From Desulfamplus sp. (lineage in GTDB: Bacteria; Desulfobacterota; Desulfobacteria; Desulfobacterales; Desulfobacteraceae): a DNA stretch of 64,000 nt. Each line of letters starts with the position of its first letter. Position 1 is the stretch's first letter. The DNA is taken from contig JADFZQ010000001.1 of NCBI GenBank assembly GCA_015232455.1, forward strand, positions 186,001 through 250,000, in the 5' to 3' direction. Made by a program: the position numbers and the translations under genes. The notes beneath the pieces are model-generated. The model saw nothing but the letters and a program-made list of their open reading frames with translations, made no database searches and was not told where the DNA came from. Shown here one piece after another: positions 1 to 64,000 of the stretch.

Positions 1-868
1 TGGGCCACTGATCCATGTGGGCACCTGTTGCAATTTCACCTTTTAAGGTCTGGTTTGCATAGCAGTGATAAGCTCCAGATGATACAACATGGTTTAAAAG
101 TGGTTTAAGCGGCTGGGTTACCATTGCCTGAATGGTTAAAACACTTATCGGCAACTTTATTCCAAGCATTCCATAAATAAGTGAGGCAGAATATCCACCA
201 GCAGAGATAAGAACTTTGCTTGTGTTGATTGTGCCACGACTTGTCTCAACTGACACGATTTTGCCGTTTTTAGTGTTGACAGCAGTAGCTTCAGTTTGCT
301 GATGGATTTGAACACCATATTTTGAAGCACCTTTTGCAAGTCCCCACACCACAGCGTCATGCCGAACAATACCACCAGGTGGGTGAAACATTGCTCCATG
401 AATAGGAAAGGTTATATCTTCTGAGATATTTAGTGCTGGAACAAGCTCTTTTGCCTCTTTTGCATCAAGTAAATGGCTCTCAACACCGTGAAACTGTGCA
501 GTTGCAATGGTCATTCTGGCAGCTTTCATTGCAGCTTCACTGTGCATGAGGTTAAGGTTTCCGCAGTTGTTGAACATAAGGTTATAATCTAACTCTTTTG
601 TCAAAACTGGCCACAGGTCTAATGCTTCCTTATATAAAGGAACATTATACTGTGTTCTCTGATTGGCACGGACAATTGCTGTGTTTCTGCCAGCACCACC
701 AAAACCAATGTAGTTTTTCTCTATAATAGCTACATCAGTAATACCATGCTCTTTTGCAAGAAAATAGGCAGTGGCAAGGCTATGTAGTCCGCCTCCTATG
801 ATTACCACATCATAACTTGATTTTAGTTGGGTTTTTTCTCCCCATAATGGTTTGTATTTACCAAACAT
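1..868 (-). CDS. soxB: Sarcosine oxidase beta-subunit-like FAD oxidoreductase (partial, C-terminus beyond left edge)
   Basis: Translating the minus strand from the ATG at 868 gives 289 codons without a stop, so the gene runs off the left edge. The N-terminus has a dinucleotide-binding beta-alpha-beta fold (DVVIIGGGLHSLATAYFLA, residues about 20-38), followed by an acidic strand end (IIEKNYIGFGGAGRNTAIVRAN) and GGIVRHDAVVWGLAKGA. This pattern is typical of the beta subunit of heterotetrameric sarcosine oxidase, within the DadA/glycine oxidase family (usual length about 400 residues). In the family the enzyme oxidatively demethylates sarcosine to glycine. The other subunits (alpha, gamma, delta) are not visible. 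In an anaerobe the electron acceptor may not be oxygen; a related amino-acid dehydrogenase is the main alternative. Confidence 0.8.
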   Translation of the reverse strand, partial: MFGKYKPLWGEKTQLKSSYDVVIIGGGLHSLATAYFLAKEHGITDVAIIEKNYIGFGGAGRNTAIVRANQRTQYNVPLYKEALDLWPVLTKELDYNLMFNNCGNLNLMHSEAAMKAARMTIATAQFHGVESHLLDAKEAKELVPALNISEDITFPIHGAMFHPPGGIVRHDAVVWGLAKGASKYGVQIHQQTEATAVNTKNGKIVSVETSRGTINTSKVLISAGGYSASLIYGMLGIKLPISVLTIQAMVTQPLKPLLNHVVSSGAYHCYANQTLKGEIATGAHMDQWP

Positions 869-1035
869 AAGCCTTCTCTTAAAATTTAATGTAAGGTTAT
901 TAAAATGGTGATTGTATAAAAATTTTTGTGCAAAATTCTCAATAAAGATTTACTTATTTAATATCAATAATGAAAAACCAGATACTCAATGAAATGAATT
1001 ATGTCAAGAAATATTTCTTTTCAAGAATGTAATGC

Positions 1036-2424
1036 TTACACCAACTCAAGTAACGCTACAGATTCAATATGAAAAGTGTGGGGAAACATATCAACAGGCT
1101 GAACCTCAACAACTTTATATTGGGACTGAAGCATAGAAATATCACGTGCTAAAGTAGCTGGATTGCATGATACATAGACAATTTTTTTAGGTGCAAGTGC
1201 AATAACCTGCTCCACAACATCTTTGTGCATACCCACCCTTGGCGGATCAATAATCATAACATCGCATTGTTTGTGTATAGATGGAAGAACATCCTTTATA
1301 TCTCCAACATGAAATGAACAATTTTGAATACTATTTAATGCAGCATTTTTATTTGCATCTTGAACCGCACTTTCAACAATCTCAATCCCTGTTACCTGTT
1401 TAGCATCTTTTGAGAGCCAAATAGGAATTGTCCCAGTCCCTGAATAGAGATCAAGAACATGCTCGCTGCCTGATAAATCTGCATACTTAGAGACTAATGA
1501 GTATAAAGTTTCAGCTCCTTTTGTGTTGGTCTGAAAAAACGAATTTGCTGAGATTTCAAATGTGAAATCGCCAAGTTTTTCCTTAATAGAGTTCTCACCA
1601 GCAATAACTTTTTCATACTCACCAACTGAAATTGAAGCCTTTTTTGATGTGATATTATTAATAACTGATGTAATTTGAGGGTATTTATTCATTAATTTGT
1701 GAGCTAATGGAGTTAAGATATTATCATTTTCCTGCTTTGTAACGATATTCACCATCCAAGTTCCAAAGGCAGCAGAGTTTCTAAGCATCACAAAACGCCA
1801 AAAACCTTCGTGGCTTTTAAAGTTGTATGCTGGCAAGCCAGACTCTTTAATATATATTCTAATATCATTTAAAATTTGATTACCAATATCAGGTTGAATT
1901 AGGCACTTTTCAATATCTATAATTTTATCAAATGTTCCCGGAACATGAAGCCCCAAACCAAAATCTTTTTTAATTTCAATATTTGCAAGCTCTTCAGGCG
2001 ATAACCATCTGCGATCACTGCACGAGAACTCCATTTTGTTTCTAAATCCAAAAATATTTTCAGATGGAATAACATCTTTAACTAAAATGCCCTTTAGTAG
2101 CCCGATATGTTCAAGAGAGTCGATAACATGCTGCTTTTTATATTTAAGCTGCTCACTATATGGCAACGCCTGCCAACGGCATCCGCCACAGTTCCCAGCA
2201 TAAGAACATGGAGCTTTTTGACGCAGAGGCGATGATTCAATAAGCTCTAGAAGCCCCCCTTCTGCATAGTTTTTCTTTTTTCTGGTTATTCTAACTCTTA
2301 CTTTGTCCCCGGGAAGTGTTCTATCAACAAATATTGGAAAGCCGTCAGGTTTTGCTATTCCCATACCGCCAAATGCAAGGTCAATTATTTCAAGTTCTGT
2401 GGTTTTTCCTTTTTGAAATGCCAT
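1036..2424 (-). CDS. rlmD: 23S rRNA (uracil-5-)-methyltransferase, RlmD/RumA family
   Basis: The 462-residue protein has an N-terminal TRAM-like RNA-binding domain (about 8-65). Cysteines in CSYAGNCGGCRWQ (about 73-85) and a later KCLIQ are the expected ligands of a 4Fe-4S cluster. A Rossmann methyltransferase domain follows, with DLYSGTGTIPIWLS (SAM-binding), DPPRVGMHKDVV and the catalytic VSCNPATLARD near the C-terminus. Family members make 5-methyluridine in 23S rRNA using SAM. TrmA/RlmD-type paralogues with another target uridine cannot be excluded. The gene stands alone, with a 260-bp gap to the divergent hydrolase gene. Confidence 0.88.
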   Translation of the reverse strand: MAFQKGKTTELEIIDLAFGGMGIAKPDGFPIFVDRTLPGDKVRVRITRKKKNYAEGGLLELIESSPLRQKAPCSYAGNCGGCRWQALPYSEQLKYKKQHVIDSLEHIGLLKGILVKDVIPSENIFGFRNKMEFSCSDRRWLSPEELANIEIKKDFGLGLHVPGTFDKIIDIEKCLIQPDIGNQILNDIRIYIKESGLPAYNFKSHEGFWRFVMLRNSAAFGTWMVNIVTKQENDNILTPLAHKLMNKYPQITSVINNITSKKASISVGEYEKVIAGENSIKEKLGDFTFEISANSFFQTNTKGAETLYSLVSKYADLSGSEHVLDLYSGTGTIPIWLSKDAKQVTGIEIVESAVQDANKNAALNSIQNCSFHVGDIKDVLPSIHKQCDVMIIDPPRVGMHKDVVEQVIALAPKKIVYVSCNPATLARDISMLQSQYKVVEVQPVDMFPHTFHIESVALLELV

Positions 2425-2500
2425 ATATTATTCCTATAAAACTTATTCTTGTAAAATTATTAAATCTTTATCTTGATCTTTCTCTCTATAATGGAGAAAG

Positions 2501-2659
2501 ATGTTAAAAAGAGTAAATGAAGGTTCCTGCCGCAAAAAAAGAACAGAGTATGAGCAAGTGCTTCGTAATCAAAAAAGTGGTGAAAACATTATTGGCTTGA
2601 ACTCTTATATTATTTGTGCCATAAAAACAAGCATCAGAAAAGAGACAATATATCAATAA
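2501..2659 (+). CDS. Possible 52-residue small ORF (doubtful)
   Basis: An ATG at 2501 preceded closely by GGAGAAAG opens a 52-codon frame (MLKRVNEGSCRKKRTEYE...), basic at the N-terminus and unlike any family I know. It ends inside the upstream copy of a 53-bp-spaced direct repeat that also covers the start of the hydrolase gene. Without homologues this could be chance. Confidence 0.2.
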   Translation: MLKRVNEGSCRKKRTEYEQVLRNQKSGENIIGLNSYIICAIKTSIRKETIYQ

Positions 2660-2733
2660 AATTTACATTTAATAACAAAAAATAAAAATGAAAAGAGACA
2701 ATATATCAATAAAATTTGCATCTGATAATAAAA
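2637..2733 (+). repeat. Direct repeat covering the hydrolase start region
   Basis: The 28 bases at 2637-2664 (starting GAAAAGAGACAATATATC) recur exactly at 2690-2717. Similarity continues for another 16 bases with four mismatches, a period of 53 bp. The downstream copy contains the first codons of the hydrolase gene. The upstream copy reads CAGAAAAG where the other has ATGAAAAG, so it lacks the start codon. It looks like a local tandem duplication that has since diverged. Confidence 0.85.
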
Positions 2734-3443
2734 TGATTAATGGAATGCTCCATCTTCCTGATAAAGAAAAATATCCATTCAATTCAAAGACTCCACTTGT
2801 GGTTGGCTCTCATGGTCTTGAAGGTTCAATGGAGTCAGCAAAACAGCAGCTATTTGCACAGATTTTGCCAGAAAATGGTTTTGCATTTTTAAGATTTGAC
2901 CACAGAGGTTGTGGAAAGAGTGAAGGAAATTTTGTTGAAGATACTTCGCTTTTAAAAAGGGTTCAAGATATGCTTTGTGCAGTTGACTATACCCTTAGCC
3001 TTAAACTTACAGGTGAGCAGATTTTTCTCTTTGGCAGTAGCCTTGGAGGCTCAACCTGTATTGCAACATGGTCAAAACTTGTGAATAAAGGATTGATTCC
3101 ATTAGGAGCAATTTTATGTGCTGCCCCAGTTAATAGCCTAACAATCCAAAGAATTCCATTAAATGGCAATGAACATCGCCCTACCCTTCCAATGAGTTTT
3201 TTTGAGGAAAATCTTCTATTTGACCTTACAGATAAAGCAAAAGATTTGAGTAATATCCTTATATTTCATGGTGATAATGATAAAACAGTGCCAGTTGAGA
3301 ATGGCTACAACCTATATAATAATGCAAAAGAGCCTAAAAAATTGATTGTTCTAAAAGATGGGGATCACCAAATGACAAATAGAGATGACCAAAAGCTCTT
3401 TGAAGTTGAGTCATTGGCATGGTTAAAAAAGGGTTTTATATAA
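2688..3443 (+). CDS. Alpha/beta hydrolase (serine hydrolase)
   Basis: The 251-residue protein has the hallmarks of the alpha/beta hydrolase fold: GSHGLEGSMES (oxyanion region, about 41-51), RFDHRGCGKSEGN, the nucleophile elbow GSSLGGS (about 115-121), the acid HGDNDKTVP and the histidine in DGDHQM near the C-terminus. It resembles small cytosolic esterase/acyl-aminopeptidase-like hydrolases of unknown substrate. No signal peptide is seen. Its 3' end overlaps the convergent cinA by 8 bp. The start lies within the second copy of a 53-bp-spaced direct repeat, and no clear Shine-Dalgarno is visible. Confidence 0.8.
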   Translation: MKRDNISIKFASDNKMINGMLHLPDKEKYPFNSKTPLVVGSHGLEGSMESAKQQLFAQILPENGFAFLRFDHRGCGKSEGNFVEDTSLLKRVQDMLCAVDYTLSLKLTGEQIFLFGSSLGGSTCIATWSKLVNKGLIPLGAILCAAPVNSLTIQRIPLNGNEHRPTLPMSFFEENLLFDLTDKAKDLSNILIFHGDNDKTVPVENGYNLYNNAKEPKKLIVLKDGDHQMTNRDDQKLFEVESLAWLKKGFI

Positions 3444-4788
3444 TCTCTCGCCGCAAAATATCCATTGCTTTAACGGCAAACATCTTTTTATTCATAGCTC
3501 TATCCCCAAAAGTGAATTGGAAACGGTATCCTTTTGTAAATACTTTTCCATTAATATCTTTACCAGCAACTCCTATACAGATTGTTCCAACCGGTTTATC
3601 TTCACTTCCACCGCCAGGTCCAGCAATGCCTGATGTTGCAACTCCATAATCTGCCCCTGCAATATTCATAACTCCTTGTGCCATCTCTTTTGCGGTCTCT
3701 TCATGCACAGCACCGTATTTGATAAGGGTATCAGGATTTACTCCAAGAATATTTATCTTTGCTTCATTTGAGTATGTAACTGCCGACATAAGAAAATAGC
3801 TTGAACTTCCAGCAACATCAGTGAGCATACTACCTATAAGCCCGCCAGTGCAGCTTTCAGCAACAGCAACAGTTTTTTGTTTTAAAGTAAGGAGTCTGCC
3901 AAGTTCTTGCTCCATGTTAAGTCCTGTGTATGAAAAGATATAATCACCAAGCCTTGATGAGACCCAATTTCCAGCATCAGCCATAGCTTTTTCTATAGAG
4001 AGATCACCCTTATTCTCTTTTACATTGAACTCAGATTCTTTTTTACTTCCAAAATCTCCCACATTTCCGCTAAATTTTACCTCAATCAACGGTATAGATG
4101 CCCTAAACCCAAGTTTAAGATTTGGAAATTGTTCATTAAATCCTTTAAGTTTACTACTGATTTTTGATTCTGACAGTCCAAATAGTTTAAATCGTGTAAT
4201 GAAATTTCTTGAGCTGTCTATATTAATATTTTGAAAAAAACGTTTGTTGATAATTGGCAAAACACTTTGTTCATACATTGGTTTCATCTCTCTTGGCACA
4301 CCCGGCATAAAAAAGAATATGGTTTTACCAAGCTCTATATGAAATCCAGGGGCTGTTCCATAAAAATTTTCCATCACACCAGCACGCGAAGGGAGCATTG
4401 CCTGTTTTATATTATCATCTGATAAAATCCAGTCTCTTTTACTGAAATATGATTTCATAGAGTCCAATGCAATCTGATTAAGAGAGATAATATCGCCAGA
4501 TGCAAGGGCTGCTGCTTCAGCACTTAGATCGTCAGAAGTTGGACCAAGACCTCCAGTAACTAATACAATATCTGCTTGCTTTTGGCTTGAATCAGCTCTT
4601 GTTGCTATCTCCTTTATTATCCTTGCAATATCTTCAATACTATCACCTACACAACTAATACGAAGAACCTCAATGTCAGATTCTCTCAATTTACGAGATA
4701 ACCAACTTGAATTTGTGTCGTCAATATCACCCCATAAAACTTCATCACCTGTTGATAGAATCTCAGCTTTAATGCTTTTGTTAGTCAT
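3436..4788 (-). CDS. cinA: CinA family protein (MoCF domain plus NMN amidohydrolase domain)
   Basis: 450 residues in two domains. The N-terminal MoaB/MoCF-like domain begins AEILSTGDEVLWGDIDDTNSSWL and has VTGGLGPTSDDLSAEA (about 78-93). The C-terminal CinA/PncC domain (about 290-450) has VAVAESCTGGLIGSML and ATSGIAGPGGG. The family degrades nicotinamide mononucleotide to nicotinate mononucleotide, or acts on ADP-ribose through the N-terminal domain, in pyridine nucleotide salvage. A charged insertion around residues 232-256 (Lys/Glu/Asn-rich) separates the two halves. It is not part of the recA cluster, which lies 9 kb away, although cinA-recA linkage is common elsewhere. Confidence 0.9.
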   Translation of the reverse strand: MTNKSIKAEILSTGDEVLWGDIDDTNSSWLSRKLRESDIEVLRISCVGDSIEDIARIIKEIATRADSSQKQADIVLVTGGLGPTSDDLSAEAAALASGDIISLNQIALDSMKSYFSKRDWILSDDNIKQAMLPSRAGVMENFYGTAPGFHIELGKTIFFFMPGVPREMKPMYEQSVLPIINKRFFQNINIDSSRNFITRFKLFGLSESKISSKLKGFNEQFPNLKLGFRASIPLIEVKFSGNVGDFGSKKESEFNVKENKGDLSIEKAMADAGNWVSSRLGDYIFSYTGLNMEQELGRLLTLKQKTVAVAESCTGGLIGSMLTDVAGSSSYFLMSAVTYSNEAKINILGVNPDTLIKYGAVHEETAKEMAQGVMNIAGADYGVATSGIAGPGGGSEDKPVGTICIGVAGKDINGKVFTKGYRFQFTFGDRAMNKKMFAVKAMDILRREII

Positions 4789-4857
4789 ATTATTTTTACT
4801 CCAAAATAGGGATAAGAGATATATTTTTACTCAGGAATTTCAATACAATCTTAAATT

Positions 4858-4885
4858 GTAGAGACGCACGGCCGTGCGTCTCTAC
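4858..4885. repeat. 28-bp perfect palindrome, GTAG type 1
   Basis: The half-site GTAGAGACGCACGG is followed directly by its exact reverse complement. The element lies between cinA and the ABC permease gene. It shares outer ends (GTAG-R-GA...TC-Y-CTAC) and length with the palindrome at 39251-39278, but has a different core. There is no T-tract, so a terminator role is weak. A REP-like mobile repeat is the best guess. Confidence 0.75.
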
Positions 4886-4964
4886 TTATGCGAAAAATCA
4901 CTCTTTATCCAAATCTCTATTCTATTAAAATGAAATCAAGGTTCAATTCAAGTTTACAAGAACT

Positions 4965-5999
4965 CTATTTAAACCTAACCCTTGGATCGACAATGGCAAC
5001 GCAAATATCAGAAAGGATATTGCCAATCATAAACAGCAGAGATGAGATAACCAAAATTCCCATAACTACTGGATAATCTCTATCTACAACAGATTCATAA
5101 CCCAAAAGCCCCATGCCATTAATATTGAACACTTTTTCAATTAAAAATGAGCCTGTCAAAACAACAGAGATATTATTTCCAAAACTTGTTGCAATTGGAA
5201 TCAGACTGTTTCTTAAAGCGTGTCTAAAGATAGCCTGTTTAAATGATAAACCTTTAGCAACTGCGGTTCTTACGTAATCGGCAGATAACTGATCCATAAG
5301 AGTGTTTTTCATAAGAAGAGTCATCACAGAAAAAGAGCCGATTATATATGCAGACAGTGGTAAAACAGTATGCCATAAAATATCTCTTATCTTTTCTGTA
5401 AGTGAAAGGTCGTTAAAAATATCAGAGGTAAACCCGCCTAATGGAAAGATGTCCATGCGAGAAGCAAAAAGCACAAGAAGCATCACTCCTGCAACCCACC
5501 CGGGAATGGCATATCCCACAAAAATCACAATTGAGGTGAGGTTGTCAAAGCCTGTGCGATGTCTTACTGCCTTTGCAATTCCAAGAGGGATACAGACCCC
5601 ATAAACAATCACCATTGTCAAAAGTCCAAAATAGAGTGAAATTGGAATACGCTCTTTTATCATATCCCATACAGGATCGTAGTATCTTGTTGAGCTTCCA
5701 AGATCGCCTTTTAAAACTTTGGATAGCCACAGCCAATAACTTGTTATTATTGGCTTATCAAAGCCATAATACTCTTTAAGCTGCTGAATCTGCTCCTCTG
5801 AAAGTGGTTGCCCTGAATTTTCTCTGCCTGCCCCGCGTGATAGTCCGCTGCCACCTTCTGTCTGCATCTGGCGAGCTTGAGAGATCATTCTCTCAACAGG
5901 ACCACCCGGCACAAAGCGAGTAATTGCAAACACCATGATAGTAATGCCGATAAATGTTGGAATAATAAGCAGAAATCTTCTTATAAAATATGCTGTCAT
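4965..5999 (-). CDS. ABC transporter permease, oligopeptide/YejB type
   Basis: The 344-residue integral membrane protein begins MTAYFIRRFLLIIPTFIGITIMVF, the typical start of DppB/OppB/YejB permeases, and is followed by a periplasmic loop (about 30-100). The C-terminal half carries the cytoplasmic EAA loop (RTAVAKGLSFKQAIFRHALRNSLIP, about 240-264) that docks on the ATPase. The loop insert GGSGLSRGAGRENSGQ resembles YejB-like members, which import peptides or microcin C. Partners (YejE-type permease, YejF ATPase, YejA receptor) would be expected downstream but the next genes are unrelated cassette-like genes upstream and cinA downstream, so this permease is an orphan in the window. It may be the broken end of an operon interrupted by the island. 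Confidence 0.85.
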   Translation of the reverse strand: MTAYFIRRFLLIIPTFIGITIMVFAITRFVPGGPVERMISQARQMQTEGGSGLSRGAGRENSGQPLSEEQIQQLKEYYGFDKPIITSYWLWLSKVLKGDLGSSTRYYDPVWDMIKERIPISLYFGLLTMVIVYGVCIPLGIAKAVRHRTGFDNLTSIVIFVGYAIPGWVAGVMLLVLFASRMDIFPLGGFTSDIFNDLSLTEKIRDILWHTVLPLSAYIIGSFSVMTLLMKNTLMDQLSADYVRTAVAKGLSFKQAIFRHALRNSLIPIATSFGNNISVVLTGSFLIEKVFNINGMGLLGYESVVDRDYPVVMGILVISSLLFMIGNILSDICVAIVDPRVRFK

Positions 6000-6015
6000 T
6001 TAATTTTTATAGTTG

Positions 6016-6261
6016 TTATTTGTAATGATTTGTAATTGTTATTATTTCAGCTTCATTATCAATTAATATAAATACCGCCCTGTATTTTAAATCTAATCTA
6101 AATGAATATATTTTTAAGTGTTTTGGCTCTAAAAGCTCAACATTTAAAGATGGATGACTTATATCTTGTTCAAATAACTTTTCTGCTTTACGAAATTTTC
6201 TTTCAAGCTTGTGGATACTAAGATATTGTTTTATACTCTCTTTTAAAGGCTTGATTTTCAT
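6016..6261 (-). CDS. RelE/ParE-superfamily toxin
   Basis: The 81-residue basic protein ends in LKYRAVFILIDNEAEIITITNHYK, the beta-sheet core typical of RelE/ParE/YafQ-type toxins, most of which cleave mRNA at the ribosome. The N-terminal half (KIKPLKESIKQYLSIHKLERKFRKAEKLF) forms the two helices. Its start overlaps the upstream antitoxin stop by 4 bp, which implies translational coupling. The exact target is unknown. Confidence 0.72.
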   Translation of the reverse strand: MKIKPLKESIKQYLSIHKLERKFRKAEKLFEQDISHPSLNVELLEPKHLKIYSFRLDLKYRAVFILIDNEAEIITITNHYK

Positions 6262-6503
6262 TTTTCAAGATACACCGTTGATGTTTCTAAACCTTCTTTT
6301 ACATCGTTAACGAAATCTTGACTATAACCAGCTTTTGTTAATTCTTTTACAACAGAATCAAGAGACATTTGTTTGTCATACTCTTCTAATTTAAAATTCT
6401 CTTTTCTAATTATTATCTCAACATTTCTAAAAAGTAGCTCTTTTATTATGTCTAAAAGCTTATGGTTAATATCATCGTTTTTTACATTAAGAATTGCCTG
6501 CAT
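6258..6503 (-). CDS. Antitoxin partner of the RelE-like toxin
   Basis: 81 residues (MQAILNVKNDDINHKLLDIIKELLFRNVEIIIRKENFKLEEYDKQMSLDSVVKEL...). The gene immediately precedes and overlaps the toxin gene by 4 bp, the usual antitoxin-first order. The N-terminal segment resembles the beta-alpha strand of small antitoxins, and the acidic C-terminal helix (DVKEGLETSTVYLEK) would wrap the toxin. The family is not firmly recognised; the call rests mainly on position. Confidence 0.62.
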   Translation of the reverse strand: MQAILNVKNDDINHKLLDIIKELLFRNVEIIIRKENFKLEEYDKQMSLDSVVKELTKAGYSQDFVNDVKEGLETSTVYLEK

Positions 6504-6527
6504 TTTGATGTCCTATTTTAAATGTTT

Positions 6528-6998
6528 TCAAGATGATGGCAGCCAACCATCTGAAAGAATATCGCTAACAGACCAAAGGCATATTTCAGGAAAGTTATCT
6601 AATCCAGTCTCTTTTGATGCTTGATAAACAGCATCTCCCCATATAATCTCAAGCCATTGAACATCATCTAATTTTACTTTCAGACTTGGCACCTCTTTTA
6701 GATGGATAGAGATTGCTTTTCGTTGATTACGGATTGTTAGTTGCCAACTTCTGCTTTGGCATTCAGGTTGAAATTGCCATTTAAGAAGATGTGCTATCAA
6801 AACGACCATACGGTTGGCAAGCTCACGTTGTTCAATTTTACCTACATCCTCTATCTCCTCTGCAATATGTTCAATATCCAAAAACTCAAACTTCTTATTA
6901 CGAACTAACCACGCCTGCTCATTTGCCCATGCAACAATGTCTGTTTCATAATCAATCAATGAGCAGTTTTCTCTTTGTAGAGCCTGATGAGCAGTCAT
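6528..6998 (-). CDS. DUF29 family protein (intact copy)
   Basis: 156 residues from the ATG at 6998. The frame is open further upstream, but that part crosses the predicted attC core and cassette leader. The sequence LIDYETDIVAWANEQAWLV...FEFLDIEHIAEEIEDVG...LIAHLLKWQ is characteristic of DUF29, a helical family of unknown function that is frequent in accessory regions. The 5' 411 bp of this locus are duplicated at 8186-8597, where the C-terminal third is missing. The real C-terminus here is SLKVKLDDVQWLEIIWGDAVYQ...DGWLPSS. Function unknown; cassette position suggests an accessory or toxin/defence role. Confidence 0.8.
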   Translation of the reverse strand: MTAHQALQRENCSLIDYETDIVAWANEQAWLVRNKKFEFLDIEHIAEEIEDVGKIEQRELANRMVVLIAHLLKWQFQPECQSRSWQLTIRNQRKAISIHLKEVPSLKVKLDDVQWLEIIWGDAVYQASKETGLDNFPEICLWSVSDILSDGWLPSS

Positions 6999-7096
6999 AG
7001 ATTTTGTCCTCAAACATTCTTGAATAATATTAGCCCGGCGATAAATCGCACGGCTAAGGAGTGTAAAAAGTCCAGTAAAGTGGACTGTAATAACAA
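6686..7096 (-). repeat. DUF29 cassette 5' repeat, copy 1
   Basis: Nearly identical to 8186-8597, with a handful of substitutions and one single-base indel. It covers the cassette core, a leader with two small hairpins and the first two thirds of DUF29. The right edge falls at the predicted crossover point of the attC core (shared TTGTTATTAC on the minus strand, preceded by A here and by G in copy 2). Confidence 0.88.
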
Positions 7097-7177
7097 TTAG
7101 CTCAACACAGCCACGCCCGACAAACTCCAAAAGTACCGCTCACGTCCTGCTTGGTCTGGTGCAGCGTTTGGTTAAAA
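7091..7177 (-). repeat. attC-like site 1 (between MNT and DUF29)
   Basis: On the minus strand it starts TTTTAACC, 38 nt after the MNT stop, and ends ATTGTTA immediately before the DUF29 cassette leader. The arms are imperfectly complementary (CGCTGCACCAGACC against GGCTGTGTTGAGC). It is 87 bp long, like the other sites. The weakest of the four in base pairing; supported by its position and by the repeat edge. Confidence 0.55.
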
Positions 7178-7215
7178 TGATGTTTGCTAAATCTTTAAAC
7201 TTACATGCTCATCTT

Positions 7216-7530
7216 TCACGCTACCAGAACACCACTTTGAGCATAATCTACTATCAGTGATTTTTCATTTTTCCACTCTTCAGGCGTAAAAGCAGTTGCG
7301 TCAATAGGAGCAAAGACCTGATAAATAGCTTCCGTCAAAATATCAATGCGTTCCCAATAGCTCATATCAGAAAAACTTGATGAGATTACTATCAAATCAA
7401 TATCGCTATAGTCACGGGCTGTATTAACAGCATGAGAGCCAAACAAGATAAGTTGATCAACTATTATGTTAATTGACTCTAATGCTTTCTTGAATTGCCT
7501 GATTTTCTTTAAAACTGCGTCTTGATCCAT
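7216..7530 (-). CDS. mntA: MNT-domain minimal nucleotidyltransferase (antitoxin of HEPN/MNT pair)
   Basis: 104 residues with the polymerase-beta-type motif GS-X10-DXD (LFGSHAVNTARDYSDIDLIVIS, about 30-51). In HEPN/MNT modules this enzyme adds AMP to the HEPN toxin and silences it. The gene overlaps the 3' end of the HEPN gene by 22 bp, so the two are translated together. A third acidic residue is plausible in FAPIDATAFTPEEW. It is followed by attC-like site 1. Confidence 0.82.
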   Translation of the reverse strand: MDQDAVLKKIRQFKKALESINIIVDQLILFGSHAVNTARDYSDIDLIVISSSFSDMSYWERIDILTEAIYQVFAPIDATAFTPEEWKNEKSLIVDYAQSGVLVA

Positions 7531-7889
7531 TTCAATAATTCCTTGCTTTTATTAAGAATATTGTTTGTTACTTCTTCCGTATATACAGCCTGTAATTTTG
7601 CCATATCATCAGGGTAACGAGTGGCAACGCTTGCTGTATTCAGCTTTACAATAAATTTCTCTAATTCCTGTTCCGGCTTTTTTTCAATTTTTTCTAACAG
7701 ATAAAGCAGGTTATGTGTTTTGGGAGGAACTTCATTAAAGCTTTTATGATAAAGACCTTTCAACGCCTTTTCAATGGACAGATGACTCATAAAGACAGCA
7801 TAAAAATAACGCCCACTGTTTTGCATAACATCGGCAGTATCCATATCATAATCAGCCTGTTTAAGCCATTCTTCATGTTTATCACTCAT
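7509..7889 (-). CDS. hepT: HEPN-domain protein (toxin of HEPN/MNT pair)
   Basis: The 126-residue all-alpha protein starts EEWLKQADYDMDTADVMQNSGRYFYAVFMSHLSIEKALKGLYH, followed by PPKTHNLLYLLEKI and RYPD, the pattern of the PF05168 HEPN family. The canonical RX4-6H RNase motif is not clean here (KTHN instead), so RNase activity is uncertain. It lies upstream of and overlaps the MNT gene. A 36-nt perfect palindrome at 7931-7966 lies 42 nt upstream of its start and may be its operator. Confidence 0.8.
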   Translation of the reverse strand: MSDKHEEWLKQADYDMDTADVMQNSGRYFYAVFMSHLSIEKALKGLYHKSFNEVPPKTHNLLYLLEKIEKKPEQELEKFIVKLNTASVATRYPDDMAKLQAVYTEEVTNNILNKSKELLKWIKTQF

Positions 7890-7930
7890 TTTATATCCTT
7901 TTCGGCGTATAGTGGTAAGAACCTGCCGAT

Positions 7931-7966
7931 GATACTATTTTAAATAACATTATTTAAAATAGTATC
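7931..7966. promoter_or_regulatory. Perfect 17-bp inverted repeat upstream of the HEPN gene
   Basis: GATACTATTTTAAATAA, a 2-nt spacer, then its exact reverse complement. The element is AT-rich and has no T-tract. It lies 42-77 nt before the HEPN start codon, where a promoter and autoregulatory operator would be expected. It could instead be the remnant end of a small mobile repeat. Confidence 0.5.
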
Positions 7967-8078
7967 AGATTGTTAAGTTGAATAGCCTGAAATTATGGGT
8001 TAATATTTTTTGATTGGATATTTGACTAAAAAACACCGCCTTATATCTACCCATATCAGCAATTCTAAATTTGAAATT

Positions 8079-8498
8079 TTATCCTGTTTTAGGGATTTTG
8101 AGTTGTTCGAACATAAAGCTCATCAGATGATCCCAGCTATTAAAGAAAAGGTATTTTGTCAATGTGGCGGTGGATGTCGAAGAAGTTGGCACCTCTTTTA
8201 GATGGATAGAGATTGCTTTTCGTTGATTACGGATTGTTAGTTGCCAGCTTCTGCTTTGGCATTCAGGTTGAAATTGCCATTTAAGAAGATGTGCTATCAA
8301 AACGACCATACGGTTGGCAAGCTCACGTTGTTCAATTTTACCTACATCCTCTATCTCCTCTGCAATATGTTCAATATCCAAAAACTCAAACTTCTTATTA
8401 CGAACCAACCACGCCTGCTCATTTGCCCATGCAACAATGTCTGTTTCATAATCAATCAATGAAAATTTTTCTTTTTGTAGAGCCTTATGAGCATTCAT
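8079..8498 (-). pseudogene. Truncated DUF29 copy fused to foreign sequence
   Basis: From the ATG at 8498 the first ~105 residues match the intact DUF29 protein almost perfectly (identical from LIDYETDIVAWANEQ to LKEVP). At 8186 similarity stops abruptly and the frame continues with unrelated residues (TSSTSTATLTKYLFFNSW...) for about 35 codons. The inserted DNA at 8079-8185 has, on the plus strand, an open frame reading HQMIPAIKEKVFCQCGGGC, possibly the fragment of another gene. The protein lacks the DUF29 C-terminus and is probably non-functional. Confidence 0.75.
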
Positions 8499-8597
8499 AT
8501 ATTTTGTCCTCAAACATTCTTGAATAATAATTAGCCGAGCGATAAATCGCACGGCTAAGGAGTGTAAAAAGTCCACTAAAGTGGATTGTAATAACAA
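8186..8597 (-). repeat. DUF29 cassette 5' repeat, copy 2
   Basis: Second copy of 6686-7096, offset by 1500 bp at its left edge. The left break interrupts DUF29. The right break coincides with the attC core G/TT position at 8597/8598. Confidence 0.88.
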
Positions 8598-8656
8598 CGA
8601 GTTAACCGGGCTTCGCCGGCATGTGGCGAAGCTCCGCTTGAACGCCGGGTTATGAC
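8592..8656 (-). repeat. attC-like site 2 (between HEAT-like gene and DUF29 copy)
   Basis: On the minus strand it starts GTCATAAC, containing the TAA stop of the HEAT-like gene, and ends CTCGTTGTTA before the DUF29 leader. The arms GAGCTTCGCC and GGCGAAGCCC pair around ACATGCC with one mismatch, and GTTCAAGCGG matches the usual attC left arm. At 65 bp it is the shortest of the four. Confidence 0.68.
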
Positions 8657-9084
8657 TTCACTTTGGGCAGAGTTGACAACACATTTTGAACCCACTTGTT
8701 AAAGCCTCCACCCTTTTCATAGGTGAATATATCAAAATCTTCTGGGTACAATTCTTTGAATTTTTGATTGAACTCCGTTTCTACATATTCACCGCTTATT
8801 GAGACAAGAACTTTTCCCAGCTTTTTGTTTATGTCTTTCAACAAGTGTCCTTTTTGCTTTCTGGGTAACTTGACATCCTCCCCAAAAGTTTGGAGCTTTC
8901 TAAACGACAGTTCCTGAACTGCGTACACCTTGTCATTCATCATAAGCCTCCAAAGAATGTCTTTGGATTGTTGGCATTTGAATTTTCCAAGCTCTTCCGC
9001 TGCCTCTAAACGATTTTTGTAGCTCGTCTTGTCAGATGCCTGCTTCTTCAGCACCTCAATATTTTCAGGAGTAATATTTTCCAT
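8650..9084 (-). CDS. HEAT-repeat-like cassette protein, function unknown
   Basis: 144 residues from the ATG at 9084. This start is preferred because AGAGGA lies just upstream and because the longer frame would extend into the attC site at 9111-9202. Residues about 20-68 (NRLEAAEELGKFKCQQSKDI...NDKVYAVQELSFRKLQTFG) look like one or two HEAT-type helical repeats. The C-terminal part (FNQKFKELYP...GGGFNKWVQNVLSTLP) is unassigned. The stop codon is inside attC-like site 2. No function is claimed. Confidence 0.7.
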   Translation of the reverse strand: MENITPENIEVLKKQASDKTSYKNRLEAAEELGKFKCQQSKDILWRLMMNDKVYAVQELSFRKLQTFGEDVKLPRKQKGHLLKDINKKLGKVLVSISGEYVETEFNQKFKELYPEDFDIFTYEKGGGFNKWVQNVLSTLPKVKS

Positions 9085-9110
9085 CAGAGTCCTCTCGTTG
9101 ATTGGTGAAG

Positions 9111-9202
9111 GCATAACGTCTGGGGTAACCTGCTGCACTACCAAGCTTTACCGCGACAGCACCGCCGACGTTCTAGCAGTCAGGTTGACCCCATTGTTAG
9201 AC
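9111..9202 (-). repeat. attC site 3 (after the putAbiC gene)
   Basis: The minus strand begins GTCTAAC (a perfect RYYYAAC; its TAA is the putAbiC stop) and ends GTTATGC. The inner arms GGGGTCAACCTG and CAGGTTACCCC are complementary except for one unpaired base, the extrahelical base typical of attC. A variable 40-50 nt centre separates them. Length 92 bp. One of the two clearest sites. Confidence 0.82.
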
Positions 9203-9997
9203 AATTTTTGGTTTTCCATATGCAGAATCACTAAATAGAGAGTGATGCTCATCAGGATCAATTAGTAATTCTTCAGGTAAATTTTTAAATAAAGCGAATT
9301 CTTCAACCATTGGTTTAAACTTTTCAACACCATATTTGCTTAGACAATTATAAAATAGTAATAACAACTCAGCGTCAGATAATTGAGCACGTACTAAGTT
9401 GGTGTAGAAACGCTTGTCTGCTACGGAACTTCTTTTTACAAACTTGATAATATTATATAGGTAACGAAAGTAATGACCAATTTCGTGCCCAATATTTGGA
9501 TAGAAATTATTGTATATTTCTGACGGTTCAAGAGAGGGATTTTTGTTTTTTTGGCCCATGTAATTATTTTTAAATCTGCTGTAAAAAATCACAAAACAAT
9601 CTCTTCCAGCTGTCACTCTATCTTTAGATGTTAAATCAATAGAATTGATTATTTCATTATGTAATCGAAGCAATTGAAAGAAAGTATTCTCAAAATTTTG
9701 TAATTTAAAAGTTTCGTTTTGTGCTTGAAGTTGTAATTTTTGTCCCTCTAACTCGTTTCGAGTTAGCTCAAGTTCTTTACGTTGCAATTCAAGCTCTTGA
9801 CGTTGTAATAAAATTGCAAAAATAACTCCTGCAAATGCAAAACCAGAAAATAACGCATTAATGGCACCAAACATGTCGCCAAAAGTACCTCTTTCGTCAA
9901 CTCCATTAAGAGTTATGCCTGAAATAAGCCAAACAAAAAAAATAAGGATCATAAGTTTGTAAAGTGAATTTAAAGTTAACTCCTTAATATTTTGCAT
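9197..9997 (-). CDS. Putative phage abortive infection protein (putAbiC family)
   Basis: 266 residues from the ATG at 9997, 19 nt after the core of attC site 4; the frame is open further upstream only through that site. Two N-terminal membrane segments (LMILIFFVWLISGITL and FSGFAFAGVIFAILL) flank GTFGDMFGAINALFSG. A coiled coil follows (LQRQELELQRKELELTRNELEGQKLQLQ), then FENTFFQLLRLHNEIINSI, GRDCFVIFY, GHYFRYLYNIIKFV and LVRAQLSDAELLLLFYNCLS. This is the signature of the putative AbiC family (PF16872 by recollection). Membrane anchoring suggests a cell-suicide or sensing role during phage infection; the mechanism is unknown. Confidence 0.82.
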   Translation of the reverse strand: MQNIKELTLNSLYKLMILIFFVWLISGITLNGVDERGTFGDMFGAINALFSGFAFAGVIFAILLQRQELELQRKELELTRNELEGQKLQLQAQNETFKLQNFENTFFQLLRLHNEIINSIDLTSKDRVTAGRDCFVIFYSRFKNNYMGQKNKNPSLEPSEIYNNFYPNIGHEIGHYFRYLYNIIKFVKRSSVADKRFYTNLVRAQLSDAELLLLFYNCLSKYGVEKFKPMVEEFALFKNLPEELLIDPDEHHSLFSDSAYGKPKIV

Positions 9998-10015
9998 ATA
10001 CTTTTCTCTTTTAAT

Positions 10016-10101
10016 GGCTAACGCTCGCATAACCGGCTGGTAAAAGCTGTATAGCGAAGCGGCACAGATTTTACCAGTCCGAGTTGATGCTGTTGTTAGG
10101 T
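10016..10101 (-). repeat. attC site 4 (after the small membrane protein genes)
   Basis: The minus strand begins ACCTAAC (a perfect RYYYAAC) and ends GTTAGCC. The arms GGACTGGTAAAA and TTTTACCAGCCGG are complementary, and the outer arms GCATCAACTC and GGTTATGCGAGC pair imperfectly. Length 86 bp. One of the two clearest sites. Confidence 0.82.
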
Positions 10102-10376
10102 GAATATTTATCTTCATGTATATCTTCGCTAAAGAATCCCATCCAAAACGCCCCGTTAAATAGAAACATAATAGTAAATAGAAAAGCGATGAAAGGGATA
10201 AAAGGAAGAATAACTTCGATAGTAAATGTTTGAATACCGAAATATTGAAAAACATGCTTGATAGCACTAAAAAATAAAGATACCGGCAAGATGAATACAA
10301 AGAGAATAGCTGATAATGCCTTCCTAAAATAGTTCATAAAATTATTAAGTTCACGTTCACTGACTCTTTTCTTCAT
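10071..10376 (-). CDS. Small membrane protein, cassette gene, function unknown
   Basis: 101 residues from the ATG at 10376, preceded by GAGGTG at about 8 nt. A basic N-terminus (MKKRVSERELNNFMNYFRK) precedes two or three hydrophobic segments (ALSAILFVFILPVSLFF; VILPFIPFIAFLFTIMFLF). The last ten codons and the stop lie inside attC site 4, common for cassette genes. It follows the 10393-10833 gene by 16 nt, so the two probably form one two-gene cassette. No family recognised. Confidence 0.68.
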   Translation of the reverse strand: MKKRVSERELNNFMNYFRKALSAILFVFILPVSLFFSAIKHVFQYFGIQTFTIEVILPFIPFIAFLFTIMFLFNGAFWMGFFSEDIHEDKYSPNNSINSDW

Positions 10377-10392
10377 TATTTTACACCTCGCC

Positions 10393-10833
10393 CTATCTAT
10401 GAAAAAGATTTCTAAACTTTTTTCCAGCCTCAAATGCTTTAGCACCGAAAAAACTGTATAACGACGTTGCGAATCCAACTGCACCAATAGAGGCTATGGA
10501 GTAGCCGACAACCATATCTATACCAGGAATCAAAGGGGTAAACATTGCCATAGTCGATACCGCAAATGCATATTTTTTATTTCTTTCGTTATTGTTTGAT
10601 ATGATTATATCGTTTTTGGCTTTTGAGATTTGAACTGATGAATTTGCTTGAGCTTTCATGAGCAACGCTATATCCCTAGCTGATAACCCTCTATCAACAA
10701 GAGCTAAGGTTAGGTTCGCTTGATGAATGGTGTCTGATGGCTCCTTTCCATATGGATCAATTCTTTCTATAGCAACTTTGTTGGGTCTACTATTATGAGG
10801 AACAAGAACCTTTGTATTTTCACCGTCTCTCAA
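10393..10833 (-). CDS. Unknown protein with C-terminal membrane hairpin, cassette gene
   Basis: 146 residues. The start is a TTG at 10833 with GGGGGT just upstream. A soluble N-terminal half (ERIDPYGKEPSDTIHQANLTLALVDRGLSARDIALLMKAQANSS) is followed by two hydrophobic helices (AFAVSTMAMFTPLIPGIDM, VGYSIASIGAVGFATSLYSFFGA) and a basic tail. It is the first gene of the array and lies 263 bp downstream of alaS. It is paired with the small membrane gene at 10071-10376. No family recognised. Confidence 0.62.
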   Translation of the reverse strand: MRDGENTKVLVPHNSRPNKVAIERIDPYGKEPSDTIHQANLTLALVDRGLSARDIALLMKAQANSSVQISKAKNDIIISNNNERNKKYAFAVSTMAMFTPLIPGIDMVVGYSIASIGAVGFATSLYSFFGAKAFEAGKKFRNLFHR

Positions 10834-10873
10834 TTTACCCCCTTTTTAGTCTCTACAGCACCTCAATATCACC

Positions 10874-10982
10874 TAAGCATTGATTATCAGGTCTTTTTTA
10901 CCTGAAAACACCTTAAATTCACTATTATCAAAGCGATTTGACCTGATAACACTCTAAATCCCAACTTATCAGGTCAATGCTT
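10874..10982. promoter_or_regulatory. Repeated TTATCAGGTC sites at the head of the cassette array
   Basis: The 10-mer TTATCAGGTC occurs at 10884-10893 and 10966-10975 and inverted at 10940-10949, with a partial inverted copy ACCTGA at 10900. The block is bounded by AAGCATTGA (10874) and its inverse TCAATGCTT (10973). It lies between alaS and the first cassette gene. It could be an operator cluster, alternative hairpins in a leader RNA, or a decayed insertion end. Confidence 0.45.
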
Positions 10983-11096
10983 CAAAAATATTATTAGCAC
11001 CAATAAATAGCTTGTTACTACATGTAGAACATAAGAATAGTATCCGTATCTCAATTAATTCGGGCTAAAGCTAAAAAATAAGCGAATAGGGAGATA

Positions 11097-13907
11097 TTAT
11101 ATATCATAAACTGAGTTAAGAGCATCAAGCAGATATTCTGGCTTTGTGCCGCCAGCTTGAGCCATATCAGGTCTGCCACCACCGCCACCACCAACTATTG
11201 CAGCGGCTTTTTTAACAATATTTCCAGCATGAAATCTTCCTGTCATATCTTGAGTAACCACACAGGTCAAAAGTGCTTTGCCAGCAGATTCAGCCCCAAG
11301 AAGCACAACGCCTGAGCCAATTTTTGCCTTAAATTTGTCTGCCAAATCACGCATCTGGGAAGGGTTATCAATATCAACTTTTTTTGCAAGAACCTTTACT
11401 CCATTTATGAGTTTCATATCATTGTCAATATTATCAACTGATTTTGAGGCTATTTGAGCTTTTAGGCTTACAATCTCTTTTTCCGCAGATTTGTGGTCAT
11501 TTATAAGAGTCTCTATTTTTGCATAAAGAGCAGAACTCAAAGATAGATCGCCATGTGCCTGAGCTTTGACAAGATAGGCACTTTTTTGCAGCATTGTTAT
11601 ATTTTCTTGAACATACTCCAAAGCCTTAGCACCTGTTAAAGCTTCAATACGTCTTACACCTGACGCAATTCCAGACTCTGAAATAATTTGGAAAAATCCA
11701 ATATTTCCAGTTCTGCCTGTATGAGTTCCACCGCAAAGTTCACGGCTAAAATCGCCCATTGATACAACACGAACTTTATCTCCATATTTTTCTTCAAAAA
11801 GTGCTGTTGCCCCTGATTTTACAGCATCTTCCATTCCCATCTCTATGGTCTCTAATGGGACGTTTTGCCTTATGTGATCATTTACATATTTCTCAATTGC
11901 AAGAATCTCCTCGCGTGAGATGGCTGAAAAATGTGTAAAGTCAAATCTTAACCGTTCGTTTGTAACAAGAGAGCCTGCCTGCTTAACGTGATTTCCAAGA
12001 ACTTTGCGTAAAGCTGAGTGTAAAATGTGAGTTGCAGAGTGGTTTTGAGCAGTAGCAGCACGGTTATCAGCATCAACTTTAAGCAAAATATCTTTATCTT
12101 TTTTTAATATACCGCTCTCAACAACTCCTCTATGAATCCTAATGCCAGATGGATCAGAAATTGTGCTGTTAATTCTAACTCTAACTCTCAACTTGCCATC
12201 TTTTGGGCATGTTATATCTGCTGAACAGCCAACCCCTTCTAAAAATCCACAATCTCCAGCCTGTCCGCCAGATTCTGCATAAAACGGTGTTTTTTCTGTT
12301 ACAATCTCAATCTCTTTGGAAGCCAAATCGTTGGAAACTGATTCAGCACAAACTTCATCAACTGCCTTTCCATCTTTGACAATCAGCAAAATCTTTGATT
12401 GAGTCTCAAGCTCATCATATCCTGTAAAGATCGTCTTGACTCCTTGAGATGTGAGAGTTTTAAAGGCTTCGCCAACACCAGCAAAGGTTTTAGAGCTTTT
12501 TGAACGTGCTTTTTGCTCGTCCATTGCTTTATGGTAACCAGTCATATCAAGTGAAATGTCAGTTCCTTTAAGCACATCAGTTATAATATCAACTGGAAAG
12601 CCAAAGGTGTCGTAAAGTTTAAATATAACATCGCCTGACAACTCTTTTTTAAACTGATTATCTGTAGATTTACTCGCTTTTTTCTCAATCTCATCAATAG
12701 TCTCTTTTAACAGCCTAAGCCCTACATCAAGAGTTTCAGAGAACTTTATCTCCTCATTTTTAACAACATTTAGGATAAATTCAGCAGAATCTTTAAGTTC
12801 TGGGTAAGCCTCGTCCATCATCTCAAATACAGTTGCAACGGTTTCATGTAAGAACGGCTCAGTAAGTCCAATATAACGACCATACCTGATAGCTCGCCTC
12901 ATAATACGCCGTAAAACATAACCCCTTCCTTCGTTAGATGGCAAAATACCATCACAGATAAGAAATGCCGCTGCTCTGCTGTGATCTGCAATTACCTTTT
13001 TGGCAACTTCACTCTCTTTGTCAGAAACGCCACTTCCTCTGTAGCTCTCTTTTTGAACAACTTCACCATCTTTGGAATCTTCCTGCCTATTTCCTGAGCG
13101 TTTTGCAACTCTATCCATAAGATCAGTTACTTTATCCATAATTGGAACAAAGAGATCAGTGTCGTAATTGGTTGGAACATTTTGAAGCACGGACACAATA
13201 CGCTCAAGCCCCATACCTGTATCAATACTTGGTTTTGGAAGAGGTTTCATATTACCAGACGAATCTCTTTCAAACTGCATAAATACAAGATTCCAAAGCT
13301 CAAGATAGCGGTCGCAATCACACCCTACAGCACAATTTGGATCATCGCAGCCAAACTCTTGTCCCCTATCAATATGAATCTCACTGCAGGGACCACAAGG
13401 ACCAGTATCACCCATTGCCCAAAAATTATCTTTTTCACCAAGACGAACAATTCTCTCTTCAGGCACACCTATCTTATCACGCCATAAATTGTATGCCTCA
13501 TCATCATCTTTAAAAACAGATACCCAAAGTTTTTCAGGTGGCAATCCATATCCACTATCTTTATCTGTTAAAAGTTCCCAACCATATTCAATCGCCTTTT
13601 CTTTGAAATAGTCGCCAAAAGAAAAATTGCCAAGCATCTCAAAAAATGTGTGGTGTCTTGCTGTATATCCAACATTCTCAAGGTCATTGTGCTTTCCACC
13701 AGCACGAACACATTTTTGGGAAGTTACTGCTGTTGAATATTCTCGCTTCTCATCTCCTGTAAATACCCGCTTAAATTGAACCATACCAGCATTTGTAAAC
13801 AAAAGTGTTGGATCGTCTTGCGGCACAAGAGAAGAACTTCTCACTACTTGATGGTTATGTTTTTTAAAGTATTCAATAAATATTTTGCGAGCCTCTTTAC
13901 CTGTCAT
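11097..13907 (-). CDS. alaS: Alanyl-tRNA synthetase
   Basis: 936 residues. The ATG at 13907 is preferred over the TTG at 13913 because GGAG lies 9 nt upstream. The class II core has [19 protein letters not shown] and [10 protein letters not shown]. The editing domain carries [11 protein letters not shown] and [13 protein letters not shown] (zinc-binding H..H and C..H), and the C-terminal domain carries [15 protein letters not shown]. It charges tRNA-Ala and clears mischarged Ser/Gly. The protein is longer than the usual ~875 residues, partly through a charged insertion at about 264-295 ([16 protein letters not shown]...). The start overlaps the recA stop by 11 bp, so the two genes are co-transcribed. 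Confidence 0.97.
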
Positions 13908-14964
13908 TTTCAACTACTCCTGCTTCTGCGTTAGAAGATACATTGGGTAAGGCTGTTGATAATGCTTTGCTGCCTATTCCAAGATTCTCCCTTACGTTTA
14001 GTTCAATTTTGTCAAATACTTCTGGATTTTCGTCAAAAAATACCTTTACATTCTGTCTGCCCTGCCCCATTCTCTCTCCTTGATAAGAATACCATGAACC
14101 ACTCTTTTCAACGATATTTAGATCAACAGCCATATCAAGAAGGTCTCCTGTTCGTGAGATTCCTTCTCCATACATGATGTCAAATTCTACAGACTTAAAT
14201 GGTGGGGCAAGTTTGTTTTTAACAACACTCACCTTTGTTCTATTTCCAACTGTATCTTGTCCCTCTTTTATTGCAGCAGCTCTTCTAATTTCAAGGCGGA
14301 TAGAAGCATAGAATTTTAAGGCATTACCACCAGTAGTTGTTTCAGGATTACCGTAAACCATTCCTATTTTCATTCTTATCTGGTTGATAAAAATGACCGT
14401 AGTGTTGGTTCGAGACATGGTGGCAGTAAGTTTTCTTAGAGCTTGAGACATAAGACGTGCTTGAAGCCCCATGTGGGAATCTCCCATCTCACCTTCAATT
14501 TCAGCACGAGGCACAAGGGCTGCAACAGAGTCAATGACTATAATATCAATTGCTCCGCTTCTAACCAGCATATCTGCAATCTCAAGAGCCTGCTCTCCAG
14601 TATCGGGCTGGGATACAAGAAGCTCATCACAGTCAACCCCAAGTTTTCTTGCGTAAGCTGTATCCAAGGCGTGTTCTGCATCAATAAATGCAGCAATTCC
14701 CCCTTTTTTTTGAGATTCTGCAACCGCGTGTAAGGCAAGTGTTGTCTTACCTGATGATTCAGGTCCATAAATTTCAATTACTCTACCGCGCGGGTATCCA
14801 CCTATTCCTAAAGCCTTATCAAGTGCTAATGAACCAGAGTGTATAACAGGCACAGCTTGAACAGCTCTCTCTCCAAGCTTCATAATAGCACCTTTGCCAA
14901 ATTGTCTCTCAATCTGGCTCATGGCTGATTTAATCGCTTTGTCTCTTTCTGTGGATTCTACCAT
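13897..14964 (-). CDS. recA: Recombinase RecA
   Basis: 355 residues with Walker [10 protein letters not shown] (about 66-74), [20 protein letters not shown], the DNA-binding loop regions ([30 protein letters not shown]) and [16 protein letters not shown]. It forms filaments on single-stranded DNA for recombination and for LexA cleavage. GGAGAAAATCTAA precedes the ATG. Only 45 bp separate it from larC and no LexA box of the CTGT-N8-ACAG kind is visible there, so it may depend on a promoter further upstream. No recX lies between recA and alaS. Confidence 0.98.
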
Positions 14965-15009
14965 TTAGATTTTCTCCTTATAATTGCTGGTATATAATTT
15001 TATATATCT

Positions 15010-16428
15010 TTAATGTTTAATTAATCTCTTATCTATCAAAAAATAGACGTCCTTAATAGGGATATTTTGCTCGCGTGATATTTTACGGCACACCTCATAT
15101 TCTGGAACTATCCTATCTATCCCTTTTGGGTCTGTTATCTTTTTTGCTGCTATTTTTCCAAAGCAGCTATCTATCTCAACCTCTTTTCTGGCAAGAACTG
15201 CTCTATTTGTAGAGTAAAACCTTACACCTGATGATGTGCTTTCTATTAAAATAACCTCAATAAGTTCATTAAGATTTGCTTTTTGGCAGATAACCTCAAG
15301 CCTGAATGCAGGTCTATTTTTTTTCATAAAAAGTGGTGAGTATGAGACATCTAACGCACCGTTTTCAAATAATTTTTCCATTATATAGCCAGCTATTTCA
15401 GGGTTCATATCATCGATAGATGTTTCAATAACATAAACCGTTTCTTGTAAGATATTGGGATTATTAATTTGTAAGATATTGCGATTATCAATATTGAAAT
15501 TTCTATTTGATAAATCAATTTTGTTAAGATTCTCTGTTTCTAAACCTTCACCTATTATTACACGTAAAAGATTAGGCAACCCATCAAGAGATTTCCTCTT
15601 TCCAGAACCATACCCTATCTCTTTTATTACCATCTCTGGAATATCACCAAATTGGTCTGTCATTGTAGTGATAATTGCAGCACCTGTTGGAGTTATATTC
15701 TCCATATTGCAAGAAGATGGCTTTATTGGCACACCTCTTAAAATTTTCAAGGTAGCCGGAGCTGGAACAGGTATAACACCATGACTGCAAGTTACAGCTC
15801 CTTTTCCAAGAGATGGCACAGAACCATAAATCTTTTTGATACCAAGATATTCAACAGACAAGAAAGCACCAGCAATATCAGCAATTGCATCAACTCCTCC
15901 AACTTCATGGAAATGGACATTCTCAATTTCAGTTCCATGAATCTCTGACTCTGCAATCGCAATCTTTTCAAAGGCTTTTAGAGTTGAGGATTTCACATAA
16001 TCTGAGAATGGAGAGCTTAAAATCAGCTCTTTAATTTGAGAATAATTTCTTGAGTAAGTATAATGTTTATGATGGGTATGATCGTTATGGGGAGTGTCAT
16101 TATTATGATGGTTAGTTTGATGTTTATGTGGATCGTCATTGTTATGATTATTGGTGTGATGTTTATGGAGAGCTTGATTCTTATGATGGGTGTGGTTGTG
16201 ATTATTTTCTTCGCTCAAGCATTTATCTTCTATAGCTATTTCATCTACAAATAGATTCACTGCTTTAATTCCATTATGCCAAATATTTTCAACTCTTATA
16301 TTTGCGTCAGGCAGAGGTATCTTTTTTAATTGTTCATTTAACCACTCAACAGGAACGCCCAAATCAACAAAAGCACCAAGAATCATATCACCGCTAATAC
16401 CTGAAAACATATCAAAATAGGCAATCAT
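15010..16428 (-). CDS. larC: LarC-type nickel insertion protein
   Basis: 472 residues beginning MIAYFDMFSGISGDMILGAFVDLGV, with VHFHEVGGVDAIADIAGAF and ENITPTGAAIITT, the hallmarks of LarC (TIGR00299 family). LarC inserts nickel into the pyridinium pincer cofactor of lactate racemase and related enzymes. Residues about 71-122 form a His/Asn-rich tract built from near-repeats such as HKHHTNNHNND, a plausible nickel store. No larB or larE is visible nearby. It lies 5 bp downstream of the M20 peptidase gene. Confidence 0.9.
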   Translation of the reverse strand: MIAYFDMFSGISGDMILGAFVDLGVPVEWLNEQLKKIPLPDANIRVENIWHNGIKAVNLFVDEIAIEDKCLSEENNHNHTHHKNQALHKHHTNNHNNDDPHKHQTNHHNNDTPHNDHTHHKHYTYSRNYSQIKELILSSPFSDYVKSSTLKAFEKIAIAESEIHGTEIENVHFHEVGGVDAIADIAGAFLSVEYLGIKKIYGSVPSLGKGAVTCSHGVIPVPAPATLKILRGVPIKPSSCNMENITPTGAAIITTMTDQFGDIPEMVIKEIGYGSGKRKSLDGLPNLLRVIIGEGLETENLNKIDLSNRNFNIDNRNILQINNPNILQETVYVIETSIDDMNPEIAGYIMEKLFENGALDVSYSPLFMKKNRPAFRLEVICQKANLNELIEVILIESTSSGVRFYSTNRAVLARKEVEIDSCFGKIAAKKITDPKGIDRIVPEYEVCRKISREQNIPIKDVYFLIDKRLIKH

Positions 16429-16433
16429 TAATT

Positions 16434-17651
16434 TTAAATATCTCCAGCTTTAGAGTTATTTTTACAGCAGCAGTTTCCATTTTTATCAGAATCTGTTTTT
16501 GTAATACCCATGATTCCAAGAGCATGTATTTTCAAGATTTCAAGAAGAAGAAGAGTAGTATTAACCATATCGTCAAGTTTTACTGATTCACGAACTGTAT
16601 GAACATCTGTCATACCTGTTCCAAGAACTCCCGTTACAATGCCTTTTCCAAAAAATATATTAGAATCTGCACCACCACCAATTGTTTTACACTGCATCTC
16701 TTTTCCAAGATTTTTAGCAGCCTGCTTTGCAAGTTTTACAACAACGTGATCCTCAGGAATATTAGTTGCTGGAAAGTCATGTTCAAGCTCTATCTCAATT
16801 TTTGGTAAAGAATCGCTACCTAACTTTTTTTTCAACTCCTCTGCGGTACTATAAAAGGTATTGAGTATATGATCTGTTATAGCTTTGAGTTTTGCCTCAT
16901 CATGGCTTCTTGCCTCACCGTGAATAGTTACAAGATCAGGCACAATATTAGTTGCTTTTCCACCTTCAATTGTACCAATATTGCAAGTTGTCTCATGGTC
17001 AATTCTGCCAAGTTCTAATTTAGCTATTGCTTTAGAAGCAACCAAGATAGCGTTTATCCCTTTTTCTGGAGATGCTCCTGCATGAGCATCTTTACCATAA
17101 ACTTTAATAACAAAACGGTTTGCTGCTGGAGCTTTAGTAACAATGCCTTCAGTATCAGTTGAGTCAAGAATATATCCAATCTTTGAATCAATCATACTGA
17201 GATCAAAATTCTTTGCACCTTTCAGACCTATCTCTTCGCAGACAGTAAAAACAACTTCAACAGGTGGACAAGGAAGAGCATTTTCATTAACAATATCCAT
17301 AACCTCAAGAATAATTGCTAATGCAGATTTATCGTCAGAACCAAGTATTGTTGTGCCATCACTTGTGAAAATACCATCTTTAAAAAGAACTTTAACTCCT
17401 TTTCCCGGTTCTACTGTATCCATGTGTCCAGAAAGCATAATTGGCGATACAGCCTTATTGCCCTTAAACTTTGCAATAAGATTACCACAGTTACCACCGA
17501 TTTTCTCACCAGCACTGTCGATAAATACTTCTGCACCCATTTGGGTTAGGATATCTTCTAATTTTGCTGCAATACCAGCCTCTTCTTTGGAAATTGAGTC
17601 AATTTGTGCAAGCATTGTAAATCTTTGTTTTAACCTTTCTATGTTTATCAT
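16434..17651 (-). CDS. M20-family metallopeptidase, PepT-like
   Basis: 405 residues with the zinc-peptidase motifs SGHMDTVEPG (about 75-84), GSDDKSALAIIL, TVCEEIGLKGAKNFD and TIGGGADSNIFFGKG. A dimerisation insert (about 180-290) starts VYGKDAHAGASPEKGINA. It resembles PepT-like aminotripeptidases that release N-terminal residues. The C-terminus has an unusual tail, NGNCCCKNNSKAGD, with three consecutive cysteines. AAGGAGC precedes the ATG by 9 nt. It is first in a unit with larC, recA and alaS. Confidence 0.88.
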   Translation of the reverse strand: MINIERLKQRFTMLAQIDSISKEEAGIAAKLEDILTQMGAEVFIDSAGEKIGGNCGNLIAKFKGNKAVSPIMLSGHMDTVEPGKGVKVLFKDGIFTSDGTTILGSDDKSALAIILEVMDIVNENALPCPPVEVVFTVCEEIGLKGAKNFDLSMIDSKIGYILDSTDTEGIVTKAPAANRFVIKVYGKDAHAGASPEKGINAILVASKAIAKLELGRIDHETTCNIGTIEGGKATNIVPDLVTIHGEARSHDEAKLKAITDHILNTFYSTAEELKKKLGSDSLPKIEIELEHDFPATNIPEDHVVVKLAKQAAKNLGKEMQCKTIGGGADSNIFFGKGIVTGVLGTGMTDVHTVRESVKLDDMVNTTLLLLEILKIHALGIMGITKTDSDKNGNCCCKNNSKAGDI

Positions 17652-17824
17652 TTGAAAAAGCTCCTTTATAATTGTATTTTCATCATCAAATCAATTGAGA
17701 AACGCTATAAATAGTATATCAACCTATCTTAAATAATCTTTTCGGGAAATTTGAGCTTTGAATAAAAATTGTGTAATCTTATACACAAATAAATTATTAC
17801 CTCAAGGAGTGAATTAAAAACAAA

Positions 17825-17862
17825 TTGACAAAACAAGGCAATGTATATAAAAAGCGTATAAA
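17825..17862 (+). promoter_or_regulatory. Probable sigma-70 promoter of selC
   Basis: TTGACA at 17825-17830 and TATAAA at 17846-17851 with a 15-nt spacer, 26 nt ahead of the tRNA 5' end. A second TATAAA occurs at 17857. Confidence 0.55.
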
Positions 17863-17877
17863 ATTTTAGCATATTAA

Positions 17878-17975
17878 GGAAGTGCCCGGCTCACTGGTGG
17901 GGCCCTCGGACTTCAAATCCGATGTGGGGTGCTAAAACCGTCCCGGGTGGGTTCGATTCCCATGCACTTCCGCCA
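17878..17975 (+). tRNA. selC: tRNA-Sec (anticodon TCA)
   Basis: Eight-base acceptor arms (GGAAGTGC / GCACTTCC), an encoded GCCA end, the anticodon loop CTTCAAA in a TCGGA/TCCGA stem with TCA at 17913-17915, a long variable arm and a T-loop GTTCGATTCC. The length of 98 nt and the extended acceptor arm are diagnostic of selenocysteine tRNA. It implies a SelA/SelB/SelD pathway elsewhere. I saw no TGA-containing selenoprotein in this window. Confidence 0.96.
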
Positions 17976-17986
17976 CTAATACAACA

Positions 17987-18022
17987 AAACCAGATAGCTC
18001 ATATTGAAACTATCTGGTTTTT
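17987..18022 (+). terminator. Terminator after selC
   Basis: AAACCAGATAG and CTATCTGGTTT form an 11-bp stem with a 12-nt loop, followed by a T-tract. It begins 12 nt after the tRNA end. Confidence 0.75.
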
Positions 18023-18402
18023 CTATCCTACCAAATTCTTGGATTAATCTTAACATAAGTTCTAATATACTCGCAAGCTCAGACTTATGATTTAGCATTC
18101 CCTTTTATACCATAGCTATTTCTTGCTTCTAAATATTGAATATACTTCAAATACTTGAAAATTTTCAATCAAAGTTGTTTATTTAAAGATGCTTTTAAGA
18201 TAAATTTATAGAGGCATATATATTGCATATTTGGGATATAACTATTGGCGATCAACGACTTACCAATAAACTTATTGTTTGGTTACAATTTACGGACAAA
18301 AACATAAGCAGCTACGCTGAAATTATTATTTGATTGAAATTACTAAACAGCAAGATTCTTTATTCGATATTTTAGTCCAAATTCAGATTGTAAAGGTGTA
18401 AG
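18023..18402. other. Intergenic region before the flagellar cluster
   Basis: 380 bp of AT-rich sequence with no convincing ORF or RNA gene. The one signal I see is the sigma-54-like element at 18212-18228. Confidence 0.6.
18212..18228 (+). promoter_or_regulatory. Sigma-54-like promoter element upstream of the TPR gene
   Basis: AGGCAT-N5-TTGCAT, with GG and GC dinucleotides 12 nt apart as required for sigma-54. It lies 175 nt before the TPR start codon. The match is weaker than the flgB promoter and the surrounding sequence is AT-rich, so chance is possible. Confidence 0.4.
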
Positions 18403-21135
18403 ATGGCTGAGATAATGGCGTATTTCTCTAAAATTAACTGTTGCCAAAAGATATCACTACTATTTTTGGTGATCTTTTGCATGAACTGTGATGTTAAAGT
18501 TGCTTTTGCAGATAGTGCAAAGCTCAGAGGTATATTTGCTGGGGAGGCTAAACCAGAGATAAGGCTTCAAGTTACTCAAAGAATTACAGGTAAGGTTATT
18601 ATAGTAGATGATAAAGAGGTTCTCATTGCCTTGAAAAATATCAGTCAAGCAAGAGATATGACCCAATTCTTTAAATCAAACGATGTAATCCGCAAAATAG
18701 AGGTTGATGACCTTCCTGGAAATGTGCTTGCAATTGTCGTTACAGGCAAAGTACCTTTCAAGTCAGTAACACATAGTTGGGATAGAAGCGGTCTAAATCT
18801 TACTGTTTTTTTTAATGTTAATGCAGCGATCAATAAGCCAAAATCAGGTAGTGCTACAAAAAAAGAGCAACTTAAAAGAGAACAAATTGATAAAGTTGAA
18901 CGCCAACAAAAATCTAAGAATAAAAAAAATATATCAAAAGAATCTCTTAATCAACTGCAAAAAGGCGATAAAACTTTAAATACCTCTAAAGATAAAGGTG
19001 TTAATGATAAGGAGCTGCTAACCAAATTAGACCCTAAAGATGTCGAATCTATTAAACTTAAAGAGGATATTGCCAAAACTAAAGGAGAATACCCTAAAAC
19101 CAAGAGCGAGTCTGTTAAAAATAAGTCGGACCGTAAGGTTTACGGAACAAGGAAAAACCACTTATCTGATATAGCTGGCGATATAAGCGATATAGTTGCA
19201 GCAGCAGATTTAATGTCATGCAACGACAATGAACTTAAAAAAGCATATATGCTTATAAAACAGTCTCAATGGCAAAATGCGTTTGATCTTTTAGACTCTT
19301 ATATTCAAAAGGGTGGAAAAGAGTGTGTTGAAAAAGCTGATTACCTTAGAGCATATACATTTTATCAATCAACTCAACAAAACACTGTTGATCCTTTTGG
19401 AAAAGAGTATTTTGATAAGCTGCTTAACGCACAATCTCTCTTTCATAACATTCTTGTAAATTGGCAATCATCACCTTTTGTCCCATTTGCCCACGCATCT
19501 TTGGGAATTATCTATGACAAATTAGATAACAATGCTGCTTCAGAGGGGCATTTTACAATCGTTGCTGATGAGTATAAATCTTACTCTGGTATGTCAGAAG
19601 TGCTTTACTATCTTGCAAAGATTTATGATTTAAGGGGAAATATTGACAAAGAGTATAATGACAGGGCAATTGAAAATTATAGAGAGGTATTTAATAAATA
19701 TTCAGATAGTGTTTATGCTGTTGACGCTGGAGTTGGTCTTGGTAAAGCTCTTTTTAAAAAGCTCCACTATATTGAGTGCAGAGATATTTTAACCTCTCTT
19801 GTAGAGAGCAATCCTGAAATTGTGTATGATTCGCCAGAGGTTCTCAGAAGCCTTGGAGAGGCTGAATATGCCTTGCAAAACAGCGTTCCAGCAAGAGAAA
19901 ATCTAACTAAGGTCTATAATTTATTTTCTGAAATCAGCGATAAAGATATGATTATGACAAAGGTTGGGGATACCTATTTTCACGAAAAAAATCTTGATAG
20001 GGCAAAGGTAGTTTATCAATTTGTTATGGATAAATTCCCAGGTACTGAAGGTTTTCTTGGGAGTGCAATGGGTATTGCTCTTTGCTTAAAAGATAGAGCC
20101 AAAATCGAAGAAATTTATAACATGGTAAAGGCAGATTTTGGAGATCATAGACTATCAAAAGTTGCTATGATGCGTCTTGCTGAACTTTACAACAAAAACG
20201 GAGAATATGAAAAGTGCATACAAGAGATCGAAAATCTTCTTGCAACCCACCCAACTGGATTAAGATATGATGCTGTAAAACTTATGCAAAGTGCTTATGA
20301 ATCTCTTTTTAGAACAAAGCTAAAATCAGGAGAATACCCTGAAGTTTTAAAAACTTATGAAGATGCAAAAGTGCTTCTTGATAGACTTGAAAGCAGAGAG
20401 ATTTTCTTAAGCACTGGTCTTTCATATCTAAATGCAAAACTTTATGAACAAGCCTTTAACCAACTAATGGAGTCTTATAAACAGTTTAAACAAAATGAGA
20501 GACCGCCTGAGCTTCTATTTGGTCTTGGTGTAGCAATGGACGAATCTGGAAGAGATAAAGATGCGTTAAATGTTTTTAAAGCATATATAGATCGCGTTGA
20601 TGACACACCCCAAAAGGTTGAGGCTTATTTGAGGATAGGAAATATTCTTTTTGATAAAGGAGAGCTTACTAAAGCTGCGAAAAATTTTAAGAGTGGATAT
20701 GAAACAAGTAAAGACAGAATTGAAAAAGGAAATCTTTTAAGTAAAGAGGCTGAAGTTTATCAAAAACTTAATCAGTGGGATAAGGTGTCAGAGCTTTTTG
20801 AGAAAGCAGTAACAGAATATGCTTCTGCAACTGGAAAAAATTATGGTTTGATTTCAGGAGCATACAAATCTCTTGGTAAATCATATTTAGAGAATGGAGC
20901 TTTTGTAAAGGCTGCTGAAGCGTTTAGCATGGCTCTGAAAATATCAGATACTGCTGGTTTAAGCTCTATTGATATTGTATTTATGCTTGGAGATGCATAT
21001 CAAAAAGCCAATGCAATTGAAAAGGCAAAAGAGGCATTTGAAAAGGTTGCTGGCACTGACGACTCTATATGGGCACGTCTTGCAAAAGAGCGTCTAACAA
21101 CTTTGGCATTAGCGGAAAAGGTTTCAAGTTCATAA
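18403..21135 (+). CDS. Exported TPR-repeat protein upstream of flagellar genes
   Basis: 910 residues. AAAGGTG precedes the ATG. A hydrophobic N-terminal signal (ISLLFLVIFCMNCDVKVAFA) suggests export. Residues about 40-140 are beta-rich and AMIN-like (IRLQVTQRITGKVIIVDDKE...LNLTVFFN). Residues about 145-250 are a lysine-rich low-complexity linker. From about 270 to 900 run many TPR-type helical pairs (e.g. LYYLAKIYDLRGNIDKEY, AMMRLAELYNKNGEYEKC, YLRIGNILFDKGELTKAAK). Its position 24 bp ahead of the sigma-54 activator and flagellar genes suggests a periplasmic scaffold for flagellar or polar assembly. The role is inferred only from context. Confidence 0.78.
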   Translation: MAEIMAYFSKINCCQKISLLFLVIFCMNCDVKVAFADSAKLRGIFAGEAKPEIRLQVTQRITGKVIIVDDKEVLIALKNISQARDMTQFFKSNDVIRKIEVDDLPGNVLAIVVTGKVPFKSVTHSWDRSGLNLTVFFNVNAAINKPKSGSATKKEQLKREQIDKVERQQKSKNKKNISKESLNQLQKGDKTLNTSKDKGVNDKELLTKLDPKDVESIKLKEDIAKTKGEYPKTKSESVKNKSDRKVYGTRKNHLSDIAGDISDIVAAADLMSCNDNELKKAYMLIKQSQWQNAFDLLDSYIQKGGKECVEKADYLRAYTFYQSTQQNTVDPFGKEYFDKLLNAQSLFHNILVNWQSSPFVPFAHASLGIIYDKLDNNAASEGHFTIVADEYKSYSGMSEVLYYLAKIYDLRGNIDKEYNDRAIENYREVFNKYSDSVYAVDAGVGLGKALFKKLHYIECRDILTSLVESNPEIVYDSPEVLRSLGEAEYALQNSVPARENLTKVYNLFSEISDKDMIMTKVGDTYFHEKNLDRAKVVYQFVMDKFPGTEGFLGSAMGIALCLKDRAKIEEIYNMVKADFGDHRLSKVAMMRLAELYNKNGEYEKCIQEIENLLATHPTGLRYDAVKLMQSAYESLFRTKLKSGEYPEVLKTYEDAKVLLDRLESREIFLSTGLSYLNAKLYEQAFNQLMESYKQFKQNERPPELLFGLGVAMDESGRDKDALNVFKAYIDRVDDTPQKVEAYLRIGNILFDKGELTKAAKNFKSGYETSKDRIEKGNLLSKEAEVYQKLNQWDKVSELFEKAVTEYASATGKNYGLISGAYKSLGKSYLENGAFVKAAEAFSMALKISDTAGLSSIDIVFMLGDAYQKANAIEKAKEAFEKVAGTDDSIWARLAKERLTTLALAEKVSSS

Positions 21136-21159
21136 TTCAAAATAGAGGCTTGTTATTAT

Positions 21160-22683
21160 ATGGCGGAACAAAGAGTTCTAATTATAGGTAATAATTTTAG
21201 GGAGCGAATGGAGATGACCCGCTCTCTTGAAGATATTGGCTATAAGGTGGACTCTATTCAAGATGGCTCAAATGCGATATCCTCTATTGATAACAATAAA
21301 GCCGCCAATAAATTAGGGAGCGATATTAATAATATTGGTAAAGATAAAGATTATCTTCTTATAATTGCAGATATTGATACTCCCGCCTTTTCTCCACTCA
21401 ACTTCCTCAAAAAATCCAAAGATATTAAACCTTTTACAGAAATTATATTTATTTCAGAGCGTCCTTTGGTTGAGGAAGCTGTAACATTAATGAAGCATGG
21501 TGCTTTTGATTTCTTTATAAAACCCATCTCATTTGAACAGGTTGAACTCTCTCTCAAAAGGCTGTTGTCTAAAAGAAAAACCTCTCAACACAAAAATGAT
21601 AATATTGGAAATCAGGATAATGAGTTAAATAGAGATGGAGGAGTAAAAGGAGATAGAGGGACAAAAAATTCAAATAATAAACCCTCTGCTTCTGTTGAGA
21701 TTATAACAGCAGATAGAGGAATGCAGCGGCTTCTAAATATGGCAAAGCGCGTTGCAGACAGCACAGCCTCAGTTCTTATTCAGGGCGAAAGCGGCACAGG
21801 AAAAGAGCTTGTTGCCCGTTTTATCCACCAAAACAGTAAAAGAAGCAATATGCCATTTGTGGCACTAAATTGTGCTGCTTTACCTGAAAATCTTCTTGAA
21901 AGCGAACTATTTGGACATGAAAAAGGGGCTTTTACAGGTGCTATCACAAGAAAAGAGGGAAAATTTGAACTTGCCAACAACGGAACCTTGTTTCTTGATG
22001 AGATTACAGAGATGCAGTATCACCTTCAGGCAAAGCTGTTAAGGGTTGTGCAGGAAAAAACAGTTGATAGGCTTGGAGGCAGAGAGCCAGTGGAAGTTGA
22101 TGTTAGAATAGTTGCATCAACAAACAGAGATATTAAAGAGTCTATCCAAAATGGGGAGTTTAGAGAAGACCTATACCATAGGCTTAATACAATTCCGCTC
22201 ACCATTCCACCGCTTAGGCAGCGAACAGGTGATTTAAAGCTGCTTTGCGATTACTTTATAAAAAAATATAGTATTATTGACGCAAGAGATGTCAAAGGAA
22301 TGACACCAGAAGCATATAGATTATTGAGTTTGCAAAAATTTACAGGCAATGTAAGAGAGCTTCAAAATATGATTCATAGAGCTGTTCTTCTTGCTGAAGG
22401 AGAACTTATTGAGCCTCAAGATTTACTTATGGAAGATATGCCTGACGATAACATTGAAGATATAAATATAAATGACTTAAACGAAACATTGCAAGATATT
22501 CCCAAACATGGCAAAAATATAGAAGAACTTTTAGAATCAGGCTCACTTAGAGATATTGAAGAGAAAGTTATCTATAGCACACTTGATAGAACTGACGGAA
22601 ATCGCACACATGCAGCAAAACTTCTTGGAATCAGCGTTCGCACACTTAGAAATAAACTCAATGAATACAAAGAAAAAAAATAG
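21160..22683 (+). CDS. Sigma-54-dependent activator with degenerate receiver, FlrC/FlgR-like
   Basis: 507 residues. The N-terminal receiver-like domain (1-145) begins VLIIGNNF instead of the usual VLIVDDD, so the acidic pocket is lost, although an Asp in LIIADIDTP and a Lys in FIKPIS remain. An Asn/Lys-rich linker (about 146-185) follows. The AAA+ domain has Walker A GESGTGKE (about 209) and the sigma-54 contact loop GAFTGA (about 256). The C-terminal Fis-type helix-turn-helix reads GNRTHAAKLLGISVRTLRNKL. It should activate sigma-54 promoters, the obvious candidate being the one in front of flgB. No kinase gene is adjacent. Confidence 0.9.
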   Translation: MAEQRVLIIGNNFRERMEMTRSLEDIGYKVDSIQDGSNAISSIDNNKAANKLGSDINNIGKDKDYLLIIADIDTPAFSPLNFLKKSKDIKPFTEIIFISERPLVEEAVTLMKHGAFDFFIKPISFEQVELSLKRLLSKRKTSQHKNDNIGNQDNELNRDGGVKGDRGTKNSNNKPSASVEIITADRGMQRLLNMAKRVADSTASVLIQGESGTGKELVARFIHQNSKRSNMPFVALNCAALPENLLESELFGHEKGAFTGAITRKEGKFELANNGTLFLDEITEMQYHLQAKLLRVVQEKTVDRLGGREPVEVDVRIVASTNRDIKESIQNGEFREDLYHRLNTIPLTIPPLRQRTGDLKLLCDYFIKKYSIIDARDVKGMTPEAYRLLSLQKFTGNVRELQNMIHRAVLLAEGELIEPQDLLMEDMPDDNIEDININDLNETLQDIPKHGKNIEELLESGSLRDIEEKVIYSTLDRTDGNRTHAAKLLGISVRTLRNKLNEYKEKK

Positions 22684-22729
22684 CCTCGAACCCCGCCATA
22701 TTTCCTTAATCCTCTGAATTAGTTACATA

Positions 22730-22760
22730 GATTTGACAACTTTTTAAAAGTTGTCAAATC
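22730..22760. repeat. TTTGACAACTT hairpin, copy 1
   Basis: GATTTGACAACTTTT followed by its reverse complement, a near-perfect hairpin. It lies after the activator gene. The central 29 bases recur in reverse orientation at 29882-29910, and a diverged copy lies at 39167-39197. It could end the activator transcript, but there is no strong T-tract. Confidence 0.75.
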
Positions 22761-22858
22761 TTTAAACACATCTTAATTTGTAAAAGTTCACATCTTATCT
22801 ACGATAAAATTCCTATTCTAAAAAAATCCTTTTTATAATTTCCCATGTAATATAATCA

Positions 22859-22874
22859 TGGCATACAAGTTGCC
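22859..22874 (+). promoter_or_regulatory. Sigma-54 promoter of the flgB operon
   Basis: TGGCAT-ACAAG-TTGCC, with GG at 22860 and GC at 22872, exactly 12 nt apart. It lies 60 nt before the flgB start and just downstream of a sigma-54 activator gene. Sigma-54 control of rod/basal body genes is known in many polar-flagellated proteobacteria. Confidence 0.8.
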
Positions 22875-22933
22875 TTTAATCTCTTTAAGTAAAAATTTCA
22901 GATTATGAAATATGAGATTAAAAGGAGACGATA

Positions 22934-23359
22934 ATGAGCAACTCAAGAATATATGACAAAACCTATTCCATGCTCTCAAACGCTCTTGATATTTCGGCAA
23001 GACGACACAATCTAATATCTGGCAATATTTCCAATATGAATACAATAGGATATAAACCAGTTGATCTTGACTTTAACAGCACCTTGAAAAAATCAATGGA
23101 AGAGCCACTGCCAGCACCAAAACCAATTATGAGCATGACAAATTCCAAACATTTTCCGGGTGTCAACTCTCTTTATGAACCGTTTTCAATAAAAGAGTAT
23201 ATAAGCGAATCTGTAGATATTAACCACTTAGATTCAGTAGATATTGATACTGAAATGAATAATATTGCAGAAAACAACATCAAATATCGAACTGCAACTG
23301 AGATGCTTTTAAGAAAGATGACTCTTCTTAAACATTCAATTCAAGAAGGCGGCAGATAA
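22934..23359 (+). CDS. flgB: Flagellar basal-body rod protein FlgB
   Basis: 141 residues. The N-terminus (ALDISARRHNLISGNISNMNTIGYKPVDLDF) is the conserved rod/hook helix motif. The C-terminal helix (NIAENNIKYRTATEMLLRKMTLLKHSI) is typical of FlgB, which packs on the MS ring as the proximal rod. A strong AAAGGAG precedes the ATG. First gene after the sigma-54 promoter. Confidence 0.93.
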   Translation: MSNSRIYDKTYSMLSNALDISARRHNLISGNISNMNTIGYKPVDLDFNSTLKKSMEEPLPAPKPIMSMTNSKHFPGVNSLYEPFSIKEYISESVDINHLDSVDIDTEMNNIAENNIKYRTATEMLLRKMTLLKHSIQEGGR

Positions 23360-23376
23360 AAAGAGGGGTGATAATT

Positions 23377-23901
23377 ATGGCTATGGATCTTTTAAATTCA
23401 ATGAGAGTTAGTGCAACAGGTCTTGCTGCACATCGAACCAAGATGAATCTGATTGCCCAAAACCTTGCCAATGTTGAGACCACACGCACTGATGAAGGCG
23501 GACCTTATCGCCGTCAGATGGTAATATTTAAGGGAAAAGATATTGACGAGTTTGAGACTGTTCTTGAGAAAAAAATAAAAGATGAGGAGTTTTTCAAAAA
23601 ACATGGAATTGGTAAGATAGAGATTAAACCTATAGAGCTTTTCAAACCTTTTAAGCCAAGCAACGGCACTGGTGTTGAGGTGGTTGAAATCGTTAAATCT
23701 CAAGAAGATTTTAGGTTAGTTTATAATCCAGCCCATCCTGACGCTGACCCAAACACTGGGTATGTCAAGATGCCAAATGTCGATCATTTAACTGAAGTTG
23801 CTGATATGGTTGTTGCAAAAAGAGCTTACGAGGGCAGTGTTACAGCAATGTCAAATACAAAAAGTATGATACTAAAAGCTCTTGAAATTGGTAAACAGTA
23901 G
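23377..23901 (+). CDS. flgC: Flagellar basal-body rod protein FlgC
   Basis: 174 residues from the ATG at 23377. GAGGGG is well spaced before it; a GTG at 23368 is the alternative. The N-terminal motif MRVSATGLAAHRTKMNLIAQNLANVETTRT and the C-terminal VDHLTEVADMVVAKRAYEGSVTAMSNTKSMILKALEIGK are diagnostic of FlgC. It forms part of the proximal rod and is co-transcribed with flgB (17 bp spacing). Confidence 0.95.
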   Translation: MAMDLLNSMRVSATGLAAHRTKMNLIAQNLANVETTRTDEGGPYRRQMVIFKGKDIDEFETVLEKKIKDEEFFKKHGIGKIEIKPIELFKPFKPSNGTGVEVVEIVKSQEDFRLVYNPAHPDADPNTGYVKMPNVDHLTEVADMVVAKRAYEGSVTAMSNTKSMILKALEIGKQ

Positions 23902-24071
23902 TGTTAAGCCAAATTTTATTAACTTACTTAGAGCCTAAATATTTAAACAGGCTCTAAATACTTTAGAATACCCCCCAAGCCTTACCCCTACCACCCCACC
24001 AAAGAATAGGGAAATAATAAATACCGTATTTGGTGGGCGGGGTGGGCTACAAATTAATAAAGGTGATAAGT
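23902..24071 (+). other. flgC-fliE intergenic region with two inverted repeats
   Basis: TAGAGCC...GGCTCTA form a hairpin at about 23930-23957. A C-rich stretch (CACCCCACCAAA, about 23993) can pair with a downstream G-rich stretch (TTTGGTGGGCGGGGTG, about 24029). Such structures inside an operon may attenuate or protect the transcript. No promoter seen. Confidence 0.45.
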
Positions 24072-24410
24072 ATGAATTCAATATCAAACGTTAATAACAA
24101 TATCGGTAATAAGATTAATAATACCATTAGCAATAAGATGGATAAAATCTCATTTAAGACCGAACCATTACAGCTTAGAGTTGGAAGGCGAGACCCATCT
24201 TTTGCAGAGAGGCTCAACACCGCTGTCAAAGATGTCAACTTAAAGCAAAACTATGCAGATGAAGCAACACAAGGAGTTCTTAAAGATGAAGTTGGAATTC
24301 ACGAAGGTATGCTTGCAATTGGTAAGGCTGATACATCTTTGAGGCTTCTTATGCAGGTAAAATCAAAAGCAATGGAAGCATATAAAGAGATTATAAATAT
24401 GCAATTGTAA
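24072..24410 (+). CDS. fliE: Flagellar hook-basal body protein FliE
   Basis: 112 residues from the ATG at 24072, preceded by AAAGGTGA; the frame is open 14 codons further upstream without a good ribosome site. An Asn-rich N-terminus (NSISNVNNNIGNKINN) precedes the conserved C-terminal half (SFAERLNTAVKDVN...ADEATQGVL...IGKADTSLRLLMQVKSKAMEAYKEIINMQ). FliE joins the MS ring to the rod. Followed by fliF after 15 bp. Confidence 0.92.
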   Translation: MNSISNVNNNIGNKINNTISNKMDKISFKTEPLQLRVGRRDPSFAERLNTAVKDVNLKQNYADEATQGVLKDEVGIHEGMLAIGKADTSLRLLMQVKSKAMEAYKEIINMQL

Positions 24411-24425
24411 TAAGGAAATATTGCC

Positions 24426-26198
24426 ATGAATCCTTTTTTTGAACAGGTTGTTAAAATATACAAGGAGATGTCTCTTTATAAGAGGATTGCCTTGGGAACA
24501 TTGATTCTGGTTACGATTTCAGGCTTTATTACCATGTTTGTATGGGCAAACAAAATAGAGTTTAAAGCCGCATATTCAGAACTGTCAGAAGAGGATGCCT
24601 CCACTATTGTTGCAAAACTTAAAGAGAACAAAATTCCCTATAAACTTCAAAATGGCGGAAAAACAATTCTTGTGCCAGAGCCTCAAGTTTATGAGGTTCG
24701 TCTTGATTTAGCAAAAGAGGGAATTCCAAAAGCATCAGGAGTTGGTTATGAAATCTTTGATAAGACAGATTTTGGAACAACTGAATTTGTCCAAAAAGTT
24801 AATAAACTCCGTGCAATTCAAGGAGAACTTGCAAGAACTATCCGAGCTTTTGAAGAGGTCAAAGATGCTAAGGTTATGATAGTTTTGCCAAAAGATTCTG
24901 TATTTGTTGAAGAGACAAAAAAACCCTCTGCATCTATTTTGTTAGAACTTAAATCTGATTTAGAAGATGAGCAGATATCAGCAATTGCCCATCTTGTATC
25001 AAGTGCTATTGAAGATTTGACCCCAGAGCTTGTTACTATCGTTGATACTACTGGTAGAATTTTGTTTGAAGCAAAAACTATGGAGGAGAAAAAAGCTCAA
25101 CAAAAAGAGTTAGAGGAGCAAGATAAAGTTAAAAGACTTGCTGATACTCAATATCAATACAAAGAGCGTTATGAAAATGAGCTTTCTAACCGTATTCAAA
25201 CAATGTTGGAGAGAGTTGTCGGTAAAGATAAGGCAATTGTCCGCGTTGTATCTGATATGGATTTTACAACAAACAGCATGAATGAGGAGATATATGATCC
25301 TTTTGAGAGAAACAGCACTTTTGTGCGAAGCAAAAAATTGCTGACTGAAGCTGCACGTAAAGGAAGTGAAGATAAGGGAACTCCATCAAGTGTAAATCCA
25401 ATTACAAAAGAGGACCCCAACGCAACTAAAAACACCGAGGAGATTAAGAAATCTGACGATACTGTAAACTATGAGATAAGCAGAAGAGTAAGCGAAACGA
25501 TCAAGCCTATGGCTGTTATAAAGAGAGTCTCTGTTGCAGCAGTTATTGATGGAAAATATGAATATAAGACAGATGAGAATGGAAATCGTGTCAGAACATA
25601 TATCCCAAGATCAGAAGAGGAGATGAAGCAGTTTGTAGATGTTGTGGGTAAAGCGGTAGGATTTAATGAAGATAGAGATGACCAAGTATCTGTAGAGAGC
25701 TTTCCGTTTGCCTCTATTGATGAGATGGGAAAAGATGATACAGAACTTAAAGGTTGGCGTTTGGTTCAAAAAGAGTATGGCAGGACAATTTCCAATATAC
25801 TTCTTATTATTTTACTGTTCCTTTTTGTTATAAGACCAATTATAAAAACAGCAAAAGATATTCAAACAAGTGCTCAACAAGCTGCCCTACCTCAGCCAGA
25901 CGAAAAAGAGTTAGAGTTGCTTGAGCAGGCTAAAAAAGAGGCAGAGGAAGAGGCTGAACCAGAACCTACGTTTATTGAACTTGACCCGCAGCAACAAAAA
26001 GATATTCTCAGTGCAATGCCGCCAGAGGAGAGAGATAAATTTATTGCAGCCCTTCCTTCTGCTGACAGAGAGGTATATTTAGCAAGTATTAGAATCTCTG
26101 AAAAGGCAGCATTTTTAGCAAAATCAGATATTGAGCGTTCGGCAAATATTATAAAAACATGGCTTACAGAAATTGAAGAGAAGAAAGATGAAAAATAA
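24426..26198 (+). CDS. fliF: Flagellar MS-ring protein FliF
   Basis: 590 residues. A first membrane helix (ALGTLILVTISGFITMFVW, about 22-40) is followed by periplasmic ring-building domains with YSELSEEDASTIVAKLKENKIPYKL and VRLDLAKEGIPKASGVGYEIFD, an early FliF signature. A second helix (ISNILLIILLFLFVIRPII) lies near 455-475. The C-terminal cytoplasmic tail, which binds FliG, is longer than usual and acid-rich (KKEAEEEAEPEPTFIELDPQQQ), with a FliG-N-like stretch (LSAMPPEERDKFIAALPSADREVYLASI). Confidence 0.95.
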   Translation: MNPFFEQVVKIYKEMSLYKRIALGTLILVTISGFITMFVWANKIEFKAAYSELSEEDASTIVAKLKENKIPYKLQNGGKTILVPEPQVYEVRLDLAKEGIPKASGVGYEIFDKTDFGTTEFVQKVNKLRAIQGELARTIRAFEEVKDAKVMIVLPKDSVFVEETKKPSASILLELKSDLEDEQISAIAHLVSSAIEDLTPELVTIVDTTGRILFEAKTMEEKKAQQKELEEQDKVKRLADTQYQYKERYENELSNRIQTMLERVVGKDKAIVRVVSDMDFTTNSMNEEIYDPFERNSTFVRSKKLLTEAARKGSEDKGTPSSVNPITKEDPNATKNTEEIKKSDDTVNYEISRRVSETIKPMAVIKRVSVAAVIDGKYEYKTDENGNRVRTYIPRSEEEMKQFVDVVGKAVGFNEDRDDQVSVESFPFASIDEMGKDDTELKGWRLVQKEYGRTISNILLIILLFLFVIRPIIKTAKDIQTSAQQAALPQPDEKELELLEQAKKEAEEEAEPEPTFIELDPQQQKDILSAMPPEERDKFIAALPSADREVYLASIRISEKAAFLAKSDIERSANIIKTWLTEIEEKKDEK

Positions 26199-26210
26199 GG
26201 AGGCTTGTTC

Positions 26211-27233
26211 ATGGCTGGAGCTGATAAAATAGATCCTGCAAAGATGAGTGGGTCACAAAAAGCTGCTGTCTTTTTAATTGCTATGGGTGAAGATTACGCT
26301 TCAAAAATTTTCTCAACTATGAATGAAACCCAAATGAGCAGCATAGCTCTTGAAATGGCTCGTATTGAGGAGATAACTCCAGCTATGCTTGAGGTTGTGT
26401 CAAAAGATTTTGTTGTTAAATTTGAAGGAGATCTCAAAATGCTTATTGAGGGAGAATCTTTCTTACGACAAGTTGTTACTAAAAGTCTGCCGGGTGAAAA
26501 GGCTCATTTAATCCTTGAAGACCTTGCAAAAAAACGGAGAGCTAAACCGTTTATTTGGAGCAAGGATGTTAATTTGAATATTTTAAGTGGTTATATAGTG
26601 GGTGAACATCCCCAAACAATTGCAATGATCCTTGCCCACATGCCACCTGAAATTGCATCTGCAATTCTTATGGAGGTTCCTGATGAGAAAAAAGGTGATA
26701 TTGCAATTAGAATTGCAAAACTTGGTCAAATATCTGAAGATGTTGTCCGCGATGTAGATGAAGCGTTAAAAAGAGAACTTAGCGGAGCTGTGGGACCTGG
26801 TGGAAAAGTTGGTGGTATTGAGGTTCTTGTTAATATTATAAATGGTGTCGATAAGGCAACCGAAGATATTATCATGGGTCATGTTGAAGAAGGTGATCAA
26901 GAGATGGCTGATGATATTCGCAAGAGAATGTTTGTATTTGAAGATATGGTTGGTGTTGATGATAAGGCTATGAGAGAGATTTTGAAGAAAGTAGAGGGTC
27001 AGCAACTTATCTACGCTCTCAAGACCGCAACCGAAGAGATGAAAAAGAAGATATTTTCCAACCTGTCGCAGCGTGCTGGTGAGATGCTAAAAGATGACTT
27101 AGATGCGATGGGACCTGTTCGTTTAGCTGAAGTTGAAGAGGCACAGCAGGCAATTGTCAGGGCTGCAAAAGAGCTTGAAGCAGATGGAACAATAACACTT
27201 GGCGGCAAAGGAAAAGATGATGTTCTTGTATGA
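26211..27233 (+). CDS. fliG: Flagellar motor switch protein FliG
   Basis: 340 residues from the ATG at 26211, with AAGGAGG 7 nt upstream. FliG signatures are MSGSQKAAVFLIAMGEDYASKIFSTM, EHPQTIAMILAHMPPEIAS and the C-terminal torque region MFVFEDMVGVDDKAMREILKKVEGQQLIYALKTA with LSQRAGEML. It couples the MS ring to the stator and sets rotation direction. Twelve bp after fliF. Confidence 0.96.
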   Translation: MAGADKIDPAKMSGSQKAAVFLIAMGEDYASKIFSTMNETQMSSIALEMARIEEITPAMLEVVSKDFVVKFEGDLKMLIEGESFLRQVVTKSLPGEKAHLILEDLAKKRRAKPFIWSKDVNLNILSGYIVGEHPQTIAMILAHMPPEIASAILMEVPDEKKGDIAIRIAKLGQISEDVVRDVDEALKRELSGAVGPGGKVGGIEVLVNIINGVDKATEDIIMGHVEEGDQEMADDIRKRMFVFEDMVGVDDKAMREILKKVEGQQLIYALKTATEEMKKKIFSNLSQRAGEMLKDDLDAMGPVRLAEVEEAQQAIVRAAKELEADGTITLGGKGKDDVLV

Positions 27234-27307
27234 TGTAACTCTTAATATTGTTATTACTATAATCGGTTACCCTCAATTTATAGCCTTGCCAAGAAGGAGA
27301 ATTTTTT

Positions 27308-28522
27308 TTGTCTGATAAATCTGATAAAAAAGAGTGCACATTCTCTGAACATCAATATGAAGATGATACATTCCACACATGGCATATTGATGGTTTAGCT
27401 CAATGTGGCAGCGATAGATATAGCAGAAACCATGACCCTAATATCTATTCAGAATCATTTAAGATTCTTTACGAACAGGAACAAAAAGAGGGATCAGATA
27501 AATTTGTTCGTATATATGGACAAGATGAAGAGCCTGTGAAATCCCAACAAGATATTGAAGATGATGAATTTCACCCTTTTAAAACTGGTATTGCTAAATT
27601 TGATGCCATGCTTTCTGGCAAAAGAGAACAAATTGGAGTTCAATCAAAAAATATTTTAGATCAAACTCAAACCAACATTAACGAGAGCAATATAATATCT
27701 AAGACGACTCAACAGGGTGATAATATAGAGAAAGAGGCAACTTTTATACAAAATAACTTTGAAAGTGTTAATGTAGATAGTGTTGTTAATAACAGTACTG
27801 CTGATAGTAATAATATTGATGATGCTTCCTCTTCTGTGGTTATCTCAAACGCTTATACTGAAAAAGAGCGAATGCAGATATTTGAAGATGCTTATAAACA
27901 GGGCTTTGCAGAGGGAACAACAAAAGGGCATGAAGAGGGTTTAGCCCGCGGTATAGAGGAGGGTTTTCAGGCAGGGCATGAAAAGGGTTTGCAAGATGGT
28001 TATGAGCAAGGTTTCCAAAAAGGTGAAGAAGAGGGATATGATGCGGGTTTTCAAAAGGGTGAAGAAGATGGAAAAGTTGTAGGTGATGCAAGGGCTTTAG
28101 AGATTATCACCTCTCTTGAAGATATATTACAAAAATCAGAACAATCATGGAGTAATGCAATTAAGACCCATGAAGTAAAGATTCTCTCAATGATTTGCAA
28201 AATTACTGAAAAGATTGTTTTTGCAAAGTTGGAGTTAGATGAGGGTATTGTAAAAGAGTCTATACTTAATGCACTTGCAACTATGCCTGAACCAGAAGAG
28301 ATTGTTCTTAATATAAGCCCTGATGATTATGAGTATGTTGAGATGGTTAAAGATGATTTTTTTACCAATATCAAGAGCTTAAAGAGTATCAGCGTTATTG
28401 CAAATCCCTCTGTTCAAAGAGGCGGGTGCAAAATTGAATCGTCAAAAGGTAAAGTTGAAACAGATATAAAGACAAGGCTTGAGCAGGTCTTCACAAGTGT
28501 CATGGGTGCAAGGGTTTCATAA
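27308..28522 (+). CDS. fliH: Flagellar assembly protein FliH with long N-terminal extension
   Basis: 404 residues against a usual 230-270. The start is TTG at 27308, supported by AGGAGA seven bases upstream. The first ~185 residues are acidic and Asn/Ser-rich with no recognised fold. About 197-258 is a run of glycine-spaced repeats (GFAEGTTKGHEEGLARG..., GYEQGFQKGEEEGYDAG), the GxxxG helix typical of FliH. The C-terminal domain (ILQKSEQSW...VQRGGCKIESSKGKVETDI) binds and regulates the FliI ATPase. The stop codon overlaps the fliI start by one base (TAATG). Confidence 0.88.
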   Translation: MSDKSDKKECTFSEHQYEDDTFHTWHIDGLAQCGSDRYSRNHDPNIYSESFKILYEQEQKEGSDKFVRIYGQDEEPVKSQQDIEDDEFHPFKTGIAKFDAMLSGKREQIGVQSKNILDQTQTNINESNIISKTTQQGDNIEKEATFIQNNFESVNVDSVVNNSTADSNNIDDASSSVVISNAYTEKERMQIFEDAYKQGFAEGTTKGHEEGLARGIEEGFQAGHEKGLQDGYEQGFQKGEEEGYDAGFQKGEEDGKVVGDARALEIITSLEDILQKSEQSWSNAIKTHEVKILSMICKITEKIVFAKLELDEGIVKESILNALATMPEPEEIVLNISPDDYEYVEMVKDDFFTNIKSLKSISVIANPSVQRGGCKIESSKGKVETDIKTRLEQVFTSVMGARVS

Positions 28523-29871
28523 TGGATATAAACTGGGATAAATATTTAGATACAGTTGACAGATGCGTAACCGTAAGACCAGAGGGTAAAATCACCAAAG
28601 TTGTGGGGCTTATTGCTGAAGGTGATGGGCTTGGTCTTGGTATTGGGAGTCTTTGCACGATTAAAAACGATCACGGCAGCGAAATCAAGGCTGAGGTTAT
28701 AGGCTTTAGAGATGAAAAGGTGCTTTTAATGCCTTATGGAGATATTCGTGGTATAAGCCCTGGCAGCAGAATCATTCCACTTGCAGATTTGCCGCTTGCA
28801 GATGTTGGAGATGGACTTCTTGGAAGGGTTGTTGATGGCATGGGAAACCCTATTGATGGAAAAGGCTCATTTAATCCAACTGCAAAATACTCTCTTTATG
28901 GAAAACCTATGAACCCAATGGAGAGAAAGTCTATTGATGAGCCTCTTGATGTTGGAATATCTGCCATAAATGTTATGATTACACTTGGAAGAGGACAGCG
29001 TGTAGCAATTATGGCTGGTTCTGGTGTTGGTAAAAGCGTTCTTATGGGCATGATGACAAAACACACAAGTGCTGATGTTACTGTAATTGGGCTTATTGGA
29101 GAGCGTGGTAGAGAGGTCAAAGATTTTGTAAATCACACACTTGGACCTGAGGGCATGAAAAAATCTGTTGTTGTTGCAGCAACCTCTGACACGCCTCCAT
29201 TGGTTAGAATGAGAGGAGCATATCTATCTACAACAATTGCAGAGTATTTTAGAGATCAAGGTAAACACGTTCTTTTAATTATAGATTCAATTACCCGTTT
29301 TGCAATGTCATCTCGTGATGTTGGTTTAGCTGCTGGCGAGCCGCCAACCTCAAGAGGCTACACACCATCATTTTTTGTCCAGATTCCAATTTTACTTGAG
29401 AGGGTTGGATATGTTGAAAATAGCGGTTCAATTACAGGAATTTACACAGTTCTTGTTGAGGGTGATGATCTAAACGATCCAGTAGGAGATACTGTTCGTT
29501 CTATTGTTGATGGTCATATTGTGCTTTCAAGGGCAATTGCAAATAAAGGGCATTATCCTGCAATTGATGTTCTTGCAAGCGTGTCTCGTGTATTTCGTGA
29601 TGTTGCAAAGCCTGAACATGTGAAGTTAAGACAACAGGCAATTGATATAATGGCAACTTTTAGAAATGCAGAAGATATGATAAACATTGGTGCTTATGTA
29701 GATGGCTCAAATCCTAGAATTGATCAGGCAAAAAGGCTCATGCCTTCTATTGACAATTTTTTAAGGCAGGATATGAACAAAAGAATTGATATAAATACTG
29801 GTCTTAAAGAGCTTGAACATATCTTTAAAACAGGAGCAGCTCCAACGCCGCCTCAAAGGGGGAAAAGATAA
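28522..29871 (+). CDS. fliI: Flagellum-specific ATPase FliI
   Basis: 449 residues. Walker A GSGVGKSVL (about 167-175), GLIGERGREVKDFV, VLLIIDSITRFAMSSRDVGLAAGEPPTSRGYTPSFF and VEGDDLNDPVGDTVRSIVDGHIVLSR are the FliI/type III ATPase signatures. It powers export of flagellar subunits with FliH and FliJ. Translationally coupled to fliH. Confidence 0.97.
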   Translation: MDINWDKYLDTVDRCVTVRPEGKITKVVGLIAEGDGLGLGIGSLCTIKNDHGSEIKAEVIGFRDEKVLLMPYGDIRGISPGSRIIPLADLPLADVGDGLLGRVVDGMGNPIDGKGSFNPTAKYSLYGKPMNPMERKSIDEPLDVGISAINVMITLGRGQRVAIMAGSGVGKSVLMGMMTKHTSADVTVIGLIGERGREVKDFVNHTLGPEGMKKSVVVAATSDTPPLVRMRGAYLSTTIAEYFRDQGKHVLLIIDSITRFAMSSRDVGLAAGEPPTSRGYTPSFFVQIPILLERVGYVENSGSITGIYTVLVEGDDLNDPVGDTVRSIVDGHIVLSRAIANKGHYPAIDVLASVSRVFRDVAKPEHVKLRQQAIDIMATFRNAEDMINIGAYVDGSNPRIDQAKRLMPSIDNFLRQDMNKRIDINTGLKELEHIFKTGAAPTPPQRGKR

Positions 29872-29881
29872 GACCGCATAT

Positions 29882-29910
29882 ATTTGACAACTTTTAAAAA
29901 GTTGTCAAAT
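29882..29910. repeat. TTTGACAACTT hairpin, copy 2 (inverted)
   Basis: ATTTGACAACTTTTAAAAAG and the matching arm form a 29-nt hairpin that is the exact reverse complement of 22731-22759. It sits in the 92-bp fliI-fliJ gap inside the flagellar operon. Confidence 0.78.
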
Positions 29911-29963
29911 CTTAAAATGTATAATAGACAAAAAAGATAAACCCATAACGGTATATAAAACGA

Positions 29964-30422
29964 TTGAAAAAATTTAACTTTAAGCTCCAGCCTGTTCTCA
30001 AATATAGAGAGCATCTTGAAAACCTTGCAAGGCAAGAATATGTTCAAGCGTTAATGAATGTAAAAGATGCAGAACAGCAGATTAAAATTATGGAACAGGC
30101 GTTAGAGTCTATGGCAAACAACATTGAGCAAGAGACACGTAAAGGTATTCCAGCCCCTCTTTTCCGTCAATATAACGAATACTTAGATTCACTTGAAAAC
30201 GATATTAACCTCAAACGCAAAGAAAATGAGCGGCTTGAAAAAATTCTTGCAGTTAAGCAGCAGACATTAACTAAAAAAAGCGTTGAGAAAAAGGTAATTG
30301 AGCGTCTTAAAGAGAAAAAAAAGAGTGAATATGTTGAGGAGTTTATGGCTGAAGAGCAAAAAAGGGCTGATGATATGACATCTCTTAAAACCGCACGGGA
30401 GGCTTCTGAAAATGTTTCGTAA
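29964..30422 (+). CDS. fliJ: Flagellar export protein FliJ
   Basis: 152 residues from a TTG at 29964; the conserved FliJ start (KKFNFKLQPVLKYREHLENLARQEYVQAL) supports this codon although no clear Shine-Dalgarno is seen. The whole protein is a long coiled coil rich in Lys, Glu and Gln. FliJ sits in the FliI hexamer and engages the export gate. Its end overlaps the next gene by 11 bp. Confidence 0.88.
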   Translation: MKKFNFKLQPVLKYREHLENLARQEYVQALMNVKDAEQQIKIMEQALESMANNIEQETRKGIPAPLFRQYNEYLDSLENDINLKRKENERLEKILAVKQQTLTKKSVEKKVIERLKEKKKSEYVEEFMAEEQKRADDMTSLKTAREASENVS

Positions 30423-31149
30423 AGTTTCTATTTATTTGTTATCAATATTTCTTCTAAATCTATTTTTATTTAATATATCTCTAATAAAATATCAAAACAA
30501 TCCACATACTCTTTTTGCAGCAGAAGATAAACCAAAAGCTGACGATAAGGCAAAGTCTGATGATAAAGCCAAAGCTGATGATAAAAAAACAAAAGAGGGA
30601 GATAAGGCTAAGAAAGAAGATAAATCAGGAGACAAAGAAGCTGATAAAGAAAAAAAGAAGGGCGAAGAGGGAAAAGAGGGAGAAGCAGCACCAGAACCAT
30701 GCCCTGAATGTCCAGAATGCCCTGATCCTGCAAAGTTTGTTTTAAGTGGTCTTGAAGATAGGAAAAAGAAAATTGAAGAAGAGGAAGCAAAGCTAAAACT
30801 TGAGAAAAAGGAGCTTGAACAATTTAAAGAAGATATTGACGAAAATCTTGAAAAACTTGAAGCACTAAAAAAACAGATACAAGATGATTTAGCTGCTATA
30901 CAAAAAGTCAAATCAGAAAAAGAGAAGCAAAAAGATGCAGAGTATGAGACAAAATTACAAAGTCTGTCAGTAGTTTATGCAAAGATGCCAATAAAAAATG
31001 CTGCTGCTATTCTTGATAAAATGGATGTAGAGCTTGCGGCTGAGATTGTTGCACGTATGCCTCCAAAGCCAGCTTCAAAACTTCTTGCTGCTATGCAGAT
31101 GGAGCAGGCATCAAAGATAAGCGAGCGTCTTGCACGGAAGAAAAAATAG
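30412..31149 (+). CDS. MotE-like flagellar protein (MgtE-N-type domain)
   Basis: 245 residues. An N-terminal membrane anchor (VSIYLLSIFLLNLFLFNISLI) is followed by a repetitive Lys/Asp/Glu linker (KADDKAKSDDKAKADDKK...), a CPECPECPDP motif at about residue 97-106, and a coiled coil (about 120-180). A C-terminal helical domain (VYAKMPIKNAAAILDKMDVELAAEIVARMPPKPASKLLAAM) resembles the MgtE N domain of MotE-like chaperones of the stator protein MotC. The gene is the last of the flagellar run and overlaps fliJ by 11 bp. Confidence 0.75.
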   Translation: MFRKVSIYLLSIFLLNLFLFNISLIKYQNNPHTLFAAEDKPKADDKAKSDDKAKADDKKTKEGDKAKKEDKSGDKEADKEKKKGEEGKEGEAAPEPCPECPECPDPAKFVLSGLEDRKKKIEEEEAKLKLEKKELEQFKEDIDENLEKLEALKKQIQDDLAAIQKVKSEKEKQKDAEYETKLQSLSVVYAKMPIKNAAAILDKMDVELAAEIVARMPPKPASKLLAAMQMEQASKISERLARKKK

Positions 31150-31158
31150 ATTTTTATT

Positions 31159-31186
31159 TATACTGTTCAAGGTCATAAATTGAGTA
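31159..31186. repeat. Short dispersed repeat, TATACTGTTC copy 1
   Basis: TATACTGTTC-N2-GRTCATAA-R-TTGAGT is shared with 34124-34150. Both copies lie just downstream of gene ends. Two short copies only, so significance is modest. Confidence 0.45.
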
Positions 31187-31264
31187 TAGGATTTGAAGCA
31201 CATTAAGATGATTTTTAACTATTTATAAACAATAATATTGTAATAAAAGAGAAGGAGATTCGAT

Positions 31265-31900
31265 ATGAAGGTTGTTGCATTTAATGGTAGTCCAAGAAAA
31301 CATGGCAATACAGCAGGCTCATTGAACACTGTTATTGCCGAGCTTGAGAAAGAGGGAATTGAGACTGAGGTTATCCAAGTAGGAAGAGAGACTATCCACG
31401 GTTGTGTTGCATGTTTTACATGTGCCAAGAAAAAAAATGAGCGGTGTGCGTTTGAAGATGATAAAGTTAATGAGTGGATACAAAAGATGAAAGCAGCAGA
31501 CGGGATTCTTCTTGGTTCTCCTGTCCATTTTTCAGGAGTTGCAGGGGCAATGAAATGTTTTCTTGATAGAGCTTTTTTTGTTATTTCGGTAAATAATGGA
31601 ATGATGAGACACAAAGTTGGTGCAGCAGTTGCTGCTGTAAGGCGGTCAGGTGGTGTTGCTACAATGGATTCACTGAACCACTATCTTCTCTATTCTGAAA
31701 TGATGATACCAACTTCAAATTACTGGAATGTTGCTTATGGCATGAATCCTGGAGAGGTTGAGCAAGACGGCGAAGGCAAACAGATAATGTCAGTTCTTGG
31801 GAAAAATATGGCTTGGTTGATGAAATTAATGGCTGTTGGTATAAAAGAAGTTTCACCACCTGAGCAGGTTATAAAAACCATGACCAATTTTATAAGATAA
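31265..31900 (+). CDS. Flavodoxin-like NAD(P)H-dependent FMN reductase / iron-sulfur flavoprotein family
   Basis: 211 residues. The N-terminal FMN-phosphate loop is FNGSPRKHGNTAGSLN (about 5-20). The motif GCVACFTCAKKKNERC (about 44-59) has the Cys spacing seen in this family, where some members carry a 4Fe-4S cluster. GSPVHFSGVAGAMKCFLDRA lies around 83-102. AGAAGGAG precedes the ATG. It is likely a soluble reductase of unknown partner, transcribed separately from the flagellar genes. Confidence 0.85.
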   Translation: MKVVAFNGSPRKHGNTAGSLNTVIAELEKEGIETEVIQVGRETIHGCVACFTCAKKKNERCAFEDDKVNEWIQKMKAADGILLGSPVHFSGVAGAMKCFLDRAFFVISVNNGMMRHKVGAAVAAVRRSGGVATMDSLNHYLLYSEMMIPTSNYWNVAYGMNPGEVEQDGEGKQIMSVLGKNMAWLMKLMAVGIKEVSPPEQVIKTMTNFIR

Positions 31901-31988
31901 CACTAAACGATTATAATATCTATTAACTGTAACTGCTCGACAGCCATTTGAGTATAATAATTTGGTTGAACCATATTTAAATCAAATA

Positions 31989-32396
31989 TCATTTGCGAGT
32001 AATTTCAGGATATTGACATACTGGACACCCTTTTGGGCGTCCAGTACCTGGTGGCTCTTCCCATTCATGGGAACATGAGTCACAGACAAAAATCCTATCT
32101 CTAATGACAATCTCATAGTTACCACCATCAATTTTAATAGCTTTTCCATTGATAATAGCATCAGCAATAACTTTTCTGGCATTTCTTAGTATCCTGCCAA
32201 ATGTTGCACGCGATACTGCCATCATCTCGCCACCCTCTTCGTGAGAAAGTCCTTGAAGGTCTGCAAGACGTATTGCCTCACGCTCATCAACAGTTAAGGA
32301 TACCTCCATCAAATCAAGCATGGGGATACCTCGAGGCTTAAAATAACTAACTTCTGGTTTATATCCTACTTTTCTACTGATTACAGGTCTGACCAT
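31989..32396 (-). CDS. DUF134 (UPF0251) family predicted DNA-binding protein
   Basis: 135 residues. PKVSYFKPRGIP-like start (PEVSYFKPRGIPMLDLMEVSLTVDE), then a sigma-70-region-4-like helix-turn-helix (EREAIRLADLQGLSHEEGGEMMAVSRATFGRILRNARKVIADAI). The C-terminus is a zinc ribbon (CDSCSHEW...GCPVC). DUF134 proteins are common in anaerobes and are thought to be regulators, but no target is established. It stands alone downstream of the sat terminator. Confidence 0.88.
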   Translation of the reverse strand: MVRPVISRKVGYKPEVSYFKPRGIPMLDLMEVSLTVDEREAIRLADLQGLSHEEGGEMMAVSRATFGRILRNARKVIADAIINGKAIKIDGGNYEIVIRDRIFVCDSCSHEWEEPPGTGRPKGCPVCQYPEITRK

Positions 32397-32511
32397 ATAT
32401 CATTCTCTTATAATTTTATTATTTTTCAGGGTTTACAGGTAGAGATTGTAAGTTTTTATTTATAAAAAATATAATGCAGTTTGTTCAAAATTCTTACAAA
32501 AAGATAGTCAA

Positions 32512-32547
32512 AAAAAAGGGGTTCTCTTTACAGAAAACCCCTTTTTT
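32512..32547 (-). terminator. Terminator downstream of sat
   Basis: AAAAAAGGGGTT and AACCCCTTTTTT form a 12-bp stem with a 12-nt loop. T-tracts on both strands make it potentially bidirectional. It is 74 bp past the sat stop. Confidence 0.85.
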
Positions 32548-32620
32548 ATCAACAAAAACAATCAATCAAAGCATTAAAGAAATCTTATTTTTTATATTAT
32601 ACCAATACAATTCTAATATA

Positions 32621-33898
32621 TTACATTTTTGAGCCTTCTGCATGACTCTGAAGTTTAACTTCAACTTTCTCTGTAAGGCTTGCATAGTATGCACGAAGAA
32701 TCTCAAGAACCTCTTCACGACCAAAGTGATCAACTACAGGCTCTCCATTTGAAAGTGCATGACGTAGTTTTGTACCAGATAGAACAACACGATCTGCTTT
32801 GCTATGTGGGCAGGTTCTCAAAGAAGCCATGCCATCGCATTTGTAGCAATAGAATGTCCAGTCAATTTTTAATGGTTGGCAAAGTAGAGCTTTACCTGGT
32901 TCTGCTGGAGTTGGAATAGTATCAAAAATTTCCTGAGCCTCAAATAGAGTATAGAAGTCGCCTACACCTGCATGATCACGACCTATAATCATCTTGTTTA
33001 CGCCATAGTTCTGACGGAATGTCGCATGAAGAAGAGCTTCTCTTGGACCTGCATAGCGCATATCAAGAGGATAACCACCCTGAACAACATTTTGCTCAAC
33101 AAAATAGCCTTTCACAAGAGTATCAATACATTTTACACGAACATCTGCTGGAATATCGCCGGGTTTGAGGTTACCGATAAGAGAGTGAATAATAACACCA
33201 TCACAAACATCAATAGCTATTTTGCAAAGATGCTCATGTGATCTGTGCATTGGGTTTCTAAGCTGAAGTGCAGCAACAGTAGCCCAGCCTCTCTCATCAA
33301 AAATAGCTCTTGTCTGAGCAGGTGTCAGATAGATACCTTTAAATTTTTCTGGGAACTCACCCTCTGAAAGAACTTTAACAGGACCTGCAAGACAATACTC
33401 TTTTCTTGCCATAACCATTTTTACGCCTGGATGATCTTTAAGAGCAATTGTCCAAAACTTATCATCTGCTGACTCTTCGCCATGACCTTTGTAAACTTTC
33501 TCACATTCCCATTTTTTGTCGTCTTCGGTCATCTCAAATTTTTCTGTAATCTGCATGGTGGCGTAGATTTGACCATTTCTCTCAAGGGTTATCTCATCAC
33601 CTACTTTAATTGCAGCAGCATCATCTTTAGAAGCGTCAAGCATTACAGGAACTGGCCAGAAAGTGCCATCAGCAAGAAGGAAATCTGCACATACGCCTTT
33701 CCAATCAGCTTTTGTCATAAAACCATTGAGTGGGCTAAATCCACCAATACCCATCATTATAAGATCGCCTTTTACCTGTGAGCTTATCTCAATTTTTTTA
33801 AGACCAGCAGCTTTTTTAAGCTCAGACTCAAGTGCAGCACCTTCAAGTTTGCAACATACAAGACCTTTTCCACCATGTGGGGCAACTAATTTAGACAT
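32621..33898 (-). CDS. sat: Sulfate adenylyltransferase (dissimilatory type)
   Basis: 425 residues. Motifs: [15 protein letters not shown] (the HxxH nucleotide-binding motif, about 216-230), [11 protein letters not shown] (about 300-310), and a zinc-type cysteine motif [16 protein letters not shown] (about 354-369) found in the single-domain Sat of sulfate reducers and Thermus. It activates sulfate with ATP to APS, the first step of sulfate reduction. AGGAGAGTTGGTTAC precedes the ATG. Monocistronic, with its own terminator; no aprAB or qmo genes in view. Confidence 0.96.
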
Positions 33899-34123
33899 GT
33901 AACCAACTCTCCTTAAATTATCTTTACAATTTAATATTAACTAAAATAGAAGTCTCTACCAGACATCTATACAAATTCAGCATTTCTATGGTTAAATTTA
34001 CTAACACACAAACTCAGGAAAAACTCTCTTCAACTAATGATGATTGAGATTTTTGTCAAGAATAATTATCATTTCAATTAATTTTTTATAAAAATTAAGG
34101 CTTATTTTAGAGCGTTATCCATC

Positions 34124-34150
34124 TATACTGTTCTCGATCATAAGTTGAGT
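34124..34150. repeat. Short dispersed repeat, TATACTGTTC copy 2
   Basis: Matches 31159-31186 with few changes; lies 33 bp beyond the stop of the periplasmic receptor gene. Confidence 0.45.
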
Positions 34151-34182
34151 TTTGCATATATAAAAGCTAATTGAACAACAAG

Positions 34183-35016
34183 TTAATTATTCCAATCTTT
34201 TTCAGGTAAAACCTCCATTTTATACTTTGCCAAAATTTCACTCACCTTACCAGCTTGGTGCATTTTTTTAAACGATTCATTAAATTTATCAACAACACTT
34301 TTATCAACATATTTTTTTGAAAATCCAATGTAATATTTAAGATATTTATGATCACCTGCATAGCGAATATTTTTTAAACCAAGTTTTGCAACCATTGCAT
34401 TACCAACTTCACGGTTTGAATAAACAGCTTGAACCCTTTGCATATTTAATTTTCTAAACCCAGCCTCGTCATTAGGTCTTACATCTATTGTAAAAGGTGG
34501 AATTCCAGATTTTAGCATTTTATCTTTTATCTCTTCTAATGACTTTGAGGTGTTAGATGGTCCAAAAACCCCTATTGTATAACCAGTAATATCTGAGGGG
34601 TTGTGGTAGTTTAGGTTATTATCAGTATGGACAAAAAATCCATAAGCTGTCTGGACTATTGGATATGAAAAATATAATAACTTTTCCCTCTCTTCATTCC
34701 AACCAATCAAAAAGAGAGCATGGGCGTCTCCCTTTTCAACTTCTTTTTGTGCACGTGTCCAAGGAAGAAGTCTTAATGAACAGCTCATATTAGCATCTTG
34801 GCAAACTTGTTGAATCAGCTCAACAGCAGGTCCTGCAATCTTGCCATTTGATATGCCATCTTTTTCTTCCAGATAATGAAACGGAGGAAAATCTTGAGTG
34901 TTGAATTTTAGTTCATCTGCATAAACATTTGTATAAAATTCTATATAGAGAGGGGTAAAATAGAGACTAAACAATATCAAAAATGAGATTTTATGTTTGT
35001 ACTGGTTTTGCTTCAT
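34183..35016 (-). CDS. Periplasmic solute-binding protein, family 3 (amino-acid-type)
   Basis: 277 residues. Signal peptide at 1-33 (ISFLILFSLYFTPLYIEFYTNVYA). The mature part (LKFNTQDFPPFHYLEEKDG...AGPAVELIQQVCQDANMSCSLRLLPWTRAQKEVEKGDAHALF) is a SBP_bac_3 domain. No ABC permease or ATPase follows, so it may be a free receptor. It lies 19 bp downstream of the chemoreceptor gene in the same direction, so it might deliver a ligand to it. Ligand unknown. Confidence 0.85.
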   Translation of the reverse strand: MKQNQYKHKISFLILFSLYFTPLYIEFYTNVYADELKFNTQDFPPFHYLEEKDGISNGKIAGPAVELIQQVCQDANMSCSLRLLPWTRAQKEVEKGDAHALFLIGWNEEREKLLYFSYPIVQTAYGFFVHTDNNLNYHNPSDITGYTIGVFGPSNTSKSLEEIKDKMLKSGIPPFTIDVRPNDEAGFRKLNMQRVQAVYSNREVGNAMVAKLGLKNIRYAGDHKYLKYYIGFSKKYVDKSVVDKFNESFKKMHQAGKVSEILAKYKMEVLPEKDWNN

Positions 35017-35035
35017 AATTTTCTCCTTTTACTCA

Positions 35036-36988
35036 TTACACTTTGAATCTATTAACCATCTCCTGAAGCTTTTCCGCAAGTTCTGAAAGCTCAGAGGCAC
35101 TTTTATTAACCTTAGAACTGCTTTTAGCAATATCGCTACCAAGATGGTTTACAGAACTTATATCTTTTGCAATATCAGAGGCAACAACAGAGCTTTGAGA
35201 GACATTTTCATTAACATCAGTAATTCCACGAGATGCTTGTGATATATTTTCTGCTATCTCTTCTGTAATTGCTGACTGCTCTTCAACTGCAACAGCAATA
35301 GCAGATACAATACCGTCAATTTCGATTATAACATGTACAACTTCTGCAATATCTTTAACCATCTGCTCAGTTGAACCCTGCACACCTCCTATTTGATCCC
35401 GTATCTTTAGCGTAGCTTCAGCAGTGTGTCTCGCAAGCTCTTTAATCTCATTTGCAACAACTGCAAAACCTTTACCAGCCTCGCCCGCCCTTGCAGATTC
35501 AATGGTTGCGTTGAGTGCTAAGAGTTTGGTCTGCTCTGATATTTCCGTAATTACACTGGTAACTTTACCGATCTCGCAGGTTATAGCACTCATTTTATCA
35601 ATATTAGCTGATGTTGTATTGCTTATATTGACAGCTTTTGAGGTTATCGATTTAGCAGTATTGGCATTTTGTGCAATGTCGTTTATTGTTGATGTCATCT
35701 GATTTGTGGAAGATGCAACAATATTGATATTAACAGATGCCTCTTCTGATGCTGCTGCAACAGAGTTCATATTGCTACTCATCTCTTCTGTAGAAGCTGC
35801 TACACTGCTTAAACCTTTAGCCATGTCATCTGATGCAGAAGACATATTATTGGATAGTTTTGACATATCGTGAGAAGATTGCTTTAAAATAGTAGCGTTA
35901 GATGCAATATCTTGAATCATATTTTGAAGTTTTTGGATAAACTGATTGAACCAACCTGCAAGTTCTCCAACTTCATCTTTACTTGCAATATTGATTCGCA
36001 TGGTTAGATTACCCTCGCCTTGAGCAATATCTTTAAGAGCTTCTGCCATCTCCAAAACTGGGGAGACAATAGTTCCCGCTATACATAGAGAGAGAACTAT
36101 TCCCATAACCACAGAGACTGCAATAAAAACAATAATCATGGTTTTGGCTGTCTTCTCAACTTTTCCCATTTTCTCAATAGTGAGTGTGCCAAGCTCTGAA
36201 AGATTGTTATAGAGATTTGACTGCTGTGTTTCCATCTGTTGCAGGAGAATATGGCTTTGCACCTCTTCATCATGATATTTCGTCAACATGTTTTTAAATA
36301 ATAATGACTGGCTGCTGATCTGCTGACCAACAGCATTGAGATCATGGGAGCTTTCAACTTTTTGTGCCCACTCTTTAACAGCTTGATTCTGCCTTGTCGC
36401 AGCTTTATCAATCTGCTGATAGCCTGTTTCCGTGCTTCGCTGAATATAGCTTGAACTCTCTGCAAAGAGAACTCTGGAACTTGCCATCATCTCTTCGGCT
36501 AAAAACAGACCTTTTTCCAGTATCTTTCTGATGCTCTCCTCCGTTAGGACAAGATCGGATGCAAGTTTAATTTTAGCCTGTTCGGACTGATTCAGTTGTT
36601 CGTAATTTTTTATATATCTGCCGATATTTTCAGAACTTTTAGAGATAACTTTCTTTAAAGTTATCTCGGTTATTTTTTTATCTTCGATAGCAATAAGTTC
36701 TTTGCACTTCTGAAGTTTCTCCATTGCCTTTTTATATGAATCCTGCTGTATAGCTCTGCCCTGTAAGTAGTTGTTCATCAGATAAAGGGCAATACTCTCT
36801 TTTGCCTCTGCAAAAAGCCGTTCAATAGCGTTGATATCACGGTAAAATGCAGTGGCTCTTGCCGTATTTCCTAAGGAATAGTATCCGGCACTGCCCACAA
36901 CTACAATCAAAAAAATGGTTATAGTAAATCCTAAACCGATCTTTTTGCCAAGAGATAGACTATTACATACATCTGATGCTTTATACAT
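35036..36988 (-). CDS. Methyl-accepting chemotaxis protein
   Basis: 650 residues from the ATG at 36988, which has AAAGGAG 5 nt upstream; an ATG at 37003 is also in frame. A first membrane helix ([23 protein letters not shown]), a long periplasmic helical sensor (about 40-275), a second helix ([26 protein letters not shown]), HAMP, and a signalling domain with the conserved tip [33 protein letters not shown]. It feeds the CheA/CheW system. The four-helix periplasmic domain has no recognised ligand motif. Probably co-transcribed with the downstream binding protein. Confidence 0.95.
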
Positions 36989-37026
36989 CTCCACTCCTTT
37001 CATAAAAAAAACAGAGTTGTAATTAT

Positions 37027-37081
37027 GACAACCTCACCCATGAGCTGTCGCCAGAGGCAAGAGTTCATGGGTGAAGTCGTG
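37027..37081. repeat. Hairpin between TRAP permease and chemoreceptor genes
   Basis: CACCCATGAGCT and AGTTCATGGGTG pair with one mismatch around a 15-nt loop, and pairing extends imperfectly outward (GACAACCT / AAGTCGTG). There is no T-tract. It lies between dctM and the chemoreceptor gene, both on the minus strand. It could stop read-through or be a REP-type repeat. Confidence 0.5.
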
Positions 37082-37115
37082 TAAAAGAAAAGGTTGGACT
37101 GATAGCAAGACAGAG

Positions 37116-38396
37116 CTATTTAAACAGGAGATTAGGCAGCCACAGAGATATAGCTGGAATATATGTTATAAACATAAGATAGATAAGCATAACTATAATC
37201 CACGGTGCACAAGCCTTTGTGGTTTCAGTTAATCCAAGATGAGAGATACCAGATGCAACGTAGAGATTAAGCCCAACTGGCGGAGTTATCATTCCTATCT
37301 CCATGTTTACAGTCATCAAAATTCCAAGGTGGATAGGGTCGATATTTAGCTGCATTGCCATTGGAAACAAAAGAGGGGCGGTAATAAGTAAAATTGAAGA
37401 TGGCTCCATAAAATTGCCAGCAGCAAGAAGCAGAAGGTTGACCATTATAAGAAAGCCAACAGAGCCAAGACCCATGTGTGTAATCCAGTCAGTCAACTGC
37501 TGTGGAATCTGCTCTGAGGTAAGGAGAAATGAGAAAAGCACAGCATTGGTGATAATATAGAGAATCATTGCTGACATATTTGCTGCTGCAAGCAAAGTTT
37601 TTGGCACCTCTTTTAATGTCATATCTCGATAGATAAAGACAGCAACAACAAAAGCATAAACAGCACTCATTGCGGCAGCTTCTGTAGGAGTAAATGCACC
37701 TGAATAGATACCGCCAATAACCACAAAAATAAGCAAAAGTCCCCAGATACTCTCTCTAAAAGTACGAAGAACTGTTTTAAAATCAGCTTTGGGAAGGCGT
37801 GGGTAGTTTCGTTTTTTTGCCACAAACCATGTAACACCCATAAGTAATGAGGCAAGAAGAATACCCGGAATAATACCAGCAACAAAGAGCTTTCCGATAG
37901 ATGCGTTGGTTGAAACTGCATAGATAACCATGACAATTGATGGTGGAATCAAAATTCCAAGTCCGCCCGCAGTTCCAATAACACCTACGCCAAATTGCAT
38001 TGGATAACCCTGTTTGACCATTGCTGGAAGAAGGATAGAGCCAATAGCCACAACAGTTGCAGGGCTTGAACCAGAAACAGCGGCAAACAAAGCACAGGCA
38101 AGAACACCACCCAATGCTAAACCACCGCAAAGATGTCCAACTAAAGCTGTTGCAAAGTTTATCATGCGTTTTGCAACTCCGCCGTGAGTCAGAAAGTTTC
38201 CAGCAAGAATAAAGAATGGAATTGCCATGATCTCGAATTTCTCAATACCTGTAAAGAGCTTCATTGCAACAGATTCAACAGGAACGTTTGTCATGGTAAA
38301 AAGGTAGGTTAGAACGGTAAGACCCAAAGAGATGGAGATTGGCATACCAGTGAGCATAAGCACAGCCAATAGTGTAAAAATAATCAATCCGCTCAT
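37116..38396 (-). CDS. dctM: TRAP transporter large permease DctM
   Basis: 426 residues, highly hydrophobic with about 12 membrane segments. Motifs IPFFILAGNFLTHGG, CALFAAVSGSSPATVVAIGSILLPAMVKQGYP, IGTAGGLGILIPPSIVMVIYAV and FTPTEAAAMSAVYA are hallmarks of DctM. It is the sodium-coupled pump of the DctPQM transporter. Its start overlaps the dctQ stop (shared base at 38396). Confidence 0.96.
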   Translation of the reverse strand: MSGLIIFTLLAVLMLTGMPISISLGLTVLTYLFTMTNVPVESVAMKLFTGIEKFEIMAIPFFILAGNFLTHGGVAKRMINFATALVGHLCGGLALGGVLACALFAAVSGSSPATVVAIGSILLPAMVKQGYPMQFGVGVIGTAGGLGILIPPSIVMVIYAVSTNASIGKLFVAGIIPGILLASLLMGVTWFVAKKRNYPRLPKADFKTVLRTFRESIWGLLLIFVVIGGIYSGAFTPTEAAAMSAVYAFVVAVFIYRDMTLKEVPKTLLAAANMSAMILYIITNAVLFSFLLTSEQIPQQLTDWITHMGLGSVGFLIMVNLLLLAAGNFMEPSSILLITAPLLFPMAMQLNIDPIHLGILMTVNMEIGMITPPVGLNLYVASGISHLGLTETTKACAPWIIVMLIYLMFITYIPAISLWLPNLLFK

Positions 38397-39067
38397 TATG
38401 CTTTCCCTCCATTTCCGACAGCTTTAAGGTTATTCTCGCTTTTATTTGGTTTTGTTGCGTTGTAATCTCCTATGGCTGGCTCATCAATTCCGTCAACATG
38501 ACCAGCATCGTGGTGAGGAAGCTGTCCAGTTTTGATAAAACTTACAATCACCTGAAGAAATCTAAAACACATAAGATACGAGCCAAGTGGAATTGCTGAG
38601 TAAAATATCCAGACAGGCCACTCAAGGTCAGGAGAGACAGGACCTTCTGTTAAATCATGCCAGTCAAACCCAAAAGTTGAGGCAACAGCGTAACGAAGTC
38701 CAACTTCCCAAACAAATGCAAACCCTAAAGTGCCTATAATTGCTGTGAATAATGCTCCGCCACTTAGACCAATTACAACAAATTTTGCTCTGAGCTTGCT
38801 ATTAAGACTGTTTATAAAAACATCAACACCAACATGAATTCCTGTTCTTACTCCATAAGCAGCTCCGAATTTTGCCATCCATATAAACATATAAATACAA
38901 AGCTCTTGTGTCCAGCTCATATTAAGGCTTAAAAGCCAGTCCTGAACCACGGGAATCGGCAGTCCACTGGCGTAACGATGAGCAACTGACAGGAATATTA
39001 TCACAGTTGCTGCACCTATGAGCGTGGCGACTAACCACTCTTCCAAATGATCGAGAAGTTTTAACAT
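38396..39067 (-). CDS. dctQ: TRAP transporter small permease DctQ
   Basis: 223 residues with four membrane segments. LNMSWTQELCIYMFIWMAKFGAAYGVRTGIHVGVDVF is the typical DctQ core. It is longer than the usual ~170 residues, with an inserted loop (YAVASTFGFDWHDLTEGPVSPDLEWPVW) and a polar C-terminal tail (DGIDEPAIGDYNATKPNKSENN). AAGGAGAAC precedes the ATG. Partner of DctM and DctP. Confidence 0.92.
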   Translation of the reverse strand: MLKLLDHLEEWLVATLIGAATVIIFLSVAHRYASGLPIPVVQDWLLSLNMSWTQELCIYMFIWMAKFGAAYGVRTGIHVGVDVFINSLNSKLRAKFVVIGLSGGALFTAIIGTLGFAFVWEVGLRYAVASTFGFDWHDLTEGPVSPDLEWPVWIFYSAIPLGSYLMCFRFLQVIVSFIKTGQLPHHDAGHVDGIDEPAIGDYNATKPNKSENNLKAVGNGGKA

Positions 39068-39166
39068 AGCCTTTTTTGTTCTCCTTAAAGATTATTTATT
39101 TCATGCCGCCATGATATAAGCCAGCAATTCCATTTTTGAATATTTCTTAGGATAGATTGAGTAGAA

Positions 39167-39197
39167 GATTTGGCAACTTTCAAAAAGTTGTCAAACC
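39167..39197. repeat. TTTGACAACTT hairpin, copy 3 (diverged)
   Basis: GATTTGGCAACTTTC and AAAAGTTGTCAAACC form the same hairpin seen at 22730 and 29882, with several substitutions. It lies in the dctP-dctQ gap. Confidence 0.7.
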
Positions 39198-39250
39198 TTT
39201 AGGAATCAAAACTTAATAATGCCTAAATTATACCCAGCAAGGTCATAGTA

Positions 39251-39278
39251 GTAGGGAACAACGATCGTTGTTCCCTAC
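39251..39278. repeat. 28-bp perfect palindrome, GTAG type 2
   Basis: The half-site GTAGGGAACAACGA is followed by its exact reverse complement. A truncated copy of the right arm (GTTGTTCCCTACTACTTGTG) follows directly at 39288-39307, so part of the element is tandemly duplicated. Same length and same outer bases as 4858-4885, different core. It lies in the dctP-dctQ gap. Confidence 0.75.
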
Positions 39279-39355
39279 ACTACTTGTGTTGTTCCCTACT
39301 ACTTGTGCTATTAAATTTCCATTCCTTAGAAGCTAAATTGTAAAAGGTGGGAAAT

Positions 39356-40363
39356 TTATTTCTTGAAACCTGTAGCCTGATAAACCTCTTCAATTAACTC
39401 TTTACCAATGCGGTCAGCCATTTTTGCATGAACTGGCACAAGAGCATCTTTCCATACCTGCCTCTCTTCTGGAGTGAGTTTTATGATTTCAGATTTCCCA
39501 GAAGCTGCAACTGATGCAAGGTCTTCTTCGTTTTTCTTTTTTGCAATGTCGTTTGCAAAAATTGTTGCATCTGCCATTGCACTCTCAAGCTGTGTGCGAA
39601 TATCTGCGGGTAGCCCCTCCCAGAATTTTTTGTTTACAAGCACTGCATATCCCAAATAGCCGTGATCTGATGCTGTTACATATTTTTGAACCTCAAACAT
39701 CTTCTGAGTATAAAGGTTTGATGGTGGGTTTTCTGTTCCATCAACAACGCCAGTTTGAAGAGCCTGATAAACTTCAGAGAACGCCATAACCTGTGGAATT
39801 GAACCAAGTGCACGCATCTGAGCATCAAGAATTTTTGAGGACTGGATACGCATTTTCAAACCTTTGCAATCTGTTGGAACTTTTAGGGGTTTATTAGCAC
39901 TCATAACCTTAAAGCCGTTGTCCCAGTATGCAAGTCCGATAATTCCTTTTGGCTGAAGTTTATCAAGTAGTTTTTTTCCAACAGGTCCAAGTGTTATCTT
40001 GTGAAGTTCATCATAACCATTGAAGATAAAAGGAAGGTCAAAAAGCTCAAACTCTTTAACTCCAAGTGGGGCAAACTTGGCAAGAGATGGGGCAAGCATG
40101 TGAACAGCACCCATTTGAAGAGCTTCCATCTCCTCTTTGTCTTTGTAAAGCTGACTGTTTGGATAGACTTCAACTTTTACAGCACCTTTGGTTCTCTCTT
40201 CGGCAAGTTTCTTGAAATACTCGGCAGCTTCACCTTTTGGTGTGTCAACAGCAACAACATGGCTAAATTTAATGATAATAGGGTCAGCAGCCATAACAGT
40301 TGAGGTAAATGCAAATACCACGGCAATTGCCAGAAGGGACATTACTTTCATACTTTTTTTCAT
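39356..40363 (-). CDS. dctP: TRAP transporter substrate-binding protein DctP
   Basis: 335 residues with a cleavable signal (MSLLAIAVVFAFTSTVMA). Signatures: IIIKFSHVVAVDTPKGEAAEYFKKLAEERTKGAVKVEVYPNSQLY, LKMRIQSSKILDAQMRALGSIP (the Arg that binds a carboxylate), and VYQALQTGVVDGTENPPSN. It captures a carboxylate-bearing solute and hands it to DctQM; C4-dicarboxylate is the family default but not proven. AAAGGAGATCG precedes the ATG. The 288-bp gap to dctQ carries several palindromes. Confidence 0.95.
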   Translation of the reverse strand: MKKSMKVMSLLAIAVVFAFTSTVMAADPIIIKFSHVVAVDTPKGEAAEYFKKLAEERTKGAVKVEVYPNSQLYKDKEEMEALQMGAVHMLAPSLAKFAPLGVKEFELFDLPFIFNGYDELHKITLGPVGKKLLDKLQPKGIIGLAYWDNGFKVMSANKPLKVPTDCKGLKMRIQSSKILDAQMRALGSIPQVMAFSEVYQALQTGVVDGTENPPSNLYTQKMFEVQKYVTASDHGYLGYAVLVNKKFWEGLPADIRTQLESAMADATIFANDIAKKKNEEDLASVAASGKSEIIKLTPEERQVWKDALVPVHAKMADRIGKELIEEVYQATGFKK

Positions 40364-40458
40364 TTTACGATCTCCTTTTTTTCACGTTTTAATACAGTTA
40401 AAACAGCACCTAATCCACTACGTTTAAAACAAAACTCCCCACTATGTTTAAATAACAC

Positions 40459-41646
40459 TTATTTAATGATACCCTTCTCCTTCCAGAACCTTTCAGCACC
40501 AGAGTGAAGAGGAGTAATAATACCTATAACTCCAGTCTCAACTGACATCTCTTTTAGATTTGTATTTTGTTGTGATAGATGGTTTAGAGCATCATCAGTG
40601 TATATAATTGATAACATCTGATAGACCACATCAGAAGAGAGTTCAGAATTTACAACTAATATTGCATAATCTTGAAATGAAAGTATATCTTTATCAACTC
40701 CATTATATGTTCCGCTTTTTATCGTTGTTGTTGCAAACCATGGGAACTCTTTTAAAAATCCGCTCTCATAAGCGTCATCTCCGAGATTAATAATTTCAAT
40801 TAAACCTTTTGAGTTATTACTATTAATCTCTGATCCGTTATTTTCAAATCCTTTATTTTTATCTCCTGCTGCCATAGCTACAGCGGGGCAAGGCAGAGCT
40901 GAAAAGACCCAAAAAGCATCAATCTCATTGTTTTTAAAAGCTCGTGCAGCATCATTATAGCCAATAGCTCTTTTCTCTATTTTGTCCCATAATCCTAAGT
41001 GCGTGAGAAAAAGCTCACAAGTTGAATAAGAACCAGAGCCACTGTTGCCAACACCTATCCTTTTACCTTCAAGCTCTTTTACGCTTTTAATTGCCTCATT
41101 TTTAGTGCTATTAGCATTGATTGTGGTGTTATCGCCTTTAGTCTCCAAACCCGCATGAACCACAAGTTGAGCAGATGCCGTATAAAGAGATGCAACAGCC
41201 ATAACCTTTTTGTACGTTGTTGGTGAGTTTGCTAAGTTAGAACTTGAGGAAAAACTTGATGATGAAAGATTTGTAGCTGAAGATGAACTTATGCTTGAAG
41301 AGTCTTGGGTATAGTTCTCAATTTTTCCATTTATGCCACGCCATAAATCGCCCGAATAGACAATAGCCATTTGAAGAGAGCCAGAATCGATCTTTTTAAT
41401 ATTTTCAACTGAACCCTCTGAAGATTGAAGTTGAATTCTAAAGCCTGCCGCCTCTTTTATTGGTTTAAGTGAGGCAATAGCATTAGCAACAGTTTGAAAT
41501 ATGCCACCAGAAGGTCCGCCGCCTAATACGATTTTTTCTTTGGAGATTACAGTAGAATCTTTAGCTGACGAATTAGGAATACATATAAATGTCATTAAGA
41601 ATAGAGATGCAACAAAAAAAATTATTTTACTGTAATCCAATTTCAT
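40459..41646 (-). CDS. TAXI-family TRAP solute receptor
   Basis: 395 residues from the ATG at 41646, preceded by AAAAGGTG. A signal peptide (IIFFVASLFLMTFICIPNSSA) is followed by VLGGGPSGGIFQTVANAIA (IVLGGGPSGG...), the usual TAXI opening, and GKRIGVGNSGSGSYSTCELFL. TAXI receptors normally work with a fused DctQM protein, which is absent here. Two low-complexity insertions are visible: Ser-rich at about 115-140 and Asn/Ser-rich at about 270-285. It may be a sensor rather than a transporter component. Ligand unknown. Confidence 0.88.
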   Translation of the reverse strand: MKLDYSKIIFFVASLFLMTFICIPNSSAKDSTVISKEKIVLGGGPSGGIFQTVANAIASLKPIKEAAGFRIQLQSSEGSVENIKKIDSGSLQMAIVYSGDLWRGINGKIENYTQDSSSISSSSATNLSSSSFSSSSNLANSPTTYKKVMAVASLYTASAQLVVHAGLETKGDNTTINANSTKNEAIKSVKELEGKRIGVGNSGSGSYSTCELFLTHLGLWDKIEKRAIGYNDAARAFKNNEIDAFWVFSALPCPAVAMAAGDKNKGFENNGSEINSNNSKGLIEIINLGDDAYESGFLKEFPWFATTTIKSGTYNGVDKDILSFQDYAILVVNSELSSDVVYQMLSIIYTDDALNHLSQQNTNLKEMSVETGVIGIITPLHSGAERFWKEKGIIK

Positions 41647-41773
41647 ACTTAGCACCTTTTCAGATTTTATATTTTTTCGTATTGATTACTTGGTTGGCAT
41701 TACTATCATTATGAACAATAAAAAACAATCCATGTATTTCTGATTGTGGTGTAGGTATTTTTCTTACAGATTA

Positions 41774-42415
41774 CTACAGTTCAATGATCTTATTTTGAAT
41801 GGCAAATCGTGAAAGTTCGGCGTTATTTCGTAAGTTCAGTTTTTTTAATATTCTTGATCTATAAGTATCTACGGTCTTTACACTAATATGATAGCTTTCC
41901 GCGATCTCATGGTTAGTATAACCCAAAGCAAGTTGTCGTAAAACCTGAAGTTCTCTCATTGATAAAGATTCACTACCTGATTTGTTGCTCTCTCCTCTAA
42001 CTACCCGTATTGCAAGTGCTTCACTCGCCTTTTCAGTAAGGTAGCGTCCTCCAGAATAGAGTTTTTTTACCGCATCTACAAGCTGTTCAGGTGCGGCTTG
42101 TTTGGTTACATATCCCATTGCCCCAGCTTCAACAGCTCTAACAACATACTGCTCCTCATCGTGCATAGTTAAAATAAGAACTGGCATATTTGGAATATGA
42201 AATTTAAGTCGCGATACAACCTCAAGACCGTCCATTCCTGGTGGCATGGAGATATCAACAACGGCAACATCAGGTTTAAATTTTATAGTTTTCTGTATTG
42301 CTTCATTACCGTCAGCAGCTTCAGCAACTACCTCCATTTCGCCACTCTCTTCAATTATGCGGCGAAGTCCCTCACGAACAATCTTATGATCATCTGCAAG
42401 CAATACTTTAATCAT
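41774..42415 (-). CDS. NarL/FixJ-type response regulator
   Basis: 213 residues from the ATG at 42415. The receiver (1-120) has LLADDHKIVREGL with the acidic pair, the phosphorylatable Asp in VAVVDISMPPGMDGLEV, and LILTMHDEEQ and YVTKQAAPEQL. The C-terminal LuxR-type helix-turn-helix is LSMRELQVLRQLALGYTNHEIAESYHISVKTVDTYRSRILKKLNL. No histidine kinase is adjacent. It lies just upstream of the TAXI receptor gene in the same direction, so it might control that gene. Confidence 0.92.
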   Translation of the reverse strand: MIKVLLADDHKIVREGLRRIIEESGEMEVVAEAADGNEAIQKTIKFKPDVAVVDISMPPGMDGLEVVSRLKFHIPNMPVLILTMHDEEQYVVRAVEAGAMGYVTKQAAPEQLVDAVKKLYSGGRYLTEKASEALAIRVVRGESNKSGSESLSMRELQVLRQLALGYTNHEIAESYHISVKTVDTYRSRILKKLNLRNNAELSRFAIQNKIIEL

Positions 42416-42464
42416 GGTTTTTTTCTTCCACAAATCGCTACCTTAACCCAAAGATATTGAAAAA

Positions 42465-43328
42465 TCAGATAAATAGAGTAATTAAAACAAGAGCAATTGT
42501 CCCAAGATAAAAATTGATTTCATATCCTGAGGGTCTTAGAAGGTTGTGCTCTGCTATTTCGGTTCTATTCTCATTATAACATCGAGACGCCATAGCAATA
42601 GCAAGATTATCAGCGGAATTAAAAACTTTTGTAATCAATGGGACAGTAATATTTTTAATTTTTTTTACAGGGTTTTTCCTGAGATGAAAACATCTTGCTT
42701 TTTGAGCGTCTGACACTTCTGTTGCTTTCTCAAGCAGCAAAGGTAAAAATCTAACAAAAAGACTAACCATAACAGCTACTCTTTTTTTTGGTATAAATGG
42801 GAATGGTTTCAAAAACCACATCACAGCACTTTTTATAGCTGATGCTGTAGTTGAAGACGAAAACAGAATTCCCATTATTACGATTAAAAAAAATCGCCAC
42901 GAGACTTGACAGCCATCGGTTAAACCATCTTTATCTATAGGAATATGAGTTAGTATATTAGCATTAATATAATTTAGAATACCAATTAGATCTATTTTTA
43001 CTGAATCTATCTCTATATATTTGAATTCATTGATAAATCCAAATATAGGTATAGATATATGAGAGCTTGAAGCTGTAATAGTCCTAATAATAAATAGAAA
43101 AATTACAATGATAAAAAAATATTTAAGCTCTCTGATTAATCTCCTAATATTGAAACCAGAACGATAAAGTAACCAAGAGAATATAGCAGTTATAAGATAA
43201 AGTTGCAAAAAATGGGCGTTGGCAATTACAATACTCAAAAAAAATATACAGATGATTTTACATCTGACATCTATCTGGAATAAAACAAAACTATCATAAC
43301 GATATGACAATGGAGTTACTTTACCCAT
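42465..43328 (-). CDS. ecfT: ECF transporter transmembrane subunit EcfT (BioN/CbiQ type)
   Basis: 287 residues with about five to six membrane segments and an insertion in the middle (NEFKYIEIDSVKIDLIGILNYINANILTHIPIDKDG). The two coupling-helix motifs normally read Ala-Arg-Gly; here they are KARCFHLRKNP and ASRCYNENRT, with Cys in place of Gly in both. It links the substrate component BioY to the ATPase. Six bp downstream of the ATPase gene. Confidence 0.85.
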   Translation of the reverse strand: MGKVTPLSYRYDSFVLFQIDVRCKIICIFFLSIVIANAHFLQLYLITAIFSWLLYRSGFNIRRLIRELKYFFIIVIFLFIIRTITASSSHISIPIFGFINEFKYIEIDSVKIDLIGILNYINANILTHIPIDKDGLTDGCQVSWRFFLIVIMGILFSSSTTASAIKSAVMWFLKPFPFIPKKRVAVMVSLFVRFLPLLLEKATEVSDAQKARCFHLRKNPVKKIKNITVPLITKVFNSADNLAIAMASRCYNENRTEIAEHNLLRPSGYEINFYLGTIALVLITLFI

Positions 43329-43334
43329 AATTGT

Positions 43335-44111
43335 CTATTTATCCCATGGTATAATATTCATGCCGAGCTTTGATAAACATGGTTCGCGAATTCCAAACTT
43401 TTCAACCTCTTTCAAAAGAATTTCAGGCTTATCATCTCCTACTATACAACCTTGGTGAATTATTATCATTCTTGAAGCATAAAATATAACTTTTTCAATA
43501 TCATGTGTTGAAAGAATAATTGTATGACCAGCTTGATGAAGCCAAATAATAGAAGACAAAAGATCGCATATCCCTGCATAATCTAAATTGGAGAAAGGTT
43601 CATCTAACACAATAACCTCTGGTCTCATAGTTAAAACTCCAGCAATAGCGAGTCTTCGCTTTTCACCACCTGAAAGGGTAGCAGGGTTTTGATCTTTTAA
43701 ATGGAGTAGCCCAAGCTGTTTTAGAGCGTTGTTAGTTCTTTTGTGAATCTCTCCAATAGGTAACCTCAAATTTTCTGGTCCAAAAGCAGCATCTTCAAAA
43801 ACAGTTTGACCCACAATCTGGCAATCTGCATCTTGAAATATCATTCCCACAATTTGTCGGGCATACTCAAGGTTGGAGCTTACTGTTTTACCATGAATCC
43901 ACACTTCACCTGAAGTTGGAGATAGCAACCCATTAAGGTGGCGAAATAGTGTTGATTTTCCAGAGCCATTTTGTCCAGCAACAACTATAAACTCAGCAGG
44001 CTTAACACCAAATGAGATATTTTTGATCCCTCTGTCAGTGTTGCCGTAAATGTGTGAAAGGCGTTTTACCTCAATGATGTTTTTTCCTATTTTATCTTCA
44101 AATCTGCTCAT
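43335..44111 (-). CDS. ecfA: ECF transporter ATP-binding protein (BioM type)
   Basis: 258 residues. Walker A GQNGSGKST (46-54), the signature LSGGEKRRLAIAG, Walker B EVIVLDEPFSNLDYAG and the switch His in IILSTHDIEKV. It energises biotin uptake with EcfT and BioY. The three genes run bioY, ecfA, ecfT with spacers of 3 and 6 bp, so they form an operon. A single ATPase gene, as in dedicated BioMNY systems, suggests a homodimer. Confidence 0.93.
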   Translation of the reverse strand: MSRFEDKIGKNIIEVKRLSHIYGNTDRGIKNISFGVKPAEFIVVAGQNGSGKSTLFRHLNGLLSPTSGEVWIHGKTVSSNLEYARQIVGMIFQDADCQIVGQTVFEDAAFGPENLRLPIGEIHKRTNNALKQLGLLHLKDQNPATLSGGEKRRLAIAGVLTMRPEVIVLDEPFSNLDYAGICDLLSSIIWLHQAGHTIILSTHDIEKVIFYASRMIIIHQGCIVGDDKPEILLKEVEKFGIREPCLSKLGMNIIPWDK

Positions 44112-44114
44112 TAG

Positions 44115-44660
44115 TTATGATTTATCCATATTTTTGTCTAACAAAGGTCTTAAAAATTTTATACAATAAGCAGCAGCAACTATTTTAAGAATATCACCAA
44201 TAATAAATGGATACATACCAACAATAAAAACCTTATCCCACGGCATTCCAGTAGCAAGTTTGAGCCACGGCACTCCTGCAATATATACAACTAAAGAGCC
44301 AGCAAACATTGCTATTATATCTCCAAAAATATTTTTTCCTATTTTATCTGATATAAGTCCTGTAACTAATACTGCTGGTATATAGCCGAGCAGATAACCG
44401 CCAGTAGGTCCTAAAATTCGTCCGATCCCGCCTGTTCCACCTGCAAATACAGGAAATCCACATGCTCCCATAAATAGATATAAACCTAAAGCCGCACCAC
44501 CCCATTTTGTTCCAAGTAGAATAGCTGCCATAAGCACAAAAATATTTTGCAATACAATAGGGACAGGACCAATAGGAATAGCAAGATATGCACCAACAGA
44601 GATCAATGCCGCAAACATTGAGGAATATACCGTCATTCTTAACTCTTTTGAAATATTCAT
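44115..44660 (-). CDS. bioY: Biotin transporter substrate component BioY
   Basis: 181 residues with six hydrophobic segments. Motifs AIPIGPVPIVLQNIFVLMAAILLGTKWGGAALGLYLFMGACGFPVFAGG and GGIGRILGPTGGYLLGYIPA are the BioY signature. It binds biotin in the membrane and, with EcfA/EcfT, imports it. No biotin synthesis gene is in the window, so the cell may rely partly on uptake. No BirA-type operator is seen upstream. Confidence 0.96.
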   Translation of the reverse strand: MNISKELRMTVYSSMFAALISVGAYLAIPIGPVPIVLQNIFVLMAAILLGTKWGGAALGLYLFMGACGFPVFAGGTGGIGRILGPTGGYLLGYIPAVLVTGLISDKIGKNIFGDIIAMFAGSLVVYIAGVPWLKLATGMPWDKVFIVGMYPFIIGDILKIVAAAYCIKFLRPLLDKNMDKS

Positions 44661-45007
44661 ATTATTTTTACCTATTTAACCCTAAAACGATAAATTTTAT
44701 TTTCACAACTTCAATTAAGCAGGTACATCTTTCGACCTGTTTTAACAGCATTCTTAATACAACGTCAATTTCAAAACCAGCTCTTTCCCTAAAATATTTA
44801 CAGTTCCAAGGACTTTAGGTTTATCAGAGATTACTACCTATTTACATCAAAAAATAGCTTAACTAAATGAAAATATAATAAAATTCATCGAACTCAGGTT
44901 ATAATAAGATAATTGACAAAATTAGAATTGCTGAGAATAATACTTTAGGCGGGAATAAATTAAGCTTTTTCTGATAAGGTGCAGCAAGCGAGCTGCACCT
45001 TTACAAC
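44661..45007. other. Intergenic region between the lipoprotein gene and bioY
   Basis: 347 bp, AT-rich, both neighbours on the minus strand. It should hold the bioY promoter, though I cannot place it with confidence. The only clear structure is the hairpin at 44976-45001. No ORF or RNA gene seen. Confidence 0.6.
44976..45001. terminator. Hairpin just after the lipoprotein gene
   Basis: AAGGTGCAGC and GCTGCACCTT form a perfect 10-bp stem around AAGCGA, 6 bp past the stop codon at 45008. A T-tract is weak on the minus strand, so termination there is probable but not certain. Confidence 0.55.
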
Positions 45008-48000
45008 TTAATCATTCGATGAAATATCAATGGTGTAAGAAGAATCTCTTGGAGGTAAATCTGTCCAAAGAGAGATAAGAGAAGCTCCAATAAATTGAGT
45101 TGATTTATCTGAACTTGCAAGGTATGCGTTAATTGTAGCGGCAGTGATAGTATCAGGTGTCTCATCACCTTCATAGTGAGCTACAAAAGCATCAGCAAAC
45201 TGAGGTGCAATAACTGATGCCTGCTCTGCACTTAAACCATATCCGCCATATTGAGCTGGTGCTGTAAACATTGAAAAGGCAAGAGTTTCAAGTCCATCTA
45301 CGATAAAATTTTTACTATACTCTGTAAAAGAGATGTTACCAGTATCGTAGTTGATAGACTGGACATAACGAGTTTGAATGGTTGCCTTTTTTCGAGAATC
45401 AATATGGACTACACGGTAAGGATTTGGATATGTAACTAAAGAGCCTGTCTCTACATCAGTAAGCGAATAAACCACGCCATTATCATCCCATTTCTTACTT
45501 GTCATATCATTAGCATGGAAGTGCCCTGTAAACACAATATTTAAACCCTCTTTTGCCAACATTTCAGATACAGTTGCCCAATTTTCAACTACATATTCAC
45601 TTCCAGGATTTGCAACAGATTGACCTGTAAAATGCTCGAGCAAACCGTGATGCATTGTTGCAATAACGGTTTTTCCCTCTGATTTGGAAATACCAAGTAT
45701 CTTAGTAATCCATGCGAGCGTATCAGAAGAGAATTTTCCAGAAGTTACGGGCTTGCCAAGCGATTCATTGTCGTTATAATCACATGAGTCCAAGCTAAGC
45801 ACCCATATTCCTTTAACTGGTTCAGCAACATAACTCAACGAGTATGAATCTCTATAAACAGCCTCACTGTATCCAAAATCTGCGTATATCTGTGCAAAAA
45901 CCTCTGGTGAAACTGTATCAACATGATTGGTGCTCGCTCCTTGATAGGAGTGGGCATGAGGATTATTTATGTCATGGTTACCCGGTGTAACAAACACTTT
46001 TATTCCACTATTTTCCAATTTTTTAAGATAATTTGCAAAACCTTGATGACAAACTAACTCGCCATCTTTAGTTAAATCGCCAGATACGATAACAAAATCA
46101 AGGTCTTTATCTGACGAAAGATTTTCTACTACTGAATCTATAATAGCACCGCTTTGTAACAATAACTTTCTATCTGATGCAAGATAGCTTTCAAAAGCTG
46201 ATCCTGAAGTTCCAAGCGAAGTATCATAATAGTGAGGATCAGAAAAAACAGCAAAAGATACGCTATCTTGCAATTTGTCAATTGAATAGATTGTGGTAGT
46301 TCCACTAACCTCGTTACCAGCAATCACAAGAGGCTTTCCATTAACGCTGTCGTCTCCTTTTACAAATAAAACTCCTTCAGGTGCAAGATCACCAGCAGTT
46401 CCAGATTCAGGATCACCATTTACATCTCTTGTATTAAGATAGGTTACAAAGGAGGGATTTATCGGTATAGTTACATCATAAACCATAATACCGCCAACCC
46501 GTTCAAGTCCAACAAAAATATATGTTCGTCCGCCTATTACTCCAACATCAATACCTTCTGGTTCAGGACCTTTATCATCGCTTCGATCATCTTTATTATT
46601 TGAGTCATTGCTGACATTAAAAAGTTCGGGCTTCATTGATGCTATTGTTGTCTCAAAATCATCACCACTGTCAAAGACACGCTCCAGTCCAGCTTGGGTC
46701 GGTTTCCAGATGGTAAAAGAGCGTGCACCAAAAGTAAAGAGCTTGTCGTAATCTCCATCATTATCTGTATCTCCAATGGTAGTAGTCATTTTAAGACGAC
46801 CAATTGCTTCTGACTGCTGCAAACTTGCAGCTTCAGGAAATGCTGCTGGATCAAGTTGCACATCTTTAATGCGAGCCTCTTCACTAAATCCATCATAATC
46901 TCTGCTATCACCTTCATTTGCAGTTGCAAGATAGATCTGCCCTGATATTTCAAACGCAACTATGCTGTCTGGCAGATACATTCCAAGAACAGGCCATGTT
47001 CTTATATTTACCTTACCATCTTTATCACTTGCATCTATACCGTTGCCCGGCATAGAGTGGTCTTTATATCCAAATGGAAGGATTCTTGTAATGGTCTTTG
47101 TTTCAATATTAAGTTCAGCCAGTGCGTTGTTCTCCTGCAGGGTAATCCATGCAGTTTTAGAGTCTGGTGAAACTGCTATGTATTCTGGTTCAATATCTTG
47201 TGCAACTGTTGAGCCAGGTCCAAAAAATCTGACACCTTTGGCTTTTAAGGCATCCATCTGACTATTAAATGTAGTGAAGCCAACTATTGTTGATGTTGCT
47301 TGTACAACACCTTTAGAAATATCCACTATTGTAATTGAGCCTTCTGGGTCATTTGTGTAATCGCTATTTGGTTCACCTTCATTTGCAGCAAGAACTGTTT
47401 TACCATCAGGTGAAAATTTGACCATATCAGGCAATGCCCCTGAAGTTACAGCGTTAAGAAAATTCCCTTTTGCATCAAAAAACACAACTTTTCCGTTAGC
47501 CTGTTTATCGTTGTTTTCAACTGCTGCTGCCAAAACATTGTTTTTAAACGCTACGCTGTTTGCACCTTTTCCATATTTGCTTAAATTGATTTCAGATATT
47601 TTTTCTAATTTTGCAACTGTATTTCCATGACTATCAGCAACAGCTACAGAATCGAGAATATCAATATTGCCAGTTTTACCGTTGACCACAAAGATACGCC
47701 CTGTTTCTGGATCGTATGCTGTAATCTCAGAAGCACCTTCAGCAAAAGAACCAGTCTCGTATCTACCAGCCTCACTTAAAGCAATATACTGACCTTTTTT
47801 TGCATAAGTTGCGGTAACTGTTTTCTTTTTATCCATAGTTACAACGCAATTTTGACCATCTGGAGTGCAATCTCCACTCCAACCAACAAATATGCTGCTA
47901 TCAGTTGTTGTAGCTTTAATGGTTACTTTTTTATCTTCATTAATATTGTATTCTGAATTTTTTGAAGAATTTATCCCAAATTCTTCACTGACAACTGTAC

Positions 48001-48121
48001 CACTTCCATCACCTTCAAAATTTATGGTTAATGGATATTGTGTATCGCCATCGTTACAGCCCAAAAGTCCTGCCCCAATAATAATTATCAGGAATAGAAC
48101 AACCAATAGCTTTTTGCTCAT
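45008..48121 (-). CDS. Lipoprotein with InlB-like repeat, choice-of-anchor-I propeller and metallophosphoesterase
   Basis: 1037 residues from the ATG at 48121, with GGGAGG upstream; the longer frame adds 26 unlikely residues. A lipobox LGC at residue 22 predicts a lipoprotein. About 30-110 is an InlB-type repeat (TINFEGDGSGTVV...FVGWSGDC...KKKTVTATY). About 115-610 is a beta-propeller esterase-like domain (LSEAGRYETGSFAEGASEITAYDPETGRIFVVN). From about 622 comes a calcineurin-like phosphoesterase with AVFSDPHYYD, IVSGDLTKDGE, VTPGNHDINNPH, TMHHGLLEHF and FTGHFHAND, the complete metal-ligand set. It is probably an outer, phosphate-scavenging phosphatase or nucleotidase. Substrate unknown. Confidence 0.85.
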   Translation of the reverse strand: MSKKLLVVLFLIIIIGAGLLGCNDGDTQYPLTINFEGDGSGTVVSEEFGINSSKNSEYNINEDKKVTIKATTTDSSIFVGWSGDCTPDGQNCVVTMDKKKTVTATYAKKGQYIALSEAGRYETGSFAEGASEITAYDPETGRIFVVNGKTGNIDILDSVAVADSHGNTVAKLEKISEINLSKYGKGANSVAFKNNVLAAAVENNDKQANGKVVFFDAKGNFLNAVTSGALPDMVKFSPDGKTVLAANEGEPNSDYTNDPEGSITIVDISKGVVQATSTIVGFTTFNSQMDALKAKGVRFFGPGSTVAQDIEPEYIAVSPDSKTAWITLQENNALAELNIETKTITRILPFGYKDHSMPGNGIDASDKDGKVNIRTWPVLGMYLPDSIVAFEISGQIYLATANEGDSRDYDGFSEEARIKDVQLDPAAFPEAASLQQSEAIGRLKMTTTIGDTDNDGDYDKLFTFGARSFTIWKPTQAGLERVFDSGDDFETTIASMKPELFNVSNDSNNKDDRSDDKGPEPEGIDVGVIGGRTYIFVGLERVGGIMVYDVTIPINPSFVTYLNTRDVNGDPESGTAGDLAPEGVLFVKGDDSVNGKPLVIAGNEVSGTTTIYSIDKLQDSVSFAVFSDPHYYDTSLGTSGSAFESYLASDRKLLLQSGAIIDSVVENLSSDKDLDFVIVSGDLTKDGELVCHQGFANYLKKLENSGIKVFVTPGNHDINNPHAHSYQGASTNHVDTVSPEVFAQIYADFGYSEAVYRDSYSLSYVAEPVKGIWVLSLDSCDYNDNESLGKPVTSGKFSSDTLAWITKILGISKSEGKTVIATMHHGLLEHFTGQSVANPGSEYVVENWATVSEMLAKEGLNIVFTGHFHANDMTSKKWDDNGVVYSLTDVETGSLVTYPNPYRVVHIDSRKKATIQTRYVQSINYDTGNISFTEYSKNFIVDGLETLAFSMFTAPAQYGGYGLSAEQASVIAPQFADAFVAHYEGDETPDTITAATINAYLASSDKSTQFIGASLISLWTDLPPRDSSYTIDISSND

Positions 48122-48371
48122 TTGCTTCCTCCCAAGAAATAATCCTTTTTTTGACCTCTTTAAGTTAATATTTGCCATCTCTCTATGGAATATAACCATG
48201 TTTATTCATAAAGATTTTATGCCTATCGTTCTATAACTTGAGGTAAAAAGTCAGTCAATATGGGAATAAAATACTAACAAAATCAAAACAATCTCCTAAC
48301 ATATTTTTTTGATAAGATTCAGCAAACTCAGGTTATTTATTCTTATACAGTCTTGTAGGCAAAACAAATTT

Positions 48372-49151
48372 CTATTGATAGAAGCAGTCTCCATAAATAA
48401 TACTTTTTTTAATTCCAGAATCATCTCTTATCAGTAAAGCACCATTTTGTTCAACATCAATAGCAATCCCTTCATAAAAGCCATTAAAGGTCTCTATTCT
48501 AACCCTTTTACCAATAGTAGATGTCATCTGCTTCCACTCTTCAATAAGATTTATGCAATTAATTGATCCAGATTCTATTGCCAAAATATGTTTCTCAAAC
48601 TCATCAAGAAAAGAATTCAATAAATCAATTTTACAAATATCTTGATCTATATATTGCATATCTCTATTTAGTATAGTTTTAATTGAAGTAGCGTTTAACT
48701 GCTCGGTTTCAGGGTTATTATTCACATTAATTCCAATACCTATGTTTATAAATGAAATTTTATCTCCGTAAGTTTCCATTTCTGATAGCAAACCCGCAAC
48801 TTTCTTATTATTTAAAATATCTCTATTATTTTTAGTTTCTTTACATTTGACAATAATGTCATTTGGCCACTTTACACTAACATCTAAGCCATATTTATGT
48901 TTTAATATTTTAGCAACAGATAAAGATGCGGCGAAATTAATTTGAAATGCAAGCGTTGGCGGAAAGATAGGTCTTAATATCACAGTAAACCACAAACCTC
49001 CTTTATCAGATAGCCACATTCTATTCAAACGTCCTCGTCCTTTAGTCTGTTCCTCAGCAACCACAACGCTAAAGTGTGGTGCATTATTTCGTGCAAGTTC
49101 TCTTGCCTTGTCCATAGTATTTGAAAGAGTTGAGAAAAAATAAATTTTCAT
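48372..49151 (-). CDS. birA: Biotin-[acetyl-CoA-carboxylase] ligase, catalytic type only
   Basis: 259 residues from the ATG at 49151; an upstream TTG frame adds 12 residues. The biotin-binding loop appears as KGRGRLNRMW (usual GRGRxGRxW), followed by VSVKWPNDI (KWPND), KVAGLLSEM and INIGIGINVNN. It attaches biotin to carboxylase carrier proteins. The protein starts directly at the catalytic domain and lacks the N-terminal winged helix, so it cannot act as a repressor. It follows the ribosomal operon after a terminator. Confidence 0.93.
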   Translation of the reverse strand: MKIYFFSTLSNTMDKARELARNNAPHFSVVVAEEQTKGRGRLNRMWLSDKGGLWFTVILRPIFPPTLAFQINFAASLSVAKILKHKYGLDVSVKWPNDIIVKCKETKNNRDILNNKKVAGLLSEMETYGDKISFINIGIGINVNNNPETEQLNATSIKTILNRDMQYIDQDICKIDLLNSFLDEFEKHILAIESGSINCINLIEEWKQMTSTIGKRVRIETFNGFYEGIAIDVEQNGALLIRDDSGIKKSIIYGDCFYQ

Positions 49152-49211
49152 ATAAAAAGTACCACATCCAATTAATATTAATTTCAATTATTAGAAAATA
49201 ACAAAACAAAT

Positions 49212-49252
49212 AAAGCCCTGATTAGCATATAATATTTGCCAATCAGGGCTTT
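49212..49252 (-). terminator. Terminator of the ribosomal operon
   Basis: AAAGCCCTGATT and AATCAGGGCTTT form a 12-bp perfect stem with a 17-nt loop, followed on the minus strand by TATTTGTTTTG. It is 34 bp after the rplQ stop. Confidence 0.85.
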
Positions 49253-49285
49253 TAAGTTTAGAATTAATAAAATTTAAAATGTCAA

Positions 49286-49645
49286 CTACTTATCTATCAC
49301 AAGCTCAATCATTGACATTGGTGCAGCATCACCAGAACGTGGTCCAAGTTTAATAACTCTTGTATAGCCACCTTCCCTGTTACCAAATTTTTCTGCAACA
49401 TCGCTAAATAATTTATGCACAACATCTTTTTCTCTAATATAGGCTAATGCCTGACGTCTTGCGTGTAAATCGCCTCTTTTAGCCAAAGTAATCATCTTAT
49501 CAGCATGTTTTCTAAGCTCTTTTGCTTTAGCATCTGTAGTTTTGATGCTCTCGTGCTTAAATAGTGATGTAACCATATTTCTGAACATGGCTTTTCTGTG
49601 GCTTGAGGTTCGATTCAGCTTCACGCCTGCTTTTCTATGTCTCAT
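49286..49645 (-). CDS. rplQ: Ribosomal protein L17
   Basis: 119 residues. [70 protein letters not shown] is the conserved L17 core. A large-subunit protein near the exit tunnel. Last gene of the alpha part of the operon, 36 bp after rpoA, ahead of the terminator at 49212-49252. Confidence 0.98.
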
Positions 49646-49681
49646 GGGAAATTTTTTTCTCCTTCGTTAGCTTGATATTCA

Positions 49682-50737
49682 TCAGGAAGGGTGTTCCAAA
49701 TCTTCTTCGTTAGATTGTTGCTGCTCAATAACGTCATCTTCAACAGGTGGCTCAAATCCATCAAGATCCATACCAAGAGAGAGTTCCATTGAAGTTAAAA
49801 CCTCTTTAATTTCATTTAAGGATTTTCTTCCGAAATTCTTGGTTTTAAGCATTTCGCTCTCACTTTTTTGAACAAGCTGATAAATTTTGAGTATTTGAGC
49901 ATTTTTAAGACAATTGGAACTTCTTACAGAGAGTTCAAGCTCATCAACACTTCTGTAAAGGTTTTCATTAAAATCTTTGGTAGAGCGATCATGCTCTCTA
50001 TCTTCCTGTTCAGGCTCAATGTCTTCATCAAAATTGATAAAAGGATTCATCTGCTCTTTGAGAATTTTTGCGGCAAAGGCAACTGCATCCTCAGGAGTAA
50101 CACTGCCGTCTGTCCAGACCTCCATGGTCAGTTTATCATAGTCAGTTTTTTGACCAATTCTTGATGTCCCAACAACATATTTAACTCTTTTTATAGGTGA
50201 AAAAATACTGTCAATGGGAATTGTTCCTACAGGAGCATCAGGGTCGTTATTAGCAGAAGCTAAAGAAAATCCTTTTCCTGTTTTTACTTTTAAGGACATT
50301 TTTAACACTCCACCCTTTGACAAGGTGGCAATGTGCTGATCTGGATTAAGTATTTGAACACCAGAAGAAATGCCTTGAAGATATGCAGCGGTCAAATTGC
50401 CTTCTCCTTCAAAATTGACCGTTAAAATCCTATCTTCTAAACTCTCAACTTTAAGCTGAACCGCCTTAAGATTCATTATTATTTCAGAAACATCTTCTCT
50501 GACATTAGGTATTACACTATATTCATGGAGTGCATCTTCAAATTTTACGGAAACAATAGCAGCACCATAAAGTGAAGATAGAATAATACGTCTTAAAGAG
50601 TTGCCTATTGTTATTCCAAAACCTTTTTCAAGGGGTTCACATACAAATTTACCGTATGTAGAAGTTGTTGTAACAACTACCTTTTCCGGTCTTATCATCT
50701 CATGCCAATTGACATATACAAGTTCATCTGATGACAT
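49682..50737 (-). CDS. rpoA: RNA polymerase alpha subunit
   Basis: 351 residues. The N-terminal assembly domain ([33 protein letters not shown]) is followed by an acidic linker (about 235-260, [16 protein letters not shown]) and the C-terminal domain ([48 protein letters not shown]) that contacts UP elements and activators. A longer acidic tail than usual ([18 protein letters not shown]). Confidence 0.98.
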
Positions 50738-50789
50738 TGTTTATCTCCTGATATAATAATATTAGGACAAACTGCTACTAACTATTCAA

Positions 50790-51416
50790 TTACTTTGAAT
50801 AGAGTTCTACAATCAGCTGTTCCTGTATTGGCAGTGTAATATCTTCACGGTTAGGTAGTGATTTTATAACTCCTCTTAATCCGTCTTTATCAAGTTCAAG
50901 CCATTGGGGTATTCCTCTTCTAACAACTGTTTCAACAGAATCAGCAATGGCTTTTACATTTTTACTTTTCTCTCTTAGCTCAATAACATCCCCACTTTTT
51001 ATTATGTATGAAGGTATATTAACTTTTTTTCCATTAACGAGAAAGTGGTTATGCCTTACAAAATGTCTCCCTTGTGTTCTTGAACTTGTAAAACCAAGTC
51101 TAAAGACGACATTATCAAATCTTCTCTCTAAAAGAGCTAAAAGGTTTGTTCCTGTAATGCCCTTCTGACGATCTGCATTGGCAAATATAATTCTGAACTG
51201 CTTCTCAGAAATTCCATAAATTCTTCTAACTTTCTGTTTTTCTCTAAGCTGTATCCCGTAATCAGAACTCTTTCCACGACGCTGACCATGCTGTCCAGGT
51301 GGGTATGCTCTGCGGTCAAAACTACATTTATCTGAAAAGCAACGATCTCCTTTAAGAAACAACTTCATATTTTCGCGTCTGCATTGACGGCAGACAGAAC
51401 CTCTATAACGTGACAA
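50790..51416 (-). CDS. rpsD: Ribosomal protein S4
   Basis: 208 residues. The N-terminus ([26 protein letters not shown]) keeps four cysteines in the zinc-binding form of S4. [39 protein letters not shown]-type S4 RNA-binding domain is at about 95-150. It nucleates 30S assembly and often autoregulates this operon. Confidence 0.98.
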
Positions 51417-51482
51417 CGTTTTCCTCCTTATATAAACCTATGGGCAAGGTGGTAAGCATATAAAACTTATAAACAAGGTAAA

Positions 51483-51878
51483 TTAAACCCTTCTTCTCTT
51501 TGGCGGGCGGCATCCGTTATGAGGGACAGGAGTAACATCTTTTATCATGGATATATTAAAGCCAAGAGCGTGAAGAGCTCTTAAAGCTGATTCTCTACCT
51601 GCCCCAGGACCTTTAACATAAACGCTAATATTTTTCATCCCATGTTCCATGGCTTTAGCACCAGCATCTTCAGCAGCCATTTTCGATGCAAACGGCGTAC
51701 TTTTTCTTGAGCCTTTAAACCCTTGTATGCCGGAACTTGACCATGAAATAGTATTTCCTGTCTCATCAGTTATTGTTATGATTGTATTATTAAATGTTGA
51801 TTGAATATGAACAACACCGGTTGATATATTCTTTTTTACTTTTTTCTTTGTTACTGTTTTTTTTGCTTTTTTAGCCAT
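51483..51878 (-). CDS. rpsK: Ribosomal protein S11
   Basis: 131 residues. A Lys-rich N-terminus ([17 protein letters not shown]) precedes the conserved core ([40 protein letters not shown]) and the C-terminal [13 protein letters not shown]. Part of the 30S platform at the mRNA exit. Between rpsM and rpsD. Confidence 0.98.
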
Positions 51879-51956
51879 TAAATTCCCTATTCATCCTTAA
51901 ATTAGACAGATGCCCAATAATGTAGGTAATAAACAATAAAGTGTCATAAACAATAC

Positions 51957-52325
51957 TTACTTCTTCTTCTTAACAGCAGCACGTTTTGGACCTTTCCTTG
52001 TTCTGGCATTCGTGCTTGTCCGCTGACCACGACATGGAAGAGATTTTCTATGGCGAAGCCCGCGATAGCACCCTAAATCCATGAGCCGCTTTATATTCAT
52101 TGAAGTATCTGCTCTAAGCTCTCCTTCAACTTTATATTTAATGTCGATGATCTTTCTTATCTCATTTACCTGCTCTTCTGTGAGTTCTTCAGCTTTCATA
52201 GTTGGATTAAGACCAACTTCGGCAATAATATCGCTGGATCTGCTTTTTCCTATACCATAAATGCTGGTCAGTGCAATCACTACATGTTTGTTTTTTGGTA
52301 AATCTACGCCTGCAATTCTTGCCAC
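51957..52325 (-). CDS. rpsM: Ribosomal protein S13
   Basis: 122 residues. [30 protein letters not shown] and [34 protein letters not shown] are diagnostic. A 30S head protein that contacts the tRNA and the 50S subunit. Follows rpmJ by 15 bp. Confidence 0.98.
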
Positions 52326-52340
52326 GCTCTGTATCCCCCT

Positions 52341-52454
52341 TTATCCCTGCCTCTGGTTATGACGTTTATTTATACATATTACCCTAACAACTCCAGATCT
52401 ACGGATAATCTTACAATCTTTACAAATTTTCTTTACTGAAGCTCTGACTTTCAT
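52341..52454 (-). CDS. rpmJ: Ribosomal protein L36
   Basis: 37 residues, read directly from the minus strand: [20 protein letters not shown] continuing to [15 protein letters not shown]. The zinc ligands C11, C14, C27 and H32 are present, so this is the zinc-binding form. ATG at 52454, stop TAA at 52343-52341. It lies 97 bp after infA. Confidence 0.97.
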
Positions 52455-52551
52455 TAAATATTTACTCCTCAAAAAATGCTGTAGAAAAATATTTATAAAT
52501 AGTAATAGTTATTCTAATAAATAATCTATCTAAAGCATATTATATATTATA

Positions 52552-52770
52552 CTATTTATAACGATAGGTAATCCTACCTCTTGACAAGTCATAAGGTGAT
52601 AGTTCAACTGTTACTTTATCACCTGGTAGAATTTTAATAAAGTGCATTCTCATCTTGCCAGAAATGTGTGCAAGTAACTGGTGCTTATTATCAAGTTCCA
52701 CCTTAAACATGGCATTTGGCAGCGTCTCAAGTACTGTGCCTTCAACTTTGATGGGTTCTTCTTTTGCCAT
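52552..52770 (-). CDS. infA: Translation initiation factor IF-1
   Basis: 72 residues, an S1-type OB fold ([66 protein letters not shown]). It occupies the A site during initiation. GGAGTAGAAA precedes the ATG. It follows secY directly; the adk and map genes often found here are absent. Confidence 0.98.
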
Positions 52771-52836
52771 ATAAATTTCTACTCCATTGAATATATATCT
52801 ATTCCCACCGTCTGTCGGAATCTTGGGATTATTTTT

Positions 52837-54150
52837 TTATCTTCTTCCCTTTATCGCCCCTGCTTTACCCAGAAATCCTTCATAATTTCTGGAAATCATG
52901 TGAGTTTCAATCTGAGATATTGTATCAATGGCGACTCCTACGACAATAAGAAGTGCTGTACCTCCAAAATAAAACGGCACATTAAACTTTGTCATCAGCA
53001 TTGTTGGAAGAACACATATGATTGAGACATAGATTGCCCCGCCAAGAGTTATTCTCGTTAAAACTTTATCAATGTATTCAGCAGTTTTTTTGCCGGGTCT
53101 TATACCAGGTATATATCCACCATTCTTCTTCATTCTATCAGCAACATCATCTGGATTAAAGGTTACGGCTGTATAGAAAAAACAGAAAAAAACAATAAAT
53201 CCTATATATATAAGGTTATATACTATTGTGCCTGGATTCATCGCAGCAGCAACACTTTTCATAATCGGAAGGTCAATAAAATTGGCAATCGTAGCTGGAA
53301 ACATTATTATTGAAGATGCAAAAATCGGTGGAATAACTCCAGCAGTATTGAGCTTCAATGGTAGGTGTGACGTTTGTCCACCATACATTTTACGACCAAC
53401 AACCCTTTTTGCATATTGAACAGGTATTCTACGTTGTGACTGTTCCATAAAAATAATACAACCAATTACAATAACCATAAGAACAATTAAAATGATAATT
53501 GTAAATATACCCATCTCTCCGGTTGATACAAGACGAAGGGTATTACCAATTGCGGTTGGCATTCTTGCCACAATACCAGCAAAAATTATAAGAGATATAC
53601 CATTTCCAATACCTCTTTCAGTAATCTGCTCCCCAAGCCACATTATAAATGCAGTTCCTGCTGTAAGAGTTATTACTGTAACAATACGAAACCCCCAACC
53701 CGGATACATAACAACAGGTGCCCCTGCTGGAGATGTCATGGCTTCAAGCCCAACACTTATGCCAAGTCCCTGTATAATACTTAATATCACAGTTCCATAT
53801 CTTGTATATTGAGTAATCTTCTTTCTACCATGATCACCCTCTTTTGACAACTGTTCAAGGTGAGGAATTACTACAGTCATCAATTGAAGAATAATAGAAG
53901 CACTGATATAGGGCATAATCCCAAGTGCAAAAACAGAAAGGTTTTCAAGTGCCCCACCTGAAAACATGTTAAACATCGCAAATAGAGTGCCTCTGGTACT
54001 GTCAAAAAAAGAGGCTAATGCTGCGGCATCAATTCCCGGTGTTGGAACATGCACTCCTACTCGATAGACAAAAAGCAGCAAAAGTGTAATAAGCAGCTTT
54101 TTCTTAAGTTCTGGAAGCTTAAGTATATTCTGGTATCCGCTCTGAATCAT
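52837..54150 (-). CDS. secY: Preprotein translocase subunit SecY
   Basis: 437 residues with ten membrane segments. Motifs include [51 protein letters not shown]-like [18 protein letters not shown], and [42 protein letters not shown] with the plug and C5 loop. It is the channel of the Sec translocon. Follows rplO by 31 bp. Confidence 0.98.
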
Positions 54151-54181
54151 TAATAAAACCTCAGACTAATCTTAGCATTAA

Positions 54182-54619
54182 TTACTGTTCGATATTCCCA
54201 CCTGCTGTCTCAATTTTTTCCTTTGCAGTTTTACTTACAAAGCATTTTTTAAGAGAGATAGCTTTAGTAACTTCGCCATTGCCAAGTATTTTGACCTTAT
54301 CAATACAACCTTTAACAAGCCCCGCATTTCTCAAGGCAAGTTCGTCAACGATCATACCTGATTCAAATCTGTCAAGTTCAGAAACATTCACAATGGCTAC
54401 AATCTCTTTGTGAATGTTTTTAAAACCACGTTTAGGCAATCGTCTATGTAAAGGCATCTGACCACCTTCAAATCCAGGTCTTACTCCACCTCCGGATCTC
54501 GCTTTTAGCCCTTTATGCCCTTTTGTTGAAGTTTTGCCCATACCTGAGCCAGGTCCACGTCCTATCCTTTTTCTTTTATGTCTGCTACCCTCAGCAGGTG
54601 CCAGTTCATGCAATTTCAT
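54182..54619 (-). CDS. rplO: Ribosomal protein L15
   Basis: 145 residues from the ATG at 54619, with GGAGG just upstream. MKLHELAPAEGSRHKRKRIGRGPGSGMGKTSTKGHKG and GGVRPGFEGGQMPLHRRLPKRGFKN are diagnostic. Large-subunit core protein, one base after rpmD. Confidence 0.97.
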   Translation of the reverse strand: MKLHELAPAEGSRHKRKRIGRGPGSGMGKTSTKGHKGLKARSGGGVRPGFEGGQMPLHRRLPKRGFKNIHKEIVAIVNVSELDRFESGMIVDELALRNAGLVKGCIDKVKILGNGEVTKAISLKKCFVSKTAKEKIETAGGNIEQ

Positions 54620-54620
54620 T

Positions 54621-54803
54621 TTAAACCTCCTCTGCACTGACAAGATGAGGAACTTTTTTTACCATCCCCATAATTGCGGGGTTCATATTATGCTCCACTG
54701 TCATATGCATACGTTTTAAACCCAATGCACGAAGTATTTTCCGGTGCTTTTCAGGACGCCCGATTAGGCTTCTTATTTGTGTTAATCTTACTTTACCAGA
54801 CAT
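54621..54803 (-). CDS. rpmD: Ribosomal protein L30
   Basis: 60 residues from the ATG at 54803, preceded by GGAGAG. VRLTQIRSLIGRPEKHRKILRALGLKRMHMTVEHNMNPAIMGMVKKVPHLV matches bacterial L30. Between rpsE and rplO. Confidence 0.96.
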   Translation of the reverse strand: MSGKVRLTQIRSLIGRPEKHRKILRALGLKRMHMTVEHNMNPAIMGMVKKVPHLVSAEEV

Positions 54804-54838
54804 TATTTGTCTCTCCACTATATCTTCAAATATCTTGA

Positions 54839-55333
54839 CTATAATTCTTCAGGTCTAAGTCCGCGACGTTTAGCAACTTCTTCTTTTGTCTCTAACGATC
54901 TCAATCCAGCCATAGTTGCTCTGACAACATTATGTGTATTATTAGTTCCAATACATTTTGTCAAAATGTCAGTTATACCAGCAGCCTCAAGAACTGCACG
55001 GACAGCACCACCTGCAATAACACCAGTTCCAGGAGAAGCAGGTTTTAATAGCACTCTACCCGCACCGAAATGTCCAATAACTTCAAAGGGGACTGTTCCA
55101 TTCAGTACAGCAACTTTTACCATACTTCTTTTTGCCTTCTCAACGCCCTTACGAATAGCTTCTGGAACCTCACCTGCCTTACCGAGACCAAAGCCTACAT
55201 TGCCATCACCATCACCCACAACACAAAGAGCACTGAAACTAAAATTTCTTCCGCCTTTTACAACTTTTGCAACTCTGTTGATCCTAACTACTTTATCGAT
55301 CAATTGATTTTCTTCTGTTTGTTTACCGACCAA
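54839..55333 (-). CDS. rpsE: Ribosomal protein S5
   Basis: 164 residues. [55 protein letters not shown] is the double-stranded RNA-binding domain; [23 protein letters not shown] the C-terminal domain. A 30S protein important for decoding accuracy. Confidence 0.98.
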
Positions 55334-55349
55334 GGGACATCCTCCTTAA

Positions 55350-55718
55350 TTAGAATTGCAACCCGCCTTCACGGGCTCCGTCTGAAAGTGCTTTTACACG
55401 ACCATGATAAAGAAAACCATTTCTGTCGAAAACCACTTTAGTAATTCCCTTGTCAAGTGCCCTCTTAGCCACAATTCTACCAACAGCAACAGCAGCATCT
55501 TTGTTGCCACCTTTTTTGCCAGTATCTGTGAACTCCTTATCAAGGGTTGATGCAGAAACAATGGTATTGCCTTCAATATCGTTGATTATCTGGGCATATA
55601 TATGACTGGCACTTCTAAAGATATTAAGCCTCGGACGTTCTTGAGTACCTGTCATCTTTTTTCTTATTCTCTTTTTTCTCTTAACTCTTGAGATATATTT
55701 TTCGGATGTATTTGCCAT
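55350..55718 (-). CDS. rplR: Ribosomal protein L18
   Basis: 122 residues. [36 protein letters not shown] and [37 protein letters not shown] are conserved. Binds 5S rRNA in the central protuberance. 16 bp before rpsE. Confidence 0.97.
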
Positions 55719-55740
55719 AAAATTCTATTCCCGATTTAGA

Positions 55741-56283
55741 TTATTTTGCTGCAGACTTACCTGCTTTTTTGATTATTGTCTCATCAGAATACATAATACC
55801 CTTGCCTTTATACGGTTCAGGTGGTCTTATTCTTCTGATGTTTGCTGCAGTCTCACCTAAATTTTCTTTATCTATTGAGGATAAAGTGATTTGGGTGTTT
55901 TTATCTACTTTTGCAGAAATTCCTTCAGGAAGTGGGAAATTGACTGGATTAGAGAATCCGACATTTAATACAATGGTCTTGTCATTTAGTTCTGCTCTGT
56001 ATCCAATTCCACTCAGCAAAAGAGTTCTTTCATAACCATTAGTAACACCATTAACCATATTTTGAATCAACGCACGATACATACCCTGTAGTGCGACTGT
56101 TTTCCGATCCTCTGGGTTATTAGGTGCAACACGTAAAATTCCATCTTCAATACTAATTTTTACAGCCGGATGCAGACTTCGTGTTAATGTTCCCTTTGGA
56201 CCATTAACAGTCAATATATCACTATCAACAGTAATTTTGACTTTCGCTGGAATCTGGATCGGCTTCTTACCTATTCGTGACAT
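55741..56283 (-). CDS. rplF: Ribosomal protein L6
   Basis: 180 residues from the ATG at 56283, preceded by AGGAGAGG. MSRIGKKPIQIPAKVKITVD, VNGPKGTLTR and RIRPPEPYKGKGIMYSDE are diagnostic. Lies near the sarcin-ricin loop. Start 14 bp after rpsH. Confidence 0.98.
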   Translation of the reverse strand: MSRIGKKPIQIPAKVKITVDSDILTVNGPKGTLTRSLHPAVKISIEDGILRVAPNNPEDRKTVALQGMYRALIQNMVNGVTNGYERTLLLSGIGYRAELNDKTIVLNVGFSNPVNFPLPEGISAKVDKNTQITLSSIDKENLGETAANIRRIRPPEPYKGKGIMYSDETIIKKAGKSAAK

Positions 56284-56297
56284 ATACCTCTCCTGTG

Positions 56298-56693
56298 TTA
56301 CCAAATATTACAGAGGACTTCACCGCCCACATTCTCGTTTCTCGCCTGTTTATCCGTCATTAAACCTTTTGGAGTGGATAAAATCGCTATACCAAGACCG
56401 TTCAAAACCGGTTTTATATCTTTGGACTTGTTATATACCCTTCTACTGGGTTTACTTACTCTCTCAAGCCCATAAATTGCATGTTTTTTACCAGCATATT
56501 TCAGATAAACACGCAGTATTCCCTGCTTGTTATCTTCTAAAAACTTGTAATTTTTTATATATCCTTGCTCTTTTAGCACCCGTGCCATCTCAACTTTAAG
56601 TTTTGACCCGGGGATATCCACCTTTGCGAACTCAGCTTTTCCACCATTTCTGATTCTTGTAAGCATGTCCGCTATGGGATCACTCATTGCCAT
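56298..56693 (-). CDS. rpsH: Ribosomal protein S8
   Basis: 131 residues. [14 protein letters not shown] and the C-terminal [28 protein letters not shown] are diagnostic. Binds 16S helix 21 and in other bacteria represses the spc operon. GGAGAAAAAT precedes the ATG. The gap to rpsN upstream is unusually long (151 bp). Confidence 0.97.
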
Positions 56694-56844
56694 ATTTTTC
56701 TCCTGATAATATTACTATATTACTTAATCTTTTTATCTTAAGATTAATCAAACAATTATTAAAGCTATTTTTATTTTAAACAATGCGTTCTCTAATATAA
56801 CTATAATAACCTGAGAGGTTTTGTTTATATAGATTATGAATTTA
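56694..56844 (-). other. AT-rich gap between rpsN and rpsH
   Basis: 151 bp, long for this otherwise compact operon (most spacers under 40 bp). No small ORF seen. It may hold an internal promoter or a leader where a regulatory ribosomal protein could bind. Confidence 0.35.
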
Positions 56845-57030
56845 CTACCAACTTGATTTAGTAACACCTGGTAATCTACCAGCAGATGCAAGATTCCTAA
56901 AACAGATTCTACATATACCAGCTTTTCTTATGAATGCTCTGGGTCTTCCACATATTGGGCAGCGATTATAAGCACGAACCTCAAATTTTTGCTTTCGTTC
57001 TGCTCTAACAATAAGAGACGTTTTTGCCAA
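56845..57030 (-). CDS. rpsN: Ribosomal protein S14, zinc form
   Basis: 61 residues. The short form with a zinc knuckle [20 protein letters not shown] (C-x2-C-x12-C-x2-C), followed by [18 protein letters not shown]. The usual 30S head protein. Nine bp after rplE. Confidence 0.97.
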
Positions 57031-57039
57031 AATTCCCTC

Positions 57040-57576
57040 CTAATTTTTAAAAGGCATCCCAAACAATTTCAGGAGTGTTTTGCCCTCTTCATCTGTTTTT
57101 GCCGTTGTAACTATAGAAACATTAAGACCTTTAATGCTATCGGTCTTATCATAATCAATCTCAGGAAAAATTATATGTTCCTTAATACCAAGGCTGTAAT
57201 TACCCCTTCCATCAAATGCTTTCCCAGATATTCCTTTAAAATCACGCACACGAGGAAGTGCAATATTAATTAGCTTGTTTAGAAAATCGTACATCTTTTC
57301 ACCACGCAAAGTTACCATGCAACCAATTGGCATACCCATACGTAGTTTAAATGCAGCAATAGATTTTCTGGCTTTTGTGATTACAGGTTTCTGTCCAGCA
57401 ATCAGCGTTAAATCAGCTGCCGCAGAGTCAAGTAATTTAACATTTTTGATTGCTTCTCCAAGTCCTATATTCAACACGATTTTTTCCAGCATGGGAATTT
57501 GCATCGCGTTTTGATAACCAAAGGTCTTCTTTAACTCTGGTATTACTTCTTTTTCATATATTTCTTTAAGGCTCAA
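57040..57576 (-). CDS. rplE: Ribosomal protein L5
   Basis: 178 residues. [39 protein letters not shown] and [31 protein letters not shown] are diagnostic. Binds 5S rRNA and P-site tRNA. Confidence 0.98.
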
Positions 57577-57602
57577 CGTTTTTGCTCCTTAAGCTGCATC
57601 TT

Positions 57603-57932
57603 TTAGGCATCAATCTGTTCATTGCATTTTCTGCAGAATCTCACCTTTTTACCATCTTCCAGCTCTCTCATACCAATGCGAACGGGTTTAACACATTTAT
57701 TGCACATAAGCATAAGATTGGAATAATCAATCGGCATCGGCTTCTCAACAATACCACCTTGAGGATTACCCTGAGTAGGTCTTTGATGAATTTTTGCAAT
57801 ATTTACATTTTCTACTACAACCCGATTTTTTTTTCTGAGAACCTTTAAAACTTTACCGATTTTTCCTTTATCTTTACCGGTAATAATTTTAACTTTATCA
57901 TCAGTTTTTATTTTCGTTTTTAATCTTTCCAT
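57603..57932 (-). CDS. rplX: Ribosomal protein L24
   Basis: 109 residues. The KOW motif is [19 protein letters not shown], followed by [34 protein letters not shown]. The C-terminus carries two Cys pairs (CNKC and CRKC), a zinc-ribbon-like extension present in some bacterial L24. Assembly initiator of the 50S subunit. Confidence 0.97.
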
Positions 57933-57965
57933 TTAAAATCCTCTTAAATAATAAACCGAAGCGGT

Positions 57966-58334
57966 TTAAAGAACTTCCGGAGCTAAAGAGATTATTTTCA
58001 TAAACTTTTTGGCTCTCAGTTCCCTTGCAACCGGGCCGAAAATACGGGTTCCAACGGGTTCGTTAGAGTTATTAATTATAACTGCTGAATTGTCATCAAA
58101 TCTTATCATAGAACCATCAGGTCTTGAAATCTCCTTTTTTGTTCTAACAATTACAGCTTTTAATACATCACCTTTCTTTACTTTGGCATTGGGTATTGCC
58201 TCTTTTACTGAAACGACAATAACATCCCCGATACCAGCATAACGTCTTTTCGAGCCACCAAGCACTTTTATGCAATAAAGCTCTTTGGCTCCGGAGTTGT
58301 CTGCTACAGTCAATCTCGTCTCGGTTTGAATCAT
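57966..58334 (-). CDS. rplN: Ribosomal protein L14
   Basis: 122 residues. [46 protein letters not shown] and [28 protein letters not shown] are diagnostic. Sits at the subunit interface with L19 and L3. Confidence 0.98.
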
Positions 58335-58352
58335 TTTTCAACTCCCCTTAAA

Positions 58353-58628
58353 TCAAACTGCTCTTTTGACAATCTCACTGACCCGAAATCTCTTTGTTTT
58401 GCTCAAAGGTCTTGACTCTGTAATCTTAACAACATCTCCAGTTTTACACTGGTTGTTTTCGTCGTGAGCAGCATACTTTTTATATTTTTTAATATATTTT
58501 TTGTAAACAGCGTGCTGAACAAATCTCTCGACTTGAACAACAACCGATTTTTCCATTTTGTCTGATACTACTGTTCCAAGTAGTACTTTTCTACTTCCTC
58601 TTTCATTCATGGCATCAACTTTTCTCAT
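58353..58628 (-). CDS. rpsQ: Ribosomal protein S17
   Basis: 91 residues from the ATG at 58628, whose first base is shared with the rpmC stop (TAATG); an internal ATG at 58610 is the alternative. [71 protein letters not shown] is the S17 fold. Confidence 0.97.
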
Positions 58629-58825
58629 TAGCTAATATTTAAGTTCATCTCCCTTGAGATGGTCATCAGACGAGCTATATCTTTTCTGATTTTTGGGAGA
58701 ATGGCTGTATTCTCAAGCCTACCCACACCATGCTGAAAACGAAGATTAAAAAACTCTTTTTTCAGCTCAGCTATTTTAGTATTAATTTCATCAGCACTCA
58801 TGGCTCTGATTTCACTTGTCTTCAT
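58628..58825 (-). CDS. rpmC: Ribosomal protein L29
   Basis: 65 residues, a helical hairpin ([44 protein letters not shown]). Located at the peptide exit. Its stop overlaps the rpsQ start by one base and it follows rplP by 6 bp. Confidence 0.96.
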
Positions 58826-58831
58826 GTTTTA

Positions 58832-59239
58832 TTATAACCTCTCCACAAAGCGAGTTTTGACACAGAGCTTACTTGCAGCAAGCTCAAGAGCTTCAATTGC
58901 AAGCTCTCTTGGAACACCTTCCATCTCATAGAGAATCCTACCAGGTTTTACAGCTGCAACCCACCCTTCAGTTGGACCTTTACCTTTACCCATTCTAACT
59001 TCAGCAGGTTTTTTAGTAATAGGTTTATCGGGAAAAAAGCGAATCCATGTCTTTCCAAGCCTTTTAATCTTACGAGTCATTGCAATACGGGCAGCTTCAA
59101 TTTGACGAGCATTAACATAACCGCATTCAACAGCTTGAAGACCAAATTCACCAAAATTAAGTTCTGTTCCCCTGCTGGGCTTTCCCTTTAATCTACCGCG
59201 CATTCTTTTGCGATATTTTACCTTTTTGGGACTTAGCAT
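58832..59239 (-). CDS. rplP: Ribosomal protein L16
   Basis: 135 residues. [56 protein letters not shown] and [26 protein letters not shown] are diagnostic. Supports A-site tRNA binding. Confidence 0.98.
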
Positions 59240-59260
59240 AATTATCTCCTTACCAGCATA

Positions 59261-59908
59261 TTAAGCTGTAACTCTCTGATCCGCATTAAGCACTTCGCCC
59301 TTAAACACAAAGACTTTGATGCCAATAGCACCGTATGTTGTGCGAGCCTCAATAAAGCCGTAATCCATATCAGCCCTAAGTGTATGAAGTGGAATTCTAC
59401 CCTCTTTATACCATTCAGTTCTTGCCATCTCTGCACCGCCAAGCCTACCAGAACATATAATTTTTATCCCTTGAGCTCCAAACCTCATAGCAGATGTAAC
59501 GCTTCTTTTCATTGCTCTTCTAAAAGCTATACGGCGTTCAAGCTGTAGTGCTATATTTTCAGCTACAAGCTGAGCATCAATTTCTGGTCTGCGAACCTCT
59601 TTAATATCAATGAGTACTTCTGGCGATACAATTTTCTCAAGCTCTTGCTTTAAAAGAGCAATATCAGCCCCTTTTTTACCTATTATAATTCCCGGTCTTG
59701 CAGCAAACACTCTAACTCTTATGCGTTTAGAAAAACGCTCAATTTCAATCTTTGAGATTCCTGCATGGTAGAGCTTTTTTTTCAAAAATTTTCTAATTTT
59801 GTAATCTTCAAGTACAAAATTACCATACTCTTTATCTGCATACCATCTGGAGTCCCATGTTCCTGTGATACCTAATCTTAATCCAATTGGATTTACTTTT
59901 TGGCCCAA
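59261..59908 (-). CDS. rpsC: Ribosomal protein S3
   Basis: 215 residues. [24 protein letters not shown], the KH-type [18 protein letters not shown] and [32 protein letters not shown] are diagnostic. At the mRNA entry of the 30S subunit. Confidence 0.98.
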
Positions 59909-59920
59909 GCCACTCCCTCC

Positions 59921-60259
59921 CTATTTGACCGTTTCCGAAACCGTGACTGTAATATGGCTGGTTCTTTTCAGAATCCTTGCTCCTCTGCCTCTAGCCCTCG
60001 CCCTAAATCTTTTTAAAGAGGGACCATGATCAACTGATATATTTTTTACGATAAGTTCATCAACATCAATTTCATTATTATGCTCTGCATTAGCCACTGC
60101 AGACCTGAGGGTCTTTGATATAATACCGGCAGCTTTAAGAGGCATAAATTTAAGAAGATTCAAAGCATCTTCTACCTTTTTCCCCTTTACAGCTTCCACA
60201 GGTGCACGCAGTTTAAATGGCGAAATACGCACATATTTTGTTACTGCTTTAACTTCCAT
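59921..60259 (-). CDS. rplV: Ribosomal protein L22
   Basis: 112 residues. [52 protein letters not shown] and the hook region [28 protein letters not shown] are diagnostic. Lines the exit tunnel. Confidence 0.97.
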
Positions 60260-60292
60260 ATTTATATCCTTATAAATTAAAAACCCGTCAGC

Positions 60293-60574
60293 TTATTTTT
60301 TTACTTTAGCTTTTTTATCGCCCGCATGACCATAAAATGTTCTTGTTGGTGAAAATTCACCAAGTTTATGTCCTACCATATTTTCTGTAACAAAAACGGG
60401 TATAAATTTCTTTCCATTATGCACTGCGAGTGTAATACCAACCATTTCTGGAAAAATAGTTGATCTTCGAGACCAAGTTTTTATTACCTGATTACTCTTA
60501 CTATCCTGAAGTGCTATTACCTTTTTCAAAAGTTCAGGGGCTATATACGGTCCCTTTTTTAACGACCTTGGCAT
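60293..60574 (-). CDS. rpsS: Ribosomal protein S19
   Basis: 93 residues. [70 protein letters not shown] are diagnostic. 30S head protein at the subunit bridge. Confidence 0.98.
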
Positions 60575-60588
60575 ATCAGATCACCTAT

Positions 60589-61419
60589 TTATTTTTTCTT
60601 AGTTCTTCTTTTTACTATGTACTGATTAGATCTTTTGTTTGTACGGGTCTTATAGCCCTTAGAAGGCACACCCCATGGACTACATGGCTGCCTTCCGCCA
60701 GAAGATCTTCCTTCACCACCACCCATTGGATGGTCAACAGGGTTCATAGCCACGCCTCTAACAGATGGACGTTTACCAAGCCATCTGGTACGACCAGCTT
60801 TTCCTAAGCTAAGATCTCCATGTTTTTCATTACCAACTCTTCCAATAGTTGCCTTGCATTTTACATGAACCATGCGCACTTCACCAGAAGGGAGAAGAAC
60901 CTGTGCATAAGACCCCTCTTTTGCCATGAGTCTTGCATAGGTTCCAGCACTTCTAACTATCTGACCACCTTTATTTTGCTTTAACTCTACATTATGAATA
61001 CGCGTACCAAGTGGTATGTTTTCAAGTGGAAGACAATTCCCAGGTTTAATATCAGATTGCGGACCTGTCTCAATCACATCTCCAACAGCTATCTCACGAG
61101 GTGCAAGAATATATCTTTTCTCTCCATCAGCATAAACTAAAAGAGCTATTCTGGCACTACGATTTGGATCATACTCTATGGAACTGACTTTTGCAGGAAT
61201 ACCATCTTTATCCCGTTTAAAATCAATTACTCTGTATTGCTTTTTAGCCCCGCCACCCTTGTGCCTACTTGTTATTCTTCCGTATGAGTTCCTCCCACCC
61301 GTTTTCTTCAGTTTTTTAAGAAGAGACCGCTCAGGTTTATCTTTAGTAATTTCTTCAAATGTAAAATATTCCTGTGATCGTCTTCCGGGTGATGTGGGCT
61401 TTGTTTTTTTAATTGCCAT
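60589..61419 (-). CDS. rplB: Ribosomal protein L2
   Basis: 276 residues. [47 protein letters not shown] and [29 protein letters not shown], with the His near the peptidyl transferase centre. One of the most conserved 50S proteins. Confidence 0.99.
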
Positions 61420-61431
61420 TTTATTATCCCT

Positions 61432-61722
61432 TTAAACACCTTCAAAAAAATCAATTCTCTGCCCGGGCATTAGCCTTACAATAGCTTTTTTAAAATCCCG
61501 TCTTTTTCCAAGTATCCGTCCTCTACGCTTTATTTTACCTTTTATATTTAACGTATTTACAGATTTAACTTTGGCATTGAATATTTTTTCTATTGCATTT
61601 TTGATCTCCACCCGATTTGCATGAGGTGCAACCTCAAAAGTTAGCTGATTAACCTGCTCTTTTTGCAAATTTGACTTTTCACTCTGAATAGGGCGTCTTA
61701 TTATATCATATTCCATTATCAT
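61432..61722 (-). CDS. rplW: Ribosomal protein L23
   Basis: 96 residues from the ATG at 61722, with GGGAGG 11 nt upstream; it overlaps the end of rplD by 17 bp. [57 protein letters not shown] is diagnostic. Docks trigger factor and SRP at the exit. Confidence 0.96.
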
Positions 61723-62344
61723 TTTGAGCAAACCTCCCTTCAATCGACTGGATGGAAGATTCAACAATCAGAAGATTGTCATACTTAAGGAGGTCATAGA
61801 CATTAAGACCTTCTGTCTTAAGCACTTTGACGTCAGGTATATTTTGTGCGGAGATAAAAAGTATTCTGTCATCTTCGTTAGTGATAATCAGCACATTTTT
61901 TAAGCCAAGATTCCGAGTAATATTAACAACTTCCTTTGTTTTAATTTGGCTCAATCCAAAGGAATCAATAACAAAAAGTTCATTATTCTTCAATTTTGAA
62001 CTTAAAGCCATTTTCATAGCAAGGCTCTTTACCTTTTTGTTTACTTTATGTTCATAGGATCTTTGAACAGGCCCAAAAATTATTCCGCCACCTTTTCTAA
62101 GAGCTGACTTTATTCCGCCTGCCCTCGCATTTCCAGTTCCTTTCTGTCTAAACAACTTTCTTGTACTTCCTGCAACTTCACCCCTGACCTTAGCAACCGC
62201 TGTTCCTAAGCGCCTAGAAGTAAGCTGCATCCTGACAACATCGTGCAGTACGCTTTTCTTTACAGGAACGGTGAATATCTCATCAGATAGATTTACTTCT
62301 GATACTTTTTCACCAGATCTGTTCAAAACATCTACAACAGCCAT
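61706..62344 (-). CDS. rplD: Ribosomal protein L4
   Basis: 212 residues from the ATG at 62344 with GAGGAAG upstream. [59 protein letters not shown] is the tunnel loop. In some bacteria it also represses the S10 operon. Confidence 0.97.
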
Positions 62345-62430
62345 ATACTTCCTCATTAAAAATAACGACCATGCATCACTGCGAAATTATTGCAATACCC
62401 ATAGCCGTAAGTAAATAGTAACCTAATTTT

Positions 62431-63066
62431 CTATTTTTTATTTATATTAGATTTCACAATCTCAAGAATACCTGTTTTAGAACCTGGTATAGCACCTTTT
62501 ATCAACATCAAATTCTGTTCAGGTCTAATATCGATAATCTCAAGATTTTTAACTGTTTTTCTATCAACACCCATGTGACCTGGCATTTTTTTGCCCTTTA
62601 TAATTCTTGATGGCCATGCACTACAACCAACTGAACCAGGTTCACGAATATTTCGGCTTCCATGAGACCTTGGACCCATTGTAAATCCATGCCTCTTTAC
62701 AGTTCCTGCAAACCCACGTCCTTTAGAAATACCTGAAACATTAATTTTTTGCCCTACAGAAAACATATCAAGGTTAATGAGCTGCCCTAACTGATAATCC
62801 CCAGGAGAGTCAACCCTGAATTCTCGCAAAGCAGAGAAAGCTGCTGAACCACTTTTGGAAAAATGCCCAGCAGCGGGTTTATTTACCTTTACAAGGCTCT
62901 TCTCCCCAAAACCTAACTGCAGTGCATTATATCCATCGGTTTTATCCGATTTAATCTGAGTAACATAACACGGTCCAACCTGAACAACTGTTACAGGGAT
63001 AAAACGACCATCAGATGCAAAAACATTGGTCATCCCGATTTTTTTTCCTAAAATTCCATTACACAT
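62431..63066 (-). CDS. rplC: Ribosomal protein L3
   Basis: 211 residues from the ATG at 63066. NGILGKKIGMTNVFASDGRFIPVTVVQVGPC and SKGRGFAGTVKRHGFTMGPRSHGSRNIREPGSVG are diagnostic. Early assembly protein near the peptidyl transferase centre. Confidence 0.97.
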   Translation of the reverse strand: MCNGILGKKIGMTNVFASDGRFIPVTVVQVGPCYVTQIKSDKTDGYNALQLGFGEKSLVKVNKPAAGHFSKSGSAAFSALREFRVDSPGDYQLGQLINLDMFSVGQKINVSGISKGRGFAGTVKRHGFTMGPRSHGSRNIREPGSVGCSAWPSRIIKGKKMPGHMGVDRKTVKNLEIIDIRPEQNLMLIKGAIPGSKTGILEIVKSNINKK

Positions 63067-63114
63067 TATCATTCCCACCTGAACCCTAAATGATATTTAA
63101 GGCTTTATCTTTGC

Positions 63115-63423
63115 TTAAAGTTTTATCTGAACATCAACACCTGGCGAAAGATCAAGTTTCATAAGTGCATCAACTGTCTGCTGAGTTGGCTCAAGTATAT
63201 CCATCAGTCTTTTATGAGTTCTGATTTCAAACTGCTCACGGGATTTTTTATTCACATGGGGAGATCTGAGAACACAGAATTTATTGATACTTGTTGGTAG
63301 TGGTATAGGACCCACAACCTTTGCACCTGTCTTTCTTGCAGTATCAACAATATCAATAGATGACTGATCAAGAAGTTTGTGATCGTATGCTTTGAGCCTG
63401 ATCCTGATTTTTGATTTTATCAT
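63115..63423 (-). CDS. rpsJ: Ribosomal protein S10
   Basis: 102 residues. [69 protein letters not shown] is diagnostic. Also the antitermination factor NusE. 22 bp after tuf. Confidence 0.98.
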
Positions 63424-63445
63424 AACAGCCTTATATTCTTATGCT

Positions 63446-64000
63446 TTATTCAATTATTTCACCAATGACACCAGCCCCTACAGTGCGACCACCTTCACGA
63501 ATAGCAAAACGAAGCTCTTTTTCCATAGCTATCGGAGCTATCAGTTCAGCAGTTATACTCGCATTATCTCCGGGCATTATCATCTCAACACCTTCTGCAA
63601 GACTTAATATTCCAGTAACATCTGTGGTTCTAAAGAAAAACTGAGGTCTATATCCACTAAAAAATGGGGTATGGCGACCTCCCTCTTCTTTGCTTAAACA
63701 ATAAATTTCAGCTCTGAACTTAGTATGAGGTGTAATGCTACCGGGTTTTGCAACTACCTGTCCTCTTTCAACTGCATCTCTTTTCGTTCCACGAAGAAGG
63801 AGTCCTACGTTGTCTCCAGCCTGACCCTCATCAAGTAGTTTCCTAAACATCTCTACACCAGTACAGGTTGTCTTGGCTGTCTCACGTATTCCTACAAGCT
63901 CTACTTCATCTCCTGCTTTGATTATTCCTCTTTCAATCCTGCCAGTTACAACTGTGCCACGACCAGAAATGCTAAATACGTCTTCAATAGGCATAAGAAA
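63446..64000 (-). CDS. tuf: Elongation factor Tu (partial, N-terminal part beyond right edge)
   Basis: The frame is open to the right edge and reads [25 protein letters not shown], the start of EF-Tu domain 2, so the GTPase domain lies outside. [17 protein letters not shown] and [38 protein letters not shown] are domain 3. It delivers aminoacyl-tRNA to the ribosome. Head of the S10 operon. Confidence 0.98.

Follow-up and report, generated by a model that had tools for sequence, protein, structure and literature searches.

The window, by which we mean the whole stretch of 64,000 nucleotides from Desulfamplus sp. that was analysed, contains an array of small genes and attC-like sites between alaS and a permease gene, with alaS and recA at the proximal end of the array. 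The gene of main interest encodes a protein of the putAbiC/AbiP superfamily and lies between two sites designated A and B (Table 1). Its neighbours include a HEAT-repeat protein gene, two DUF29 genes, two ORFs of no recognised family, a HEPN/MNT pair and a RelE/antitoxin pair (6016-6503). The interval that separates the stop of alaS from the first array ORF (10860-11000) contains several copies of the motifs ACCTGATAA / TTATCAGGT and could be a regulator-binding or an old attachment region. A perfect 17-bp inverted repeat (GATACTATTTTAAATAA, 7920-7965) that lies between the HEPN gene and the remnant of DUF29 is not an attC site; it may be a terminator or mark one end of a small element.

Table 1. 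Genes and recombination sites of the array, in positions of the window
Feature	Position	Strand	Evidence and remarks
Distal DUF29 gene, intact	6528..7028	-	PF01724 6.6e-43
Site E, between the distal DUF29 cassette and the MNT gene; degraded or doubtful as an attC	7088..7181	-	DUF29 duplication supports the R' edge; z +0.8
Proximal DUF29 copy	8079..8501 (cassette region 8079-8597)	-	PF01724 9.9e-31, confined to profile positions 2-91 of 138
attC site C, downstream of the HEAT-repeat cassette	8588..8656	-	Fold z -4.0; R' = GTTATTAC
HEAT-repeat protein gene, cassette between A and C	8650..9144	-	PF13646 3.2e-4, under the Pfam cut-off
attC site A, downstream of putAbiC	9111..9202	-	R'' GTCTAAC with stop codon, R' GTTATGC; extrahelical base in L''; score 19.3; z -2.4
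putAbiC/AbiP-superfamily gene	9997..9197	-	ATG to TAA, 266 aa; PF16872, PADLOC AbiP, AlphaFold, hydropathy
attC site B, upstream of putAbiC	10016..10103	-	R'' ACCTAAC, R' GTTAGCC; three extra L''-arm bases; score 18.9; z -3.7
Small membrane protein ORF, cassette upstream of putAbiC, reads into site B	10071..10379	-	ORF; no family
ORF at the alaS-proximal end of the array	10393..10833	-	ORF call; no family

The 266-aa protein matched PF16872 with 84.8 bits over profile positions 5-78 of 80 (E 5.9e-24), whereas the curated cut-off of this family is 22 bits, and a profile search of the 4.35-Mb genome found the window gene as its one PF16872 copy. The first-pass annotation, made from the letters and their open reading frames, had described a putAbiC-type gene of this family. 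The family assignment is thus confirmed far above the cut-off, but the nearest characterised defence profile is AbiP and not AbiC: PADLOC AbiP (PDLC02351) matched at E ~4.2e-19 over profile positions 23-173 of 223, a match judged by its E-value rather than by the PADLOC coverage rule and made by the C-terminal part of the protein only, while AbiC (PADLOC PDLC02343) gave no significant match to the window protein (E 0.0085). Among 34 aligned homologues, the AbiP profile was matched by 31 and the AbiC profile by 15 (E <= 0.001). Because both profiles are matched within one set of homologues, AbiP and AbiC of Lactococcus appear to belong to one wide superfamily, in which the window protein seems closer to AbiP. 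The residues Q65, F102, E103, F106, F107, Y198 and E210 are invariant across the 34 homologues, and these positions include neither a histidine nor any other typical catalytic set. A check for HEPN found no HEPN Pfam match, no histidine of the Rx4-6H motif among the invariant positions and no clear result in the fold comparison. The name putAbiC itself was not mentioned in the literature that our search returned.

The first-pass annotation had further described the gene as flanked by attC sites, with the stop codon inside the attC core. Both claims are borne out. The TAA of putAbiC falls within the R'' box of site A (GTC-TAA-C), with the same stop-codon offset in R'' as in Vibrio putAbiC cassettes (L091-L094), and 18 nt separate the R' of site B from the ATG. 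The sites were scored with a scanner of our own with relaxed boxes, whose sensitivity falls short of that of a calibrated attC model, and its negatives therefore carry less weight than its positives; a strict consensus scan (RYYYAAC...GTTRRRY) gave zero matches and the relaxed boxes were required. On this scanner real Vibrio VCR sites score 16-21, a range that includes the scores of sites A and B, and Markov-resampled window DNA gave 3 matches with scores >= 18.5 in 640 kb.

We considered whether the flanking hairpins are chance inverted repeats or terminators rather than attC sites. The single-stranded folding of site E, which is not better than that of shuffles, and the lack of an integrase or attI adjoining the array are in line with this alternative, but sites A, B and C all fold better than their shuffles (Table 1), and sites with scores at the level of real VCRs stand at both edges of one gene. 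In sites A and B, the R'' arm has extra bases relative to the R' arm on the gene strand, which is the strand expected for extrahelical bases and the polarity of Vibrio sites read in the cassette direction. Near-copies of both sites also exist in the same genome: that of site B (86% identity, G000:C70:250-335) at the start of contig C70 and that of site A (70% identity, G000:C8:137-234) at the start of contig C8. In both cases the similarity is confined to the stretch from R'' to R', and unrelated genes adjoin.

The two DUF29 cassettes of the array (6528-7028 and 8079-8597) bear on the same alternative. Their alignment showed that they are nearly identical from the R' triplet on and unrelated before it, and the likeness begins at the R' of site C (GTTATTAC), so that the duplicated cassette begins exactly at R' and R' is marked as a recombination point. 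Because the near-copies end at R'' and R' and the DUF29 pair is alike from R', the case for attC is independent of any score, and we regard an origin of the hairpins as chance repeats or terminators as highly improbable. The putAbiC gene is a genuine integron gene cassette, with one gene, attC sites on both sides that are oriented with the gene, and the stop codon in R''. The last third of the proximal DUF29 copy, at its 3' end, is replaced by unrelated, transposase-like sequence (KYLFFNSWDHLMSFMFEQL).

Neither intI nor attI was found adjoining the array, so that it lacks the adjacent pair that defines a complete integron. Sites A, B and C lie within 1.6 kb without a neighbouring intI, which corresponds to the definition of a CALIN (at least two attC sites, no nearby integrase). 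The best integron-integrase match in the genome is a truncated 224-aa ORF on contig C2 (G000:C2:24602-25237; L002 1486-2160) that covers profile positions 1-210 of 315 and thus lacks about the last third of the profile; a scan found no attC array around it. This ORF shares ~50% identity with a plasmid-borne integron integrase of Kovacikia minuta. The remaining integrase matches in the genome are weak, below the cut-off and of a kind also present in control genomes. Because no intI or attI adjoins and the best integrase match is truncated, the array is a CALIN that is not evidently movable by the genome's own integrase and would need one in trans, unless the 82-contig assembly misses an intact copy.

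This bears on a broader proposal of the first-pass annotation, in which putAbiC, the HEPN/MNT pair and the RelE module form a movable set. The putAbiC cassette fits that proposal, but the surroundings of the RelE/antitoxin pair yielded no attC, and at most one, the degraded site E, follows the HEPN/MNT pair, with none before it; the nearby DUF29 cassette is truncated, and no integrase adjoins. As for expression, scans of the region found neither promoter-like sites nor terminators above the level of shuffles. Since this holds for promoter-like sites and the gap between R' and the ATG is so short, transcription of putAbiC seems to depend on an outside source.

Contig C70 (G000:C70; L138, 5032 bases), which starts with the copy of site B, carries genes that we named by eye as a cupin, an acetyltransferase, an AbrB/Doc-like toxin-antitoxin pair and a TIR-like nucleotide-binding protein, and is probably another cassette region. 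At a contig end of C8 (G000:C8; L139 130-245 and 1252-1345), small membrane-protein genes are flanked by the copy of site A and by a long dyad with a scan score of 23.4; this is probably one more cassette fragment.

The AlphaFold model of the whole putAbiC protein has a mean pLDDT of 92.8 and consists of a helix at residues 2-30, a continuous helix at 36-119, a small hairpin and a helical bundle. Two segments, ~12-30 and ~42-64, are hydrophobic enough for membrane helices by hydropathy, and in the model the second predicted membrane helix extends as a coiled coil into the helical PF16872 domain. The protein is thus predicted to have an N-terminal membrane anchor followed by a cytoplasmic domain, the arrangement that characterises AbiP, but with two helices. 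Membrane anchoring and a coiled coil had both been anticipated from the translation, and model and hydropathy agree with them. The cytoplasmic part is charge-neutral (27 K+R, 27 D+E) and was modelled alone with a pLDDT of 96.4. Foldseek and VIA-align 2, applied to the whole protein and to the domain alone, gave no clear fold in the PDB; the best Z values, 6.4 and 5.5, are no more than within the range of common helical arrangements. A FADD-type relationship was dropped, as FADD appeared in the PDB sequence search at chance level only (E 0.08).

What might such a protein do? PdpSau of S. aureus resides in the membrane, stalls the replication of phage DNA and changes both the permeability and the potential of the membrane in infected cells, and it is structurally similar to AbiP (PMC10127798), which is reported to be membrane-anchored and to bind nucleic acid (Domingues 2008, as cited in PMC10127798). 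By analogy with these proteins, the window protein is probably a membrane-anchored abortive-infection effector of the AbiP/PdpSau type, carried in a promoterless CALIN cassette; homology and distribution are what suggest the anti-phage role. Its two N-terminal helices would anchor it in the inner membrane, and the second helix, prolonged as a coiled coil, would join subunits and bear the cytoplasmic helical PF16872 domain. This domain may sense a phage product, and nucleic acid, as in the case of AbiP, would be the likeliest one; in response, phage replication would be stopped, the membrane disturbed, or both, and the infected cell would die or stall ahead of phage release. Several features speak against this reading: PdpSau is described with one membrane helix and the window protein has two, the AbiP match is made by the C-terminal part only, the cytoplasmic part is neutral, unlike the positively charged domain of PdpSau, promoter-like sites do not rise above shuffles, and the secondary structure of the model leaves no space for the OB fold reported for PdpSau. 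Tentatively, and with clearly less confidence, we can also imagine that the cytoplasmic PF16872 domain has a helical sensor/effector fold of its own, to which no solved structure is related, and that the two-helix members form a widespread single-gene defence class captured many times by integrons, plasmids, filamentous phages and prophages; their mechanism, not yet worked out for any member, might then be an oligomerising membrane disruption triggered by phage nucleic acid.

Homologues of the protein were found in 12 of the 395 genomes of the phylum sample, in 31 of 296 Vibrionaceae genomes, on 9 plasmid records and on 32 IMG/VR viral contigs. A filamentous Vibrio phage/inovirus (f237-like; MT188664.1, L055 7321-8169) carries a 42% identical homologue that is annotated as a hypothetical protein and is possibly an inter-phage defence gene. 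Its presence there, together with the homologues on the viral contigs, where exclusion of rivals is common, raises the question of whether the protein is a factor in superinfection exclusion or phage competition, one that blocks the entry of DNA or keeps a rival phage or element from being assembled and does not kill the infected cell. The two-helix membrane anchor would suit such a factor, but entry exclusion needs no large conserved cytoplasmic domain, and PdpSau, with its AbiP-like structure, leaves adsorption unaffected while phage DNA is present in the cell (PMC10127798). We consider an exclusion factor improbable and keep the abortive-infection effector as the preferred reading.

Cassettes with this gene are not limited to the window. 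The first-pass annotation had proposed a survey for attC-flanked putAbiC genes in other genomes, and such genes turned up in five Vibrionaceae chromosomal integrons (L091, L092, L093, L094 and L096), where each is surrounded by an array with 4 to 20 attC sites over 7-17 kb. In one of them (L092), from Vibrio sp. HDW18, the protein (WP_001893680.1) is 41% identical to the window protein and annotated as 'putative phage abortive infection protein'. A sixth locus, L095, is a possible further integron-borne member, and two others (L097 and L098) were dropped, as they have no surrounding array despite attC calls. For the 33 loci of named relatives in the genome collection, our own scanner gave no attC call at the gene that was convincing. 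A tree of 57 proteins requires at least five state changes for the integron-borne members, also when only well-supported branches are counted; the partner of the window protein is a same-phylum homologue without visible attC, and no attC was found for a homologue that groups with the Vibrio cassettes (G202). Repeated separate capture by integrons appears to be the simplest reading of this tree, and losses could stand in for some of the gains.

The surroundings of the homologues are less telling. Many homologues are lone genes beside ordinary genes, and the neighbourhoods of 33 homologues hold some defence genes, yet the control set is likewise rich in PADLOC matches, so that enrichment of defence genes was not demonstrable against this control. 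These surroundings would suit an accessory membrane protein for stress or maintenance that has no anti-phage role and to which putAbiC is a transferred label. Such a role is quite improbable in our view, as it accounts poorly for the patchy distribution, the repeated capture by integrons, plasmids and phages and the significant similarity to the AbiP and AbiC profiles, all of which fit better with an abortive-infection effector.

Cassettes encoding HEPN and RelE toxins have been on record since 2013 (PMC3710099), and the experimental demonstration of anti-phage cassettes, in mobile as well as chromosomal integrons, followed in 2025 (Darracq, Getz and Kieffer, as cited in PMC12409362 and PMC12444791). 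Defence genes in integrons are thus known, and the gene described here is a well-supported further example of known biology in a different lineage, not a new system. With it, the evidence for small anti-phage genes being collected by integrons extends to a bacterium beyond the well-studied Gammaproteobacteria. Sequence comparisons suggest that the AbiP/putAbiC family entered integrons several separate times, and the family is therefore a good choice for a functional test.

AbiP of Lactococcus has been described with a single membrane anchor. The window protein resembles AbiP of L. lactis (PDLC02351) in its significant profile match over the cytoplasmic domain and in having an N-terminal anchor followed by that domain, a likeness known from sequence and model, and it differs in its two predicted membrane helices and in being carried as an integron cassette. 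AbiC of L. lactis (PDLC02343) is related in the wide sense of the superfamily, through the homologues that match its profile, whereas the window protein itself does not match it significantly. PdpSau, found in S. aureus prophages, is also a membrane-anchored single-gene abortive infection protein of similar size, with a reported AbiP-like structure (PMC10127798); compared by description, it has one membrane helix where the window protein has two, and its domain is positively charged and OB-like (PMC10127798), whereas the cytoplasmic part here carries no net charge. The anti-phage cassettes of 2025 are likewise small defence cassettes in integrons, but those were tested by expression, while the window gene is known from its sequence and sits in a CALIN. 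The closest parallel in gene arrangement is given by the Vibrionaceae putAbiC cassettes, such as that of Vibrio sp. HDW18, in which a PF16872 gene also lies between attC sites with the same stop offset in R''; these belong to large VCR arrays of Gammaproteobacteria, whereas the window gene appears to be a separate capture, in another phylum and with attC sites of another sequence family.
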